A DNA stretch of 64,000 bases, taken from NCBI GenBank assembly GCA_031285405.1, contig JAITWH010000013.1:1-64000 (forward strand), in the 5' to 3' direction. This DNA is from Alistipes sp. (lineage in GTDB: Bacteria; Bacteroidota; Bacteroidia; Bacteroidales; Rikenellaceae). The position numbers and the translations under genes are program-made. Shown here one piece after another: positions 1-64,000 of this stretch (position 1 is the stretch's first letter; each line of letters opens with the position of its first letter). Under the pieces are notes generated by a model. It saw only the letters and a program-made list of their open reading frames with translations. It did not search any database and had not been told where the DNA came from.

Positions 1-107
<107 letters not shown>

Positions 108-109
108 TT

Positions 110-152
110 AAGGGGCCGAACGATGAAAATCGCGCGGCCCCTTTCTTTTTTT
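110..152 (+). terminator. rRNA operon intrinsic terminator
   Basis: AAGGGGCCG ... CGGCCCCTT followed by TCTTTTTTT. Confidence 0.75.
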
Positions 153-251
153 GCCAAAACCCGAACAACGAAAAGCCCGCGCCCCCTTTCTTTTTAAGAA
201 TAATTCCCTACCTTTACACATCGAATCGAACCTAACCTTTTGCCCTCCGTC

Positions 252-2942
252 ATGAGAAAACTATTACTCTTTCTTCTTCTCGCGGCCCCGCTATGCAGCC
301 AAGCCCAACAACCCCAAGCCGAAATCCCCTTCGACCAAGCCTACAAAAGAACCTACAACATAACGCGAACCGACGGAACCACCCCCGAGATAGACGGCCG
401 CCTCGACGAAGAGTTCTGGCAGCAACAGGGCGAGTGGTCACAGCCGTTCGTACAGGTACTGCCCTACGAGCGCATGCCGACCCGCTCGACGACGCGCGCA
501 AAACTACTCTACGACGACCGCTACATCTACGTTGGAGTCTGGTGCCGCGACATTCGCCCCGATGAGATCAACCGCTTCATCGGCAACCGCGACGAGAACA
601 ACGTGGGCGACCTGATCAGCGTCGCGTTCGACCCCTACCACGACTTCCGCGCCGGCACCGAGTTCAACATCAACGTCGGCGGCAACAAAACAGACTTGGT
701 TGTGACCGACCGCTTGGAGGTCAACCGCAGCTGGAACGCCGTGTGGGACGGCCGCACCCACGTCTCCGAGACAGACTCGCTCTGGACGGCCGAGCTGAGA
801 ATCCCCTTCAGTCAGCTGCGCTACAATCGCGAGACGGAGGATGGGGTGTGGGGGCTCCACATCCGCCGCATCATCCGCAGCGGCAACGAGGTGCAGAACT
901 GGAGCCTCATCCCCATCAAGAACAGCGGCCACATATATTCGTTCGGCGAGATGCACGGCATGACCGACCTCGCGCGCGCCAACGGACTCGAACTGCTCCC
1001 CTACACCATGGGCAAGGTGCTCAGGGAGCCGCGCATAGCAGGCAGCCCCTACCAAAAGGGCACCAACTGGTTCGGCACGGGCGGGCTCGACGGCAAGGTT
1101 GCGCTGAGCGACTTCACCCTCGACTTCACCATCAACCCCGACTTCGGCCAGGTGGAGGTCGACCCGTCGGTGATGAACCTGACCGCCTACGAGACGTTCT
1201 TCGAAGAGAAGCGCCCCTTCTTCCTTGAGGGCAAACACATTCTCGACTTCGGCTTCGGCGGCGACATGATGTTCTACACCCGCCGCATCGGGGCGCAGGC
1301 GACCTACACTCCGGAGGGCATCGACAACAAAAATTCCTTCGCGGCATATCAGGAAAACGTACCGATCCTCGGCGCGATCAAACTCACGGGCACCAACAAG
1401 CGCGGCCTCACCATCGGCGGTGTGCAGAGCTTCACCGCCCGCCAGCGGGTCGAGGTGTCGCGACGGCCCCACGTTAACGACGCCCCCGCAGACCCCAACG
1501 CCCCCCTCTACGAGGAGCGCATCACCACCGAACCCTTCACCAACTACTCGATAGTGCGCATGCAGAAGAATTGGGACGGCAACAACACCCAGCTGGGCGG
1601 CATGGTGACCTCTGTCAACCGCTCGCTCGCGGCGCACCCCCACCTGCAAGATATCATGACGGATAACGCCTTCGTCGGCGGAGTCGACTTCATGCACTAC
1701 TTCCGCGACCGCAACTACTACGTCGACTTCAAGGGAATGTTCTCGTCGCTCCACGGATCCAAAGAGGCGATCACCCGCCTCCAAACCAACCCCATTCACT
1801 ACTACCAACGCGCCTCGGCACAGGACTATCTGGGTGTCGACACCTCGCGCACCTCGCTTCAGGGCAGCGGCGGCTACATCGAGTTCGGCCGCAGGGGCAA
1901 CAACAAGTGGTGGTTCTCGGAGAACATCTCGTGGCTCACCCCGGGCTTCGATCTCAACGATGCAGGCTTCCTGCGCCAGGCCGACGCCCTCACCAACACC
2001 ACCCTCGTGAGCTACCGCCAGACCGACCCGGGCAACCTGTTCCGCACCAACACGGTCAACATAAGCCAGCGCAACTCGTGGGACTTCGGCGGCCGCGCGG
2101 TCGACAACGACATCTCGGCTCAGTGGGTCGGCTACACCACCAACCGGCTGAGGCTGGAGTTCTCCGAGGAGTTCACCTTCAACCGCGTCGACAGTCGCAT
2201 GCTGCGCGGCGGGCCCGACATTCGCCTCGACCCCTTCTTCACGACCGCCGCGGCCTTCCGCACCGACGCCGCCAAACGGGTCTACTTCGAGATCGCCTAT
2301 CAGGGCGACCACAGCCTCGACAAGATCAACTCGTCGAACAGCATCACCCCCGGGGTGACGTTGCGCATCTGGGATCGCATCGCCCTCGGCGCCAACTTCA
2401 ACACGCTCTGGAATCGCAACAACCTTCAGTACGTGGGCTCCTTCGCCAACGCCAACACCACCGCCGGCAGCGTCTCGCACGTGATGAGCCACTTAGACCA
2501 ACGCACCTACGGCGTCACGCTGCGCCTGCAGATGAACCTCACGCCCGACCTCTCGGTGCAGTTCTACGGCTCGCCCTTCACCTCCACCGGCCGCTACACC
2601 GACTTCAAGAGCGCCGCCAATACACTCTCGCGCAACTACGAAGAGCGTTTCCGCAGCTACTCGACGTCGGAGATCTCGGCCGACGGAGGGGAGTATCGTG
2701 TCGGCTCGTCGGCGGGCGGATTCTCGTTCGCCAACCCCGACTTCTCGTTCAACGAGTTCCGGTCGAATCTCGTCGTGCGATGGGAGTACCTCCCCGGCTC
2801 GACGCTCTATTTCGTGTGGGAGCACCGCATGTCCGAGCGCGCGGCAATGATCCGCGGCTGGGCCGACAACCTCGACCAGATGTGGGGCCTCCCCGCCCGC
2901 AACACCCTGATGCTCAAACTAAACTACTGGATAAATTGGTAA
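252..2942 (+). CDS. DUF5916-type protein with N-terminal CBM9-like domain, secreted
   Basis: Signal peptide MRKLLLFLLLAAPLCSQAQ; RTDGTTPEIDGRLDEEFW...; ATG at 252 preferred over the track's TTG at 240. Confidence 0.8.
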   Translation: MRKLLLFLLLAAPLCSQAQQPQAEIPFDQAYKRTYNITRTDGTTPEIDGRLDEEFWQQQGEWSQPFVQVLPYERMPTRSTTRAKLLYDDRYIYVGVWCRDIRPDEINRFIGNRDENNVGDLISVAFDPYHDFRAGTEFNINVGGNKTDLVVTDRLEVNRSWNAVWDGRTHVSETDSLWTAELRIPFSQLRYNRETEDGVWGLHIRRIIRSGNEVQNWSLIPIKNSGHIYSFGEMHGMTDLARANGLELLPYTMGKVLREPRIAGSPYQKGTNWFGTGGLDGKVALSDFTLDFTINPDFGQVEVDPSVMNLTAYETFFEEKRPFFLEGKHILDFGFGGDMMFYTRRIGAQATYTPEGIDNKNSFAAYQENVPILGAIKLTGTNKRGLTIGGVQSFTARQRVEVSRRPHVNDAPADPNAPLYEERITTEPFTNYSIVRMQKNWDGNNTQLGGMVTSVNRSLAAHPHLQDIMTDNAFVGGVDFMHYFRDRNYYVDFKGMFSSLHGSKEAITRLQTNPIHYYQRASAQDYLGVDTSRTSLQGSGGYIEFGRRGNNKWWFSENISWLTPGFDLNDAGFLRQADALTNTTLVSYRQTDPGNLFRTNTVNISQRNSWDFGGRAVDNDISAQWVGYTTNRLRLEFSEEFTFNRVDSRMLRGGPDIRLDPFFTTAAAFRTDAAKRVYFEIAYQGDHSLDKINSSNSITPGVTLRIWDRIALGANFNTLWNRNNLQYVGSFANANTTAGSVSHVMSHLDQRTYGVTLRLQMNLTPDLSVQFYGSPFTSTGRYTDFKSAANTLSRNYEERFRSYSTSEISADGGEYRVGSSAGGFSFANPDFSFNEFRSNLVVRWEYLPGSTLYFVWEHRMSERAAMIRGWADNLDQMWGLPARNTLMLKLNYWINW

Positions 2943-3118
2943 GCGAAGCTTACCAATTGAGAATTAAAAATTAAGAATTAAGAATCAGCTAACGCAGTAC
3001 ATATCATTCCGACGTGCGTTTCGCCCCCCCCCCCTCGTCATTGCGAGGAGCCAAAGGCGACGAAGCAATCCAGAATTCCGCGCAGCAAATTCTTAATTCT
3101 TAATTTTTAATTCTGAAT

Positions 3119-3631
3119 TCACTCCCCCAACGGAGTCCAATCCCCCGAGGAGGCCGGAGCAGCAGGAGGCGCCGGCTCAACCGGAGCACTATAATAAGTC
3201 CCGCCGGTAGAGACATCGACACTCACACTCAGCGTCTCCGAGTGCGACGGAAGCTTATACATAGCACCGGTCAGCGGGTCGATAATCAACATACCGATCC
3301 AGCATGGCGGCCCGAACAGCAGGTTGCCAAAAAACCAACCGTCCAACCGCGCGGCGATATAGTTGGTCACCGGCTCGCGCCCGGGCTGCCGATATGTCAC
3401 CTTGTAGCGCTCGGGCCGCATGTACCCCGCCGACGCCTCAAGGTAGATCGTGGAGGGTGTGCGACCGTTGTAGACGACAAACCCGTCGCGATTCTCGACG
3501 GTCACCTGCGCCCCCACGGGCACTGAGTTGAATGCGACCGGATAGTCGCTGCGCGTCACGATCGACGCGCACGAGCCGAGCCCCGCCGCCACCGCGAGCA
3601 CGACAAATAACTTTAACAATCTCATAGTCAT
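3119..3631 (-). CDS. Putative lipoprotein with PEGA-like segment
   Basis: Lipobox AAGLGSC; VPVGAQVTVENRDGFVVYNGRTPSTIYLEAS. Confidence 0.65.
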   Translation of the reverse strand: MTMRLLKLFVVLAVAAGLGSCASIVTRSDYPVAFNSVPVGAQVTVENRDGFVVYNGRTPSTIYLEASAGYMRPERYKVTYRQPGREPVTNYIAARLDGWFFGNLLFGPPCWIGMLIIDPLTGAMYKLPSHSETLSVSVDVSTGGTYYSAPVEPAPPAAPASSGDWTPLGE

Positions 3632-3643
3632 CCCGTTAATCCG

Positions 3644-3769
3644 TTATTTAACAAGCGATCCCACCCACACCATAACCAGCGCGATGAAGACCAACAGGGC
3701 GAATCCCCCGATCCAACCCAAAACCGTGCGCCACAAAGCCGGCCCCTGATTTTCATTATTCTGTTCCAT
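3644..3769 (-). CDS. Small predicted membrane protein (41 aa)
   Basis: MEQNNENQGPALWRTVLGWIGGFALLVFIALVMVWVGSLVK; upstream part of the 98-aa ORF is intergenic repeat. Confidence 0.45.
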   Translation of the reverse strand: MEQNNENQGPALWRTVLGWIGGFALLVFIALVMVWVGSLVK

Positions 3770-3964
3770 TATCCCACAAATTTTATGTTGCGTAGCCAAA
3801 TACCGCGTTAGCTGTTCCCCTCCTGCGGAGGGGTGCCCAAAGGGCGGGGTTGTAAAAATCGCCGCCGGCGTTCCGGCCGTCATTGCGAGCCGCAGGCGAA
3901 GCAATCCAAAGTACCGCGTAGCTAAGTGCCGCGTTAGCACTAACCACTAATAACTAACCACTGA

Positions 3965-4906
3965 TCAAAGCCACTTCTTCCGCCAAAAAAATCCAATAGT
4001 AAGCGCGGAAGCCACGACTATCCCAGTGATAGTAATCCAAAAGTTGTCCAACCCCCAAGGAAAGGCCACATTCATACCATAAATACTCGCCACAAGCGTG
4101 GCCGGCATAAAGAAAACCGACGCCACCGTAAAAATTTTAGTAGTCTTGTTCTGCTCAATGTTGATAAGCCCCATCACCGTATCCTTCAGATAGTTAAGAC
4201 GCTCAAAACTAAAATCGGTATGCGAGATCAGCGACACCACGTCCCTCATCATCAGCTGCAACCGCGGGTAGACGTCGTTCGGAAAATGCTCACTCCGCAG
4301 CACCCCCGAAAGCACCCGCTGCCGGTCAAAAATCCCCTCGCGAATAGTCATCATACTCTCCTGAATCGAGTTGATATGCTTGATCAGCTGCTCGTTGCTG
4401 CGCACCTCGTCGCCCACCTGCCCGCTCAACTGCGAGATGCGTCGAGCCTCGGCCTCCACGATGTCGGCGTCCAGGTCGATGCGAATTTCAAGTATCGACA
4501 CAAACAGGTGGTAACCCGTCGGATAGAGTTTCGAACTCACCTGCAACCGTTTGTCGATCTCGCCGAAGGTTCTCGAATCGGCCTCGCGCACACTCACCAG
4601 CAACCCCTCGGTGAGTGTAAACGACACCGGTTCGAGGCTGAAGTCGTCGCCGCGCGGCACAAAAAATATCGAGTTGGCCACGATGCTCTGCTCCGTCTCG
4701 GCATACTTCGACGAACTCTCGATCTCCTCGACCTGTTGGCGAGTCAGCAGGTCGATGTCGAGATACTCCTCGACGCTCTTCTGCTCCTTGACCGACGGGT
4801 TGAGCAGGTCGATCCACAGTACGTCGTCGTAGCCCAGCTCCTCCAACTGCTCGGGCTCGGCGTTGCGGACAATCTTGCCATGTTGTTTCAAGTAAATTGT
4901 GATCAT
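3965..4906 (-). CDS. corA: Magnesium/cobalt transporter CorA
   Basis: C-terminal YGMN motif (ASIYGMNVAFPW) and two terminal TM helices. Confidence 0.92.
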   Translation of the reverse strand: MITIYLKQHGKIVRNAEPEQLEELGYDDVLWIDLLNPSVKEQKSVEEYLDIDLLTRQQVEEIESSSKYAETEQSIVANSIFFVPRGDDFSLEPVSFTLTEGLLVSVREADSRTFGEIDKRLQVSSKLYPTGYHLFVSILEIRIDLDADIVEAEARRISQLSGQVGDEVRSNEQLIKHINSIQESMMTIREGIFDRQRVLSGVLRSEHFPNDVYPRLQLMMRDVVSLISHTDFSFERLNYLKDTVMGLINIEQNKTTKIFTVASVFFMPATLVASIYGMNVAFPWGLDNFWITITGIVVASALTIGFFWRKKWL

Positions 4907-4975
4907 TTTTCGGTTCCCGTTTTAGAGATTGAACAACTCTGTCTACTGACAATTTTTCTACCGGTAGGAGATCAG

Positions 4976-5788
4976 TCAGCCGGGATTGGCGTGCAGCGTC
5001 GCCTTGAGACCCTCGTCCCAGAAACGTTGCAGTGCCTGCCGTTTTTGCTCGTCGAAAAAGAAGTCTATGTTGCGCGTCAGATATTCGTAGGCGTAGGGTC
5101 GGTCGGCAAACTCGCTCTCGATGATCGACTCGTAGATGCGCTCCATGCCGAGGGTCAGCGACTCTTCCAGCGCGGCAACTGCCTCATCTGTAACGCTTTT
5201 GCGCGCCACCCACACCGCGAATACGAATGGCAGCGACGCATATTTTTTCCACTCCTCGGCCAGGTCCCACGTGCGGGCGAAGCGCCCCTCGTGCTCGAAC
5301 ACCTTGTCGCCGATCAGCACAAACGCGTCGCCCTCGCTCGGATTTTCCAACACCGAGTAGTCGCTGAGCGTCAGCCATTTGGGTGCGATATTCCAGTGGC
5401 GCGCGGCCAACACTCTCGCCAACGCCACCGAGGTGTTGGAGTGGCTGTCCAACCAGACTCGTTTTATCTCTTTGAGAGGCGAGTTCGAGGTCATCACCAC
5501 CGTGCGCACAGGGCCGTCGGCGCCTATGCACCAGGAAGTTACGATGTCGAAATCGGAATCTTTGATCGCCGCGAGCCCACCTACCGGAACGAGGGCGATG
5601 TCGGCGCGACGCTCATCGAACGCCGCGGTGCAACCCGCTGGTGGTGAGAGCAATAGGGTGGTTTTGGATGGTGCCGGATCAGGCAACGACAGGCCCGACG
5701 CCGACTCCTCGGAGTGGCGCAGACCATACAGAAACGGTATGGTATTGAGGTACGAAACCGCTGCTACGTTTAGGGCCCGACGGGTCAT
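4976..5788 (-). CDS. mqnA: Menaquinone biosynthesis protein MqnA (chorismate dehydratase)
   Basis: NVAAVSYLNTIPFLYGL; ...RRADIALVPVGGLA; WLDSHSNTSVALARVL. Confidence 0.85.
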   Translation of the reverse strand: MTRRALNVAAVSYLNTIPFLYGLRHSEESASGLSLPDPAPSKTTLLLSPPAGCTAAFDERRADIALVPVGGLAAIKDSDFDIVTSWCIGADGPVRTVVMTSNSPLKEIKRVWLDSHSNTSVALARVLAARHWNIAPKWLTLSDYSVLENPSEGDAFVLIGDKVFEHEGRFARTWDLAEEWKKYASLPFVFAVWVARKSVTDEAVAALEESLTLGMERIYESIIESEFADRPYAYEYLTRNIDFFFDEQKRQALQRFWDEGLKATLHANPG

Positions 5789-5946
5789 CCATATTGACTT
5801 TCAATTGGTTATACTTTTGTGTGACATCTGACACCTTGCAAAGATAGTAAAAAATTGGTGATTAGAGAGCGGCTTTGCCGCTTAATTGAAAGTTGAAAGT
5901 TGAAAATTGGCCGGAACGCCGGCGGCGATTTTAGCTACGCAGTACT

Positions 5947-6072
5947 AAAAAAGCGTTACGGATGTAACGCTTTTTTTTGGCCGAGTGTTACCTATGTCAC
6001 GGTTTTTTTGGGGGTAGTGTTACCTATGTCACGGTTTTTTTTGGCGAGTGTTACAAATGCTACACTTTTTTT
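5947..6072. repeat. Four tandem ~32-bp units GTGTTAC-NNAT-GTNAC + T-tract
   Basis: GTTAC starts at 5955, 5987, 6019, 6050, each unit ending in T7-T8; first and last units fold as hairpins. Confidence 0.8.
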
Positions 6073-6205
6073 TGGGTGTTGCTTCTTATTATTATAGGTA
6101 TGGTTGTTTTTTTGTGGTTTCTTTGGGGCTTTTGTGTTGGCGTGTTATTACGTTTTTGGTGTCTGTTTTGTTTCAGTTTTTGTTGATTTTTTTGTGATGT
6201 TTTTA

Positions 6206-6410
6206 AAATCGCTGCCGGCGTTCTGGCCATTTTCAATTTTCAATTGCTATAAGGTAGATCCCTCGTCGCTTCGCTCTGTCGGGATGACTTATATGGCGTT
6301 AGCACTAACCACTTATCACTAACCACTAAATCGCTGCCGGCGTTCTGGCCATTTTCAATTTTCAATTGCTATAAGGTAGATCCCTCGTCGCTTCGCTCTG
6401 TCGGGATGAC
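6206..6410. repeat. 83-bp perfect direct repeat (6206-6288 and 6328-6410)
   Basis: AAATCGCTGCCGGCGTTCTGGCCATTTTCAATTTTCAATTGCTATAAGGTAGATCCCTCGTCGCTTCGCTCTGTCGGGATGAC occurs twice identically. Confidence 0.93.
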
Positions 6411-6448
6411 ATTTCTATATTGCGTAGCTCATTTTCAATTTTCAACTT

Positions 6449-9250
6449 TCAATTTTCAATTTCTGAAAGGAATTTTCCGGTGTGGCTGAGGGGGTTGGTG
6501 GCGACCTGTTCGGGGGGGCCGGTGGCTACTATCTGGCCTCCGGCGGCTCCCCCCTCCGGGCCCATGTCGATTATGTGGTCGGCGGCGCGGATGACGTCTA
6601 AGTTGTGCTCGACCACTATCATGGTGTTGCCGCGGTCGACCAGCAGCGAGATCACATCCAGCAGTTGGCGAACATCCTCGAAGTGGAGGCCGGTGGTCGG
6701 TTCGTCGAGGATGTAGAGGGTGCGGCCGGTGTCGCGGCGGGCGAGTTCGGCCGACAGTTTGATGCGTTGGCTCTCGCCGCCCGACAGAGTGGTGCAGGGT
6801 TGGCCCAACTTGAGGTAGCCGAGGCCGACGCTCTGGATGGCGCGCAGCTTTTCGTGGATGCGGGGGATGTGCTCGAAGAACTCGACAGCCATGTTGACCG
6901 TCATTTCGAGCACCTCGCTGATGTTGCGCCCTTTGTAGCGCACCTCCAAGGTTTCGCGATTGTAGCGCTTGCCGCCGCACACCTTGCAGCGGACGTAGAC
7001 GTCGGGCAGGAAGTTCATCTCGATCGTTTGCACTCCCGCGCCGCGACACTCCTCGCACCGTCCGCCGCGCACGTTGAACGAAAATCGGCCCGCCGTGAAG
7101 CCGCGGATCTGGGCGTCGGGCGTCGATTCGAACAGTTTGCGGATGTCGCTCATCACTCCCGAGTAGGTGGCGGGGTTGCTGCGCGGGGTGCGGCCTATGG
7201 GGGATTGGTCGACTACGACCAATTTGTCGATATGCTCCAGTCCCTCGATGGCGTCGCAGGCGAGGGGGCGGGCGTAGGAGCCGTAGAGCTCGTGGCTCAG
7301 CACGGGGCGCAGGGTGTCGTTGACTAACGACGACTTGCCGCTGCCGCTCACTCCCGTCACGCAGATCATCATTCCCAAGGGGAACTCGGCCGTCACGTTT
7401 TTTAGGTTGTTGCCTCGCGCGCCCTTTACGACTATCTTTTCGCCGTTGCCTTTGCGGCGGGTGGCGGGGGTCTCGATGCGGCGGCGGCCCGAGAGGTAGT
7501 CGGCGGTGATGGAGTCGGGGGCGGCGAGGATGTCGTCTATGCCTCCCGCCGCGACGATGAGGCCCCCTTTGCGACCCGCCAACGGGCCAACGTCGACTAT
7601 GTAGTCGGCGCTGCGGATCATCTCCTCGTCGTGCTCGACAACTATCACCGAGTTGCCGGCGTCGCGCAGCTCTTCGAGGCTGGCGATCAGTTTGCGGTTG
7701 TCGCGCTGGTGGAGGCCTATGCTCGGCTCGTCGAGAATGTAGAGTACGTTTACCAGGCGTGAGCCTATTTGGGTGGCGAGGCGGATGCGCTGACTCTCGC
7801 CGCCGCTCAATGACCTGGAACTTCGTCCGAGTGAGAGGTAGCCGAGGCCTACTTTTACTAAGAAGCCCAACCGGTCGCGGATCTCCTTGACTATCTCGCG
7901 GGCGATGGTGCGTTCGCGGGGGGTGAACAGTTCGTCGACACCCTCAATCCATGCGGCGAACTCATCGATGCTCATTCGCGACAGGTCGGCGATGCTGAGG
8001 CCGGCGATGCGGAAGTGCAGCGCTTCGGGCCTGAGGCGCGAGCCGCCGCACACCGAGCAGGGCTCCTTGACTAAGAACTGTTCGCGCCAGCGGTCGGTCT
8101 TGCCATCCTCGTCTTGACCTTCGAGCCACTCGGCGATACCTTCCCATGAGTTCATCTCGCGGCCTCCCGCCCCTACGTCTATCCTCACAGGTTCGGGGTC
8201 GCCGTAGAGTATCGCGCTCGTGGCATCCTCGCCGATCGTGCCGACGGGGTCGTCCAACGTGAAGTCGTAGCGCTTGCCCAGCGCCTCCATGATGGAGAAG
8301 AGGCGGTTGGCCTTGTGCTTGCCCAACGGTTCGACAGCCCCCTGCCGGATGCTCTTCGCGGGGTTGGGGATGATCTTGGTGACGTCGAACCGCGCCTCCT
8401 CGCCCAAGCCTCCGCAGTGGGGGCAGGCGCCCTGGGGCGAGTTGAACGAAAAGGTGTGGGGCGCGGGGTCGGGCAGCGACACGCCCGTGGTGGGACACAT
8501 CAGGTGGCGCGAGTAATATCTGGCGGCGTCGGCCGCGTAGTCGTAGAGCATCATCGTGCCCTTGCCCTGACGCATCGCCTCCTTGAGACTTTTCGAGAGG
8601 CGGTCGAGCACGTCGACGCGCGCAGTGAGGCGGTCGACCACCAGCTCTATCGTGTGCGCCTTGTAGCGGTCGAGCTTCATGCCCGCCGTGAGCTCCGTCA
8701 TCTCGCCGTCGATGCGCGCCCAGGTGAAGCCCTTGCGCACGAGCCCCTCGAACAGCTCGCGGTAGTGCCCCTTGCGCCCGTTGATGAGGGGGGCGAGCAG
8801 CGCGATCTTGCGGCCGTCGTAGCCGGCGAGGATCAGATCGGTGATCTGGGTGTCGGTGTAGTGTACCATCTCCTCGCCCGTGACCGGAGAGCAGGCCCGC
8901 GACGCGCGCGCGAACAACAGCCTCAGGAAGTCGTTGATCTCGGTGATCGTGCCCACCGTCGAGCGGGGGTTTTTGCTCGTGGTCTTCTGCTCGATGGCGA
9001 CCACAGGGCTCAGGCCCGTGATCTTGTCGACGTCGGGGCGCTCCATCGTGCCGACGTATTGGCGCGCGTAGATCGAGAGCGTCTCCATGTAGCGACGCTG
9101 CCCCTCGGCGTAGATCGTGTCGAACGCCAACGACGACTTGCCGCTGCCGCTCAGGCCCGTGACAACAACCAGACTGTCGCGCGGAATGTCGAGATCGACG
9201 TTGCGGAGGTTGTTGACCCTGGCTCCTTTTATTGTTATTTTTTCTTGCAT
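6449..9250 (-). CDS. uvrA: Excinuclease ABC subunit A
   Basis: MQEKITIKGARVNNLRNVDLDIPRDSLVVVTGLSGSGKSSLAFDTIYAEGQRRYMETLS; two ABC domains, zinc-finger CxxC motifs. Confidence 0.98.
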   Translation of the reverse strand: MQEKITIKGARVNNLRNVDLDIPRDSLVVVTGLSGSGKSSLAFDTIYAEGQRRYMETLSIYARQYVGTMERPDVDKITGLSPVVAIEQKTTSKNPRSTVGTITEINDFLRLLFARASRACSPVTGEEMVHYTDTQITDLILAGYDGRKIALLAPLINGRKGHYRELFEGLVRKGFTWARIDGEMTELTAGMKLDRYKAHTIELVVDRLTARVDVLDRLSKSLKEAMRQGKGTMMLYDYAADAARYYSRHLMCPTTGVSLPDPAPHTFSFNSPQGACPHCGGLGEEARFDVTKIIPNPAKSIRQGAVEPLGKHKANRLFSIMEALGKRYDFTLDDPVGTIGEDATSAILYGDPEPVRIDVGAGGREMNSWEGIAEWLEGQDEDGKTDRWREQFLVKEPCSVCGGSRLRPEALHFRIAGLSIADLSRMSIDEFAAWIEGVDELFTPRERTIAREIVKEIRDRLGFLVKVGLGYLSLGRSSRSLSGGESQRIRLATQIGSRLVNVLYILDEPSIGLHQRDNRKLIASLEELRDAGNSVIVVEHDEEMIRSADYIVDVGPLAGRKGGLIVAAGGIDDILAAPDSITADYLSGRRRIETPATRRKGNGEKIVVKGARGNNLKNVTAEFPLGMMICVTGVSGSGKSSLVNDTLRPVLSHELYGSYARPLACDAIEGLEHIDKLVVVDQSPIGRTPRSNPATYSGVMSDIRKLFESTPDAQIRGFTAGRFSFNVRGGRCEECRGAGVQTIEMNFLPDVYVRCKVCGGKRYNRETLEVRYKGRNISEVLEMTVNMAVEFFEHIPRIHEKLRAIQSVGLGYLKLGQPCTTLSGGESQRIKLSAELARRDTGRTLYILDEPTTGLHFEDVRQLLDVISLLVDRGNTMIVVEHNLDVIRAADHIIDMGPEGGAAGGQIVATGPPEQVATNPLSHTGKFLSEIEN

Positions 9251-9283
9251 TTGTATTCGAGACGAACGTGCGGAGATGCGATT

Positions 9284-10423
9284 TTATTTGATGCGGAGGT
9301 TGCGGCCGAGGCGGAGGGTGGTGGTTCGGCTTATTTTGTTTAGCTCGCAGAGGCGGGTTACAGTCGTCTTGTAGCGTAGGGCGAGGGCTAACAGGGTGTC
9401 TCCGCTTACTATTTTGTGGTAGGTGGGGTCGGGGGCTTCGGCGACGGGTTGTGCGGCGGCAGGCTCGGCGGGTTGCGAGGGAGTGGGGGACTCAGTGGAC
9501 GTTGTCTGATTCTCCGCGTAGCTTAATTCGCTGCGGCCGTTGCCGCCTAACAGGACGGAGTCAGGGGTGGGGGTGGGTTCGTCGGGGTCCTCCTCGATGC
9601 CCTCTACGAAGCGGGAGCGGATGTTGAAGAAGTCTCGGCGCAACACGAAGGTGCTGCGGCGCAGGGTGCCGTCGGTGAAGTCGATGATGCGCTCGGGGTC
9701 GAAACTCTGGTCGCTGTATCGCGTCTCGAAGTGGAGGTGGTTGGCCGACGCGCGGCCCGTGCGCCCGCCGTAGCCGATCACCTGGCCCGCGCGCACCCAC
9801 TCGTCGGCAACGACGGCGCGGCGCGACAGGTGGGCGTAGTAGGTTTCGAGGCCGTTGGCGTGGCGGACGATCACCAAGTTGCCGAAGCCGCCCGAGTTCC
9901 AGCGCGAGAATCGCACTATGCCGTCGAACGCCGCGAAGATGGGTTGGCCGTGGGCCACGGCGATGTCGACGCCGTTGTGGTCGCGTCGTCCGCGTCGTCC
10001 GTACTTCGACATCACACGTCCGTGGGCCGGTGCGCGAAAGGCGTCGACGAGGCTGTCGGTCAGGCGGAGAGTGGTGCGGGCCGGCAGGTCGGAGAGCTCG
10101 GTGCCGCGGTAGGCGAAGAGGCGCACCGTGTCCCAGCTCACTCCGAAGGCGGGCAGGCTGCGCAGGTAGAACGGGTTCGTCGGGATGAAACGGAAGGTGC
10201 CGTCGGCGAAGGTCACTATGCGCACGTCGCCGCGGTCGGTCTTTATTGTGTCGGTCGGGGTGTGGGGGATGTTGGCTCGGCTTAGGGTGACCTGCTGGGC
10301 AATTGAAAATTGAGAATTGAAAATTGAAAATGTGGCTAACGCAGCGATATATATATATATGCGTCTCGTATTTATTTGTATACTCCAATTTCTCATCGTT
10401 CTCCTCGTGTTGCGTTGCTTCAT
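9284..10423 (-). CDS. M23 family peptidase with C-terminal LysM; exact start uncertain
   Basis: RDHNGVDIAVAHGQPIFAAFDGIVRFS...GNLVIVRHANGLETYYAHLS...NHLHFE; YHKIVSGDTLLALALRYKTTVTRLCELN. Confidence 0.85.
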   Translation of the reverse strand: MKQRNTRRTMRNWSIQINTRRIYIYIAALATFSIFNSQFSIAQQVTLSRANIPHTPTDTIKTDRGDVRIVTFADGTFRFIPTNPFYLRSLPAFGVSWDTVRLFAYRGTELSDLPARTTLRLTDSLVDAFRAPAHGRVMSKYGRRGRRDHNGVDIAVAHGQPIFAAFDGIVRFSRWNSGGFGNLVIVRHANGLETYYAHLSRRAVVADEWVRAGQVIGYGGRTGRASANHLHFETRYSDQSFDPERIIDFTDGTLRRSTFVLRRDFFNIRSRFVEGIEEDPDEPTPTPDSVLLGGNGRSELSYAENQTTSTESPTPSQPAEPAAAQPVAEAPDPTYHKIVSGDTLLALALRYKTTVTRLCELNKISRTTTLRLGRNLRIK

Positions 10424-10600
10424 TTTTGATTTTCAATTACTATAAGGTAGATCCCTCGTCGGCCTGCGGCCTCTGTCGGGATGACTTGCGGAACGCCGGG
10501 GCGTTGCGGTTTTTAATCATGAATCATGAATCATGAATCGCGGTGTGCTTCGCACGTATATAATGTTGCGTTAGCACTAACCACTAATCACTGACCACTA

Positions 10601-10744
10601 AATCGCTGCCGGCGTTCCGACCATTTTCAATTTTCAATTTTCCACTTTCAATTACTATGCGGTAGATCCCTCGTCGCTTCGCTCTGTCGGGATGACATTT
10701 TATGCTGCGTAGCTCATTTTCAACTTTCAATTTTCCACTTTCAA
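10601..10744. repeat. Intergenic repeat mosaic, diverged copy of the 83-bp unit
   Basis: AAATCGCTGCCGGCGTTCCGACCATTTTCAATTTTC...GTAGATCCCTCGTCGCTTCGCTCTGTCGGGATGAC. Confidence 0.85.
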
Positions 10745-10745
10745 T

Positions 10746-13187
10746 TTATCGGACGTTTGCTATGCTGATGATGTCGGCGAAGACTCCGGCGGCGGTGACG
10801 TCGTCGCCCGCTCCGTAGCCCTTGATCTCCATCGGGTAGTCTTTGTAGCGCTCGGTGGTGAGCAGGATCACGTTGTTGCTGCCGTCGAGCTCGTAGAACG
10901 GACTGCGCGAGTCGACCTCACGGAGCGCGACGCTTGCGCGACCCCCCTCCATCGTGGCGACGAAGCGCCAGCGCAAGCCCTTGGCCACGAGCTCTTTGCG
11001 CCGTTTCTCGAAGTCGGCGTCGAGCCCGGGCACGGCGGCCCAGAAGTCGTCTAACGTGCCGGCGAAGTACTTCTCGGGTATGAAGAGTTGCGCGGCGATG
11101 TCGCCCATGTCTAACCGGTAGCCCGCCTCGCGCGAGAGGATCACAAGTTTTCGCATCACATCCTTGCCGCTCAGGTCGATGCGCGGGTCGGGCTCGGCGT
11201 AGCCCGCCTCGACGGCGCGGCGAATCGTGGCGCTGAAGGGCACCGTGTCGCTCATCTCGTTGAAGATGAAGTTGAGGGTGCCGCTCACCACAGCCTCGAT
11301 GCGCAGGATGCGGTCGCCGCTGCCCACAAGGTCGCCTATCGTCTTGATGATCGGCAGGCCCGCGCCGACGTTGGTCTCGAACAGGAACTTGGCTCCGCGT
11401 TTGCGTGCCGTCGACTTGAGCGCCACGTAGTTGTCGTAGTCGCCCGAGGCCGCAACCTTGTTGGCCGCCACCACCGACACGTTGTGGCTCAGCAGCTCGC
11501 GGTAGGTGGACGCCACGGCGTCGTTGGCCGTGCAGTCGACGAACACGGGGTTGAAGGTGTTGAGACCCACTATGGCGTCGCGGTAGCTCTCCGTCGACGA
11601 GGGCTCCCCATCGGCGTCCAACTGCTCGCGCCATGTGGCGAGGTCGATGCCGGCGCGGTTCATGATATATTTGCGCGAGTTGGCGATGCCCACCACCCGC
11701 ACCTGCAGTGAGTTCTCCTTCTGGAACTTGGGTTGCTGCTGGCGGATCTGCTCCAACAGGCTGCGCCCCACCGTGCCGACTCCCGCGACGAAGAGGTTGA
11801 GCACCTGATAGTCCCACAGCAGGAACGAGTCGTGGAGCGCGCCCAGCGCCTTGCGCAGGTTGACGGCCTCGATGACGAACGAGATATTGGTCTCCAACGC
11901 CCCTTGTGCGCACGAGATCACGCTGATGCCGCTGCGTCCGAGGGTGTCGAAGAGTTTGGCCGACACTCCCACCCGTCCGCGCATGTTCTCGCCCACCACC
12001 GCCACCGTGGCCAGGTCGTAGGTGGGGGTTATCTCGTTGATCTCGCCCTGGCGGATCTCCTGCGCGAACTCGTCGGACAGCACTCGCACCGAGGCCGCGC
12101 CATCCTCGTGCCTCACGCCGATCGAGGTGCTGCTCTCGCTCGACGCCTGCGACACGAAGAAGACGCTGATGCCCGCCTTGGACAGCGCCTTGAAAATGCG
12201 ATAGTTGACGCCGATCACCCCAACCATGCCGAGGCCGCGCACCGTGATGAGGCAGGTGTCGCCGATCGACGATATCCCTTTTATTATCTTGGCGCCGTCG
12301 CCGTCGTCCGGAGCCGACGAAATATATGTTCCGGGCGAGTCGGCGTTGAAGGTGTTGCGCACGCGGATGGGGATGTTCTTCTGGTACACAGGAAAAATCG
12401 TCGACGGAAACAGCACCTTTGCGCCGAAGTTGCACAGCTCCATCGCCTCGCCGAAGGTCAGACGCTCGATCAGGTAGGTGTTGTCGATGATGCGCGGGTC
12501 GGCGCTGCGGAAGCCGTCGACGTCGGTCCAGATCTCAAGCACGCTTGCGTCCAACGCCGCAGCGACTATGGCGCCCGTGTAGTCGGAGCCGCCGCGTCCG
12601 AGGGTCGTGGTGTCGCCCGTCGTGGCGTCGGCCGCTATGAATCCTCCCATCACGGCTATGTGCGGCTTGTGGCTGAAGGCCTCCCGCACGAGCTTCTCCG
12701 TCAGGGCAAGGTCGACAACGTGCTTCGAGTAGTAGGGGTGGGTCTTGATCATCGCGCGCGCGTCGAACAGCTCCGCTCCCGCGATCATCCCCGCAACGAT
12801 CACCGACGAGAGCCGCTCGCCGTAGCCCAACACCGTGTCGCGGGTCTTGGGCGAGAGGTCGCGGATCAGAAACACGCCGCGCAGAATGTTGCCCAACTCT
12901 CCCAACAGCGCCTCGACGGCCTGTGCTGTCTCTTTGCGCTTTTCGGGCAGCGACGTCGCCGCGACCATCGCAGTGTGGCGCGCAGTCAACGCCTCGAACT
13001 CTTTTTCGTACGCCGAGTCGCCCCTGTGGGCCGTGACGGCCAGCGAGAGCAACTCGTCTGTCACCCCACCCAACGCCGAAACCACAACCACAACGTCGTC
13101 AGTGGCGGAAAGAACTATTTTTTTGACGAGCCCGGCAGCCTCGGCACTCCCAACCGAACTGCCACCGAATTTCATTACCTTTGTCAT
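10746..13187 (-). CDS. thrA: Bifunctional aspartate kinase / homoserine dehydrogenase I
   Basis: MTKVMKFGGSSVGSAEAAG at N-term; homoserine dehydrogenase C-terminal half. Confidence 0.95.
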   Translation of the reverse strand: MTKVMKFGGSSVGSAEAAGLVKKIVLSATDDVVVVVSALGGVTDELLSLAVTAHRGDSAYEKEFEALTARHTAMVAATSLPEKRKETAQAVEALLGELGNILRGVFLIRDLSPKTRDTVLGYGERLSSVIVAGMIAGAELFDARAMIKTHPYYSKHVVDLALTEKLVREAFSHKPHIAVMGGFIAADATTGDTTTLGRGGSDYTGAIVAAALDASVLEIWTDVDGFRSADPRIIDNTYLIERLTFGEAMELCNFGAKVLFPSTIFPVYQKNIPIRVRNTFNADSPGTYISSAPDDGDGAKIIKGISSIGDTCLITVRGLGMVGVIGVNYRIFKALSKAGISVFFVSQASSESSTSIGVRHEDGAASVRVLSDEFAQEIRQGEINEITPTYDLATVAVVGENMRGRVGVSAKLFDTLGRSGISVISCAQGALETNISFVIEAVNLRKALGALHDSFLLWDYQVLNLFVAGVGTVGRSLLEQIRQQQPKFQKENSLQVRVVGIANSRKYIMNRAGIDLATWREQLDADGEPSSTESYRDAIVGLNTFNPVFVDCTANDAVASTYRELLSHNVSVVAANKVAASGDYDNYVALKSTARKRGAKFLFETNVGAGLPIIKTIGDLVGSGDRILRIEAVVSGTLNFIFNEMSDTVPFSATIRRAVEAGYAEPDPRIDLSGKDVMRKLVILSREAGYRLDMGDIAAQLFIPEKYFAGTLDDFWAAVPGLDADFEKRRKELVAKGLRWRFVATMEGGRASVALREVDSRSPFYELDGSNNVILLTTERYKDYPMEIKGYGAGDDVTAAGVFADIISIANVR

Positions 13188-13282
13188 AACGGAAATTTTT
13201 TTCTCAAACCGCAAATCTACAAAAAAATAGCTATTTTTACGTTATTTTTGGCAAATCCCCTGTGGATTTAGCTACGCGGAAT

Positions 13283-13539
13283 GTTACTTTTTGCAAATCC
13301 AAAAAGTAACCAAAAAGATTGCCGGAACGCCGGCGGCGTTTTTTTGTTTACGGTATTTTGCGGTTGCACGCAGTGCAACACTATTTTAGATGAAATTCTG
13401 ACTCTGAAAATAAATTTTCAAGATCAGAATTTCATCTAAAATAGTAGCAGGGCATTCGCCCTGCCGCAAAATTCCGAGTACTCAAAATCGAGAAACGAAG
13501 TTTCTCTAAAAATTTTTGGGCGACTTTTTTAAAAGTCGC
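13283..13539. repeat. Dense cluster of perfect hairpins including a predicted cloverleaf (13351-13476)
   Basis: Hairpins 13283-13310, 13363-13379, 13380-13445 (22-bp arms plus inner 7-bp stem), 13447-13464, 13490-13506, 13520-13539; outer stem 13351-13363/13464-13476. Confidence 0.85.
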
Positions 13540-13564
13540 GGTTGCGTATAATTGCGTGTAAAAA

Positions 13565-14293
13565 ATGTTGAGAACGACGATTACGGACTATGTAGGTGTG
13601 TTTGACAATCCGGTTGGGGTTTTTCGGAGTTTGGGGGAGCCGGTTGTTGAGCGTGATGTTTATGGCTTGCCGAGGATGTGGGTTGGTAATAGTGCCGCGG
13701 TTTTTGTCTATGCGGACGGGGCGGGGTGTCGGCGTTTTTTGAAGTGTTATGTTCGTCCTAATCCTCATTTGCGGAGTGTGTATGGCTATGTGGAGGGGCG
13801 GCGGCCGGCGTTGCTTCCTCGGGTTCGGCTGTTGAGGGATGAGTTGTTTGTTCACACGGCGGGCGGCGAGGCGGGGTGGGTCGACGTTGTGGAGGGGGAG
13901 TGGACGGCGGGGCCGACACTCGATGTGGCGGTGGCGCGTGCGGGGCGGGCGGGCGACGTGGGGCGTCTGGGGGCGCTTGCCGATGCTTTCGATGTGATGT
14001 GGCGTGAGCTCTCCGCCGCCGAGTGGGCACATGGCGACCTCAAGCCTGAGAATATCGTTGTGCGCGAAGATGGGACGTTGGGCCTGATAGATTGCGACGC
14101 GATGTGGATTCCCGAGTTGGCGGGCTGTCGGGCGGCCGAGTTGGGCACTCCGGGTTGGCGCGATCCGCGGCGCACGGCCGAGTGGTTCGACAAGGGGATC
14201 GACGACCACCCCGCGCGCATCATCTCGACCGGCCTTCGTGATCTTGTTGGGCAGCCGGGGCTTTATGGGCGGTTTGTTGTGCCGGAGATTTGA
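13565..14293 (+). CDS. Minimal protein kinase-like protein
   Basis: FLKCY Lys; AHGDLKPENIVVREDGTLGLIDCDAMWIPEL catalytic and metal-binding loops; ELGTPGWRDPRR. Confidence 0.75.
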   Translation: MLRTTITDYVGVFDNPVGVFRSLGEPVVERDVYGLPRMWVGNSAAVFVYADGAGCRRFLKCYVRPNPHLRSVYGYVEGRRPALLPRVRLLRDELFVHTAGGEAGWVDVVEGEWTAGPTLDVAVARAGRAGDVGRLGALADAFDVMWRELSAAEWAHGDLKPENIVVREDGTLGLIDCDAMWIPELAGCRAAELGTPGWRDPRRTAEWFDKGIDDHPARIISTGLRDLVGQPGLYGRFVVPEI

Positions 14294-14339
14294 AAATTTT
14301 CCTTACATTTGCAAATCAATCGAACCCGAACCGATAACA

Positions 14340-15194
14340 ATGTACAGCGCGCCCATCACCAGACTTCATCCCACTGCCTTTATTCTGCTTGTCGACCGTT
14401 CGGGGTCGATGGCCGAGCGGATCGTTTTCGGCGGCGTCGAGATGGCCAAGTCGCGCGCTGTGACTCTGGTCGCAGGCTCGTTTATCGACGAACTGTTGTA
14501 TCGCGCACGCCGCGAGGATGGCACGCGGGACTACTACGACATCGCCGTGTTGGGCTACTCGGGCGAAGGGGTGCGTTCGCTGGTCTCGGCCGAGGGGGAG
14601 TTTGTGCGCCCTTCGCGTCTTGCGGCGGCGGGTCCGCTCCGGAGCGAGAACGTCGTTCGCGAGAGGCTCCTGCCCTCGGGGCGCAGCGTGGTGGCGGTCA
14701 CTCGGCAAAGCGTCTGGTTCGACGAGTTGGCCTCGGGGGTGACTCCCATGTGCGGGGCTTTGGGAGAGGCGTTGGCGCTGGCCGGCAGGTGGTGCAGGCG
14801 CAACTCTACGAGCTACCCTCCCACAGTGATCAACATCACCGATGGCGAACCCTCCGACGGCGACGACGACAGGGTGCGCGACCTGGCCCGACGCATTCGT
14901 GCGACCTCGACGGCCGACGGGGAGACAATACTTATGAATATACATCTGGCGCGTGCGAGTGGCGTTGAGGCTCCGGTGCTCTTTCCCGCGTCGTTGTCCG
15001 AGCTGCCCGACCATCGTTACGCGCGGCTGCTGTGGGACGCTTCGAGCGAGATGCCGGTGGGGTACGCGGAGACGATTCGCGCGATGAAGGGCGGCGGCGA
15101 GGCGGGGGCGTTTCGAGCTGTGGGTTGGGGCAGTCACATCGGCGAGGTGGCCGCGATGATGAATATCGGCTCTGTAAATTCGGTGATGCTGTGA
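14340..15194 (+). CDS. vWA-domain protein (TerY-like)
   Basis: FILLVDRSGSM MIDAS motif, TPMCGAL, INITDGEPSDGDDD. Confidence 0.82.
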   Translation: MYSAPITRLHPTAFILLVDRSGSMAERIVFGGVEMAKSRAVTLVAGSFIDELLYRARREDGTRDYYDIAVLGYSGEGVRSLVSAEGEFVRPSRLAAAGPLRSENVVRERLLPSGRSVVAVTRQSVWFDELASGVTPMCGALGEALALAGRWCRRNSTSYPPTVINITDGEPSDGDDDRVRDLARRIRATSTADGETILMNIHLARASGVEAPVLFPASLSELPDHRYARLLWDASSEMPVGYAETIRAMKGGGEAGAFRAVGWGSHIGEVAAMMNIGSVNSVML

Positions 15195-16294
15195 TAGTTA
15201 CGATCGGACAATATATGGAGACGCTCACCTCGTCCGACGGGCGCACGCGGACGTTGCACAGGTTGCGGCCTCTTCTCGGGGAGGATGGTCAGCTCCTCTT
15301 CTCGATGCCGGGTCACGGACTTGTGGACTTTGAGGTCGAGGCGCGCGGCGAAAAGTTGACCCTGCGCTGTCCGTTGAGGTGCGATGGGCCGGCGGTGGCG
15401 AGGCTGCGGGCTCTGGCTGCGCGCGACAGGGGGCTTGGCGGGAGATTCTTTTCGGAGTGGAGATTGTTGGAGGGCGAGCTGGTGCTGTTCGACGCTCTGG
15501 GGTGGCCGGTCGAGGTGGACGTGATGGTGCGGCCGACGCCTGTGGGGATGCCACTTGCCGATTTTGTCGCCTCGGCGGTGGTTCGTGGCGACACAGACGC
15601 TATTCGTGCCGCCATGCAGTCGTTCGGGGAGTTGGCCGTGTGGGCGCGACGCATGGATCGCGGAGTCGCGCCGACAAAGATAGTCGCCTCGCCCGAGGGG
15701 GCGCTGTCGGTGATCGCCTTCTCGGCCGACGACTGGAGCGAACGGATATTCGAGATGCTGCAACGGGCGGCCGAGGCGCCGCAAAACGCAGGTTACGACT
15801 TCGGCGAGGGCGAGGGGGTGCGATTGGTGCGCGACGACGGGGGCGGATGGAGGTATGTCGACGGCTCGGGTTGCGCCGTCGTCGAGGGTGTGTGGAGTCA
15901 TGCCGCACCCTTCCGCGCAGGCAGGGCCGAGGTCGAAACCGCTACGGGGCGCGGATTGATCGACACGAGGGGCAGGGAGCTGCTCGCGCCGGTGTACGAA
16001 GAGTTGGTGTGGGACGACCGGTGGGGAGTGGTGGTGGCGATGCGCGATGGCGAGTGGAGGCTCTTCGATCGCGACGGCAGGGTGCTCACCGCCGACGCCT
16101 GCGACTGGATCGGCGAGTGCTTCGAGGGGCTGATGCTCGCGGTGCGCGACGGCCGGTGCGGATTCCTCGACGTGTGCGGCCGCGAGGCGATACCGTTTAT
16201 GTACGACAGCGCCTCCTCATTCTCGGAGGGGTGCTCGGTGGCGACGCTTGGCCCCGAAACTTTTCTTGTCGACCGGCGCGGGGTGCGGATATAG
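15191..16294 (+). CDS. Degenerate kinase-like domain fused to WG-type repeats
   Basis: GTG start overlaps preceding stop (GTGA; ATG alternative at 15215); WG-like repeats GLIDTRGRELLAPVYEEL / EWRLFDRDGRVLTAD / CGFLDVCGREAIPFMYDS. Confidence 0.65.
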   Translation: MIVTIGQYMETLTSSDGRTRTLHRLRPLLGEDGQLLFSMPGHGLVDFEVEARGEKLTLRCPLRCDGPAVARLRALAARDRGLGGRFFSEWRLLEGELVLFDALGWPVEVDVMVRPTPVGMPLADFVASAVVRGDTDAIRAAMQSFGELAVWARRMDRGVAPTKIVASPEGALSVIAFSADDWSERIFEMLQRAAEAPQNAGYDFGEGEGVRLVRDDGGGWRYVDGSGCAVVEGVWSHAAPFRAGRAEVETATGRGLIDTRGRELLAPVYEELVWDDRWGVVVAMRDGEWRLFDRDGRVLTADACDWIGECFEGLMLAVRDGRCGFLDVCGREAIPFMYDSASSFSEGCSVATLGPETFLVDRRGVRI

Positions 16295-16458
16295 TGTGGT
16301 GGGGTCGGATGAAAAATTTGAGGGGCGCAGATCGCGGGAAAATGGCTCTCAAAGGTGTGTTTTCGCATAATCTTAATTTTTAATTCTTAATTTTTAATTG
16401 CTTTTTTGCTTAAACGAGCAAAAAAGCCTACTTTTGGGGGTTTTAAACATGCAGAAAA

Positions 16459-19092
16459 ATGGCAGACGAAATCATTGAAGGGGCCGAGGCTCCGGAAGAA
16501 AATAACGAACAGCAAACCGGCGACCAAACGACGGCAGCCGACGAACAGCAAACCGACGAAGTTCAGACCGCCGGAGAGCAGTTGGCGGGGGGCGGACGCA
16601 TAGTCGAGGTCAACATCACCGAGCAGATGAAGAGCGCCTACATCGACTACTCGATGTCGGTGATCGTGTCGCGCGCGCTGCCCGACGTGAGGGACGGCCT
16701 CAAGCCGGTGCACCGCCGAATCCTCTACGACATGTCGAACGAGTTGGGGCTCTACTCCGACAAGCCGCACAGGAAGAGCGCCCGTATCGTGGGGGACGTC
16801 TTGGGTAAGTTCCACCCCCACGGCGACGGCAGTGTGTATGACGCGATGGTGCGCATGGCCCAGGAGTGGAGTCTGCGCTATCCGCTGGTCGACGGTCAGG
16901 GTAACTTCGGGTCGCTCGACAACGACCCCCCCGCCGCAATGCGTTACACCGAGGCGAGGATGAGAAAGATCGCCGACGAGGTGATGAGCGACATCGACAA
17001 GGACACGATCGACTTCACCCTCAACTTCGACGACACGATGAACGAACCGACGGTGCTGCCGACGCGAGTTCCGCTGCTGCTCTGCAACGGCGCGAGCGGG
17101 ATCGCCGTCGGGATGGCCACCAACATGGCGCCCCACAACCTGGGCGAGGTGGTCGACGCCTGCGTGGCCTATATCGAGAAACCCGAGCTGGAGACGAGCG
17201 AACTGCTGGAGCACGTCAAGGGGCCCGACTTCCCCACCGGAGGTATCATATACGGCTACGAAGGGGTGCGCGAGGCGCTCGAAACGGGGCGCGGAAGGGT
17301 GATGATGAGGGGCAAGACCGACATCGAACTCACCCCGACGGGGCGCGAGATGATAGTCGTCACCGAGATACCGTATCAGGTCAACAAGGCCGACCTCATC
17401 AAGAAGATCGCCGATCTGATCAACGAAAAGAAGATCGAGGGAATATCGTACGTCAACGACGAGAGCGACCGCAAGGGGATGCGCATAGTGATCATCCTCA
17501 AACACGACGCCGTGGCGAGCGTGGTGCTCAATACCTTATATAAGATGACCGAGCTGCAGAAGTCGTTCGTGGTGAACAACATCGCGCTGGTCGACGGACG
17601 GCCCGTGTTGTTGAACCTCAAGGACATGGTGCGCGAGTTCGTCAAGCATCGTCACAACGTTGTGGTGCGCCGCACGAGGTTCGACCTGCGCAAGGCCGAG
17701 GAGAGGTTGCACATCGTGCAGGGTCTGCTCATCGCCCAGGACAACATCGACGAGGTGATCTCGATAATCCGCGGCTCGGAGAACACCGACACAGCCAAGC
17801 AGAGGTTGCAGGAGCGCTTCGGTCTCAGCGAGATTCAGTCGACGGAGATCGTCAACATGCGTCTGAGGGCCCTCACGGGTCTCGAACGAGGCAAGTTGCA
17901 GGACGAGCACGACGAACTGGTGCGCCGCATAGCCCGCTTCAACGAGATTCTGGGCAGCGAGGCCGAGCAGTACGGCGTCATTAAAGAGGAGCTTCTGGAG
18001 ATAAAAGCCAAGTACGGCGACGCCCGCCGCACGGAGATAGTGTACAGCGCCGAGGAGTTCAACCCCGAGGATTTCTACGCCGACGAGGAGATGGTGATCA
18101 CCATTTCGAGGATGGGCTACATCAAGCGCACCCCCCTGACCGACTACCGCACCCAGGCGAGGGGAGGCATCGGGGCGAAGGGTTCGGCGACGAGGGACGA
18201 GGACTTCATCGAACATCTGTACGTCGCCACGATGCACAACACCATGATGCTCTTCACCGAGAAGGGGAGGTGCTACTGGCTCAAGGTCTACAACATTCCC
18301 GAGGGGCCGCGCTCGGCAAAGGGGCGCGCGATTCAGAACCTGATTCAGATCGACCCCGACGACAAGGTGAGGGCATACATCAACGTCAAGCGATTGGACG
18401 ACAAGGAGTATGTCGACAACAACCACATCATAATGTGTACCCGCGAGGGGACGATCAAAAAGACGCTGCTTGAGGCATACTCGCGCCCGAGGCAGAACGG
18501 CGTCAACGCAATCACCATTCGCGAGAGCGACCAGCTCATCGAGGCCAAGTTGACGAGCGGCAGCGCCGAGGTGATGATTGCCTCCAACGCCGGCAAGGCA
18601 ATCCGCTTCAACGAAGCGACAGTCAGGCCGATAGGTCGCACGGGAGCAGGGGTGCGCGGCATCTCGCTCGGGGCGGACGAAGAGGTGATAGGCATGATCT
18701 GCATGGAGCCCGAGGATGGCAAGGATGTGTTGGTGCTGAGCGAAAAGGGCTACGGCAAGCGCACCGACCTCGACGAGTACCGCATCACCAACCGCGGCGG
18801 CAAGGGGGTCAAGACGATCAACGTCACCGAGAAGACGGGCGGCCTGATCTCCGTGCAGTCGGTGAGCGACGACGACGACCTGATGATCATCAACAAGAGC
18901 GGCATCACGATTCGCACCGCCGTGTCGGGAATCAGGGTTGCGGGTCGCGCGACGCAGGGGGTTCGCATCATCAACCTGCGCGAGGGCGACGGCATCGCGT
19001 CGGTGGTGGCCGTGCCCCGCAACGACGAGGAGGAAGCCGCAGACTCCGCGGAGACCGAAACCGGCGGCGAAACGACGGTCAATGAAAATTAA
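16459..19092 (+). CDS. gyrA: DNA gyrase subunit A
   Basis: [36 protein letters not shown]; GyrA C-terminal beta-pinwheel repeats. Confidence 0.97.
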
Positions 19093-19191
19093 GGGCTAAA
19101 AATTAAGAACTATTCGGAACTTATTAATAACTTTGACCGATAATTAAAACAGCGAATTTAGACAAACTGACAATAAAAAACCTCTGAAACC

Positions 19192-20502
19192 ATGAAAAAA
19201 CTCGTTTTAACTCTTCTGGGCGCAGCTTTGATGGCCGGTTCGGCATCGGCCCAGGTCGCCGTTGCCAAGGTCGACGTCGCCAAGCTTCGCTCCGCCATCA
19301 CCAAAGCCGAAGGCGATTCAGCCGACCCCAAGAAGGGCGCAAAAGCCGCCGCATGGGTGTCGCTGGGTGACGCCTACGTCGATTCCGAAGCCAAAATGGT
19401 CGACGGACTCTACGCCGGCATGCCCGAAAACATGCTCACGATCGCCTTTGGCGAGGGAGCTCCCGCCGAGCAGACGGTGGGCGGTCAGGCCTACAAGGTC
19501 TACACCTATGAAAATGTCAAGGTCTACGCGGCCGGCGGAACAGTTTCGTTTTGGACCCCCACCACCGTGGTCGATCCCGCCGCGCTGAGCAAGGCCTACG
19601 ACGCCTATGACAAGGCCTACACGATGGACGCCAAGAGCGCCAAAAAGGTGGGTGCGGGGATGGACAACATTCACGCCCGCGGATTTGAGAACGGCAGCGC
19701 CTACTACTCGTTGGGCGAGTTCGTCAAGTCGGCCGACAACTTCCGCATGGCCTATCGCGCCAGCGCACACGCCACCGCCGCGGCAGTCGACACGATGTCG
19801 CTCTACTACGCAGGTATGGCAGCAGCCAACGGCGAAGACTACGCCGCCGCAAAGAGCGACCTCGATCAGGCGCTCAACATGGGCTACGAGCACGACGGGG
19901 AGACCTACTACATGAAGTTCCTCGCGCAGTACAACCTCGGCGAAAAGGAGAGCTCGCTCGCAACCCTTCAGCAGGGCCTCGCACGCTTCCCGGGCAACGA
20001 GAACATCATCGACATGATGGTGCGCTACTACGCCGAGAACGACGGCGACGTCACCTCGATCATCCCCATCGTCGAGGCCGCCATCGCGCAGAACCCCACC
20101 AACCCCAGCCTCTATCAGGGTCTGGCGAGGGTGTACGACAAGTTGGGCCAGAGCGACGACGCCATCGCTACCATCCGCAAGGTGGTCGAGTTGACTCCCG
20201 AGGACTTCCTGTCGAACTATCTTGAGGGGTACTTCATTGTTAAGAAGGGTGACGCCGAGGCGCAGGCTCTGGGCTCGAAGTCGTTTACCAACGCGGGTGA
20301 GTATCAGGCTGCTCTGGCCGGTGTGAACAATGTGTTCAGGGAGGCTGTCGCGCCGCTCGAAAAGGCCTACGAGATCAACCCCGAACAGCTGGCCACCGTC
20401 GAGCTGCTCAAGAACCTCACCTTCCGTCTGCGCGAAGAGCCGGGAATGGGCGAAAAGTACGAAAAGTACAACACCCTTTACAGCTCGATGCCCGCTAACT
20501 GA
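19192..20502 (+). CDS. Secreted tetratricopeptide repeat protein
   Basis: Signal peptide MKKLVLTLLGAALMAGSASAQ; several TPR-like helical repeats. Confidence 0.8.
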   Translation: MKKLVLTLLGAALMAGSASAQVAVAKVDVAKLRSAITKAEGDSADPKKGAKAAAWVSLGDAYVDSEAKMVDGLYAGMPENMLTIAFGEGAPAEQTVGGQAYKVYTYENVKVYAAGGTVSFWTPTTVVDPAALSKAYDAYDKAYTMDAKSAKKVGAGMDNIHARGFENGSAYYSLGEFVKSADNFRMAYRASAHATAAAVDTMSLYYAGMAAANGEDYAAAKSDLDQALNMGYEHDGETYYMKFLAQYNLGEKESSLATLQQGLARFPGNENIIDMMVRYYAENDGDVTSIIPIVEAAIAQNPTNPSLYQGLARVYDKLGQSDDAIATIRKVVELTPEDFLSNYLEGYFIVKKGDAEAQALGSKSFTNAGEYQAALAGVNNVFREAVAPLEKAYEINPEQLATVELLKNLTFRLREEPGMGEKYEKYNTLYSSMPAN

Positions 20503-20544
20503 GTCGGCGGCAACGGCCGCAGCGATTTTTAGCTACGCGGCACT

Positions 20545-20650
20545 TTGTGTGTTACATAAGTAACACATTTAGCAAAGTGTTACATATGCGACACTTTTTA
20601 AGAAACGTTACATAAGAGACACTTTTAGCAAAGTGTGACATATGCGACAC
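20545..20650. repeat. Four tandem ~28-bp units GTGTTACATAWGYRACAC
   Basis: Motif starts at 20551, 20579, 20607, 20635 (28-bp spacing). Confidence 0.8.
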
Positions 20651-20692
20651 AAACAGAGAGGCGACCTTTTTCGGGCCGCCTCTGTTTTTTTG
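20650..20692 (+). terminator. Intrinsic terminator
   Basis: AACAGAGAGGCGACC TTTTTC GGGCCGCCTCTGTTTTTTT. Confidence 0.65.
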
Positions 20693-20816
20693 AAAAAATT
20701 AATCCGCCCGTGCGAAATAAAAATCGTAAATCCAACAATTATTCGTATATTTGACGGAGGTCGGTTCGGCCGCAGCCCGCAAAGAGCCGACACAATAAAA
20801 CCTAAAACTAACCGCT

Positions 20817-21833
20817 ATGAAACTTTCCCGACGCTCTTTCCTGGCAGCATCGGCTGCAGGGGTGGCAGGCGCTGTCCTGCCCGAATTCACAAAGGCCGCA
20901 TCGTTTACCGACGCCCTACATGCCCCCATTGCGCAGTCGCCCGCCGCGGCGGGCGGCGGGGCAAAAAACCAAGGAGTCAAAGGTCGCCCGAAGCTCTGTC
21001 TGTCGACATACAGCCTTCAGAACTTCGCCAACGAACCCGACGGCATCGAACGGGTGATCCTCGCCGCCGCCGACATCGGGGTCGAGGCGGTCGACGTCCT
21101 ACATCGCAGCATGTACACCGAGGACAACGACTACATCCACAACATCAAGCAGATGGCCTACATGAACGGGGTGGCGCTGGCGTGCCTGTCGATTCATCAG
21201 GATTTCGTCGATCCCGACCCCGCGCAGCGCCAACGCATGGTCGACCACACGATTCGTTGCATCGAGCTGGCCTACAAGATGGGCATTCCGGCCATCCGCC
21301 TCAACTCCGGAAGTTGGGGCACGGCGGGGCAGGGGGCGTCGTATCGCGATCGAGTGAACGAAACTCCCATCGCCGGCTACACGAATGACGACGGCTTCGG
21401 GTGGATTCAAGAGTGCATCTACAAGTGCATCCCCACCTGCGAGCAGACGGGCATCACGATGGCGCTGGAGAATCATTGGGGGCTGTCGGCGCTGCCCGAG
21501 GGGATGTGGCGCATCAAGAACAGCGTCAAGTCGCGGTGGCTGAAGTTTCTGTTAGACACCGGCAACTTTCTCGAAGAGCCCTACGACAAGATCGCCTCCA
21601 TTCTGCCCGAGTGCGCGTTTCTGTCGTGCAAGACCTATCAGGGCGGCGGCAACTGGTATGAGCTCGACTTGGACTACGACCGCATCTTCCGCATGTTCCA
21701 CGAGGTCGGCTTCCGCGGATACATCACGCTGGAGTTCGAGGGCAAGGCCGACCGCATGGCGTCGTCCATAGAGAGTCTCTCGATGTTCAAGAGGTATATC
21801 GACAAGTACTATGTCGATACTGTGATTAAGTAG
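20817..21833 (+). CDS. Sugar phosphate isomerase/epimerase (xylose isomerase-like TIM barrel) with Tat-type signal
   Basis: SRRSFLAASAAGVAGAVLP; LCLSTYSLQNFA...; HEVGFRGYITLEFEGKAD. Confidence 0.82.
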   Translation: MKLSRRSFLAASAAGVAGAVLPEFTKAASFTDALHAPIAQSPAAAGGGAKNQGVKGRPKLCLSTYSLQNFANEPDGIERVILAAADIGVEAVDVLHRSMYTEDNDYIHNIKQMAYMNGVALACLSIHQDFVDPDPAQRQRMVDHTIRCIELAYKMGIPAIRLNSGSWGTAGQGASYRDRVNETPIAGYTNDDGFGWIQECIYKCIPTCEQTGITMALENHWGLSALPEGMWRIKNSVKSRWLKFLLDTGNFLEEPYDKIASILPECAFLSCKTYQGGGNWYELDLDYDRIFRMFHEVGFRGYITLEFEGKADRMASSIESLSMFKRYIDKYYVDTVIK

Positions 21834-21853
21834 GTGTGTTATGTCGCGGATGT

Positions 21854-21895
21854 TATAACTAAGACTTTAGTTATATAACTAAAGTCTTAGTTATA
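21854..21895. repeat. 42-bp perfect palindrome
   Basis: TATAACTAAGACTTTAGTTATATAACTAAAGTCTTAGTTATA equals its reverse complement. Confidence 0.95.
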
Positions 21896-21900
21896 GGTAG

Positions 21901-24900
21901 TCAATGTGCGTCCAACCAGTTGTCGCCTGTGCCGTAGTCGACGAGCAGATCGACGTCGAGTGAGGCGGCACCCTCCATCGAGGCGACGACCAACGCCGCG
22001 ACAGCCTCCTGCTCGCTGCGCAGGGTGTCGACCACAACTTCGTCGTGCACCTGAAGGATCATGCGCGAGTGCAGCCCTTGTGTGCGCAACTCTCTCTGTA
22101 TGCGGATCATGGCGATCTTCATGATGTCGGCGGCGCCACCCTGAATTGGGGCGTTGATGGCGTTGCGCTCGGCGAGTCCGCGTGCCGTGGCGTTGCGCGA
22201 ATTGATGTCGGGCAGGGTGCGGCGGCGTCCGAAGATCGTCTCGACGTAGCCGTTGTCGCGCGCCTCGGCCACCACCCGTTCCATGTAGTCGCGCACGCCC
22301 GGGTAGGAGCGGAAGTAGCCCTCGATGATGTCGGCCGCCTCGCCGCGCGGAATGCCGAGTCGTTGCGCCAGTCCGAATGCCGAGATGCCGTAGATGATTC
22401 CGAAGTTGGCAGTCTTGGCGCGACGCCTCTGCTCGGAGGTGACCTCGGCGAGCGAGACCCCGAAGATGCGTGCGGCGGTGGCGCGATGAATGTCTTCGCC
22501 CGCGCGGAACGCCTCGATCATCGCGGGGTCTTTCGAGAGGTGGGCCATCAGTCGCAGCTCGACCTGCGAGTAGTCGGCCGAGAGTAACAGATGATTGGAG
22601 TCGGAGGCGACGAAGGCGCGGCGGATCGTGCGTCCCTGCTCCTCGCGAATGGGGATGTTCTGGAGGTTGGGCCCTGTGGACGATAGGCGTCCGGTGGCAG
22701 TGACCGCCTGATTATAAGATGTGTGGATGCGACCGGTGACGGGGTTGACCAGCTCGGGCAGCGCCTCGACGTAGGTCGACAGCAGCTTCTTGACGCCGCG
22801 GTATTCCAACACGAGGCCGATGACGGGGTGGCGGCCGGCGAGCCCTTGGAGCGTCTCCTCGTCGGTGCTGTATTGGCGCGTCTTGGTCATGCGGGGTTTG
22901 TCGCCCGCGAGACGCATCTTTGCGAAGAGCACCTCGCCCAACTGTTTTGCAGAGTTGACGTTGAGGGTCGGGTCGGCGGTCTGTTCGCGGATTTGTGCTT
23001 CTAACTCTTCGAGTCTGGTCGAGAGCTCTTTCGAGTAGTCGGCGAGAATCTGCGTGTCTATTCGCACACCCTCGCGCTCCATTGCTCCCAGCACCTCGAT
23101 TAGGGGCTCCTCGATGTCGAGGTATAGCTTTTCGAGATTTTGTTCCTGTATCTTCGGCCACAGCGCATGCTTCAGTCGCAGCGTCACGTCGGCATCCTCG
23201 GCGGCGTACTCGGCCACGCGGTCGGGCGGCACCATGTCCATCGTGATGAGTCGCGCGCCGCTGCCGATGAGGGTCGAGATGGGGATCGGGTCGTAGTTCA
23301 AGTGTTTGTTGGCCAAGTGATTCATGCCGTGGCGCGACTCGGGGTCTAACAGGTAGTCGAGTAGCATCGTGTCGTAGCGGCGGCCCTTTATTTCAATCTT
23401 CGTCTTGGTCGTTGCCGATGTTTTTGCTCCCTCAACTGTAAATGTTTCTATCACTTCAGGACTGATAGATGAGCCGGGACGCACCTGCTTAATCGCCGTG
23501 GCCGTTGCCACGAACTCCTCGTCGAACTTCAGATTCTGACCTATCTTGGCGATGTTCGGGTTCTCGAACAGGGGTCGCAGGATGGCGAGCCGTTCGGCCT
23601 GAGTCTCGGGGGTGAGCGGAATCCAGAACGCGCGCCCGGGCTCGGCGCACATTGAGATGCCTATCATGCGGTCGCGGAAGGGGTCGTAGCCCGTGGTCTC
23701 GGTGTCCCATGCGAACTCGGGGTGTTTCTCGAACTCCTTGACGAGGGCTCGCAGTTCGTCGGGGTCGGCGATGGTGCGATAGTCGTGCGGGGTGGTGGCG
23801 AGGGTGTCGAGGGTCGGGGCGGATGAGAAGAGGTCGGGTTGCGATTCTGTTGTGGGGAGCTCGTCTGTTGCCGGCTCGTCGAACAGGGATTGCTGACCGG
23901 AGTTGCGACGTGCCTCATTGCGAGTGTCGAAACCAATTGGTTCAAAGCTCTGCGCGGCTGAAATCGCTATGTTCCTTGTCGCCTGGGTTGCTTTGTCTAT
24001 CGGTTCCTTAATGTCGGCGACGTTGAATTCTGGTCGCGCTCCGGCGGCGGCGGTGCCGCGGCAGAGTATCGCCGAGTTGAAGGGCGAGCGGCTGTCGGAG
24101 GCCATTTCGCGCAGGAACATGTTGAACCCCAGCTCGGTGTAGATTTCGCGCAGGGCGGGGCAGTCGGGGTCGGCCATCTCAAGGGCCGCGGGCTCGAAGT
24201 CGACAGGCACGGCGGTGTCGATCGTCACTAATCGCTTGGCCAACAGCAGCTGCTCGCGGTTCGCCACGATATTGTCGCGCGTGCGGCCGGTCAAAGAGTC
24301 GACGTTCGCAAGGATATTCTCCACAGTGCCGAACTGGCAGACAAGTTTCGTCGCCCCCTTCTCGCCGATGCCCGGCACCCCGGGCACGTTGTCCGACGCG
24401 TCGCCCCACAGCGCCAAAATGTCTATCACGAGTCGCGGGTCGTCGATGCCGTACTGCGCGCGGATCGCCTCGCGGTCGACAATCTCGACCCCGTCGCCGC
24501 TCTTGCGCTGCTTGTAGATCAGCGACCGGTCGGTCACCAACTGTCCGTAGTCCTTGTCGGGCGTCACCATGAAGGTGGTGAACCCCTCGGCCGCCGCCTT
24601 CACCGACAGCGTGCCGATCACGTCGTCGGCCTCCCAGCCCGCAACCTCGACTGCGGGGATGCGCATCGCCTCAAGTATGCGTTTGATGTAGGGCACCGAG
24701 GCGACGATGTCCTCGGGTGTGGCGGAGCGGTTGGCCTTATATAAAGGGTATAGCTCGTGGCGAAAGTTGCCGCCGCGGGGGTCGAACGCAACGCCCAAGT
24801 GGCGCGGCCGCTCGCGCACGATGATGTCGCGCAGAAATTTGGTGAAGCCGAACACCGCCGAGGTATTCACCCCCGCCGAGTTGCGCATCGGCCGCCCGAG

Positions 24901-24960
24901 GAACGCGTAGTAGGCCCTGAAGATCAGGGCGTAGGCGTCTAATAGAAAAAGTTTTTCCAT
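21901..24960 (-). CDS. polA: DNA polymerase I
   Basis: 5'-nuclease N-term; DTETTGYDPF exonuclease motif; LLSADYSQVELRLMAHLS, RRAKTANFGIIYGIS. Confidence 0.97.
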   Translation of the reverse strand: MEKLFLLDAYALIFRAYYAFLGRPMRNSAGVNTSAVFGFTKFLRDIIVRERPRHLGVAFDPRGGNFRHELYPLYKANRSATPEDIVASVPYIKRILEAMRIPAVEVAGWEADDVIGTLSVKAAAEGFTTFMVTPDKDYGQLVTDRSLIYKQRKSGDGVEIVDREAIRAQYGIDDPRLVIDILALWGDASDNVPGVPGIGEKGATKLVCQFGTVENILANVDSLTGRTRDNIVANREQLLLAKRLVTIDTAVPVDFEPAALEMADPDCPALREIYTELGFNMFLREMASDSRSPFNSAILCRGTAAAGARPEFNVADIKEPIDKATQATRNIAISAAQSFEPIGFDTRNEARRNSGQQSLFDEPATDELPTTESQPDLFSSAPTLDTLATTPHDYRTIADPDELRALVKEFEKHPEFAWDTETTGYDPFRDRMIGISMCAEPGRAFWIPLTPETQAERLAILRPLFENPNIAKIGQNLKFDEEFVATATAIKQVRPGSSISPEVIETFTVEGAKTSATTKTKIEIKGRRYDTMLLDYLLDPESRHGMNHLANKHLNYDPIPISTLIGSGARLITMDMVPPDRVAEYAAEDADVTLRLKHALWPKIQEQNLEKLYLDIEEPLIEVLGAMEREGVRIDTQILADYSKELSTRLEELEAQIREQTADPTLNVNSAKQLGEVLFAKMRLAGDKPRMTKTRQYSTDEETLQGLAGRHPVIGLVLEYRGVKKLLSTYVEALPELVNPVTGRIHTSYNQAVTATGRLSSTGPNLQNIPIREEQGRTIRRAFVASDSNHLLLSADYSQVELRLMAHLSKDPAMIEAFRAGEDIHRATAARIFGVSLAEVTSEQRRRAKTANFGIIYGISAFGLAQRLGIPRGEAADIIEGYFRSYPGVRDYMERVVAEARDNGYVETIFGRRRTLPDINSRNATARGLAERNAINAPIQGGAADIMKIAMIRIQRELRTQGLHSRMILQVHDEVVVDTLRSEQEAVAALVVASMEGAASLDVDLLVDYGTGDNWLDAH

Positions 24961-25139
24961 AAAACTTTTTTAATTGAAAATTGAAAGTGGAAAATTGAAA
25001 ATGAGGCTGACGCAACACTAAGCTACGCAGTATTATATTTTGCGTAGCCAAAATTTCGCGTAGCACATTTTCAATTTTCCATTTTCAATTTTCCACTTTT
25101 AATTATCAATTCAGCAAATGACGCGTCATTTGTCAAATG

Positions 25140-26267
25140 TCAAGACTCCTGCGATGCGCGTCGATTCTGTTCGTAGTACTCATGCCAATTCATATCCATC
25201 GACCGCACGAACTTCAGGCCGGTTGCTCCCGCCGCTTCGAGTCTCTCCTTTATGCTTTTGTGGCAGAACCACCAACCCAAGGCGTGGAAGTCGATCTCGA
25301 AGATAAGGCGTTCGGCCTCAGGCGTTTTGGCCATCACTCCCGAACGGAACGAGAGGTAAGCGATATCTTCGAGACCGCTGGTCGAATCGCCGTGATAGAC
25401 GATGCCCTTCGACCCTTCGATGAGTTTCAGATGATCCTTGTCGATGAATTTATAGGCGGGAACCGACAGATAGTAGTAGGTCAGCAACTCTTTGCCCGTG
25501 TCGACATAGCACTCTCCTCCGATGGAGGGGCCTTTGATGCCTTTGACCCACTGCGGGATCGCATCGGTCAGCGCCTCGCGCACCCGCTCGCTGATGAACA
25601 TGCTGCCGGAACGTTCGCGGAAAATATCGGTGAAACGAAACTCTTTGTGGTCTTTATATATCTGTTTGTGGGGTGTCCAGACTATCAGGTCGTCCTTCTC
25701 TCCTGTCGCTCCGATTCCGGGGTTTACAATCACGTCGCCATCGAGCCCTCGTTCGATCAGCATGGCGTAGTAATCCTCGTCGTACTCGGAGTATTTGAGG
25801 CCTGTCTCGACGGTCGGGGCGACGGCTTTGGGCTTTGGTGCGGCGGCGGCTTTCTTGGGCTTTTCGGGTACAATGCCCATCGCCGCGTTGTATTGTTTCA
25901 CCCGCTTGCGAGCCTCGGCGGGGGCTTTGCTGAAGAGGAATTGAGAGAGCAAATCCTCCACCTTGTCGGGGAAACGGCTCAGCACCGCGTATTGAATCAG
26001 ATTCATCGGCACCATCGCCAAGGCGAACGTGCCATTGCCGTTGCCTGCGTGGAACGTATATCGGTAGAGGTTGGCGCGATCGTTTTCGAGGATATCCGCG
26101 AGGAGGTTGTCGTCCGCTCCCGTCGCTTTTCGGAAGAAGTCGAGATGCTTGTCTATATGCTCCTCATAATCCGCGAGGGGGTATTTGTCGAACTTCACGC
26201 CGTCGGTCTTCAGCTCCTCGATAATTTGTAGAAGTGTCGGTTTTTGGAACAGATCTTTTGCCGTCAT
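25140..26267 (-). CDS. Hypothetical protein (375 aa)
   Basis: Long ORF; KKAAAAPKPKAVAP linker separates two halves. Confidence 0.6.
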   Translation of the reverse strand: MTAKDLFQKPTLLQIIEELKTDGVKFDKYPLADYEEHIDKHLDFFRKATGADDNLLADILENDRANLYRYTFHAGNGNGTFALAMVPMNLIQYAVLSRFPDKVEDLLSQFLFSKAPAEARKRVKQYNAAMGIVPEKPKKAAAAPKPKAVAPTVETGLKYSEYDEDYYAMLIERGLDGDVIVNPGIGATGEKDDLIVWTPHKQIYKDHKEFRFTDIFRERSGSMFISERVREALTDAIPQWVKGIKGPSIGGECYVDTGKELLTYYYLSVPAYKFIDKDHLKLIEGSKGIVYHGDSTSGLEDIAYLSFRSGVMAKTPEAERLIFEIDFHALGWWFCHKSIKERLEAAGATGLKFVRSMDMNWHEYYEQNRRASQES

Positions 26268-26317
26268 TTTAATTTCATTTTAATTTCATTTTCTGCCCCC
26301 ATGAGGCAGTTTTTAAG

Positions 26318-26758
26318 TCAATTTTCAAATATCAATTCCGCGAAGGAGGTGGCTGTTTCGGAGAGCTTCAGTGAGCGGAGTGTCACGCCGACAGGGAGCC
26401 GCGGGCGCAGCAGGTCGGCGAAGTGGGCTACGAGATTCTCGCTCGTGGGTTGCCACTCCACACTCCGCACCCCGTCGTAGTGGGCCGACATGGCGTCGAC
26501 CAGAGCCGAGTTGGCCGCCGTGCGACGCACCACGAAGGCGTGGTCGAACCGATCGACGATCTGCTCGGTCACTATGCGCTTCAGGTCGCCGAAGTCGACA
26601 ACCATGCCCTGCTTGGGCGATGTGCCGTCGGCCGAGGGCTCGCCCGACACCGTTACCCACAGTCGGTACGAGTGGCCGTGGATGCGACTGCAGGCGCCGT
26701 CGTGGCCCTCTAAGGCGTGCGCCATCTCGAATGAGAACTCCTTGGTTATTTGAATCAT
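26318..26758 (-). CDS. queD: 6-carboxytetrahydropterin synthase / PTPS family
   Basis: FSFEMAHALEGHDGACSRIHGHSYRLWVTVSGE; GMVVDFGDLK; FDHAFV. Confidence 0.88.
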   Translation of the reverse strand: MIQITKEFSFEMAHALEGHDGACSRIHGHSYRLWVTVSGEPSADGTSPKQGMVVDFGDLKRIVTEQIVDRFDHAFVVRRTAANSALVDAMSAHYDGVRSVEWQPTSENLVAHFADLLRPRLPVGVTLRSLKLSETATSFAELIFEN

Positions 26759-26855
26759 GAAATTTAGTTGTTAGTTGTTAGTGATCAGTGGTTAGTGCTA
26801 CGCGGTCGGTGATACACGCAAAAATTTAGCGTTAGCACTAACCACTGATCACTGA

Positions 26856-27323
26856 TCACTGATCACTGAACTCGACCGACACCTGTCGCGAGAATATCTC
26901 GTTGAGCGAGATGAAGGTCTCGGTGGTGATGATGCCCGGGATGGTCAATATCTTGTCGAAGATGGTGTGCATCAGGTGGTCGTTGTCGCGGCAGTAGACC
27001 TTGATCAGCAGGTTGTACTTGCCTGTCAGGAAGTAGCACTCGACAGCCTCGGGCACGCTGCGAAGCATCTCCACAGTGCTGCCGTGAAGCGCCACCTCGC
27101 GCAGTTGGATGCCGATGAAGGTGCACACGTCGAAGCCCAGACTCTTGGGGTCGACTATCAGACGGGCCCCCTGGATCACCCCCAGGTCGGTCAGCTTCTT
27201 GACCCTCTGGTGGATGGCCGCGCCCGAGATGCCGCACTCGCGGGCTATCTCAAGGTAGGGCATGCGGGCGTTTTTCATCAACAGACGCAGGATCGTCTGG
27301 TCGGTGGAGTCCATCTCTATCAT
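26856..27323 (-). CDS. Lrp/AsnC family transcriptional regulator
   Basis: MDSTDQTILRLLMKNARMPYLEIARECGISGAAIHQRVKKLTDLGVIQGARLIVDPKSLG. Confidence 0.92.
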   Translation of the reverse strand: MIEMDSTDQTILRLLMKNARMPYLEIARECGISGAAIHQRVKKLTDLGVIQGARLIVDPKSLGFDVCTFIGIQLREVALHGSTVEMLRSVPEAVECYFLTGKYNLLIKVYCRDNDHLMHTIFDKILTIPGIITTETFISLNEIFSRQVSVEFSDQ

Positions 27324-27530
27324 ATTGCGGTGGTGTTAAGACATTATAAAAACCCGCCCTGGGTCGCCGGACGGTTTCGGACTGTTAGCAAAGGTACTCT
27401 TTTTTTTGAACTTTTCGTAGCGATGGATTATTATTTGGTCGGAGAGTGCGATTTTCCGACCGAAAATTCGTAACTTGCGGTGTTTTTCCGACACGAAAGA
27501 GTAACCGAACATAAATATAAAAGAAAAACC

Positions 27531-28790
27531 ATGAAATCTATCGACACCTACGACTTCTCGGGCCGTCGCGCAATCATCCGCGTAGACTTCAACGTGCCCC
27601 TCGACGCAAACTTCAACGTCTCCGACTCGACGCGCATCCGAGCCGCCGTGCCTACCATCAAAAAAGTGTTGGCCGGCGGAGGCAGCGTAATCCTGATGTC
27701 GCACCTGGGCCGCCCCAAGAAGAACAACGAGGAGAAGTACTCGCTGAGCCACATCGTCTCCGAGGTCGAAAAACTGATCGGCACCAAGGTTGCCTTCGCC
27801 GGCGACTCGATGGGTGACAAGGCTGCCGAAATGGCCGCCGCGCTCAAGCCCGGCGAGGTGATGATGCTCGAAAACCTGCGCTTCTACGCCGAGGAGGAGG
27901 GCAAGCCCCGCGGATTGGCCGACGACGCCACTGACGAAGAAAAGGCCGCAGCCAAAAAAGAGGTCAAGGCTTCGCAGAAGGAGTTTACAAAGCGCCTCGC
28001 GTCGTATGCCGACACCTATGTCAACGACGCGTTCGGCACGGCACATCGCGCGCACGCATCGACCGCACTGATCGCCGACTACTTTCCCAGCGACAAGATG
28101 TTCGGCTATGTGATGGAGAACGAGCTCAAGGCTATCGACGGCGTGATGGAGAATCCCGGGCGTCCGTTCATGGCGATCCTCGGCGGCGCCAAGGTGTCGT
28201 CGAAGATCGTGATCATCGAAAAGTTGATGGAGAAGGTTGACAGCCTGATCATCGCCGGCGGCATGACCTACACCTTCGCCGCGGCGCAGGGTATGGATGT
28301 GGGCGACTCGATGAACGAGGTCGACATGCACCCCCTTGCCCTTCAGATTATCGAGACGGCCAAGAAGAAGGGAGTCACCCTCTACTTCTCGCCCGACGCG
28401 CTGTGCGGCGACGCCTTCTCGCCCGAGGCCAACACCCTCGAATGTGCAGTGAATGCGATTCCCAAGGGTTGGGAGGGGATGGACATCGGCACCGGCGGCA
28501 AGAAGTTGTTCGTCGACGCGATCAAAGACCAGAAGACGATCATGTGGAACGGGCCGGTGGGTGTGTTCGAGTTCGATAAGTTTGCGAGCGGCACCCGTGT
28601 CGTGGCCGAGGCTATTGTCGAGGCGACCTCGCGCGGCGCGTTCTCGTTGATCGGCGGCGGCGACAGTGTGGCGGCCATCAACAAGTTTGGCCTTGCGGAC
28701 AAGGTATCTTACAACTCGACCGGTGGCGGCGCGCTTCTTGAATATATCGAGGGTAAGGAGCTTCCCGGGGTGGCGGCTATTCGTAAGTAG
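27531..28790 (+). CDS. pgk: Phosphoglycerate kinase
   Basis: [31 protein letters not shown]. Confidence 0.97.
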
Positions 28791-28950
28791 TTTTAATCAT
28801 GAATTATGAATCATGAATCATGAATTCAGGTGTGCTTCGCACGTATTTTTATATTGCGTTAGCTAAAATACGCTGCCGGCGTTCCGGCCGTTAGCCGATT
28901 CATGATTCATTATTTATGATTCATGATTCTGAAAAGTTAATTGAAAACAG

Positions 28951-30960
28951 ATGAGAAGGTTAATTTTAATAAGTTTGGCAGGAGTTATGGCGGCATGCGG
29001 CGGCAACAGCGAAACAAAGGTGCCGGGCATCGACCCGGCGAATCTCGACACGTCCATCGCACCGTCGGCCGACTTCTATGAGTACGCCACCGCAGGGTGG
29101 CAGCGCTCGCACCCCTTGAAGCCCGAGTTCTCGCGCTACGGCTCGTTCGACGTGCTGAGGGAGAACAACGAGATTCGCATCCGCGATCTGTTTGCGACGA
29201 TGGAGAAGAGCGCCGCGACTGCCGGAAGCGTCGAGCAGAAGATCGGCGACCTCTATCGCATGGGCATGGACTCGGTGAGGCTCAACTCCGAGAAGCTCAC
29301 CCCGTTGCGGCAAGACCTGAGCGCCATCGAGGTGTCGACATTCGACACGCGTGGCAGGTCGGCGCTGTTGGGGCAGATTCATCGCGCAGTGAGCAATCCC
29401 TTCTTCGGCCCCTTCGTGGATGCCGACATGATGGAGAGCAACACCAACATGGTGTACCTCTATCAGGCGGGGTTGGGCATGGGCAACCGCGACTACTACC
29501 TCGACGCCGAGAACGAGGCGATTCGCGAGGCGTACAAAAAGTACATCGCGACGATATTCTCGCTGGCCGGATATGCCGACCCCGCACCCGCAGTCGAGGC
29601 GGTCATGGAGATCGAGACCCGAATAGCCGAGGCGTCGCTGTCGAACATCGAGCTGCGCGACCCCTACAACAGCTACAACAAGGTGACGGTCGAGTCTTTG
29701 AAAACCGACTATCCCGCCATCGACTGGGACGTCTACTTCGAGACGCTCAAGATCGGCGGTATCACAGAGCTCAACCTGGCTCACCCGAAGGTGATGAGGG
29801 TTGCCAACGAGGTGCTCGCCGGCGACCGCGCCAAGCTCAACTACTATCTCGCATTCAACATTCTGAACGAGGCCGCGGCCTATCTCGACGACGAGATGCA
29901 TCGCGCGTCGTTTGAGTTCTTCGGTCGCACCATGTCGGGTCAGGAGCAGCCCCGTCCGAGGTGGAAGCGCGCGCTGGGCATGCCCAACAGCATCCTCGGT
30001 GAGGCGGTCGGCGAGATGTACGTCGCCAAATACTTTCCGCCCGAGAGCAAGGAGCGTATGTTGAAGATTGTCGGCGATCTGCAGACGGCGCTTGGCCAAC
30101 ATATCGAAAATCTCGAATGGATGTCGGCCGAGACCAAGGCCAAGGCGCTCGAAAAACTCGGCACCTTCATCGTCAAGATCGGCTATCCCGACAAGTGGAA
30201 GGACTACTCGACGCTTGAGATCGACCCCGCGCTCAGCTATTGGCAGAACCTCAAGCGCGCCTGGGCGTGGCAGAACGACGACCGGATGGCCGAGGCAGGT
30301 AAGCCGGTCGACAAGTCGAAGTGGCACATGAGCCCCCAGACGGTCAACGCATACTACAACCCATCGTCGAACGAGATATGTTTCCCCGCGGCGATCTTGC
30401 AGCCCCCGTTCTTCAACCCCGACGCCGACGACGCGGTCAACTACGGAGCCATCGGGGTGGTGATCGGCCACGAGATGACGCACGGGTTCGACGATCAGGG
30501 TCGGCAGTTCGACAAGCAGGGCAACCTCAACGACTGGTGGACCGAGGCCGACGCCGAGGCCTTCACCAAGCGTGCCGACGTGCTGGTCGAGCAGTTCAAC
30601 GCCATCGAGGTGCAGCCCGGGCTTCAGGCCGACGGCCGATTTACCCTCGGTGAGAACATTGCCGATCAGGGTGGGTTGCGGGTTGCCTACACCGCGCTGC
30701 AAAACTCTTTGGGGGGCACGACCCCCGCTCCGATCGACGGATTTTCGGTCGACCAGCGTTTCTACCTCGCCTACGCCCAGCTGTGGGCCCAAAACATTCG
30801 CCCCGAAGAGGAGGCGCGCCTCACGAAGATCGACGAACACTCGCTCGGCAAGTGGAGGGTGGATGGCGCGCTACGCAACATCGACTCCTTCTATCGCGCG
30901 TTCGACATCTCCGACGGCGCAATGTTCCTGCCGGTTGAGGAGCGGGTTGTGATTTGGTAG
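28951..30960 (+). CDS. M13 family zinc metallopeptidase (lipoprotein)
   Basis: VNAYYNPSSNEICFPAAILQPPFF; VIGHEMTHGFDDQGRQFD; GENIADQGG. Confidence 0.94.
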   Translation: MRRLILISLAGVMAACGGNSETKVPGIDPANLDTSIAPSADFYEYATAGWQRSHPLKPEFSRYGSFDVLRENNEIRIRDLFATMEKSAATAGSVEQKIGDLYRMGMDSVRLNSEKLTPLRQDLSAIEVSTFDTRGRSALLGQIHRAVSNPFFGPFVDADMMESNTNMVYLYQAGLGMGNRDYYLDAENEAIREAYKKYIATIFSLAGYADPAPAVEAVMEIETRIAEASLSNIELRDPYNSYNKVTVESLKTDYPAIDWDVYFETLKIGGITELNLAHPKVMRVANEVLAGDRAKLNYYLAFNILNEAAAYLDDEMHRASFEFFGRTMSGQEQPRPRWKRALGMPNSILGEAVGEMYVAKYFPPESKERMLKIVGDLQTALGQHIENLEWMSAETKAKALEKLGTFIVKIGYPDKWKDYSTLEIDPALSYWQNLKRAWAWQNDDRMAEAGKPVDKSKWHMSPQTVNAYYNPSSNEICFPAAILQPPFFNPDADDAVNYGAIGVVIGHEMTHGFDDQGRQFDKQGNLNDWWTEADAEAFTKRADVLVEQFNAIEVQPGLQADGRFTLGENIADQGGLRVAYTALQNSLGGTTPAPIDGFSVDQRFYLAYAQLWAQNIRPEEEARLTKIDEHSLGKWRVDGALRNIDSFYRAFDISDGAMFLPVEERVVIW

Positions 30961-30984
30961 GTCGGAACGCCGACGGCGGATTTT

Positions 30985-31032
30985 CAGATAGAAAAAAGGA
31001 GGCTCCCGGGAACGAGGGCCTCTTTTTTTTGC
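30985..31032 (+). terminator. Intrinsic terminator
   Basis: AAAAAAGGAGGCTCCCGGGAACGAGGGCCTCTTTTTTTT. Confidence 0.65.
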
Positions 31033-31154
31033 AATTTTTTGATGCGGGAAAATTTGGAAATCGAAAAAAAAAAAAAACGTAACTTTGTCCGAAATGTTTT
31101 CAGAGGGTCTGAAGACATCATGACTCTTAAACAGGGAGACTAAATTTTGACGCC

Positions 31155-31685
31155 ATGAAAAAAATTGTGATTTCACTCTGTGTCGGGGCGCTGACGGGCA
31201 TCCTCGGTACGGCATGCGACAGCAACGAACCGGACTTCCGCGCCGGACAGAAGACAGAGCAACAGCAGGAGGCGGATGTGCCGTTCGCCGGATATCCGCT
31301 CGGAAATGTTGCAGGTGATGGCGAGCCGGCTGGTTGGGGCGATCCCGACCACGCCAACGCTCCGCGGGAGGGCGAAGTTGTCGCCGTCGACAGCGACGAG
31401 GAGTTGGCGGAGTATATTGAGGGAGACTACCCCGCCGTCGATTTTTCGCGAAAGACGTTGCTGTTGGCTCGCGGCGCAACGTTGAGCGGTGTTCACAAAG
31501 CCACGGTTGACAGCCTGTCGCAGATCGCGGACGGGAGGTATCGGCTGTATGTGACCGTGTTTCTGAACGCCGCCTCCGTTCTCGACTGCTGGCACACCGC
31601 GATCACTACGGACAAAATCGAGGAGGGGAGCGAATTTGAGTTGGAGGTGAACTTTCCTCGCTCCTGGCCCGATTCGGGTCGATAG
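31155..31685 (+). CDS. Putative lipoprotein
   Basis: MKKIVISLCVGALTGILGTACDSNEPDF lipobox. Confidence 0.6.
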   Translation: MKKIVISLCVGALTGILGTACDSNEPDFRAGQKTEQQQEADVPFAGYPLGNVAGDGEPAGWGDPDHANAPREGEVVAVDSDEELAEYIEGDYPAVDFSRKTLLLARGATLSGVHKATVDSLSQIADGRYRLYVTVFLNAASVLDCWHTAITTDKIEEGSEFELEVNFPRSWPDSGR

Positions 31686-31795
31686 GGTCGTGACTTTGTA
31701 CCTTATATATAAGGTATGGTACATGAGAAAAATGCAGCACTCTCGTGAGGGGGGGGCTGCGTTTTTTTTGCGGGCGTTTTTGCGGGAGGGAGGGG

Positions 31796-32035
31796 CTATG
31801 CGAAGAGGTGGGGGACTTCGAAGTTTTCCTCCATGCGGCGGGGTGGGTCGCCGTATTCGATGTAGTGGCGGCCGGTCTCGTGATCTGTCCAACGTCGGAG
31901 CGGGTAGGCGAATTCGAGGGGGTAGCGATAGAGGTCGTAGCTGTAATCGTGGCGCGTGTTGAGGCGGAATTTCTGCTTTTCGAGCAGGTCGGCGTGGTAC
32001 TTGGGGAGCCAGGTACTGAATTTGAAGGTGGCCAT
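31796..32035 (-). CDS. Small hypothetical protein (79 aa)
   Basis: MATFKFSTWLPKYHADLLEKQKFRLNTRHDYSYDLYRYPLEFAYPLRRW; compact ORF with clear start. Confidence 0.5.
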   Translation of the reverse strand: MATFKFSTWLPKYHADLLEKQKFRLNTRHDYSYDLYRYPLEFAYPLRRWTDHETGRHYIEYGDPPRRMEENFEVPHLFA

Positions 32036-32219
32036 GGTTTTGGTTTTTTGTTGGGTTTGGGTTCTGGTGTTTTTGTTGGTTCGGTGCAAATATAATACTT
32101 CGAGGGGGCGTTGTCAAGAGGGGGGGTGGGGATTTTTTGCAGATTTATTGCAGAAAACTTGGATTTTATGAAAATAATTGTTTTTTTGCAGCATAAACCG
32201 ACTGATAAAATCGAAAGAC

Positions 32220-32657
32220 ATGAAGAAAACACGTTTCTTTTTTATGGTGGCAGTATGCGTGATGGTGTCCGAATGTCGTGCCGAAGTGGATTATGGTTGT
32301 ACATGGGAGTTCCGTGTAGTGAATAACACCGAAAAGAGTGTAACTATTGAGCGAAATTGGGGTGTAGAACAGAATCTCTCAATTATGCCAAGTGGCGGAC
32401 TCACGATTTTTTCGAGTAACACAGAATGTAGCAAACAGGATGGCGATCTTGCTGATTTGTACCCACATGAAGGGATGATTCTGCCGCTATTCCCCTCTTC
32501 AACCGCATCGTTCCAGATAAAAGTTGGAGATGAACTGTTGCCGGAAGTTGTCATGAAAAGGAAGTTCTGGGAGTATATTTCAGAAAAATATTATGGTGTT
32601 TACACATTGATTCTCTCCGATGAACTTATAGAAACAATAAATAACGAACAACTTTAA
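32220..32657 (+). CDS. Hypothetical secreted protein
   Basis: MKKTRFFFMVAVCVMVSECRA signal-like N-term. Confidence 0.55.
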   Translation: MKKTRFFFMVAVCVMVSECRAEVDYGCTWEFRVVNNTEKSVTIERNWGVEQNLSIMPSGGLTIFSSNTECSKQDGDLADLYPHEGMILPLFPSSTASFQIKVGDELLPEVVMKRKFWEYISEKYYGVYTLILSDELIETINNEQL

Positions 32658-32679
32658 CCATTGTTTAAATACATCCATT

Positions 32680-34818
32680 ATGAAAAGTCTGTTAACCGTA
32701 TTCGTATGCATGTTGTTAGTAACGGCGTGTTCGCATTTCGAGGAACCTGAAATGATTCCTGTCGAGTATACCGAAGTTGAGTCTCAACCCCGGACTCGTG
32801 CGGCAGTTGTCGCGTCTGACCAAAATCCCTACTCTCTTTCAAATGTCCAAGAAGCCTACAATGATTTGCGGCCGTCTTTAGGGCTACCTGCCAAAACTAT
32901 CGCCGCTTCTCACCATTATGTGCGATTTAACATTCAAGACTCTCTAATGTATAAGACAGTGCATGATGATCTTGGATTGGAACTGATTGAATATCCGTTG
33001 GACATAGAACTCACTGTCACGGAGATGAACGCATACATGAGCAATACATCGAATACGTGGTATTATACTGTTGTTCCTGCAGGTTTCACATACCCGCAGG
33101 GGGTCAGCTATGAATTTTTAGACTACGTTTATATGCAAGGAGAGCCTGCGACCAGAGCGCCAGGAGAAACGCCTCAAATAGACGATGAAGATTACGACCT
33201 TGTCATAGAAAAAGCTATGCAGAACAACGGAATTAATGTGGCTTCACTTACCAGAGGGGCGGCGTGGTATCCATCAGCGACAATCAAGTTTGTAGAAGAT
33301 TACAATGGGAATACGATTAATTTGGAAGGGGTTAAAGTCAGATGAACACACTTCATCAATGTCGGCTCCGGAACGACAGACGCAAACGGTAATGTCTCTG
33401 GAATTAAAGGTTGGGGTGGCAAATTCCGGAACCCAGTTGGCTATCACATCATTTGGGACGATCCCAAATGGAATATCCGTGATGGAAGATCTGGTCAAGC
33501 AAAAACTCATGGACTGAAGCAAAAATCACATTGGAATCACACCATTACGAACAGCGACACAAAGGATTCATATTTCGCTGCCACGCACAGGGCCCTGTGG
33601 GCCTATTATTACAAGTCTTACACTCTGACAAGTGGAATTACGAAAGCGAGGGTTGACAAAATGGATACAGGGGTGTTATGGAACAAAGATCATACTGATA
33701 GACTTGCACGATTCAACCCTGCAGCACGAACATTTGGAGGAAATCTTATTCTGGTTTATGGTAAAGCAAGCGGATCAAATCGTAGTCGATGGGAAGTTAC
33801 GAGTAGCATGTTTCATGAATTGGGGCACGCGACACATTGGCAGGCTGTTGTAGATAAACGAGGAGCAAACAGATGGAGTGAATTCATTAATGCAGAAGAT
33901 CGCTTGGTTGAAAGTTGGGCCCGAGGTGTTCAAGCGTCATACATGCGAGCGTTTTATCCAGATTATCTGCAAACCGGTTACCATACTGATTATACCGCTA
34001 TTGTCGAATCTATGATGAATCAGGGGATGACTCTTAAACAGATAGAGGACGCGATGGTCGGAGAGAGTGAATGGAACAACTGGCGTTCGAATGTTTTAGC
34101 AACAGGGCGCATACCTGCTGTGATTGTTGACATGATATTTAATAATCCACTAACGCCGGTTAGAGTTAACATGGTGAACCCCATTACTGGCCCTACAACG
34201 GCGAGTACAACTAATATAACATACAGTGTGCCTGGGACTCTACCTGGAAATGTCACTTTCAATGGTTGGACGGTATCTCCAAATAATAACTACACGACTA
34301 CGGGTGGAATGGCCGGCAGAACTCTGAATATCAAATTTCTCGCTACCGGCAACTATACCGTCACGGCAAATTTCACGCTGCCGAACGGAACCTCTTATGC
34401 CCCATCTAAAACGGTCAGCGTTACCGGTGCTCCGACGATTACGAATGTCACTTGGCGTAGTGATGGTGGGCCGGGTGTGCCTGTGTCGCCCGGAAATTAC
34501 GCATATTTCACAGCCGTGGGTGACTTGACAGGCGCAACCCTCGAATGGACGAAAGGAATCGGGTGCGATCCGTACGGCGGGTTCATCCATAATAGTACCA
34601 CCTATGCCGCTCTGTTCGATGGTTCGGATCAGAATTACATAATGGTCAATGTCCGTGCGCAGCGAAATGGTGTTTGGTCGAACACCTATTATGCCTATGC
34701 TCCGGTGCAGTTCTATGCCCCTGCGCCTAATTCAGAAGAGGAGACCGAAGAGACGGAGGAGACCGAAACCGAGAGCACCGCGGAATCTGCGGCTCTGGTT
34801 GCGGCGATCGCTCAATAA
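32680..34818 (+). pseudogene. Secreted zincin-like lipoprotein interrupted by one in-frame TGA at 33343-33345
   Basis: ORFs 32680-33345 and 33661-34818 share a frame; my codon-by-codon translation of 33346-33660 is open; lipobox LLVTACS; MFHELGHATHW (HExxH). Confidence 0.8.
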
Positions 34819-34934
34819 TCCCGCGGGCGGCGGCAACGGCCGCAACGGATTTAGCTACGCGGTTTTTTGCTACGCAGAATATAGCTACGCTATACCTTAT
34901 ATATATAGGGTATGGCACTCGAAAAAACGCAGCA

Positions 34935-34968
34935 TCCGAAAGGGTGTTGCGTTTTTTTGTTGCAGGTG
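34935..34968 (+). terminator. Intrinsic terminator-like hairpin
   Basis: AACGCAGCATCCGAAAGGGTGTTGCGTTTTTTT. Confidence 0.6.
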
Positions 34969-35071
34969 GGGCTGTTTTTGTTACGAGGTCATCGGGGTTT
35001 TTGAACTGCGCGAAAAAAAAATCGCAGCCGGCGTTCCGGCGGCACAGTGTTTGATATTTAGAGGGGACATA

Positions 35072-36124
35072 ATGAAACGGTTTGTCGCCATAATGTGCGC
35101 CGTGCTTCTGGGGGGATCGCCCGCCGCGCACGGAGAGAGGATCGTCGCCCCTGATCGGAGCGACAATCTTTCTCGTGTTGACGCCCGGAACCCCGATGCA
35201 GATGCACGCCCGGGCCTCGTCTCGGAGGTGGTCGCAAGCCCGATTTTTGTTGACAGTTCGACACCGCTCTTCGTCGACGCGCCCGACACAAGTTTCACAT
35301 TCGCCGAAGCCCTGAGTTTGAGTCCGCTCGCCGCAAGTGACGCCTACACCACCCGCTTCACCCGCATCGTCCGCCCCGACACCCCGATCTCGATCCGCCC
35401 CGACGTTCCGCACCTCGTCTACGAGCCTCAGAGTCAGACGACAAACCTGCGTGCCCGCCCCCGAATTCACTTGGAGGTGCCGAGCCTGAGCGGGAGCCTC
35501 GCCGGCGTCGACTACCACACCGTCGGGCGGGCGTTCCAAAACATATCGCTGGTGGGCACCAACGCGCCCGACTACTCGTCGACCATGAAGGGGTTCACCT
35601 TTGCCGTCGGCCACAGTTTTCCGCTACACCAACGGCCCATCCTCAAGATCGTTCACGTGGGGCTCGACGTGACCTGGTTCGACGCCGAGTACGGGTATTG
35701 GCGACGCAAGCTCGACGAATTTCGCAAGTGGATGTACAAGCTGGACGTCGCTGTGGGGGTCGGGCCGGCGATCCATCTGAGACCCTCGGGGCGGCTGAAT
35801 CGCTTTGCCGTACACATCTACGGCCGGTTTCATCCCACCATGTCGCTCGTGGCGCACAACATTCCCGTGGCATCCGGCAACCGGTTCGAACTCGTCTCGG
35901 GGTACGCCTCCTACGCCTCGACGGGCGTTGCGGTGTCGTGGGACGCCTTTTCTGTGGGTGCCGAGTGGCGATTCGGCGGCGGACGCTACCGAGGCATCCG
36001 TTTGGCCGACCTCACCGTCTCCGACGACGACGCCTCGTCATTCGGCATTTCGCCCGAGGATCTGCTCACCCACCAACGCCACCGCATGCGCGGCAGCCGC
36101 CTCTATGTCAGCTTTCGGTTCTGA
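35072..36124 (+). CDS. Hypothetical secreted protein, possibly outer-membrane
   Basis: Signal MKRFVAIMCAVLLGGSPAAHG; C-term ends RLYVSFRF. Confidence 0.6.
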   Translation: MKRFVAIMCAVLLGGSPAAHGERIVAPDRSDNLSRVDARNPDADARPGLVSEVVASPIFVDSSTPLFVDAPDTSFTFAEALSLSPLAASDAYTTRFTRIVRPDTPISIRPDVPHLVYEPQSQTTNLRARPRIHLEVPSLSGSLAGVDYHTVGRAFQNISLVGTNAPDYSSTMKGFTFAVGHSFPLHQRPILKIVHVGLDVTWFDAEYGYWRRKLDEFRKWMYKLDVAVGVGPAIHLRPSGRLNRFAVHIYGRFHPTMSLVAHNIPVASGNRFELVSGYASYASTGVAVSWDAFSVGAEWRFGGGRYRGIRLADLTVSDDDASSFGISPEDLLTHQRHRMRGSRLYVSFRF

Positions 36125-36222
36125 GGCACATCTGCCGACAGCACTGTATTTGCCGATTTTGGATGTAAACCGGCACATTTCAGCTAAATTTTTATTACAT
36201 TTACAGCATCGGGAGCGATGCT

Positions 36223-36771
36223 ATGGATGACAAAAAGGATATACATATCCTGAACGAACTGTTTTCGGATTATCAGCGGCGATTCATCCGTTTCGCAGAG
36301 CTGTATGTCAGGGACGAGGCGATCGCGAAAGATTTCGTCATCGAGGCCATCATGCACTACTGGGAGAAGCGCGACTCACTGCGGCCCGACTCCAACATTC
36401 CCGCCTACATTCTGACTATCGTCAAACACAAATGCCTCAACCATCTCGAACACATCCGCGTGCGCCGAGACGTGACAGGCAAGATGGAGCAGCACATCCG
36501 GTGGGAGTTGCAGACCCGCATCGCGTCGCTCAGGGCGTGCGAACCGGAGGAGCTCTTCACCGGAGAGGCGCGAGCGATCGTCGACCGGACACTCATGTCG
36601 CTACCCGAGCAGACGCGCACGATATTCACGATGAGCCGCTGGGACAACATGCCCGTGAGGGAGATCGCCTCGCACTTCGGTATCAGCGTCAAGGCGGTAG
36701 ACTACCACATCTCGAAGACGCTGAAGGCGCTCCGTAAAAGTTTGAAGGACTACCTGCCGATGGGGGTGTAA
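36223..36771 (+). CDS. ECF RNA polymerase sigma-70 factor
   Basis: Sigma-70 region 2/4 pattern; LMSLPEQTRTIFTMSRWDNMPVREIASHFGISVKAVDYHISKTLKALRKSL. Confidence 0.9.
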   Translation: MDDKKDIHILNELFSDYQRRFIRFAELYVRDEAIAKDFVIEAIMHYWEKRDSLRPDSNIPAYILTIVKHKCLNHLEHIRVRRDVTGKMEQHIRWELQTRIASLRACEPEELFTGEARAIVDRTLMSLPEQTRTIFTMSRWDNMPVREIASHFGISVKAVDYHISKTLKALRKSLKDYLPMGV

Positions 36772-36808
36772 AAAACAGAGGCTCTCTTTCAGAGGGCCTC
36801 CGTTTTTT
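36769..36808. terminator. Bidirectional intrinsic terminator
   Basis: AAAAAACAGAGGCTCTCTTTCAGAGGGCCTCCGTTTTTT. Confidence 0.65.
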
Positions 36809-36824
36809 GTGTGACATTCGAAAC

Positions 36825-37202
36825 CTACTTCACATCGCCTTTCACAGTCAGGATGTAGCTTCCGGCCTTGCCGTTGCTGTAAACGGATATTGTTTTGACA
36901 AAGGGCCCTGGCGCCTCCTCCGGATCGTAGGTGATCACGATGGAGCCCGACCCTCCGGCGGGAATCGGTTCCCTCGTCCACTGCGTGGTGGTGCAGCCGC
37001 ACGACGAGAGGATTCGCGTGATGACCAATGGCATCCCTCCGCGATTGTTGATGACGAACGTGTGCGACACCTCTCCGCCGGTGCGGGCGATCTCTCCGAA
37101 ATCCCACGTAGCGTTGTCGGCTGCGATCACTGCGGGTTGCTGGGCGGAGACGATCCACGTCGTCGCCAACAGTGCGAGGCATATCAAAATTATCCGCTTC
37201 AT
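36825..37202 (-). CDS. DUF1573 domain protein
   Basis: DNATWDFGEIARTGGEVSHTFVINNRGGMPLVITRILSSCGCTTTQW. Confidence 0.85.
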   Translation of the reverse strand: MKRIILICLALLATTWIVSAQQPAVIAADNATWDFGEIARTGGEVSHTFVINNRGGMPLVITRILSSCGCTTTQWTREPIPAGGSGSIVITYDPEEAPGPFVKTISVYSNGKAGSYILTVKGDVK

Positions 37203-37226
37203 CCCTTAGCTCCTTGTCGATTAAAT

Positions 37227-38147
37227 TTAGTCGTTCAGACGATAGCTCACGAATGCGAACCGCTGGCTGTCGGGCGCCCACGAGTTGACGTTGATCGTGC
37301 CCTGGCCGCCGAATAGTTTGGTGAGCAGTCGGGGCTCGCCGCCTTCGGCGGGGATCATCCACAACTCGACATTCTTGTTGGCGAGATGCTGCCCGGGTTC
37401 GAGGTCGCCCACGTGGTAGGTGATGTAGACAACACTTTTGCCATCAGGCGAGATGTGCGGAAACCATGCGTTGCGGGTCTGGTCGAAGGTCATCTGGGTC
37501 TGCTCGCTACCGTCGATCTTCATGCGCCACACCTGCATCAGGCCGGTGCGAACAGAGTTGAACCAGAGGTACTCGCCGCATGGGGAGTACTCGGGGCCGT
37601 CGTCGAGACCTTCGGCGTCGGTCAGGCGAACCTCTTCGCCCCCGATAGAGGGGATCACGTAGATGTCGTAGTTGCCTTTGCGGTCGGCGCAGTAGGCCAG
37701 CTGATTACCGTCGGGGCTGAAGCCGTGCAGGTAACTCGGAGCCATGGGGGTAATCAGTACAGGGTCGCCGCCCCAGATCGGCAGGGTGTAGATGCGCGAC
37801 TGGTGATCTTCGCGGGTTCCGTGGCTGATGGCGATCTGCTTGCCGTCGAACGACAGCACGTGGTCGTTGTTGGCGCGCGTGGCAAAGCCGGTGTAGATCT
37901 CCTGCGGTTCGCCCGGATTCTCGGGCGAGATGCGATAGAGCTTGCCGCCGCTGTTGTAGATGAGCCACTTGCCGTCCACGGTCCAGTTGGGAGCCTCGAT
38001 CAGGGAGGAGAACTCTTTGAGCACCTTTCGGCTGCCGTCTCGGGAGTCCATGATTTCGAGCACGCTCGTCACACGGTTTCTCTGCTGGGCGTACACCCCG
38101 CCTGCCACAGTCAGCAGCGCGAGGGTCAAAAATAAAATTTTTCTCAT
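37227..38147 (-). CDS. TolB-like beta-propeller protein
   Basis: PNWTVDGKWLIYNSGGKLYRI; FSPDGNQLAYCADRKGNYDIYVI; HISPDGKSVVYITY. Confidence 0.8.
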   Translation of the reverse strand: MRKILFLTLALLTVAGGVYAQQRNRVTSVLEIMDSRDGSRKVLKEFSSLIEAPNWTVDGKWLIYNSGGKLYRISPENPGEPQEIYTGFATRANNDHVLSFDGKQIAISHGTREDHQSRIYTLPIWGGDPVLITPMAPSYLHGFSPDGNQLAYCADRKGNYDIYVIPSIGGEEVRLTDAEGLDDGPEYSPCGEYLWFNSVRTGLMQVWRMKIDGSEQTQMTFDQTRNAWFPHISPDGKSVVYITYHVGDLEPGQHLANKNVELWMIPAEGGEPRLLTKLFGGQGTINVNSWAPDSQRFAFVSYRLND

Positions 38148-38168
38148 GATGATAGCGGGTTAAGAGTT

Positions 38169-38858
38169 CTACTGGCGGGGTTGTCCCGTCTGTCCGCCCG
38201 GGCGACGTCTTACCGGCTGGGGATCGGCCAACTTTGTGTACTGAACCTCGGTGAAGTAGCCCTTTTCGACCACGTTGACGTCGTGAGAGCAGATGAACAG
38301 ACCGACATAGCAGGTGGGGGCGAGGTCGAATTCGATCTCGCCGGTGATCGCCTCGGGGAAGCGACCCGTCGCGGTCTTCATGATGATCTTGTTGCCCTGA
38401 CGTTCGATGTAGATGTGATCGGCTCCCTTGGGGCCTACAACCTCTCTGGTCAATCGTCCGGCCTCCTCTCTGTACTGCAGCGAGGTGAGCCCGTCGCCGT
38501 GCACGGTCACATAGGCGCACTCGGAGTTGCCCTCCAGCGATTCTCGGATGATGATACCCATCTTGCGGTGGGCATTTACGCCTTCTCCCTCGAAGGTGAT
38601 TTTGGTCGACATCGAGAAGTTGCCCGACACCTTTTTCCACAGCATGTGGTACTCGTCGTTCAGGTCCCACATGTTGAATCCCGCTCCGGTGAGGGTGTAG
38701 GTTCCGGTGGCTGCGTCGAACGCCGAGCTGCCCCTCATCAGGGGACAGCCCACGTCGTTGGAGCCTTCGAAAATACCGACGCCCGGCGCCGAGCTCGACA
38801 TCAGCAGGGGCAGTGCGAGGGCAATCAGTGAACTCAGAATAGAAAATTTGATCTTCAT
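38169..38858 (-). CDS. Secreted DUF1349/LamG-like protein
   Basis: KKVSGNFSMSTKITFEGEGVNAHRKMGIIIRESLEG. Confidence 0.55.
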   Translation of the reverse strand: MKIKFSILSSLIALALPLLMSSSAPGVGIFEGSNDVGCPLMRGSSAFDAATGTYTLTGAGFNMWDLNDEYHMLWKKVSGNFSMSTKITFEGEGVNAHRKMGIIIRESLEGNSECAYVTVHGDGLTSLQYREEAGRLTREVVGPKGADHIYIERQGNKIIMKTATGRFPEAITGEIEFDLAPTCYVGLFICSHDVNVVEKGYFTEVQYTKLADPQPVRRRPGGQTGQPRQ

Positions 38859-38880
38859 AACGTTAATGTTTTTTAAGGGA

Positions 38881-40272
38881 TTAGTATTGGTTTAGTTGAG
38901 TAGATTTGATCTTGCCCGACCTCAGCGCGAAGAACGCGATGTAGGCGAAACAGAGCGCCGGAACCACAAGCGCTCCACGCACGCTCACATTGTCGGTCAG
39001 CCACCCCATCGCCAGCGGAACTACCGCTCCTCCGACTATCAGCGTGTTGATTATGCCCGAGGCCAGCGGCATCTCTCCAGACCCGACTCCCCTTACCGCC
39101 AGCGAGAAGATCGAAGGGAACATGATCGAGTTGAAGAACCCCACCGACAGCAGTGTCCACATGCCCACCGAGACCGGAAGCCCGATCGTCGCCAGCACGA
39201 GCCCCGCGGCCGTGACTCCGAAAATCGCCAATGACAGACCCGTTCGTCCCTGTCCGAGCGACATGCACACGAAGTTGAACAGCGCGATGCCGGCGAACAG
39301 CAACCCCTCCGTCGGGCGGGAGTCGAACGTGAAAGCTCCGTCGGCGACGCGCGAGCTGAAGATGAACCAGCCGATGAAGTACGACGCGACGATAAACATC
39401 GCGGAGAAGAGTAGTTTCCTCGACCGCTCCATGCTGCCGAGCATGACCGCGCCCAGAAATCGGCCGACCATTCCGCCCGCCCAGTAGATGGCCACCATCC
39501 GTCCGGCGTGATCCTTGGCGAATCCGCCCGCTTCGAGATAGGGAACTATCTGGGTGGAACATCCGACCTCGGCTCCGACGTAACAAAAAATGCCGATCGC
39601 ACCGAGGATCACCCCCGGGTTTTGCCACACACGTTTTGTCGTTCGACCCACGGTTTCGGCCCCTCGGATCTCGGGCAACTTTATAAAGCCGATCCCGATG
39701 GCGACCAACGCCACCACCGTGCCGATAATCGCGAAGGGCAACTGAACTGCCTTTGGGCCCATTGCCAGCGACGCCGGAGTGAGAATCAGCAGGCCGACGA
39801 GAAACGGCGCCACCGTGGTGGCGATGCTGTTCATCGACTGCACAAGGTTGAGCCTCGCCGAAGCGGTCTCCTGCGGCCCCAGAGCCACGACGTAGGGATT
39901 GGCCGCCGTTTGCAGAAACACCACCCCCGTGGCCATGATGAATATCGCCCCGAGGAACATCGGGTAGGAGGGGGTGCCCGACACGGCCGGATAGAACAGC
40001 CAGCTGCCAATCGCGATCAACAGCAGGCCGGCGATGATGCCGCTGCGGTAACCCCTCTTTTTGATGAAACTTCCGCACAGTAGCGAGAAACAAAAGTAGG
40101 CGAAAAAGAACACCCCGTTTACCAGCTGCGCGGTGGTGGCGCTCAGATCGAAAGTCGCCTGCACCTGATCTTTGAGCGCCATGTTGAAATTGGTGATGAA
40201 CCCCAGAACGAAGAATATCGCCGCCATGAAGCCAACACCGAGTCTATCAGACGGCGTTTGTATTTGAGTCAT
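38881..40272 (-). CDS. Sugar MFS transporter, FucP/GluP-like
   Basis: 12-TM MFS; FMAAIFFVLGFITNFNMAL; LQTAANPYVVALGP; SIMFPSIFSLA. Confidence 0.85.
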   Translation of the reverse strand: MTQIQTPSDRLGVGFMAAIFFVLGFITNFNMALKDQVQATFDLSATTAQLVNGVFFFAYFCFSLLCGSFIKKRGYRSGIIAGLLLIAIGSWLFYPAVSGTPSYPMFLGAIFIMATGVVFLQTAANPYVVALGPQETASARLNLVQSMNSIATTVAPFLVGLLILTPASLAMGPKAVQLPFAIIGTVVALVAIGIGFIKLPEIRGAETVGRTTKRVWQNPGVILGAIGIFCYVGAEVGCSTQIVPYLEAGGFAKDHAGRMVAIYWAGGMVGRFLGAVMLGSMERSRKLLFSAMFIVASYFIGWFIFSSRVADGAFTFDSRPTEGLLFAGIALFNFVCMSLGQGRTGLSLAIFGVTAAGLVLATIGLPVSVGMWTLLSVGFFNSIMFPSIFSLAVRGVGSGEMPLASGIINTLIVGGAVVPLAMGWLTDNVSVRGALVVPALCFAYIAFFALRSGKIKSTQLNQY

Positions 40273-40288
40273 TGCTGTTTTTTGTCTG

Positions 40289-41887
40289 TTATTTCACCCC
40301 TCCCGAACTCTCCCGCACCGACTTCAGACCGGTGACTGAGACACTCTCCGCCGTGACCCTGCCGTTCTCGGCAAAGATGTCGAGCAGGTCGAATCGGCCC
40401 GTCGGATAAAAAGTGTCCGTCATGGCGATCTTTCCATCCACCGTGAAGAGCTCCAGCGAACCGCGGTCGAGCACCAGATGCAATTCCAGCGCTTCCGAAC
40501 CCTCGATGTCGCAGGGGAAGAGGTGTGTGTGTTTGAAACTGTCGGAAAACTTCACGGTCGACGAGGCGCCGCGGTCGACGTAGAGCAGCCGGTTGAAGCT
40601 GTCGTATCCGATGGTGACGGACTCGCCGCTTTCGTTGCCGATCCTGATGCCGAACCTCTCCGCGAAACCGATCGTGCCGAGCTCATCCGTCCGGAATTTT
40701 ACGGTGATCTCCGACGGAGTCACGGCGACCTTTGTCTTAACGCGGTGGAGACCCTCCCGCTCGATATCCTGAACAACGGTGATGTCGGACAGCTCCGTTC
40801 GCCGGCCTTGTAGCATGCCGATCTCGCCGACCGGTCTTTGCGAGAGCACATACTCTCCGCGCAACGACTCCAGCGTCAGCTCCCTCGGCAGGGTCAGCGA
40901 ACCTTTCCATCCTTCGGTCGGCACCTCGGCGGCGTACTCCCAGTTGTTCATACAACCGATGTAGACGGTTCGTCCGTCGGGCAGAGCGCTCGTGGTTCCG
41001 GCGTAGTTGTCGAATCCGTAGTCGATCCACAGCGGGTCGGTCTGGTCGGGGGTGAAGTTGTCGTCCTCTAACGTTCCGGTGAAGTAGCCTGTTCCCCACT
41101 CTCCGGTCTCGCCCATTCCGATGCCTGTCGTCAAGACCCAGCGTTCGTCGTCAGTGCCCGCGACCCGCATCTTCATCAGATCGGGACTCTCCCATACGTC
41201 GTACTCGCTGCCGATCTGTGTGCCGAAGCTACCCGTGGGGCGCCACTGCCTCAGGTCGGACGAGCGATAGAAACTCACCCTGCCGTTTTGGGCCACCGTC
41301 ATCCTCCACTCCCCGGTCTCGTCGTCGCGGCTCACTTTCGGATCTCGGAAATGGCGCGCACCGGGGATCACCGGATTGCCGTCATACTTCGTCCACGTGT
41401 CGCCGCCGTCGAGGCTGAAGGCCAGACCCTGACTTTCGATCTCCTCTCCGCCGGCCGCCTCTGTCTCGTAGTTGTGGTAGGTGTAGATTGCGATCAAGGG
41501 CGGATTGTCGGTGGTGCCGAATCCCGAACTGTTTTCCTCGTCCAGAACAACGCAACCCGAGGCGATGGCTCCCAGAGAGTCGGGCCCCAGTGCGGGAGGC
41601 AGCTCCTCCCAGTGCAGCATGTCGGTACTGACGGCGTGTCCCAGATGGGTCGTGACGCGGGTGCTCTCGGTCGGGTTGCACGGATAGAAAAGGTGATACC
41701 GTTCGCCGGTGTGGATAAGTTCGGCGGGGCCGTTCATCCAACCTGCGTTCATCGAGAAGTGTAGCTCTCCGCGGTGCGACTCCCCCTCGGGAGGCGTACC
41801 GGATGAACGGGTGTCACACCCATGCAGCAGGGCGACGATGATCAGTATGCAAAAACATTTTGTTCGGCACATCATGGGTAGGGGCAA
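40289..41887 (-). CDS. GH32-family protein (levanase/fructanase-like) with atypical nucleophile motif
   Basis: FSMNAGWMNGPAELIHTGERYHLFYPCNP; HFRDPKVSRD (RDP); DVWESPDLM; C-terminal beta-sandwich. Confidence 0.88.
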   Translation of the reverse strand: MPLPMMCRTKCFCILIIVALLHGCDTRSSGTPPEGESHRGELHFSMNAGWMNGPAELIHTGERYHLFYPCNPTESTRVTTHLGHAVSTDMLHWEELPPALGPDSLGAIASGCVVLDEENSSGFGTTDNPPLIAIYTYHNYETEAAGGEEIESQGLAFSLDGGDTWTKYDGNPVIPGARHFRDPKVSRDDETGEWRMTVAQNGRVSFYRSSDLRQWRPTGSFGTQIGSEYDVWESPDLMKMRVAGTDDERWVLTTGIGMGETGEWGTGYFTGTLEDDNFTPDQTDPLWIDYGFDNYAGTTSALPDGRTVYIGCMNNWEYAAEVPTEGWKGSLTLPRELTLESLRGEYVLSQRPVGEIGMLQGRRTELSDITVVQDIEREGLHRVKTKVAVTPSEITVKFRTDELGTIGFAERFGIRIGNESGESVTIGYDSFNRLLYVDRGASSTVKFSDSFKHTHLFPCDIEGSEALELHLVLDRGSLELFTVDGKIAMTDTFYPTGRFDLLDIFAENGRVTAESVSVTGLKSVRESSGGVK

Positions 41888-41960
41888 TTAAGAGATTATT
41901 TAATTTACCGGAACCACCTCGCAGTTATGCGAGCGCGAGGCAGCTCCGGCAAAAGTCAGC

Positions 41961-43718
41961 CTACCATCCGTAGTTCTGTTCGTACACGCCGCGGCTGAAG
42001 CTAATCTGGCGATAGGGGATGGGGAAGTACTCGTCCTTGTTCTTGGTAAATCGGGCGGTCTTCAGGTGCTCCCTTCGGGGTGCTTCCGTCGCGTAGTAGT
42101 CGTTGAGAGTCTCGGCGGCGATGCCCCAGCGAACCAGGTCGAATCCGCGGCTCGCCTCCATGGCCATCTCAAGGCGACGCTCCCAGCGGAAGGCGTTGCG
42201 CGCTTCGTCCTGATCGGCAAAGCTGTCGTAGAGGCCCACCTTGAACTGACCCGCGTCGGCGAGGAGGTTACCTTCGGCATCTCTCAGCATACCGGTGCTC
42301 CGGCCGGCACGTTCGCGCAGCGAGTTGATTATCTCTCTGGCGGCGTTGAGGTTGTCGGCCCCGCCGATCTCGACGAGGGCTTCGACCTTCCACAGCAGGG
42401 CGTCGTCGTAGCGGATGATGTCGCGGTTCAGCGAGCTCGAATAGTACCAGCGGGCCTGCTCGAAGCATGGGCAGTCAAACGATACAACCTCCTTCATTGA
42501 GAGGAATGGTCCGTAGTAGATGCCACCCTCGCGCGGGAATGTGATGTTGACGATGTGCTTTTCCTTGTCGGCGGCGGGCTTCGTCGACACGTCGGCGTAC
42601 TTGTAGGGCAGGCCGATCATAGCCACGGTGTGGAGAAGGCGCGGGTCGACGGTGTACGAGGCGAGGTCGGTTGCATCCTCGATATCTTCACCTGGGGTAT
42701 TGAATGTGCCGAACATAGGCAGGCCTGTGGCGGAGTCGGTCTTGAAGGCATTCACCAACTCCTGTGTTGGTATGTGCATGCCGCAACATCCGTAGCCGGC
42801 GGACATCGGGTAGGAGAGCACTGAGGTCATGTTGAGGCGACCGAAGGGCACACCGTCGTCGTGCGAGTTCTGGATTGCGAAGATCGACTCAGGGCCGTTC
42901 TCGGTCTCCCAGCGAAAGTTGTCGGCAAAGTCGTTGACAAGGCTGAACTTGGCGCCCAACTCGTCGACGAGCGATACCACCTCTTCGAGCTTCGTCTTGT
43001 CGATGTTCACCACGTTGTTCTGTTCGTCCTGCTCGTAGGCGGCGTAGAGGAGCGCCTTGGCGAGATAGGCTTTGGCGGCCCACTTGTCGGCGCGACCCAC
43101 ATCCTTGTTGTCCTCGGGAAGGTTGGCCACCGCGAAACGGAAGTCTTCGATGATCTTGCCCCACAGCTCGGCGTCGGTGTACTTTCTGTTGGAGGTCTCC
43201 TTCAGTTCGTCGTCGGAGATGGTCTCGTCGACCCACACGGGGTACTTGAAGATCACCTTGAGTTCGAACATGTGGTGGGCTCTCAGGAAGCGCATCTCTC
43301 CGGAGCGGATGTTCTTCTCCGGATAATCGCTCTCTTCGAGGGCGTTGATGCGCGACAGGGCATTGTTGGCGCGCGAGATGGCGATGTAACCTCTGGTCCA
43401 CTTCGTGTTCAACTGGCCGGTGTTGACCAGCAGGGTGTTTGCAACTTCGATGTTGTGGGCGAATCCCATGTCACTGGGACCGCCGCCGCCCTTGTAGGCG
43501 TCGCCGCTCCGCAGGTCGGAAAAGAGCCACGGCATCATCTCCACGTTGTCGTTCTCGATGAGCGAGTAGGCGGCGATCACCATCTTCTCGACATACTCGG
43601 GAGAGGTCAACTGGTCGCTGGAGAGGCTGCCCTTGGGGTCCAACTCCAGAAAGTCGGAACATGACGATGCCGCCATCGTTATCAATCCACAGGCGAGGAT
43701 ATGTTTTATCTTATTCAT
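41961..43718 (-). CDS. susD: SusD/RagB family nutrient-binding lipoprotein
   Basis: MNKIKHILACGLITMAASSCSDFLELDPKGSLSSDQL; C-term EYFPIPYRQI. Confidence 0.95.
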   Translation of the reverse strand: MNKIKHILACGLITMAASSCSDFLELDPKGSLSSDQLTSPEYVEKMVIAAYSLIENDNVEMMPWLFSDLRSGDAYKGGGGPSDMGFAHNIEVANTLLVNTGQLNTKWTRGYIAISRANNALSRINALEESDYPEKNIRSGEMRFLRAHHMFELKVIFKYPVWVDETISDDELKETSNRKYTDAELWGKIIEDFRFAVANLPEDNKDVGRADKWAAKAYLAKALLYAAYEQDEQNNVVNIDKTKLEEVVSLVDELGAKFSLVNDFADNFRWETENGPESIFAIQNSHDDGVPFGRLNMTSVLSYPMSAGYGCCGMHIPTQELVNAFKTDSATGLPMFGTFNTPGEDIEDATDLASYTVDPRLLHTVAMIGLPYKYADVSTKPAADKEKHIVNITFPREGGIYYGPFLSMKEVVSFDCPCFEQARWYYSSSLNRDIIRYDDALLWKVEALVEIGGADNLNAAREIINSLRERAGRSTGMLRDAEGNLLADAGQFKVGLYDSFADQDEARNAFRWERRLEMAMEASRGFDLVRWGIAAETLNDYYATEAPRREHLKTARFTKNKDEYFPIPYRQISFSRGVYEQNYGW

Positions 43719-43731
43719 GATTCGTATTGTT

Positions 43732-46700
43732 TTAGAATGATACATTGAGACCCACCGACACGGCGAAGGGGATCGGATAGGCGGTACCCGGCGTTTCGGG
43801 GTCGATTCCGGTGAAGTCGCGACTCTTGATCTTGAGCAGGTTTTCGCTTCTCAGATAGACGCGCGTGTTTGTCATGTGCAGTTTGGTGGTGAGCGTTTCC
43901 GGCAAGGTGTACCCCAACTCCAGACTGCGCAACTTGAAGTATGAGGCGTTCTCCATAAAGTAGGAAGATACCTCCTTCTCGTTGTTGTTGTCGAAGAACG
44001 AGAGCATCGGGATTGTCGAGTCGCTGTTCAGCGGCGTCCATGCGTCCAGGGTGCGTTTGCCGTTGTTCTCGCCTGTCTTGTCGGCGCCGAAAAAGTCGGT
44101 GAACAGTTTGACGCCCCTTGTGTTGGCCACTCCGCCGGCCACTCCGTTGAAGAACGCGCTGAAGTCCCACTGCTTGTAGATCATGTTGACGTTGATACCG
44201 TAGATGAAGTCGGGGTCGCGTACGCCGATCCACGTGCGGTCGTCGATGGTGATCTTGTCGTCGCCGTTCACATCTCTGTAACGCAGACGTCCGACGCCAG
44301 CTCCGGTCTGGTCGGCGTGCGCATCGACCTCGGCCTGGCTCTGAAAGAGTCCGTCGGCGATGTATCCGTAGTAGGAGTTCACCGGATGGCCGATGATTAC
44401 GTCGTCGATACCGTTACCCGGGTATGCGTCGTACACATCCTGCGGCAGATAGGTGACTTTGTTCTTGTAGGCGCCGAGGTTTCCGGCAACGGACAGGTCG
44501 AAGTCGCCGAACTGTTTGCTGTATGAGAGCATGAACTCGAAACCGGTGTTCTTCATGCCCGCCCCGTTGGTCGCTTTTTCGGAACCCTCTCCAAGAACGG
44601 CGAGCACCGGAGGTGTGACCAAAATGTCGCTGATGTCTTTGACGAAGTAGTCGAACGAGCCCATCAGCGCGTTGTCGAACAGTCCGAAGTCGATCCCGAT
44701 GTTGTGCTGGCTGGCGGCCTCCCAACGCAGGTCGGCGTTTGCCAACTGGGTGCGAATGTATCCCGAGGGCAGAGTTCCCGAGTCGTTACCGCCTATGTCA
44801 TAGGCTGTTCCGTCGAAATACCAACCGCCCTGCGCCCAGTCGCTTGCGTACTTCGCGGAGTAGAGCTGCATGGTGGCGTAGTTGCCGATGTCCTGGTTAC
44901 CGGTCTTGCCCCAGCCGTAGCGCAGCTTCAGGTCGGAGACCACCGACGCGATGGCGGAGTCTCTGAAGAACGACTCCTCGCTGAGCCTCCATCCCAACGA
45001 CAGCGCGGGGAAGGTACCGAAACGGTTGTTGCGGCCGAAGCGCGACGAGCCGTCGTAACGCAGCGTGAACGAGAACAGATAGCGGTTGAGGTAGTTGTAG
45101 TTCAACTTGCCGAAGTACGACATCAGCGAGTAGGCAGTGCCGTAGCCGGCGGCCCTCTGGTCGGTCTCTCCCACGTCGAGGTACATGTAGTCGGGCCTCA
45201 GGTCGGCGAAGTTTTTGCGTTCGGCCTCAACCCGTTCGAATCCATACTCCAGCGCCTCCTGTCCTGCCAACACAGTGAACTTGTGGTCTTCGGCGATCGT
45301 GAAGTCGTAGTTGATCGTGTTCGACCATATCCAGTTGCCGAAGCGGTCGTCGCGGTTGGTCACGATGGGGGTGGTGTCCTGCATGAATCCCTCTTTGAAG
45401 GGGAGGAAACGATTGCGGTACCACAGGAAAGAGTAGTCGATACCGAGTGTCGACTTTACGTGCAGGTTCTTGGTGAGCTCAAGGTCGATCGAGGCGTCGC
45501 CGAACAGACGCAGTATGTTGTCGTTGTTGCCCTTGCTGTGTTCGATCTGGCGCACGGGGTTTTTTCTGTCGGCCATGCTGCCCCACGGGCCGCCCCAACC
45601 GATGCCGTCCACCGTGTGAACCGGCACGATCGGCTGTATCGAGCGCGTCTGGCTGAGGATGTCAGCCGCGTTCAGACGGCTTCTCTCGGTTTTGGTGAGC
45701 GAAAAGTTCTCGGCGATGGTCAACCGGCCATCCATCAGCGAGTAGTCGGAGTTCATGCGGGCGGAGATTCTCTTGTTGAACGTTTCGCGAACGGTACCCA
45801 CGTAGTCCAGATAATCGAGGGCGAAGAGCGAACGCCCCTTGTCGCCTCCGGTGGAGACTCTGACATTGTAGTTTTGGGTCAGCGAGGTTTGTCCCACCTC
45901 TTTCGCCCAGTCGGTGTCGGCCGACTTCATTGTGTTGTTGGGGGCGTCGATATATTCGGCCCAGTTGACGCGGTCGAGAATCCAGTTGCCGTTGGCGTCC
46001 TGATGATCTTCGAACGAGTAGATCTCCGAGTTGTTGGGATCGTTGCCGTCGTTGCGTGCGGCCTGCCAGTGGATGCGCCCCCTCTCTTCGGTGTTGAGCC
46101 AGTCGAGCGATTTCACGTAGGTTCTCGCGGTGAGCGAGAGTCGACCGGTCACGGTGGTTCTTTGGCGGTCGCCTTTTCTGGTGGTGATGATGATCACACC
46201 GTTCGACGCGCGCGAACCGTAGATGCTGGCCGACGAGGCATCCTTCAACACCTGGATCGACTCGATGTCCTGCGGCGAGAGCTCGTTCATGCCTCCCGTG
46301 CTGGCCATCCCGTCGATGATGTAGAGCGGGCCCCGATTTCCATTTGCCCCCATGGCGTTCACCCCGCGCACCATGACCGTGGCACCACCCGAGGGCGATC
46401 CGTCGGAGGTGATGAACACTCCCGGCACGCGACCCTGAAGCGACTGCATCACATTGCTGGACGCGCGGTTGGCGATGTCGGAGACGTTCACTACCGACAC
46501 GGCTCCCGTGAGGTCTTTCTTGCTCATCGTGCCGTAGCCCACAACGACCACATCGTCGAGAATCTGAAGATCTTCCTGCATGACGATGTCGATGGTGGAG
46601 CGATTGTTAACTGTCACCTCCTGTTCGAGATATCCGATATAGGAGACCACGAGGGTTCCGTCGCCCGCGGCACGCAACGAGAAGTTGCCGCCCACGTCGG

Positions 46701-47205
46701 AGATCGACCCGTTGGTGGATCCCTTCTCGATGATGGTGGCTCCGATGATGGCGTTCCCGTCCTGATCGCGAACGGTACCCGAGATGGCGATCCTGTCGTT
46801 CTGCGGTGCGGCGGCGACGGTTGTCGCGGGTGCGGGCTGTTTCACCGACAAGATGATGTGGGTTCCCTCGCGTTCGTAGCCGATGTTGGTTCCCTTGAGC
46901 ACTTCGTTCAGAAGCTCGAAGACGCTCTTGTCGCTGACGTTGACCGACAGGTTCTGATTTACGTCGACGTCGCTGCTGTAAAAGAACAGATAGTCGGTGC
47001 TCTTCTCGATCTCGTTCATCAGATCTTTGAGCGGAATGGAGTCGTGGTTGATGCTGACGGTGACACTCTCGGAGGAGCTGTTGTCAGCGAGGGTGGCGGT
47101 GGTGCCTGCCGTTATCATAAACACGGTCAGCAGCGCAACCCTGAAAAGTTGTGATAATCGTGGAATTTCCAAGTTTAGGTCTCCGCGACAACGATAATTA
47201 TTCAT
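43732..47205 (-). CDS. susC: SusC/RagA family TonB-linked outer-membrane protein with N-terminal STN domain
   Basis: STN-like VTVSINHDSIPLKDLMNEIEKSTDYLFFYSSD; GTVRDQDGNAIIGATI; plug VVVGYGTMSKKDLTGAVS. Confidence 0.95.
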   Translation of the reverse strand: MNNYRCRGDLNLEIPRLSQLFRVALLTVFMITAGTTATLADNSSSESVTVSINHDSIPLKDLMNEIEKSTDYLFFYSSDVDVNQNLSVNVSDKSVFELLNEVLKGTNIGYEREGTHIILSVKQPAPATTVAAAPQNDRIAISGTVRDQDGNAIIGATIIEKGSTNGSISDVGGNFSLRAAGDGTLVVSYIGYLEQEVTVNNRSTIDIVMQEDLQILDDVVVVGYGTMSKKDLTGAVSVVNVSDIANRASSNVMQSLQGRVPGVFITSDGSPSGGATVMVRGVNAMGANGNRGPLYIIDGMASTGGMNELSPQDIESIQVLKDASSASIYGSRASNGVIIITTRKGDRQRTTVTGRLSLTARTYVKSLDWLNTEERGRIHWQAARNDGNDPNNSEIYSFEDHQDANGNWILDRVNWAEYIDAPNNTMKSADTDWAKEVGQTSLTQNYNVRVSTGGDKGRSLFALDYLDYVGTVRETFNKRISARMNSDYSLMDGRLTIAENFSLTKTERSRLNAADILSQTRSIQPIVPVHTVDGIGWGGPWGSMADRKNPVRQIEHSKGNNDNILRLFGDASIDLELTKNLHVKSTLGIDYSFLWYRNRFLPFKEGFMQDTTPIVTNRDDRFGNWIWSNTINYDFTIAEDHKFTVLAGQEALEYGFERVEAERKNFADLRPDYMYLDVGETDQRAAGYGTAYSLMSYFGKLNYNYLNRYLFSFTLRYDGSSRFGRNNRFGTFPALSLGWRLSEESFFRDSAIASVVSDLKLRYGWGKTGNQDIGNYATMQLYSAKYASDWAQGGWYFDGTAYDIGGNDSGTLPSGYIRTQLANADLRWEAASQHNIGIDFGLFDNALMGSFDYFVKDISDILVTPPVLAVLGEGSEKATNGAGMKNTGFEFMLSYSKQFGDFDLSVAGNLGAYKNKVTYLPQDVYDAYPGNGIDDVIIGHPVNSYYGYIADGLFQSQAEVDAHADQTGAGVGRLRYRDVNGDDKITIDDRTWIGVRDPDFIYGINVNMIYKQWDFSAFFNGVAGGVANTRGVKLFTDFFGADKTGENNGKRTLDAWTPLNSDSTIPMLSFFDNNNEKEVSSYFMENASYFKLRSLELGYTLPETLTTKLHMTNTRVYLRSENLLKIKSRDFTGIDPETPGTAYPIPFAVSVGLNVSF

Positions 47206-47382
47206 ACCTTTGCACAATTGGGTTAATACGGTTAGTAATAGGTTTATTGGCTGTGTTAATGTGTGGCTGGTGAGCGGTGGTGCGCTTGCCGGCCCTTTTT
47301 TTGTCTTGTGCTTGTCATCACTTCATAGGCAGTGTTTTTTTATTTGGTCGGGGTTAGGTTGTAGTGTTATTATGTAGGTTGG

Positions 47383-48342
47383 TCACTCTATATATATGAC
47401 AGGCTCCTCGTTGTCGTACGAAAATGAGAACCCGATATCTCTCTGCAAAATCCTCAGCGCATAGTCGATGCCGTCGGTTTGCCTGAATTTTCCGGTGAAC
47501 GTCTCCTTGGGCGCGCCGTCGGGATTACGCATCCGGATGATCACCCCGTAGTGCCTCTCGAACTGCCGCATGATCTGCTCCAGCGTCAGGTTGTTGAAGC
47601 TGACCAGCCCCCTCTTCCAGTCGAAGTGGTCGTAGTCGGTTATCTTCTCCACCTGCAATCGTCCCGCAACGAGTGTCGCCTTGGTGTCGGGCGTCAACTC
47701 CACCATCTGCGAGGGGTCGTCCTTGCCGCGCACGTTCAATTTTCCTTCGATCAGCGAGGTCTCGAAAAAATCGCTGCCGGAGTAGGCATCAACGTTGAAG
47801 CTTGTGCCCAACACCTCGATGTCGCCTTTGTCTGTCGCCACGACGAAGGTCTTGCCCGTGTTTTTCATCACCTCAAGGTAGGCCTCGCCGTCGAGAAACA
47901 CCCTGCGCTCCTCTCGCCCGAACGATGTGGGGTATCGCAACGTCGAGAGTGAGTTGAGCCACACGTTCGTTCCGTCGGGCAGCGTCACCTGCGCCCTCTG
48001 ACCCGCGGGGACAGATACCGCCTGCATTCCGGTCGCGTCGTCGGCGGGGTTGCCGCCCTTCGTCCAAAAAATATGACCGACTCCAAATACAACCGCCGCG
48101 ACTGCCGCCGCCTTCATCGCCTCGACCACCATGCGGCGCAACAGAGGTCTCATTCGTCTTCCTCCCTCTCGGACAGGTTCCGTGAGCAGGATCGTGGCGT
48201 CGTACAGACTGCGTTCGCGAACGAGGGTGCGCTTGTTCTCCGCCGACGCCTCCATCCACTCCTTTATCCGCCTCTCCTCCTCGTGAGAGGCCGTTCCTTC
48301 AAAAAATCTATATAGTGTCTGTTTCCGCATCTGTTTTCCCAT
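47383..48342 (-). CDS. FecR family anti-sigma factor
   Basis: VSVPAGQRAQVTLPDGTNVWLNSLSTLRYPTSFGREERRVFLDGEAYLEV. Confidence 0.93.
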   Translation of the reverse strand: MGKQMRKQTLYRFFEGTASHEEERRIKEWMEASAENKRTLVRERSLYDATILLTEPVREGGRRMRPLLRRMVVEAMKAAAVAAVVFGVGHIFWTKGGNPADDATGMQAVSVPAGQRAQVTLPDGTNVWLNSLSTLRYPTSFGREERRVFLDGEAYLEVMKNTGKTFVVATDKGDIEVLGTSFNVDAYSGSDFFETSLIEGKLNVRGKDDPSQMVELTPDTKATLVAGRLQVEKITDYDHFDWKRGLVSFNNLTLEQIMRQFERHYGVIIRMRNPDGAPKETFTGKFRQTDGIDYALRILQRDIGFSFSYDNEEPVIYIE

Positions 48343-48480
48343 TGTATCTTTAATAACAGTTCACGAAGCCACATCCCTAACCGATTTTCGCAAAAAATAA
48401 ATAAATTTTTCAAAGATGCTAAAACGCTGTAATTGTGTATATATTTGCCCCCGACAGAATTAAACTAACCCGAAACTCGT

Positions 48481-49659
48481 ATGAACAGAAAACTAAGAAT
48501 GGGAATGGTCGGCGGTGGTTCCGACGCATTCATCGGAGCTATCCACCGCCTAGCCGCCTTCATGGACAATCGAATCGAGCTGGTATGCGGCTGCTTCAGC
48601 GTCGACCCCGCGATCTCGCTATCGTCGGGCCGATCGTACTTCCTGCCCGACAGTCGCATCTACTCCACCTACGCCGAGATGTTCGAGGCCGAGGCGCGCC
48701 TTCCCGAGGGAGAACGGATGGATTTCGTTACCATTGTAACACCCAACCGCTGGCACTTCGAACCTGCGATGATGGCTCTTGAGGGGGGCTTCCACGTTGT
48801 GGTCGACAAACCGATGACATTCTCGTTGGAGGAGGCGGTGGCCTTGCGCGACAAGGTACGCGAAACGGGGCTGACCCTCGCCCTGACTCACACCTACTCT
48901 GGCTACCCGGCAGTCAAGGAGGCGCGCGAGAGGATCGCGCGCGGAGAACTCGGCAAGGTGCGACGTCTGTTCGTTGAGTACTCGCAGGGGTGGCTCTCCG
49001 AGAGGATCGAACTCGCCGGAGGCAACAACGCCGGATGGCGCACCGACCCCAAACGTTCGGGCAAGGCGGGAGCGATGGGCGACATCGGCACCCATGCGTG
49101 GCACCTCGCCGAGTATGTCTCGGGGCAGCGGGTGACGGAGCTGTGCGCCGAGCTCAACTCGTTCGTCCCGGGCCGCCCGATCGACGACGACGGCGCCGCG
49201 TTCCTGCACTTTGACGGCGGCGCGAAGGGTGTGCTGATGGCGTCCCAGATCGCGGCCGGCGAGGAGAACAACCTTGCGATAAGGGTCTACGGCGAGAAGG
49301 GGGGCCTTGAGTGGCGCCAAATGGAGCCCAACACATTGACGATGAAGTGGATCGGCCGACCCGCCGAACTCGTTCGAGTGGGCAACGACTACATGGGCTC
49401 CGCCGCGCGATCGAACTCCCGCACCCCGGACGGCCACCCCGAAGGCTACATCGAGGCCTTCGCCAACATCTACCGCAACTTTGCCTACACCGTGGCGGCG
49501 CGCATCGACGGCACGACTCCCGATCCGGCGTGGCTCGACTTTCCGACTGTCGACGACGGCGTGCGCGGCATGCAGTTCATCGAGACCGTCGTCTCCGCCG
49601 GCTACGACAACGACCACAAATGGGTGCCGTGGGGTGGGAACGCCCACGGCGAGTTTTAG
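48481..49659 (+). CDS. Gfo/Idh/MocA family oxidoreductase
   Basis: MGMVGGGSDAFIGAIHRLAA; DFVTIVTPNRWHFEPAMMALEGGFHVVVDKPM. Confidence 0.92.
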   Translation: MNRKLRMGMVGGGSDAFIGAIHRLAAFMDNRIELVCGCFSVDPAISLSSGRSYFLPDSRIYSTYAEMFEAEARLPEGERMDFVTIVTPNRWHFEPAMMALEGGFHVVVDKPMTFSLEEAVALRDKVRETGLTLALTHTYSGYPAVKEARERIARGELGKVRRLFVEYSQGWLSERIELAGGNNAGWRTDPKRSGKAGAMGDIGTHAWHLAEYVSGQRVTELCAELNSFVPGRPIDDDGAAFLHFDGGAKGVLMASQIAAGEENNLAIRVYGEKGGLEWRQMEPNTLTMKWIGRPAELVRVGNDYMGSAARSNSRTPDGHPEGYIEAFANIYRNFAYTVAARIDGTTPDPAWLDFPTVDDGVRGMQFIETVVSAGYDNDHKWVPWGGNAHGEF

Positions 49660-49668
49660 CTAACGCAT

Positions 49669-49708
49669 AACAAAAGAGGCTCCCGAAAAAGGGAGCCTCT
49701 TATATTAT
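49669..49708. terminator. Intrinsic terminator
   Basis: AAAAGAGGCTCCCGAAAAAGGGAGCCTCTT. Confidence 0.7.
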
Positions 49709-49724
49709 ATAAGGTATGCGGATC

Positions 49725-52391
49725 TTATTGCAGCGAGTCGAGCCGCTCATTGAGGGCGGCGATGCGGGCTTCGGCGTCGGAGCGTTTGGCCTGTTCGCCG
49801 GCGACTACGGCGGGCGGAGCCGAGGCCACGAACCGCTCGTTGCCCAACTTTTTCATCACCGAAGCAAGGAAACCCTCCTGATACTCAAGTTCTTCGCGCA
49901 GCTTCGCGATCTCGGCGTCGCGGTCGAAACCGACATCCCCCAACGGAACATAATACTGCGTCGTCTTGACGATGAACGCCTCCCACGCGGGGTCTTTGTC
50001 GCTGACCGCCTCGACGGACGACAGCCCCGCCATCTTCTCCAGCACGGGCACAAACTCGGCAGGGTAGTTCTCGTCGACCACCACCTTGAGCTCCAGCGCC
50101 TCGCGCATGGGTATGTTTCGCGTGCGACGCAACGCTCGCAGAGCCGTAACCGCCTCGCGCATAAGGTCGAAGCGTGCCAAAACCTCCGCCGAGGCGGGCT
50201 CCGACGCAACCATCTGACTGACCGTGATGCAATCCTCGGCGCTCCGTTCGCGAGTGCAGTGCCACAGCTCCTCGGTCACGAAAGGTATGAACGGGTGTAA
50301 CATTTGTAACAGTCGCTCGAAGAACCCGACGGCCTGCTCCAAAGTGGCCGTGTCGATCACCCCCCCGTAGGCCGGCTTCACGATTTCGAGATACCACCCC
50401 GAAAAATCGTCCCAGAACAGCTTGTAGGCAGTCATCAGCGCATCCGAAATGCGATACTCGGCAAAGTCGGCCTCGATCTCGGCCTGCGCGCGCGACAACG
50501 CCGCCTCGAACCACTCACCCGCCAACCGCGAGTGCTCGGGCTGTTCTGCGTTAGCCTCATTTTCAATTTTCAATTTTCCATTTTCAATTATCGAATCGCG
50601 CCACGATTCGACTAATCGCCAAGCATTCCAAATTTTATTCCCAAAGTTGCGCCCCTGTTCACACATCGCCTCGTCGAACATGATGTCGTTGCCGGCCGAG
50701 GTGGAGAGCATCATCCCCATGCGCACTCCGTCGGCTCCATACTTCTCGATCAGCTCGATCGGGTCGGGCGAGTTGCCCAACTGTTTCGACATTTTGCGCC
50801 CCTGCTTGTCGCGCACGATACCTGTGAAGTAGACTGCTCCGAAGGGGCGTTCGCCGCGATATTCGTAGCCCGACATTATCATTCGCGCCACCCAGAAGAA
50901 GATAATATCGGGGCCGGTGACAAGGTCGTTCGTGGGGTAGTAGTACTTTATGTCGGCGTTGTCGGGATTGCGCACGCCGTCGAACACGCTGATCGGCCAG
51001 AGCCACGAGCTGAACCACGTGTCGAGAACATCCTCGTCCTGCCTCAGGTCGGCGAGCTGTAAATCGCTGTCGCCGCACTTTGCACGCGCGAGCTCCAAAG
51101 CTTCGGCAGGAGTTTCGGCAACCACATATCCGCCGCCCGGAATGAAATAGGCAGGAATGCGCTGTCCCCACCAAAGTTGGCGCGAGATGCACCAATCCTT
51201 GATCCCCGTCATCCAGTGGTTGTATGTGTTTTTATATTTTGCCGGAACGAAGCGAATCATCTCATCCATCACCGCTCTCAAGGCGGGCTCGGCCAACGAG
51301 GTCATGCGCACGAACCACTGCATCGAGAGTCTCGGCTCGATGGCGGCGCCGGTACGCTCCGAAAATCCCACCTTGTTGACATAGTCTTCGACCTTTTGCA
51401 TCAGCCCGGCGGCCTCCAACTCTTTAGCGATCTTTTCGCGCACGGCAAACCTGTCCTCGCCGACGTACATTCCCACTTTGTCATTGATAGTGCCGTCGGG
51501 GTTAAAGATGTCTATCACTTCGAGGCCGAACCGTTCGCCGATAACGTAGTCGTTGACGTCGTGCGCCGGAGTGATCTTCAGCGCGCCCGTGCCGAACTCA
51601 ATGTCCACATAGTCGTCGTAGATGACCGGCACGCTGCGCCCCACCAACGGAACGATAACCCGTCGGCCCTTCAGCGCCGCGTAGCGAGGATCGCCCGGAT
51701 TGACACACACCGCCACGTCGCCCAAAATTGTTTCGGGACGTGTCGTCGCCACTGTAAGGAACTCGCCGTTCCCTCCTTCGACCATATATTTAAGATAGTA
51801 CAGCTTCCCCTGCTGCTCGCGATGGATAACCTCCTCGTCGCTCAGGGCGGTCTGCGCCGCCGGATCCCAGTTGACCATCCGCACGCCGCGATAGATAAGT
51901 CCCTTGTTGAAGAGGTCGACGAAGACCTTGATCACGCTCTCGCTCATGTCGGCATCCATCGTAAACTTGGTGCGCTCCCAGTCGCACGACGCGCCCAGCC
52001 TCCGCAGCTGCTTCAGGATGATTCCCCCGTGCTCCTCTTTCCACCTCCAGGCGTGCTCCAGAAACTCTTCGCGAGTGAGGTCGTTCTTCGAGATGCCCTG
52101 CTCGGCGAGTCGCGCCACCACCTTGGCCTCTGTGGCTATTGATGCGTGGTCGGTGCCCGGCACCCAGCAGGCGTTCTTGCCCGTCATTCGCGCGCGGCGC
52201 ACCAACACATCCTGCAACGTGTTGTTGAGGATGTGGCCCATGTGCAGTATGCCCGTCACGTTGGGTGGCGGGATGACGATGGTGTAGGGCTGTCGTTCGT
52301 CGGGCTCGGAGTGAAAGAGCCCCTTGGCGATCCACTCCTCGTACCATTTCCCCTCGATCGCGGAGGGCGTATACTTTTCTTGCGACTTCAT
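49725..52391 (-). CDS. valS: Valyl-tRNA synthetase carrying an in-frame intergenic-repeat insertion
   Basis: [35 protein letters not shown]; internal [15 protein letters not shown]. Confidence 0.97.
50547..50591. repeat. Modular repeat embedded in valS coding sequence
   Basis: TGCGTTAGCCTCATTTTCAATTTTCAATTTTCCATTTTCAATTAT resembles intergenic copies at 24968-25010 and 58630-58672. Confidence 0.9.
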
Positions 52392-52409
52392 GCGTTATAG
52401 AAATTGGAT

Positions 52410-52443
52410 GTGCAAAGGTAGCAAAAAATTGCTACCTTTGCAC
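52410..52443. promoter_or_regulatory. Palindromic divergent promoter region between valS and lon
   Basis: GTGCAAAGGTAGCAA-AAAA-TTGCTACCTTTGCAC; TAnnTTTG -7-like motif on both strands. Confidence 0.6.
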
Positions 52444-52445
52444 GG

Positions 52446-54893
52446 ATGTATTCACAGCGAAAGGACAATATGAGCAGACGATATAAGATAAAATCGGAAG
52501 AGTACGCCGGCATCGGCGATGTGATAGAGGGCGGCCACCAGGTGATTCCCATAGTCTCGGCCGACGACGACGAATCGACGGATGTGAAGATTCCGGGCGT
52601 GATTCCCATCCTCACGCTCCGCTCTTCGGTGCTCTTTCCGGGCGCCATCACCCCCATCACCGTGGGTCGCGAGAAGTCGATGAAGCTTGTCCACGACGTC
52701 GATCAGTCGGGCGGCATCCTCGGGGCGGTGCTTCAGCACGAACACAGCCTCGAAAATCCCGCACCCAAAGATCTGCACAGCGTGGGCACCGCCGCGCGCA
52801 TCCTCAAAATTTTGGAGATGCCCAACGGCAACCTCACCGTGATTCTGCACGGGCTGGGCAAGATCGAGATTTTGGAGTACATCACCTCGGAGCCCTACCT
52901 GAGGGCCTCGGTGCTGCCGATTCGCGACACCTCGCCCGTCAAGGACGACGTGGAGTTCGGCGCGCTGGTCGATTCGATTCGCGACATAGCGTTGGAGATC
53001 ATCGACATCTCGCCCGGCATGCCCAAGGAGGCGTCGTTCGCCATCAAGAACATCGACTCGCGCCGCGGCATCATCAACTTCATCTGCACCAACTTCGAGC
53101 TCAAGGACGCCGACCGCCAGAAACTTTTGGAGGCCCCGGGTCTGTTGGCCCGCGCAAGAAAACTTCTCGAAATCCTGCTCAACGAACAGCAGCTGGTCGA
53201 GCTCAAGAACGACATTCAGGGCAAGGTGAAGCAGGAGATCGACAAGCAGCAGCGCGACTACTACCTTCGTCAGCAGATATCAACAATTCAGGAGGAGCTG
53301 GGCGAGGGGTCGACCGACGAGGCCGACAAGATGCGCGAGCGAGCCAAGACCAAAAAGTGGAGCGCCGCCGTGGCCGAGATGTTCGAAAAAGAGCTTGCAA
53401 AGTTAGAACGCCTCAACCCCTCGGTGGGTGAACACTCTGTGCAGACCTCCTACCTTCAGGTGCTGTTGGACCTGCCGTGGAACGAGATCACCGAGGACAA
53501 CCTCGACCTCGCGCGCGCGCGCACGCAATTAGATAAGGACCACTTCGGCCTCGACGAGGTGAAGGATCGCATACTCGAACACCTCGCGGTGATCAAACTC
53601 AAGGGCGACCTCAAGTCACCCATCATCTGTTTGTACGGCCCTCCCGGGGTCGGCAAAACTTCGTTGGGCAAGAGTGTCGCCGAGGCGCTGGGCCGCAAGT
53701 TCGGGCGCATCTCGTTGGGCGGTCTGCACGACGAGGCGGAGATTCGCGGACACCGCCGCACCTACATCGGCGCCATGCCCGGGCGAATCATCCAGACCAT
53801 CAAGCGCGCCGGCTCGTCGAACCCCGTCATCATCTTGGACGAGGTCGATAAAGTGGGGCGCGGCAACCACGGCGACCCCTCGTCGGCGCTGTTGGAGGTG
53901 CTCGACCCCGAACAGAACACAACCTTCCACGACAACTACCTGGACGTGGAGTACGACCTGTCGAAGGTGCTATTCATAGCCACCGCCAACGACATCTCGG
54001 CCGTCAACCCCGCGCTGAAGGATCGCATGGAGATGATCGACATCCCGGGATATCTGCTGGAGGACAAGGTGCGCATCGCCCAGGAGCATCTGTTGGCCAA
54101 GCAGCGCAGCGCCCACGGAATCCCCGACGACGCGCTCACCATCTCCGACGCCTCGTTCGAAAAGGTGATCAGCGAGTACACCCGCGAGAGTGGGGTGCGT
54201 CTGTTGGATAAGCACATCGCCAAGATCGCCCGCCATCGCGCCAAGCAGATCGGCTTCGGCGAGGAGTACACCGCCGACATCTCGACCGCCGACGTCGAAA
54301 AAATTCTGGGCGTGCCCAAATATCTGCGCGACGAGTACGAGGTGGGCGGAATAGTGGGAGTGGTCACAGGCCTCGCGTGGACGCAGGTCGGCGGCGACAT
54401 TCTCTACGTCGAGAGCATCCTAACCCCCGGCAAGGGCGAGCTGCACCTGACGGGAAACTTGGGCGACGTGATGAAGGAGTCGGCCACCATAGCTTTGGAG
54501 TGGGTCAAGGCGCACCACGAGGCGCTCGGCATCGACCCCGAAAAGTTCAAAACGATGGACATCAACATCCACGTGCCCGAGGGAGCGATTCCCAAGGATG
54601 GCCCCAGCGCGGGCATCACGATGGTCACCTCGATAGTGTCGAGCTACACCGGCCGCCGCGTGCGCGAACGCATCGCCATGACGGGCGAGACTACCCTGCG
54701 CGGACGAGTCATGCCCGTGGGCGGCATTCGCGAAAAGATCCTCGCCGCCAAGCGCGCCGGCATCACCGACATCATTCTGAGCGAGGACAACCGCAAGGAG
54801 ATCTCCGAGATCCGCCCCGAGTACGTCGCCGGCATGAACTTCTCCTTCGTCCGCTCCAATGACGATGTTCTCGCGCTGGCGTTAGAGAATTAG
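52446..54893 (+). CDS. lon: Endopeptidase La (Lon); start may be ATG 52470
   Basis: GPPGVGKTSLGKSVAEALGRKFGRISLGGLHDEAEIRGHRRTYIGAMPG; PKDGPSAGITM catalytic Ser. Confidence 0.97.
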   Translation: MYSQRKDNMSRRYKIKSEEYAGIGDVIEGGHQVIPIVSADDDESTDVKIPGVIPILTLRSSVLFPGAITPITVGREKSMKLVHDVDQSGGILGAVLQHEHSLENPAPKDLHSVGTAARILKILEMPNGNLTVILHGLGKIEILEYITSEPYLRASVLPIRDTSPVKDDVEFGALVDSIRDIALEIIDISPGMPKEASFAIKNIDSRRGIINFICTNFELKDADRQKLLEAPGLLARARKLLEILLNEQQLVELKNDIQGKVKQEIDKQQRDYYLRQQISTIQEELGEGSTDEADKMRERAKTKKWSAAVAEMFEKELAKLERLNPSVGEHSVQTSYLQVLLDLPWNEITEDNLDLARARTQLDKDHFGLDEVKDRILEHLAVIKLKGDLKSPIICLYGPPGVGKTSLGKSVAEALGRKFGRISLGGLHDEAEIRGHRRTYIGAMPGRIIQTIKRAGSSNPVIILDEVDKVGRGNHGDPSSALLEVLDPEQNTTFHDNYLDVEYDLSKVLFIATANDISAVNPALKDRMEMIDIPGYLLEDKVRIAQEHLLAKQRSAHGIPDDALTISDASFEKVISEYTRESGVRLLDKHIAKIARHRAKQIGFGEEYTADISTADVEKILGVPKYLRDEYEVGGIVGVVTGLAWTQVGGDILYVESILTPGKGELHLTGNLGDVMKESATIALEWVKAHHEALGIDPEKFKTMDINIHVPEGAIPKDGPSAGITMVTSIVSSYTGRRVRERIAMTGETTLRGRVMPVGGIREKILAAKRAGITDIILSEDNRKEISEIRPEYVAGMNFSFVRSNDDVLALALEN

Positions 54894-54954
54894 TGATTAG
54901 TTGTTAGTGATTAGTGGTTAGTGCTAACGCTGTGCATAGCTACGCGAAACAGCG

Positions 54955-54996
54955 TATAACTAAAGCTTTAGTTATACAACTAAAAACTTAGTTATA
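54955..54996. repeat. TATAACTAAAGCTTTAGTTATA palindrome plus imperfect second palindrome
   Basis: 22-bp perfect palindrome followed by AACTAAAAACTTAGTTATA; same TATAACTAA core as 21854-21895. Confidence 0.85.
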
Positions 54997-55033
54997 GTCG
55001 CGCCGCGTAGCACTAACCACTAATCACTAACCA

Positions 55034-56272
55034 CTATTTTTTTCCTCCGGAGAACGCCCCTTTGCTAAAGATATTTTCGGAGTAGCTGACTGTTTTGTGA
55101 CTTTTGTCACGGTCGCGTTTGAGCGCGCCGGCAATCAGCGCGTCCATCAGTCCGCCGAACGGCAGCCCCGTCGCCTCCCACAGATAGAACGACAGCGACC
55201 CGGGAATCGCGTTGATCTCGTTGATATATATAGTGTTGCCGTCTAAAATAAAGTCGACCCGCGCAACCCCGTCACAGCTCAAAACCCGAAATGTCTCCGA
55301 GGCCAATCGGCGAATCTCGTCGGCAACCTCCGCGGGCAGATCGGCCGGAATGCGCCGCTTGGTGCTCGCCATCCCCTCGGATGTCGCACCCCCCGCAATC
55401 TTCGCCCCGCCGACACTCGCCGAAATTTTCGAGGAGCCGCCCTTCGCCGAGCCCGACCCAGACATATATTTATCCGCATAGCTAAGAATCTCCGAACTGC
55501 GCACCGGCTCCTCGCACACCGAGGTTCGATGATCGTCGGCGCTGCCCAGCACCGAGCAATTTATTTCGCGCAGCGGCTCGATCATCCGTTCGACCAGCAG
55601 CCGCGACGAATATCGGGCGGCGGTCTCCACGGCACGCACCAACTCCTCGCGATCGCGTGCACGCGCAATGCCGACGCTCGACCCCAGATTGGCGGGCTTC
55701 ACGATTGCGGGATAGCCCAACGAACTCTCCACCCTCGCCACCAACTCGTCGCGCCGCGAGCTCCACTCGCGATCGGTGAACCAGACATACTCAACGACGG
55801 GCAACCCACTCTCTCGCAGCACCATCTTTGCGGCGACCTTGTCCATGCCGAGGGCCGACGAGAGCACCCCGCACCCCGCGTAGGGGATGCCGATCAGCTC
55901 CAGAAATCCCTGAAACGTGCCATCCTCACCGTTGGTGCCATGCAGCACCGGCAGCGCGACATCCAACTTCGCCACCACCCGCTCGCCTGCGAACCCCTTT
56001 CGCCACAGCTCCCTCGCTCCGTGCGCCGGCTTCATCCACACCTCCGTCGCGCGCCGTTCGAGCGCCTCCATGTCGCGATAATTGGCGGTGTCGGCGAGCA
56101 CCTCGCCGGTGAGCCAACGCCCCTGCTTTGTGATATATACGGGCACGACCTCGTAGCGCTCTCCCAGGTCGCCCTCCCTCGTGGCGGCGATCGCCTGCAA
56201 CGCCGAGATCACCGAGATCTCGTGCTCGACGCTCCGGCCGCCGAAAAATACTCCAACTGTTGTCTTAATCAT
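55034..56272 (-). CDS. ddl: D-alanine--D-alanine ligase
   Basis: GVFFGGRSVEHEISVISALQA; VLHGTNGEDGTFQGFLEL; INEINAIPGS. Confidence 0.95.
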   Translation of the reverse strand: MIKTTVGVFFGGRSVEHEISVISALQAIAATREGDLGERYEVVPVYITKQGRWLTGEVLADTANYRDMEALERRATEVWMKPAHGARELWRKGFAGERVVAKLDVALPVLHGTNGEDGTFQGFLELIGIPYAGCGVLSSALGMDKVAAKMVLRESGLPVVEYVWFTDREWSSRRDELVARVESSLGYPAIVKPANLGSSVGIARARDREELVRAVETAARYSSRLLVERMIEPLREINCSVLGSADDHRTSVCEEPVRSSEILSYADKYMSGSGSAKGGSSKISASVGGAKIAGGATSEGMASTKRRIPADLPAEVADEIRRLASETFRVLSCDGVARVDFILDGNTIYINEINAIPGSLSFYLWEATGLPFGGLMDALIAGALKRDRDKSHKTVSYSENIFSKGAFSGGKK

Positions 56273-56311
56273 CTCTATATATAATAGGTATAGACTCTGT
56301 TTTTAAAATCT

Positions 56312-57832
56312 CTATTTAAAGGTGTCCGGCAAATCGTTCTCATAAAGCACGGTGTCGCCCGCGCGCAGCACTCCGCCCAACCATGCCGACGCATCGGCGA
56401 ATGTTGCTGCCGTGTGAATCGCTCCCGCGTCGAATCCGCCATCGCTCAACCCCGCCACTATCGCCTCGCGGTTGTGCTCACCCACCACGACTGCAATGTC
56501 GCACGCCGCCGCCATCTGTCGCCCCAACTCGCGATTGAGCTCCTCCTGCCTCGCGCCCAACTCTATCATCCCGGGCGTGACGACAATCCGCCGCCCATCA
56601 GCCGCACCGGTCGCACCCCCAAATCCCGCCAACACCTCCATGGCCATAGCCGCGCCCACGGGGTTGGAGTTGAATGCGTCGTCGATGATTGTGACACCGC
56701 CCGCCGTTCGCCGAATGCTCAGCCTGTGTTCGACCTGCTCGATTTGCCCCACCGCGTACCTCATCTCGGAGTCGCTCATCCCCAGCGCGCGTCCCGCCAA
56801 CCACGCCGCGTAGATGTTGGTGAGATTGTGCCGCCCAACGAGTCGCGTCTCGAACGGCGCGGGGTCGACGTCGCGCGATGTGTATCTCATCACCCGCGAC
56901 ACATTCGTCACCGGCCGCGAGGCGATCGGCTCGAAGTCGTCGTTGAGGATCGCTACCCCGTCGGCCGGCAGCGCGTCGATCAGCTCAAACTTTGTGCGTT
57001 GCACATTTTCGATCGACCCGAAAGACTCCAGATGTTGCTCGCCCACCGCCGTGATGATGCCGATCGTGGGTTGCACCAACTCGCAGATCTCGGCGATGTC
57101 GCCCGCCTGCTTGGCCCCCATCTCGACTATGAAAACCTCGGTGTAGGGCTTCAGCTGTTCGCGCACGGTGCGCACCACGCCCAGCGTCGTGTTGTAGCTC
57201 GCGGGGGTCATCACCACGCTGAAGCGCTCCGACAAAATTCTGTACAGATAGTTCTTGGTGCTCGTCTTGCCGTAGCTGCCGGTGATGCCTATGACTGTGA
57301 GCCGCGGCATCGAGCGCAAAATCCTTCGCGCGTCGTTCACATACCAACGATTCACCGCCGCCTCGACAGGCATCAGCAACATCAGCGCAACGCACAGAAT
57401 CACAGGCGCCAACACCACCGCCCCCATCGCCGCCAAAGTCGACATCCGCACCCCCGCCCCCAGGAACACCCCCGCGAGCGCAGCCGCTGTCAAAACAAGT
57501 GCCACAACATAAAGCCTCGTAGCGCGAGGAGTGAAGACCAGCGGCTTCTTGTACTTAGTTCGCAACTCGCGCACCGCCTTGTAGAGCGCCAACAACCCAA
57601 CCGCGCCAACGGCGTAGAGCCCCCAGCGAGTCGCCGAGAATCCCGTCGCCACCCCTAACATCAGCAGGTCGGTCACCCGCTCGGGTGCAAAAATGTCACC
57701 CCTCAACCAACGTCCGTAACGCTCCGCTCGATAGGAGTTCTGCTGCATCATCTGCAACTCGTGCCTCAGCCGCACCGCCGCGTGAAAAGCGACCGCCGCA
57801 AGCACTACTATATATATAAGGTATACCGTCAT
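56312..57832 (-). CDS. Mur ligase family protein (MurF-like) with N-terminal membrane segment
   Basis: VIGITGSYGKTSTKNYLYRIL; FIVEMGAKQAGDIAEI; TIIDDAFNSNPVGA. Confidence 0.88.
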   Translation of the reverse strand: MTVYLIYIVVLAAVAFHAAVRLRHELQMMQQNSYRAERYGRWLRGDIFAPERVTDLLMLGVATGFSATRWGLYAVGAVGLLALYKAVRELRTKYKKPLVFTPRATRLYVVALVLTAAALAGVFLGAGVRMSTLAAMGAVVLAPVILCVALMLLMPVEAAVNRWYVNDARRILRSMPRLTVIGITGSYGKTSTKNYLYRILSERFSVVMTPASYNTTLGVVRTVREQLKPYTEVFIVEMGAKQAGDIAEICELVQPTIGIITAVGEQHLESFGSIENVQRTKFELIDALPADGVAILNDDFEPIASRPVTNVSRVMRYTSRDVDPAPFETRLVGRHNLTNIYAAWLAGRALGMSDSEMRYAVGQIEQVEHRLSIRRTAGGVTIIDDAFNSNPVGAAMAMEVLAGFGGATGAADGRRIVVTPGMIELGARQEELNRELGRQMAAACDIAVVVGEHNREAIVAGLSDGGFDAGAIHTAATFADASAWLGGVLRAGDTVLYENDLPDTFK

Positions 57833-57854
57833 CTTTTTTTTAACTTCAGGGCGT

Positions 57855-57894
57855 CGTCACGACCCCGCCGTCACGACCCCGCCGTCACGACTTC
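57855..57894. repeat. 14-bp tandem repeat, ~2.8 copies
   Basis: CGTCACGACCCCGC x2 then CGTCACGACTTC. Confidence 0.9.
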
Positions 57895-58601
57895 AAAAAA
57901 CTATCCAACACAGCGGCGAACTGAGCCGGCCGCTCCAAAAAACTGAAATGTCCCGCCCCCTCGAACACCACCAACCCCGCGTCGGGAATCAGCCGCTCCA
58001 TCTTGCGCGCATCGCTCACCGGCGTCGCCGTGTCGGCCGAGCCCCACACGAGAAGTGTCGGCGCGGCGATGAGAGGCATGTGTCGCCTGAGGTCTTCGTT
58101 CACCACCCGCGACAGCGTGCCGCGCATCACCGGCGACGCGGCGCGATAGTCGGCCGAACCCGCCGCCGCCCTTCGCCTGTTGATCATTTCCTGCGCCCGC
58201 GCGCGTCCTAACACGATGGGTGTCAGCCGTTTCATCGCCTTAAACGACCACACCTTTATATAATAGGTCATCCCGCGCCGCGGTTTCACCCCCGCCGCGT
58301 CGACCAGCACCACCTTGCCCACCGCGTTGCGCGACGCGTGGATGATCGCCACCCGACCGCCGAACGAGTGACCCACGAGAACGGGGTTCACGATGCCGCG
58401 CTCTGTCAGCCACCTCTCGAACCACGCCGCGTAATCCTCCATGCCCCACGCCTCGGGCGGCTCTTGCGACGTGCCGAAGCCCGGAAAGTCGAGCGCCTCC
58501 ACGCGATGGCCCGCCTCGGTGAGGTGCGCCTTCACGCCCGCCCATATCGAGCCGTCGCACCCCCAGCCGTGCAGCAGCACTATTTCCGTCGGTGAGTTCA
58601 T
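57885..58601 (-). CDS. Alpha/beta hydrolase
   Basis: IVLLHGWGCDGSIW; VLVGHSFGGRVAI; FEGAGHFSFLERP. Confidence 0.92.
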   Translation of the reverse strand: MNSPTEIVLLHGWGCDGSIWAGVKAHLTEAGHRVEALDFPGFGTSQEPPEAWGMEDYAAWFERWLTERGIVNPVLVGHSFGGRVAIIHASRNAVGKVVLVDAAGVKPRRGMTYYIKVWSFKAMKRLTPIVLGRARAQEMINRRRAAAGSADYRAASPVMRGTLSRVVNEDLRRHMPLIAAPTLLVWGSADTATPVSDARKMERLIPDAGLVVFEGAGHFSFLERPAQFAAVLDSFLKS

Positions 58602-58801
58602 TCTGAGCGCAAAGATAGGAATTTAAAGAATTGAAAGTGGAAAATTGAAAATTGAAAATGAGCTGACGCAGCCCAATTTGAAAATTTAGAAATTTAAGAA
58701 TTTAAAAATTAGCTAACGCGCAATTGTACTGCGTAGCCCATTTTCAATTTTCAACTTTCAATTTTCAATTGCTCCGCGAGGTATTTTAAGACCGGCCGGC
58801 C

Positions 58802-59542
58802 TCAAAATACCTCGCGAAGAATGTCCACCGAGCGAATATCGCGCACAGCGTCAAGGTGGTAGCCGAAGTAGGCCAACATCGAGTTCATGAATTCGCTCCT
58901 CTGCACGCGATTCAGTTGCAGGGTCGCCAGAACATCACAATCGGCCGCAACCGCAGCATCCATAAGAGACCCAAGCAGCGCAGCGTTCTCGCGCGAGAAA
59001 CACTCGCCCCGAGGCTCGATAGGTGTGAAGATCCCCTCGCGGATGTCGAACCAGTGGCCGGCCGACCACTCGCCCGCCGGAAAAAATCCTAAGTGGCGCG
59101 ACAGCCCCACCATGAACCAAAGATGAAAATTCGCCACCCCCGCCCGATCTTCGAAAAAATCCAACCTGCAAACCGAATCCCAAACAAAGTCAAAGAGAGG
59201 AGAGTTAGCCTCCACCTCCCTCACAAGACGATACAGCATCTCGGCCATGAATAGCGCGACGGTGCTTTTGCGCACATCGAACGGGATCGACCCCAGCGGC
59301 ACGGCGGCCCGAATCTCGCGAAACCTGTGCATCTCGGCCCTCGGCGACTCCATCCCCTCGAACTCCACGAGGAACATCGGTTGCAGCAGCGCCGCCCTGT
59401 TGCCGTGGCCGCGCGAGCTGCGCACCCCCTGCACCATGTATGACTGTCGGCCGCCGACGTCTGTCAGCAGCTGCGCCACGAGGCCCGAGTCTCCATACTT
59501 GATGGTGTGCAGAACTATGCCCCGCGCCTTGTAGTTCCTCAT
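58802..59542 (-). CDS. recO: DNA repair protein RecO
   Basis: MRNYKARGIVLHTIKYGDSGLVAQLLTDVGGRQSYMVQGVRS. Confidence 0.9.
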   Translation of the reverse strand: MRNYKARGIVLHTIKYGDSGLVAQLLTDVGGRQSYMVQGVRSSRGHGNRAALLQPMFLVEFEGMESPRAEMHRFREIRAAVPLGSIPFDVRKSTVALFMAEMLYRLVREVEANSPLFDFVWDSVCRLDFFEDRAGVANFHLWFMVGLSRHLGFFPAGEWSAGHWFDIREGIFTPIEPRGECFSRENAALLGSLMDAAVAADCDVLATLQLNRVQRSEFMNSMLAYFGYHLDAVRDIRSVDILREVF

Positions 59543-59566
59543 TCTAATCACCTAAGTGTCACAGTC

Positions 59567-60361
59567 TTACTCCCGATCCCACAGCAGCACCCCGAACCTG
59601 AATCCGGCCGTGACGCCCAACCCGCGTCGGGCGAATCCGCCCACCTCGCTGAACCGGCGATATGAGCCCCAACCCGAGTAGTAGTTGAAGTTCGATTCGC
59701 CGAACTTGCCATCCTTCTTGTAGAACGCATAGCTCAGCCCCAGCCCGGCATACATGTCGAAGTAGAGTCTGTTCGACAGCGCCATGTGCTTGCCCATGTA
59801 GAATCGCGCCGTGGGCTTGAAGTATGTCTTGCTCTCCAGCACCCGCCCATAGTCGTAAAATGTCAGCCCGTTCTCGACATAAGGGATGTAGGTGTCGCCC
59901 ATCACCCCCACTCGAAACAGGTCGAAAGTCACTCCCGTTGCGAAGTACCATCCGCGGCGACTGAATGTGTTCTTAAAGATCGCCGACGTGCCGATGCCCC
60001 ACATCTGGTGGTAGTCGTCGAATCCCGACTCGAAACCGAAACGATCGTTACCTTCGCTGTATCCGCTCCAGTAGCGATAGTCGTTCCTCGCCGGCGCGGC
60101 GTACACCGAGATGCTCGTGCCGATCCAGTGGCCCGGCTTGGGCAGCTCGTACTCGAAGTCGAACTTCAATCCGTTGCTAACCAACCTCAAAGGGCTGACC
60201 GACAGGGTGTAGCGTTGCACCTCTTTTGTGTCGGGCCGCCAATTGATGGGCACCGTGTGGGTGCGCGTCACCGAGTATGTGTAGCTCTCCTGCGCCGACG
60301 CTATTGTCGAGGTGGCGATCGCTCCCAGAAGCAGCGCCGCCAAAATCACCGCTCTTCTCAT
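59567..60361 (-). CDS. Predicted outer-membrane beta-barrel protein
   Basis: Signal MRRAVILAALLLGAIATSTIASAQ; LYFDMYAGLGLSYAF; terminal GFRFGVLLW. Confidence 0.65.
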   Translation of the reverse strand: MRRAVILAALLLGAIATSTIASAQESYTYSVTRTHTVPINWRPDTKEVQRYTLSVSPLRLVSNGLKFDFEYELPKPGHWIGTSISVYAAPARNDYRYWSGYSEGNDRFGFESGFDDYHQMWGIGTSAIFKNTFSRRGWYFATGVTFDLFRVGVMGDTYIPYVENGLTFYDYGRVLESKTYFKPTARFYMGKHMALSNRLYFDMYAGLGLSYAFYKKDGKFGESNFNYYSGWGSYRRFSEVGGFARRGLGVTAGFRFGVLLWDRE

Positions 60362-61155
60362 GGCTGTTCCCTCCTCAGGTCGATTTTGCTGATGAACGTA
60401 AATTTCTCTCGATCGTAACCCAACTGATAGAGGCCGTCGGAGCCGATGACTAACAGTCGCCCGTCGGTCACTATGCAGTCGTAGGCGTCGATGCGTCCCA
60501 CCTCGGGCAGCGAGCCGGCGGTGAAGAGACCCTCGACGTTGCGCGGGTCGGTGATGTCGTAGGCCTTGATGCCGTTGTCGCACACGAAAACTATCTTGCT
60601 CTCGATGTCGACCGCCAACCCGCGCGGCGACGACATGTTGACCTCCTCTATGAGCTCGGGATTCTCCACGTCGCTGATGTCGTACACCTGCAACATGTCG
60701 CCCCGCGCTCCGCACCAGTTGCCCAGCGAATTGTTGAGGGTGACAAAGGCGAGTGTGTCGGCCGCCACCACGGGGTCGCAACTGCGCAGATGCGACGTCG
60801 CCGAACGGTACTTCGGAAACTCGGGCCGCGAGATGTCGTAGATGTACATCGCCCCCTGCGAACCCATGAACAGCACGTCGTCCTTGGCGAAGATGGTCTC
60901 GATCTGACCCCCCACATACATTCGGTCGATGTCGACCGGCTTGCGAGGATCGGCCACCGACACCACGTTGAGGTTGTAGCTGTCGACCGTGTAGAGGTAG
61001 TCGCCCACAAGGGTGAAGCGCGCCATCGAACCTCCCTGACTGCCGCCGCCCGAATTGAGGTCGCCGCTGCCGCTGTAACTTTTATCGCACGAGGCGAGCG
61101 TCAGCGCGGCGAGCGCCGTCACTGTCGCCGCTGCTAAGATCAATATCTTTCTCAT
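60358..61155 (-). CDS. LVIVD-repeat lipoprotein
   Basis: MRKILILAAATVTALAALTLASC; repeated LNVVSVADPRKPVDI / YIYDISRPEFPK / VYDISDVENPELI / AYDITDPRNVEGL. Confidence 0.8.
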   Translation of the reverse strand: MRKILILAAATVTALAALTLASCDKSYSGSGDLNSGGGSQGGSMARFTLVGDYLYTVDSYNLNVVSVADPRKPVDIDRMYVGGQIETIFAKDDVLFMGSQGAMYIYDISRPEFPKYRSATSHLRSCDPVVAADTLAFVTLNNSLGNWCGARGDMLQVYDISDVENPELIEEVNMSSPRGLAVDIESKIVFVCDNGIKAYDITDPRNVEGLFTAGSLPEVGRIDAYDCIVTDGRLLVIGSDGLYQLGYDREKFTFISKIDLRREQP

Positions 61156-61655
61156 CGCCTCTCCTCCGTTTTTTCGACCCTCTTCCACCCCACGAGAATC
61201 ATCTCGCCGTGGCGGCTGCCGTAGTAGTACTCGCCCGTTGGGCTCATTGGTTCGGGCAGAAAGTTCTTCAGTCGCGACGTCACGCTGTCCGACTCAAGGT
61301 CGAAGGTCACAAGGTCGACCGCGTTGTCGAGATACATAACGCCGTCACGCACAGCCACATCCATGCAGCCCGGCGCGACGATGAAGCCTGTGTTGCGCGG
61401 AGCCGCGGGGTCTGTGTTGTCGACGATGTGGACTCCTTTGTAACGCTCGACGATGTAGATATTGTTGCCGTCGATCCAAATTTTGCCCGGATCGACAATC
61501 GCCGCCGCCGTGTCGGCGCGAAACACCGAACGCTCAAGCTCCGCCCGCTCCATGAAAAAGGGCGCGTAGCCGCTGTTGCGATAGGGCGCGATGTCCGACG
61601 AACATAGAAACCACGTTCCCATCAAGGCAGCAACCCACAAAAAAGACTTCGTCAT
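61152..61655 (-). CDS. Short LVIVD-like protein
   Basis: GVHIVDNTDPAAPRNTGFIVAPGCMDVAVRDGVMYLDNAVDLVTFDL. Confidence 0.65.
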   Translation of the reverse strand: MTKSFLWVAALMGTWFLCSSDIAPYRNSGYAPFFMERAELERSVFRADTAAAIVDPGKIWIDGNNIYIVERYKGVHIVDNTDPAAPRNTGFIVAPGCMDVAVRDGVMYLDNAVDLVTFDLESDSVTSRLKNFLPEPMSPTGEYYYGSRHGEMILVGWKRVEKTEERR

Positions 61656-61789
61656 AGTGATTAGTTGTTAGTGATCAGTGGTTAGTGCTAACGCGAAATT
61701 AGTGGTTAACCGGTTAGTGCTAATGCGCGATTTTGCGTAGATCATCGTCGCGTAGCACTAACCACTAACCACTAATAATTAACCACTAT

Positions 61790-62365
61790 TTAATAGTTGT
61801 TCTTCTTCGGCTCATAGTAAGCCTTAGGATGCTGGCAGGCGGGGCAGAGTTCGGGCGCCTTTTTGCCGGTGTGGACATATCCGCAGTTGCGGCACTGCCA
61901 GTCGATGGGCTCGTCGCGCTCGAACATCCCCTGCTCGACCACGCGATCCAACAGAATTCGATAGCGACGTTCGTGCTCGGCCTCGACCGCGGCGATGCGA
62001 CGGAAAGCCTCGGCGATCTCCGAGAATCCCTCGGCGTCGGCCGTGCGTGCAAACTCGGCGTAGAGGATGTCCCACTCCTCGTGCTCACCCTCGGCGGCGG
62101 CCAACAGATTCTCGGCGGTGGTGCCGATCTTGCCGGCGGGGTAGGAGGCGGTGATCTCGACGGGGCCCCCTTCGAGGAACTTGAAGAAGCGCTTGGCGTG
62201 CTCCTTCTCCTGATCGGCGGTTTCGAGGAACACGGCGGCGATCTGTTCGTAGCCCTCCTTCTTGGCGACGCTCGCAAAGAAGGTGTAGCGGTTGCGCGCC
62301 TGCGACTCTCCCGCGAACGATTTCAGCAGGTTCTGTTCGGTTTTCGTACCTTTGATGCTTTTCAT
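61790..62365 (-). CDS. rbr: Rubrerythrin
   Basis: ExxR/H di-iron helices (AGESQARNRYTFFA, QEKEHAKRFFKFLE); C-terminal CRNCGYVHTGKKAPELCPAC rubredoxin-like. Confidence 0.95.
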   Translation of the reverse strand: MKSIKGTKTEQNLLKSFAGESQARNRYTFFASVAKKEGYEQIAAVFLETADQEKEHAKRFFKFLEGGPVEITASYPAGKIGTTAENLLAAAEGEHEEWDILYAEFARTADAEGFSEIAEAFRRIAAVEAEHERRYRILLDRVVEQGMFERDEPIDWQCRNCGYVHTGKKAPELCPACQHPKAYYEPKKNNY

Positions 62366-62534
62366 ATTTTCAACGTATTTTAATTGGTTGATCCCTCTCC
62401 TGACTTTGGAACAAAAGTAACACTATTTTTTTGAAATTACCGAAGAGTTCACTATTTTTGCGGGATTAAAACGGGTGTTATTTTCGTAACACGCGACTAA
62501 CCGTCACACAGTCAAATACATAACGCTCAGCGCA

Positions 62535-62939
62535 ATGGACATTACCCACATCGAACACCTCGGCATCGCCGTGAAAAGTCTGGAAGAGGCCATCCCCTAC
62601 TACGAAAAAGTGCTGGGGCTCACCTGCTACAACATCGAAGAGGTCGCCGACCAGAGGGTGCGCACCGCCTTCTTCAAAGTGGGCGACACCAAGATCGAAC
62701 TGCTGGAACCCACCTCGGAGGAGAGCACCATCGCCAAGTTCATCGAGAATCGCGGCGAGGGGGTACACCACGTTGCCTTCGCGACGAAGAACATCGAGGG
62801 CGCGCTGGCCGAGGCCGAGCAGAAGGGCGTGAGGCTGATCGACAAAACTCCCCGCGCCGGAGCCGAAGGGTTGACCATCGCCTTCCTCCATCCCAAGTCG
62901 ACGGGCGGAGTCCTCACCGAATTCTGTGAGGGGAAATAA
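62535..62939 (+). CDS. mce: Methylmalonyl-CoA epimerase
   Basis: [36 protein letters not shown]. Confidence 0.93.
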
Positions 62940-63020
62940 TATACGTGCGAAGCACACCCCGATTCATGATTCATGATTCATGATTCAAAAAGACAATTCA
63001 ATAAAACAAAATAAACAGGT

Positions 63021-64000
63021 ATGAGTAACATTCAGGAAAAGGTCGGTCAGTTGATCGAACGGCGCGAGAAGGCAGCCTTGGGAGGCGGACAGAAGCGCAT
63101 CGACGGGCAGCACGCCAAAGGCAAGTTCACCGCCCGCGAAAGAATCCACATGCTCTTGGACGAGGGCAGCTTCGAGGAGTTCGACATGTTCGTCGAGCAT
63201 CGTTGCACCAACTTCGGCATGGAGAAGGAGCACTACTTCGGCGACGGAGTGGTGACGGGCTACGGCACGATCGACGGCAGGCTGATCTACGTCTTCGCGC
63301 AGGACTTCACTGTGTACGGCGGCTCGCTGTCGAAGACGATGGCCGAAAAGATATGCAAGGTGATGGATATGGCGATGCGCAACGGAGCCCCCGTGATCGG
63401 CATCAACGACTCGGGCGGCGCACGCATCCAGGAGGGTGTCGACGCGTTGGCCGGATATGCCGACATCTTCCAGAGGAACGTGATGGCGAGCGGCGTCGTG
63501 CCTCAGATCTCTGCCATCTTCGGCCCGTCGGCCGGCGGCGCTGTCTACTCGCCCGCCCTCACCGACTTCGTCATCATGAAGAAGAACACCAGCTATATGT
63601 TCCTCACCGGCCCCAAGGTCGTTAAGACCGTCACGGGCGAGGATGTAACGCAGGAGCAGTTGGGCGGCGCCTCGATGCACACCACCAAGAGCGGTGTGGC
63701 ACATCTGGCGGTCGACACCGAGGAGGAAGGGTTCGAGCTGATGCGCAAGTTGCTCAGCTTCATGCCGCAGAACAACATGGAGGATGCTCCGCTGACGGTG
63801 TGCAACGATCCGGTCGACAGGTTGGAAGATTCGCTCAACGCGATCATCCCCGACAGTCCCAACAAACCTTACGACATGTTCGAGGTGATCCGCGCGGTGG
63901 TCGACAACGGCGACATTCTCGAAACGCACGAGACGTTTGCCAAGAACATCATCACCTGCTTCGCAAGGCTCAACGGTCAGAGCGTGGGCATCATCGCCAA
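63021..64000 (+). CDS. Acyl-CoA carboxylase / methylmalonyl-CoA decarboxylase carboxyltransferase subunit (truncated by window)
   Basis: ATG 63021: [42 protein letters not shown]...[20 protein letters not shown]...[14 protein letters not shown]; open to window end. Confidence 0.93.

Follow-up and report, generated by a model that had tools for sequence, protein, structure and literature searches.

The window, by which we mean the whole stretch of 64,000 nucleotides that was analyzed, carries three co-directional genes on the plus strand at positions 13565 to 16294, between thrA and gyrA. They encode a kinase (KIN), a von Willebrand A protein (VWA) and a predicted pseudokinase fused to WG repeats (PK-WG); their features are listed in Table 1. 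After re-reading of the coordinates, the original prediction of three co-directional genes between thrA and gyrA agreed with the sequence down to the exact span, as did its GTGA stop/start overlap of the last two genes. A 4-base vWA/PK-WG overlap is also found in the loci L048, L052, L053, L054, L061, L065, and L066. The source genome is 82% complete and consists of 1.9 Mb in 50 contigs. The gap between thrA and the kinase gene contains a near-perfect palindrome with 32-nt arms (91% complementary) and a 2-nt spacer, perhaps a two-way terminator or a small repeat element. Two more near copies of its 21-nt arm, with 1 and 2 mismatches, respectively, lie elsewhere in the genome.

Table 1. Positions of the genes and sequence features at the locus.
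Feature	Position	Strand	Basis or remark
thrA	10746..13214	-	
Near-perfect palindrome	13380..13445		Gap between thrA and the kinase gene
KIN, predicted active-type Ser/Thr-like kinase of the TerY-P (STK_OB) kind, 242 aa	13565..14293	+	PADLOC, AlphaFold, tree, alignment
Catalytic loop HGDLKPEN (H156-N163) of KIN	14030..14053	+	H, G, D, K, N invariant in 20/20 sequences
D176-C-D178, DFG-equivalent metal-binding motif of KIN	14090..14098	+	Both Asp kept in every KIN sequence
VWA, TerY-like von Willebrand A protein, 284 aa	14340..15194	+	PADLOC TerY, MIDAS
GTGA overlap, vWA stop / PK-WG start (GTG start)	15191..15194	+	4-base overlap
PK-WG, 367 aa, predicted pseudokinase (residues ~1-200) and WG repeats (~204-367)	15191..16294	+	Sits in the PP2C position of TerY-P
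WG-repeat (all-beta) domain of PK-WG	15800..16294	+	Pfam, AlphaFold
gyrA	16459..19092	+	

Sequence and predicted structure of the three proteins

The TerY-P triad is composed of a TerY vWA, a PP2C phosphatase and a Ser/Thr kinase in zinc-ribbon or OB forms, as outlined in PMC11090510 (citing Anantharaman 2012 and Gao 2020). Among the PADLOC models, KIN matched STK_OB, the TerY-P kinase (3.7e-16), and its AlphaFold model (pLDDT 93.3, pTM 0.88) gave Foldseek matches to kinases of the PDB. The catalytic Asp of the HGD motif and the DFG-equivalent Asp are kept in 20/20 KIN sequences, and the beta-3 Lys in 17 of the 20, with Arg in the remaining 3. Judged from the STK_OB match, these residues and the nesting of KIN in the kinase tree, it is a predicted active Ser/Thr-type kinase. 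Two other assignments were rejected: the NCBIfam lanthionine synthetase models LanL/LanKC matched only the kinase catalytic core of P0001, far below their cut-offs, and the Pfam aminoglycoside phosphotransferase family APH gave a weak core match (5e-5), with STK_OB matching much better and the tree in agreement.

The original prediction had described a minimal kinase. The kinase assignment holds by motifs, STK_OB and fold; the term minimal applies to a shortened form, as most relatives of KIN are proteins of 377-516 aa consisting of a kinase and C-terminal WG repeats. In the window the WG tail is missing and the C-lobe ends after helix 210-229, and shortened forms of 238-274 aa, found in the window, L039, and L061, make up one clade in the kinase tree. 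Without the last C-lobe helices, the window KIN might be weak or inactive on its own. No OB-fold or zinc ribbon was found on the kinase; its relatives have WG repeats and the window KIN has no tail.

The second protein matched the PADLOC TerY model over its full length (1.7e-51). Its MIDAS, of the TerY-like form DxSxS...T...D, is intact (D19-S21-S23, T135, D168) and invariant in 26 sequences. With the vWA profile, no useful PDB sequence was found, and a PHROGs search gave no match. The expected kinase folds were recovered in AlphaFold models, and the vWA fold is assigned by sequence family (TerY model and MIDAS). Elsewhere in the same genome, three VWA_2 genes that are not of the TerY kind lie close together (G000:C6:63910-68809, L001-L003); they are perhaps Bat-type aerotolerance genes.

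The third protein matches the Pfam WG repeats (6.6e-9), and its first 200 residues gave no convincing Pfam match. Comparison of profiles of the N-terminal parts only of PK-WG and KIN resulted in an E-value of 9e-44 and a probability of 100, while five column-shuffled control profiles remained at a probability of <1. In the AlphaFold model of PK-WG (pLDDT 91.7, pTM 0.56) both domains are sure and their mutual arrangement is not; Foldseek returned PDB kinases, kinase-propeller proteins and the kinase homology domain of mycobacterial Rv3910. The claim of a kinase-like protein fused to WG repeats is therefore confirmed by profile comparison, AlphaFold and the WG match, although Pfam misses the kinase part. 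The catalytic (HRD/HGD) Asp is kept in 0/21 PK sequences, the DFG-equivalent Asp in 2/21 and the beta-3 Lys in 4/21, and a kinase fold (AlphaFold/Foldseek) together with the loss of the HRD and DFG Asp in the alignment classes the protein as a predicted pseudokinase. E93 of KIN is invariant in 20/20 KIN and 21/21 PK and may reflect either the common fold or a contact shared by the two. The third genes of L039 and L045 look broken or split. A pseudokinase outside the Rikenellaceae was considered and rejected, as the HGD and DxD motifs are retained in 13/13 kinases from there, those that are doubled in L168 and L169 among them.

Distribution and gene order in the Rikenellaceae

Homologues of the vWA were found in 247/268 Rikenellaceae genomes covering all 22 genera, as a rule in one copy, and in 104 of the 110 good genomes (at least 90% complete, at most 5% contaminated). 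The kinase profile matched in 257/268 genomes, which is an upper bound since the profile also picks up PK-WG and other WG proteins. In the six good genomes without vWA (G209, G220, G335, G338, G371, and G444), the kinase profile found nothing in three and gave weak matches in the other three (2.9e-16, 2.8e-37, and 2.2e-17), which indicates joint loss of both genes. Outside the family the vWA is rare; in broader samples, it was present in 6/198 genomes of the order, including the window's genome and one Rikenellaceae member, and in 11/345 genomes of the class, including the window's genome. In the vWA tree the genera form single clades, each being one side of a branch for genera with at least two rows, and 13 changes for 14 groups is the minimum. 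Therefore, the gene was inherited vertically. Members of the gene set are weak or missing in some Alistipes lineages.

A scan of named genomes with an alignment query yielded 80 loci, from records titled Rikenellaceae, Alistipes, Rikenella, Tidjanibacter, Millionella, or Bacteroidales bacterium. A genome scan with the single sequence P0002 gave no hits. PK-WG lies directly downstream of vWA in 76/80 loci and upstream in 2. The conserved co-occurrence that had been predicted was thus confirmed, with the correction that the genes are a family-core set and not a local oddity. PK-WG was observed upstream of vWA, not downstream, in L040 and L123, which belong to a branch of the window's genus. KIN is adjacent upstream of vWA in 33/80 loci, upstream but separated by an insert of 1.2-2.6 kb in 30/80, elsewhere in the locus in 3/80, and beyond reach in the remaining loci, some of which are truncated at a contig end. 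The inserts, and the roughly one fifth of loci in which the kinase is not linked or lies beyond reach, speak against the explanation favored below.

The Alistipes gene between kinase and vWA was considered as the missing PP2C and proved to be a DUF4954 gene in the one locus searched. In L067 (7478-9205), a DUF4954/DUF6819 gene lies between kinase and vWA and overlaps the vWA start by 1 base. As inserts of similar size occur in about 30 loci, a gene of this type may have joined the operon.

The neighbours in the Rikenellaceae loci read are housekeeping genes, such as thrA and gyrA in the window and gcvP and a tRNase Z-like gene in L067. A grouping of genomic contexts by shared neighbours joined nearly all loci by similarity. 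The thrA/gyrA surroundings are confined to near relatives (L039, with gyrA also in L041 and L061), and the gene set therefore stayed together while its surroundings changed.

PP2C and TerY-P sets outside the family

In 12/12 loci read outside the Rikenellaceae, a PP2C gene, confirmed by the PADLOC PP2C model or by profile A4, is located directly downstream of vWA. Profile A4 was built from ten outside PP2C proteins that share invariant acidic and DG/GD motif residues, because PF13672 misses many TerY-P PP2C proteins and was rejected as a test for this reason. As a positive control, A4 found its target in 9/9 outside genomes, two of which (G066 and G657) were absent from the alignment. With this profile, the TerY-P PP2C was found in 0/268 Rikenellaceae genomes. 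Neither PF13672 nor PF00481 had a match in the window's own genome (82% complete), and TerD was found in 0/61 Rikenellaceae genomes. Accordingly, the cluster holds no PP2C gene and no ter genes (TerD) nearby, the latter being common in TerY-P and not required; the original prediction that no PP2C is visible stands after the search for distant copies of PP2C and TerD. General PP2C_2 proteins occur in 14/120 Rikenellaceae genomes, so dephosphorylation by an unlinked enzyme is still conceivable.

The Rikenellaceae module has in common with the TerY-P triad a TerY-like vWA with intact MIDAS, a kinase of the STK_OB kind and tight linkage. In contrast to the triad, it has no PP2C, and its third gene encodes a predicted pseudokinase-WG paralogue of the kinase. 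The kinase tail is an OB-fold or zinc ribbon in TerY-P and WG or lost in the Rikenellaceae, and TerY-P is sporadic while the module is family-core and vertical. Co-occurrence, kinase folds, the full-length TerY match and the lack of PP2C together support the proposed TerY-P variant without PP2C and with a pseudokinase-WG in third position. No paper on such a form was found in the literature searched, which was mostly open access.

Several TerY-P sets outside the family have further genes attached. The TerY-like vWA carries an N-terminal DarT ssDNA ADP-ribosyltransferase domain in L057 (8894-10357) and L164 (8911-10353), which looks like a TerY-P form with a built-in effector; in L057, a DUF6939 gene lies just upstream of this fusion, and the kinase is followed by leucine-rich repeats. 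In L059 (2614-4131), a protein of 505 aa joins a PP2C-like N-terminus (A4, 4e-30) to DarT; a TerY vWA is encoded nearby and is itself directly followed by a second PP2C. These DarT-fusion sets, in which PP2C is present, resemble the Rikenellaceae module in the kind of vWA and, for L057 and L164, of kinase, but they differ in having a DarT fusion of the vWA or the PP2C-like protein, leucine-rich repeats after the kinase (L057) and a defence-like setting. L165 has a type I restriction R-like protein near the TerY module, and on an Acaryochloris plasmid the vWA is followed by an annotated PP2C. The TerY-P sets of L168 (11428-13328) and L169 (6095-7940) contain two adjacent kinases behind PP2C, both with the catalytic residues kept.

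Origin and proposed function of the module

KIN and PK form sister clades in the kinase tree (98/97 for KIN, 97/91 for PK, and 100/92 for the two joined), and the joint clade lies inside the TerY-P kinases next to L163, L164, and L057. As judged from the sequences, PK-WG is a paralogue of the kinase, since the two form sister clades and most KIN relatives are also kinase-WG proteins; one kinase duplication before the Rikenellaceae radiated is the simplest history. L163, in a 7 Mb Bacteroidia genome (G750), combines kinase-WG, vWA, and PP2C in one genome, the form expected of the ancestor. It is similar to the Rikenellaceae module in its vWA, the best-scoring one outside the family (299 bits), and in its kinase-WG with 9 repeats, but it has PP2C directly behind vWA, no pseudokinase and a divergently placed kinase gene. 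Very probably, an ancestral TerY-P set (kinase-WG, vWA, PP2C) would have lost PP2C before the Rikenellaceae radiation and the kinase-WG gene would have been duplicated, one copy losing the catalytic and metal-binding Asp and settling directly behind vWA. The position of PK in the place of PP2C is read from the gene order; that this was one event we infer, and the loss of PP2C and the arrival of PK need not be one and may have been separate events.

For the mechanism, we tentatively suggest that the vWA is an adaptor and PK-WG an allosteric, ligand-sensing partner of KIN. The ligand sensor or scaffold role that the original prediction gave to PK-WG is likewise tentative. Via its metal site, the vWA would keep KIN and PK-WG together in a complex; the WG domain of PK-WG would bind a ligand or partner, and the pseudokinase would relay this binding to the kinase allosterically. 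Binding, rather than a phosphatase within the module, would then determine the activity of KIN, and in the window lineage, where KIN has lost its own WG tail, the pseudokinase would be the sole sensing arm. Taking evolution and mechanism jointly, we consider it fairly probable that the module is a domesticated TerY-P descendant with a pseudokinase-WG in the phosphatase's place, probably acting as allosteric regulator and sensor, and most likely it serves a housekeeping stress or envelope signal and not phage defence. LKB1-STRAD is a eukaryotic kinase-pseudokinase pair with an adaptor. The proposed arrangement of active kinase, pseudokinase partner and adaptor would resemble it by analogy only, the assembly not being homologous.

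A more speculative reading, which may nevertheless apply, is that a mobile phosphorylation switch directed against phages, which the Rikenellaceae ancestor captured once, became a core signalling module in which a duplicated, dead kinase copy holds the phosphatase's regulatory seat and enzymatic reversal is replaced by ligand-gated pseudokinase binding. If true, this would show how a defence switch made of kinase and phosphatase can do without the latter and be remade into a housekeeping system. The PP2C slot and the pseudokinase slot would offer a clean natural contrast for learning the role of TerY in TerY-P, and the findings point to an unstudied phosphorylation module common to Alistipes and its kin, which are common gut bacteria.

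The original prediction had also called the genes a defence-like module, and it is rather improbable that they still form a stand-alone anti-phage system of the TerY-P type with PK-WG, in the place of PP2C, regulating an abortive or protective response. TerY-P-like modules with kinase-OB do act against phages, with the mechanism of TerY-P being hypothesised only (PMC7699616, PMC11090510, and PMC10889362). The TerY and STK_OB models that matched belong to a defence database, and outside the Rikenellaceae TerY modules occur in fusion or linkage with DarT and restriction-type genes. However, the near-universal presence in one family, the vertical inheritance and the housekeeping flanks wherever loci were read leave a present defence role unsupported; no recurring effector or nuclease gene was seen in the loci. 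Searches of phage records returned none with the module, and among plasmids a relative was found in two only, both cyanobacterial, which likewise counts against this explanation.

The domesticated, ligand-sensing module that we favor has a further competitor in PK-WG as the main substrate or target-binding arm, in which case KIN would phosphorylate PK-WG and the WG domain would then bind or release a target. We regard this as unlikely, if somewhat less so than a standing defence system. Paralogues that keep the N-terminal segment and the invariant E93 could pair, and PK evolves fastest of the three proteins (mean distance 0.68 compared to 0.53-0.56), but sequence alone cannot tell a substrate role from allosteric regulation. 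The pairwise distances of KIN, vWA, and PK correlate (r = 0.67, 0.41, and 0.51), as expected because the genes are co-inherited, and this counts in favor of the domesticated module.

It is highly improbable that the genes are decaying remnants, i.e., a truncated and a dead kinase whose proximity is mere inheritance. Such decay could account for the shortened KIN of the window, L039, and L061, for the weak or missing members in some Alistipes lineages and for the broken or split third genes of L039 and L045. However, in the genes and pairs tested, dN/dS was about 0.05-0.37 for each of KIN, vWA, and PK, with some synonymous distances near saturation, which indicates purifying selection on all of them and is the reverse of the values near 1 or the frequent frameshifts that decay would produce in close relatives. 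The invariant MIDAS and catalytic residues, the linkage of vWA and PK in 76/80 loci and the confident AlphaFold folds argue in the same direction.
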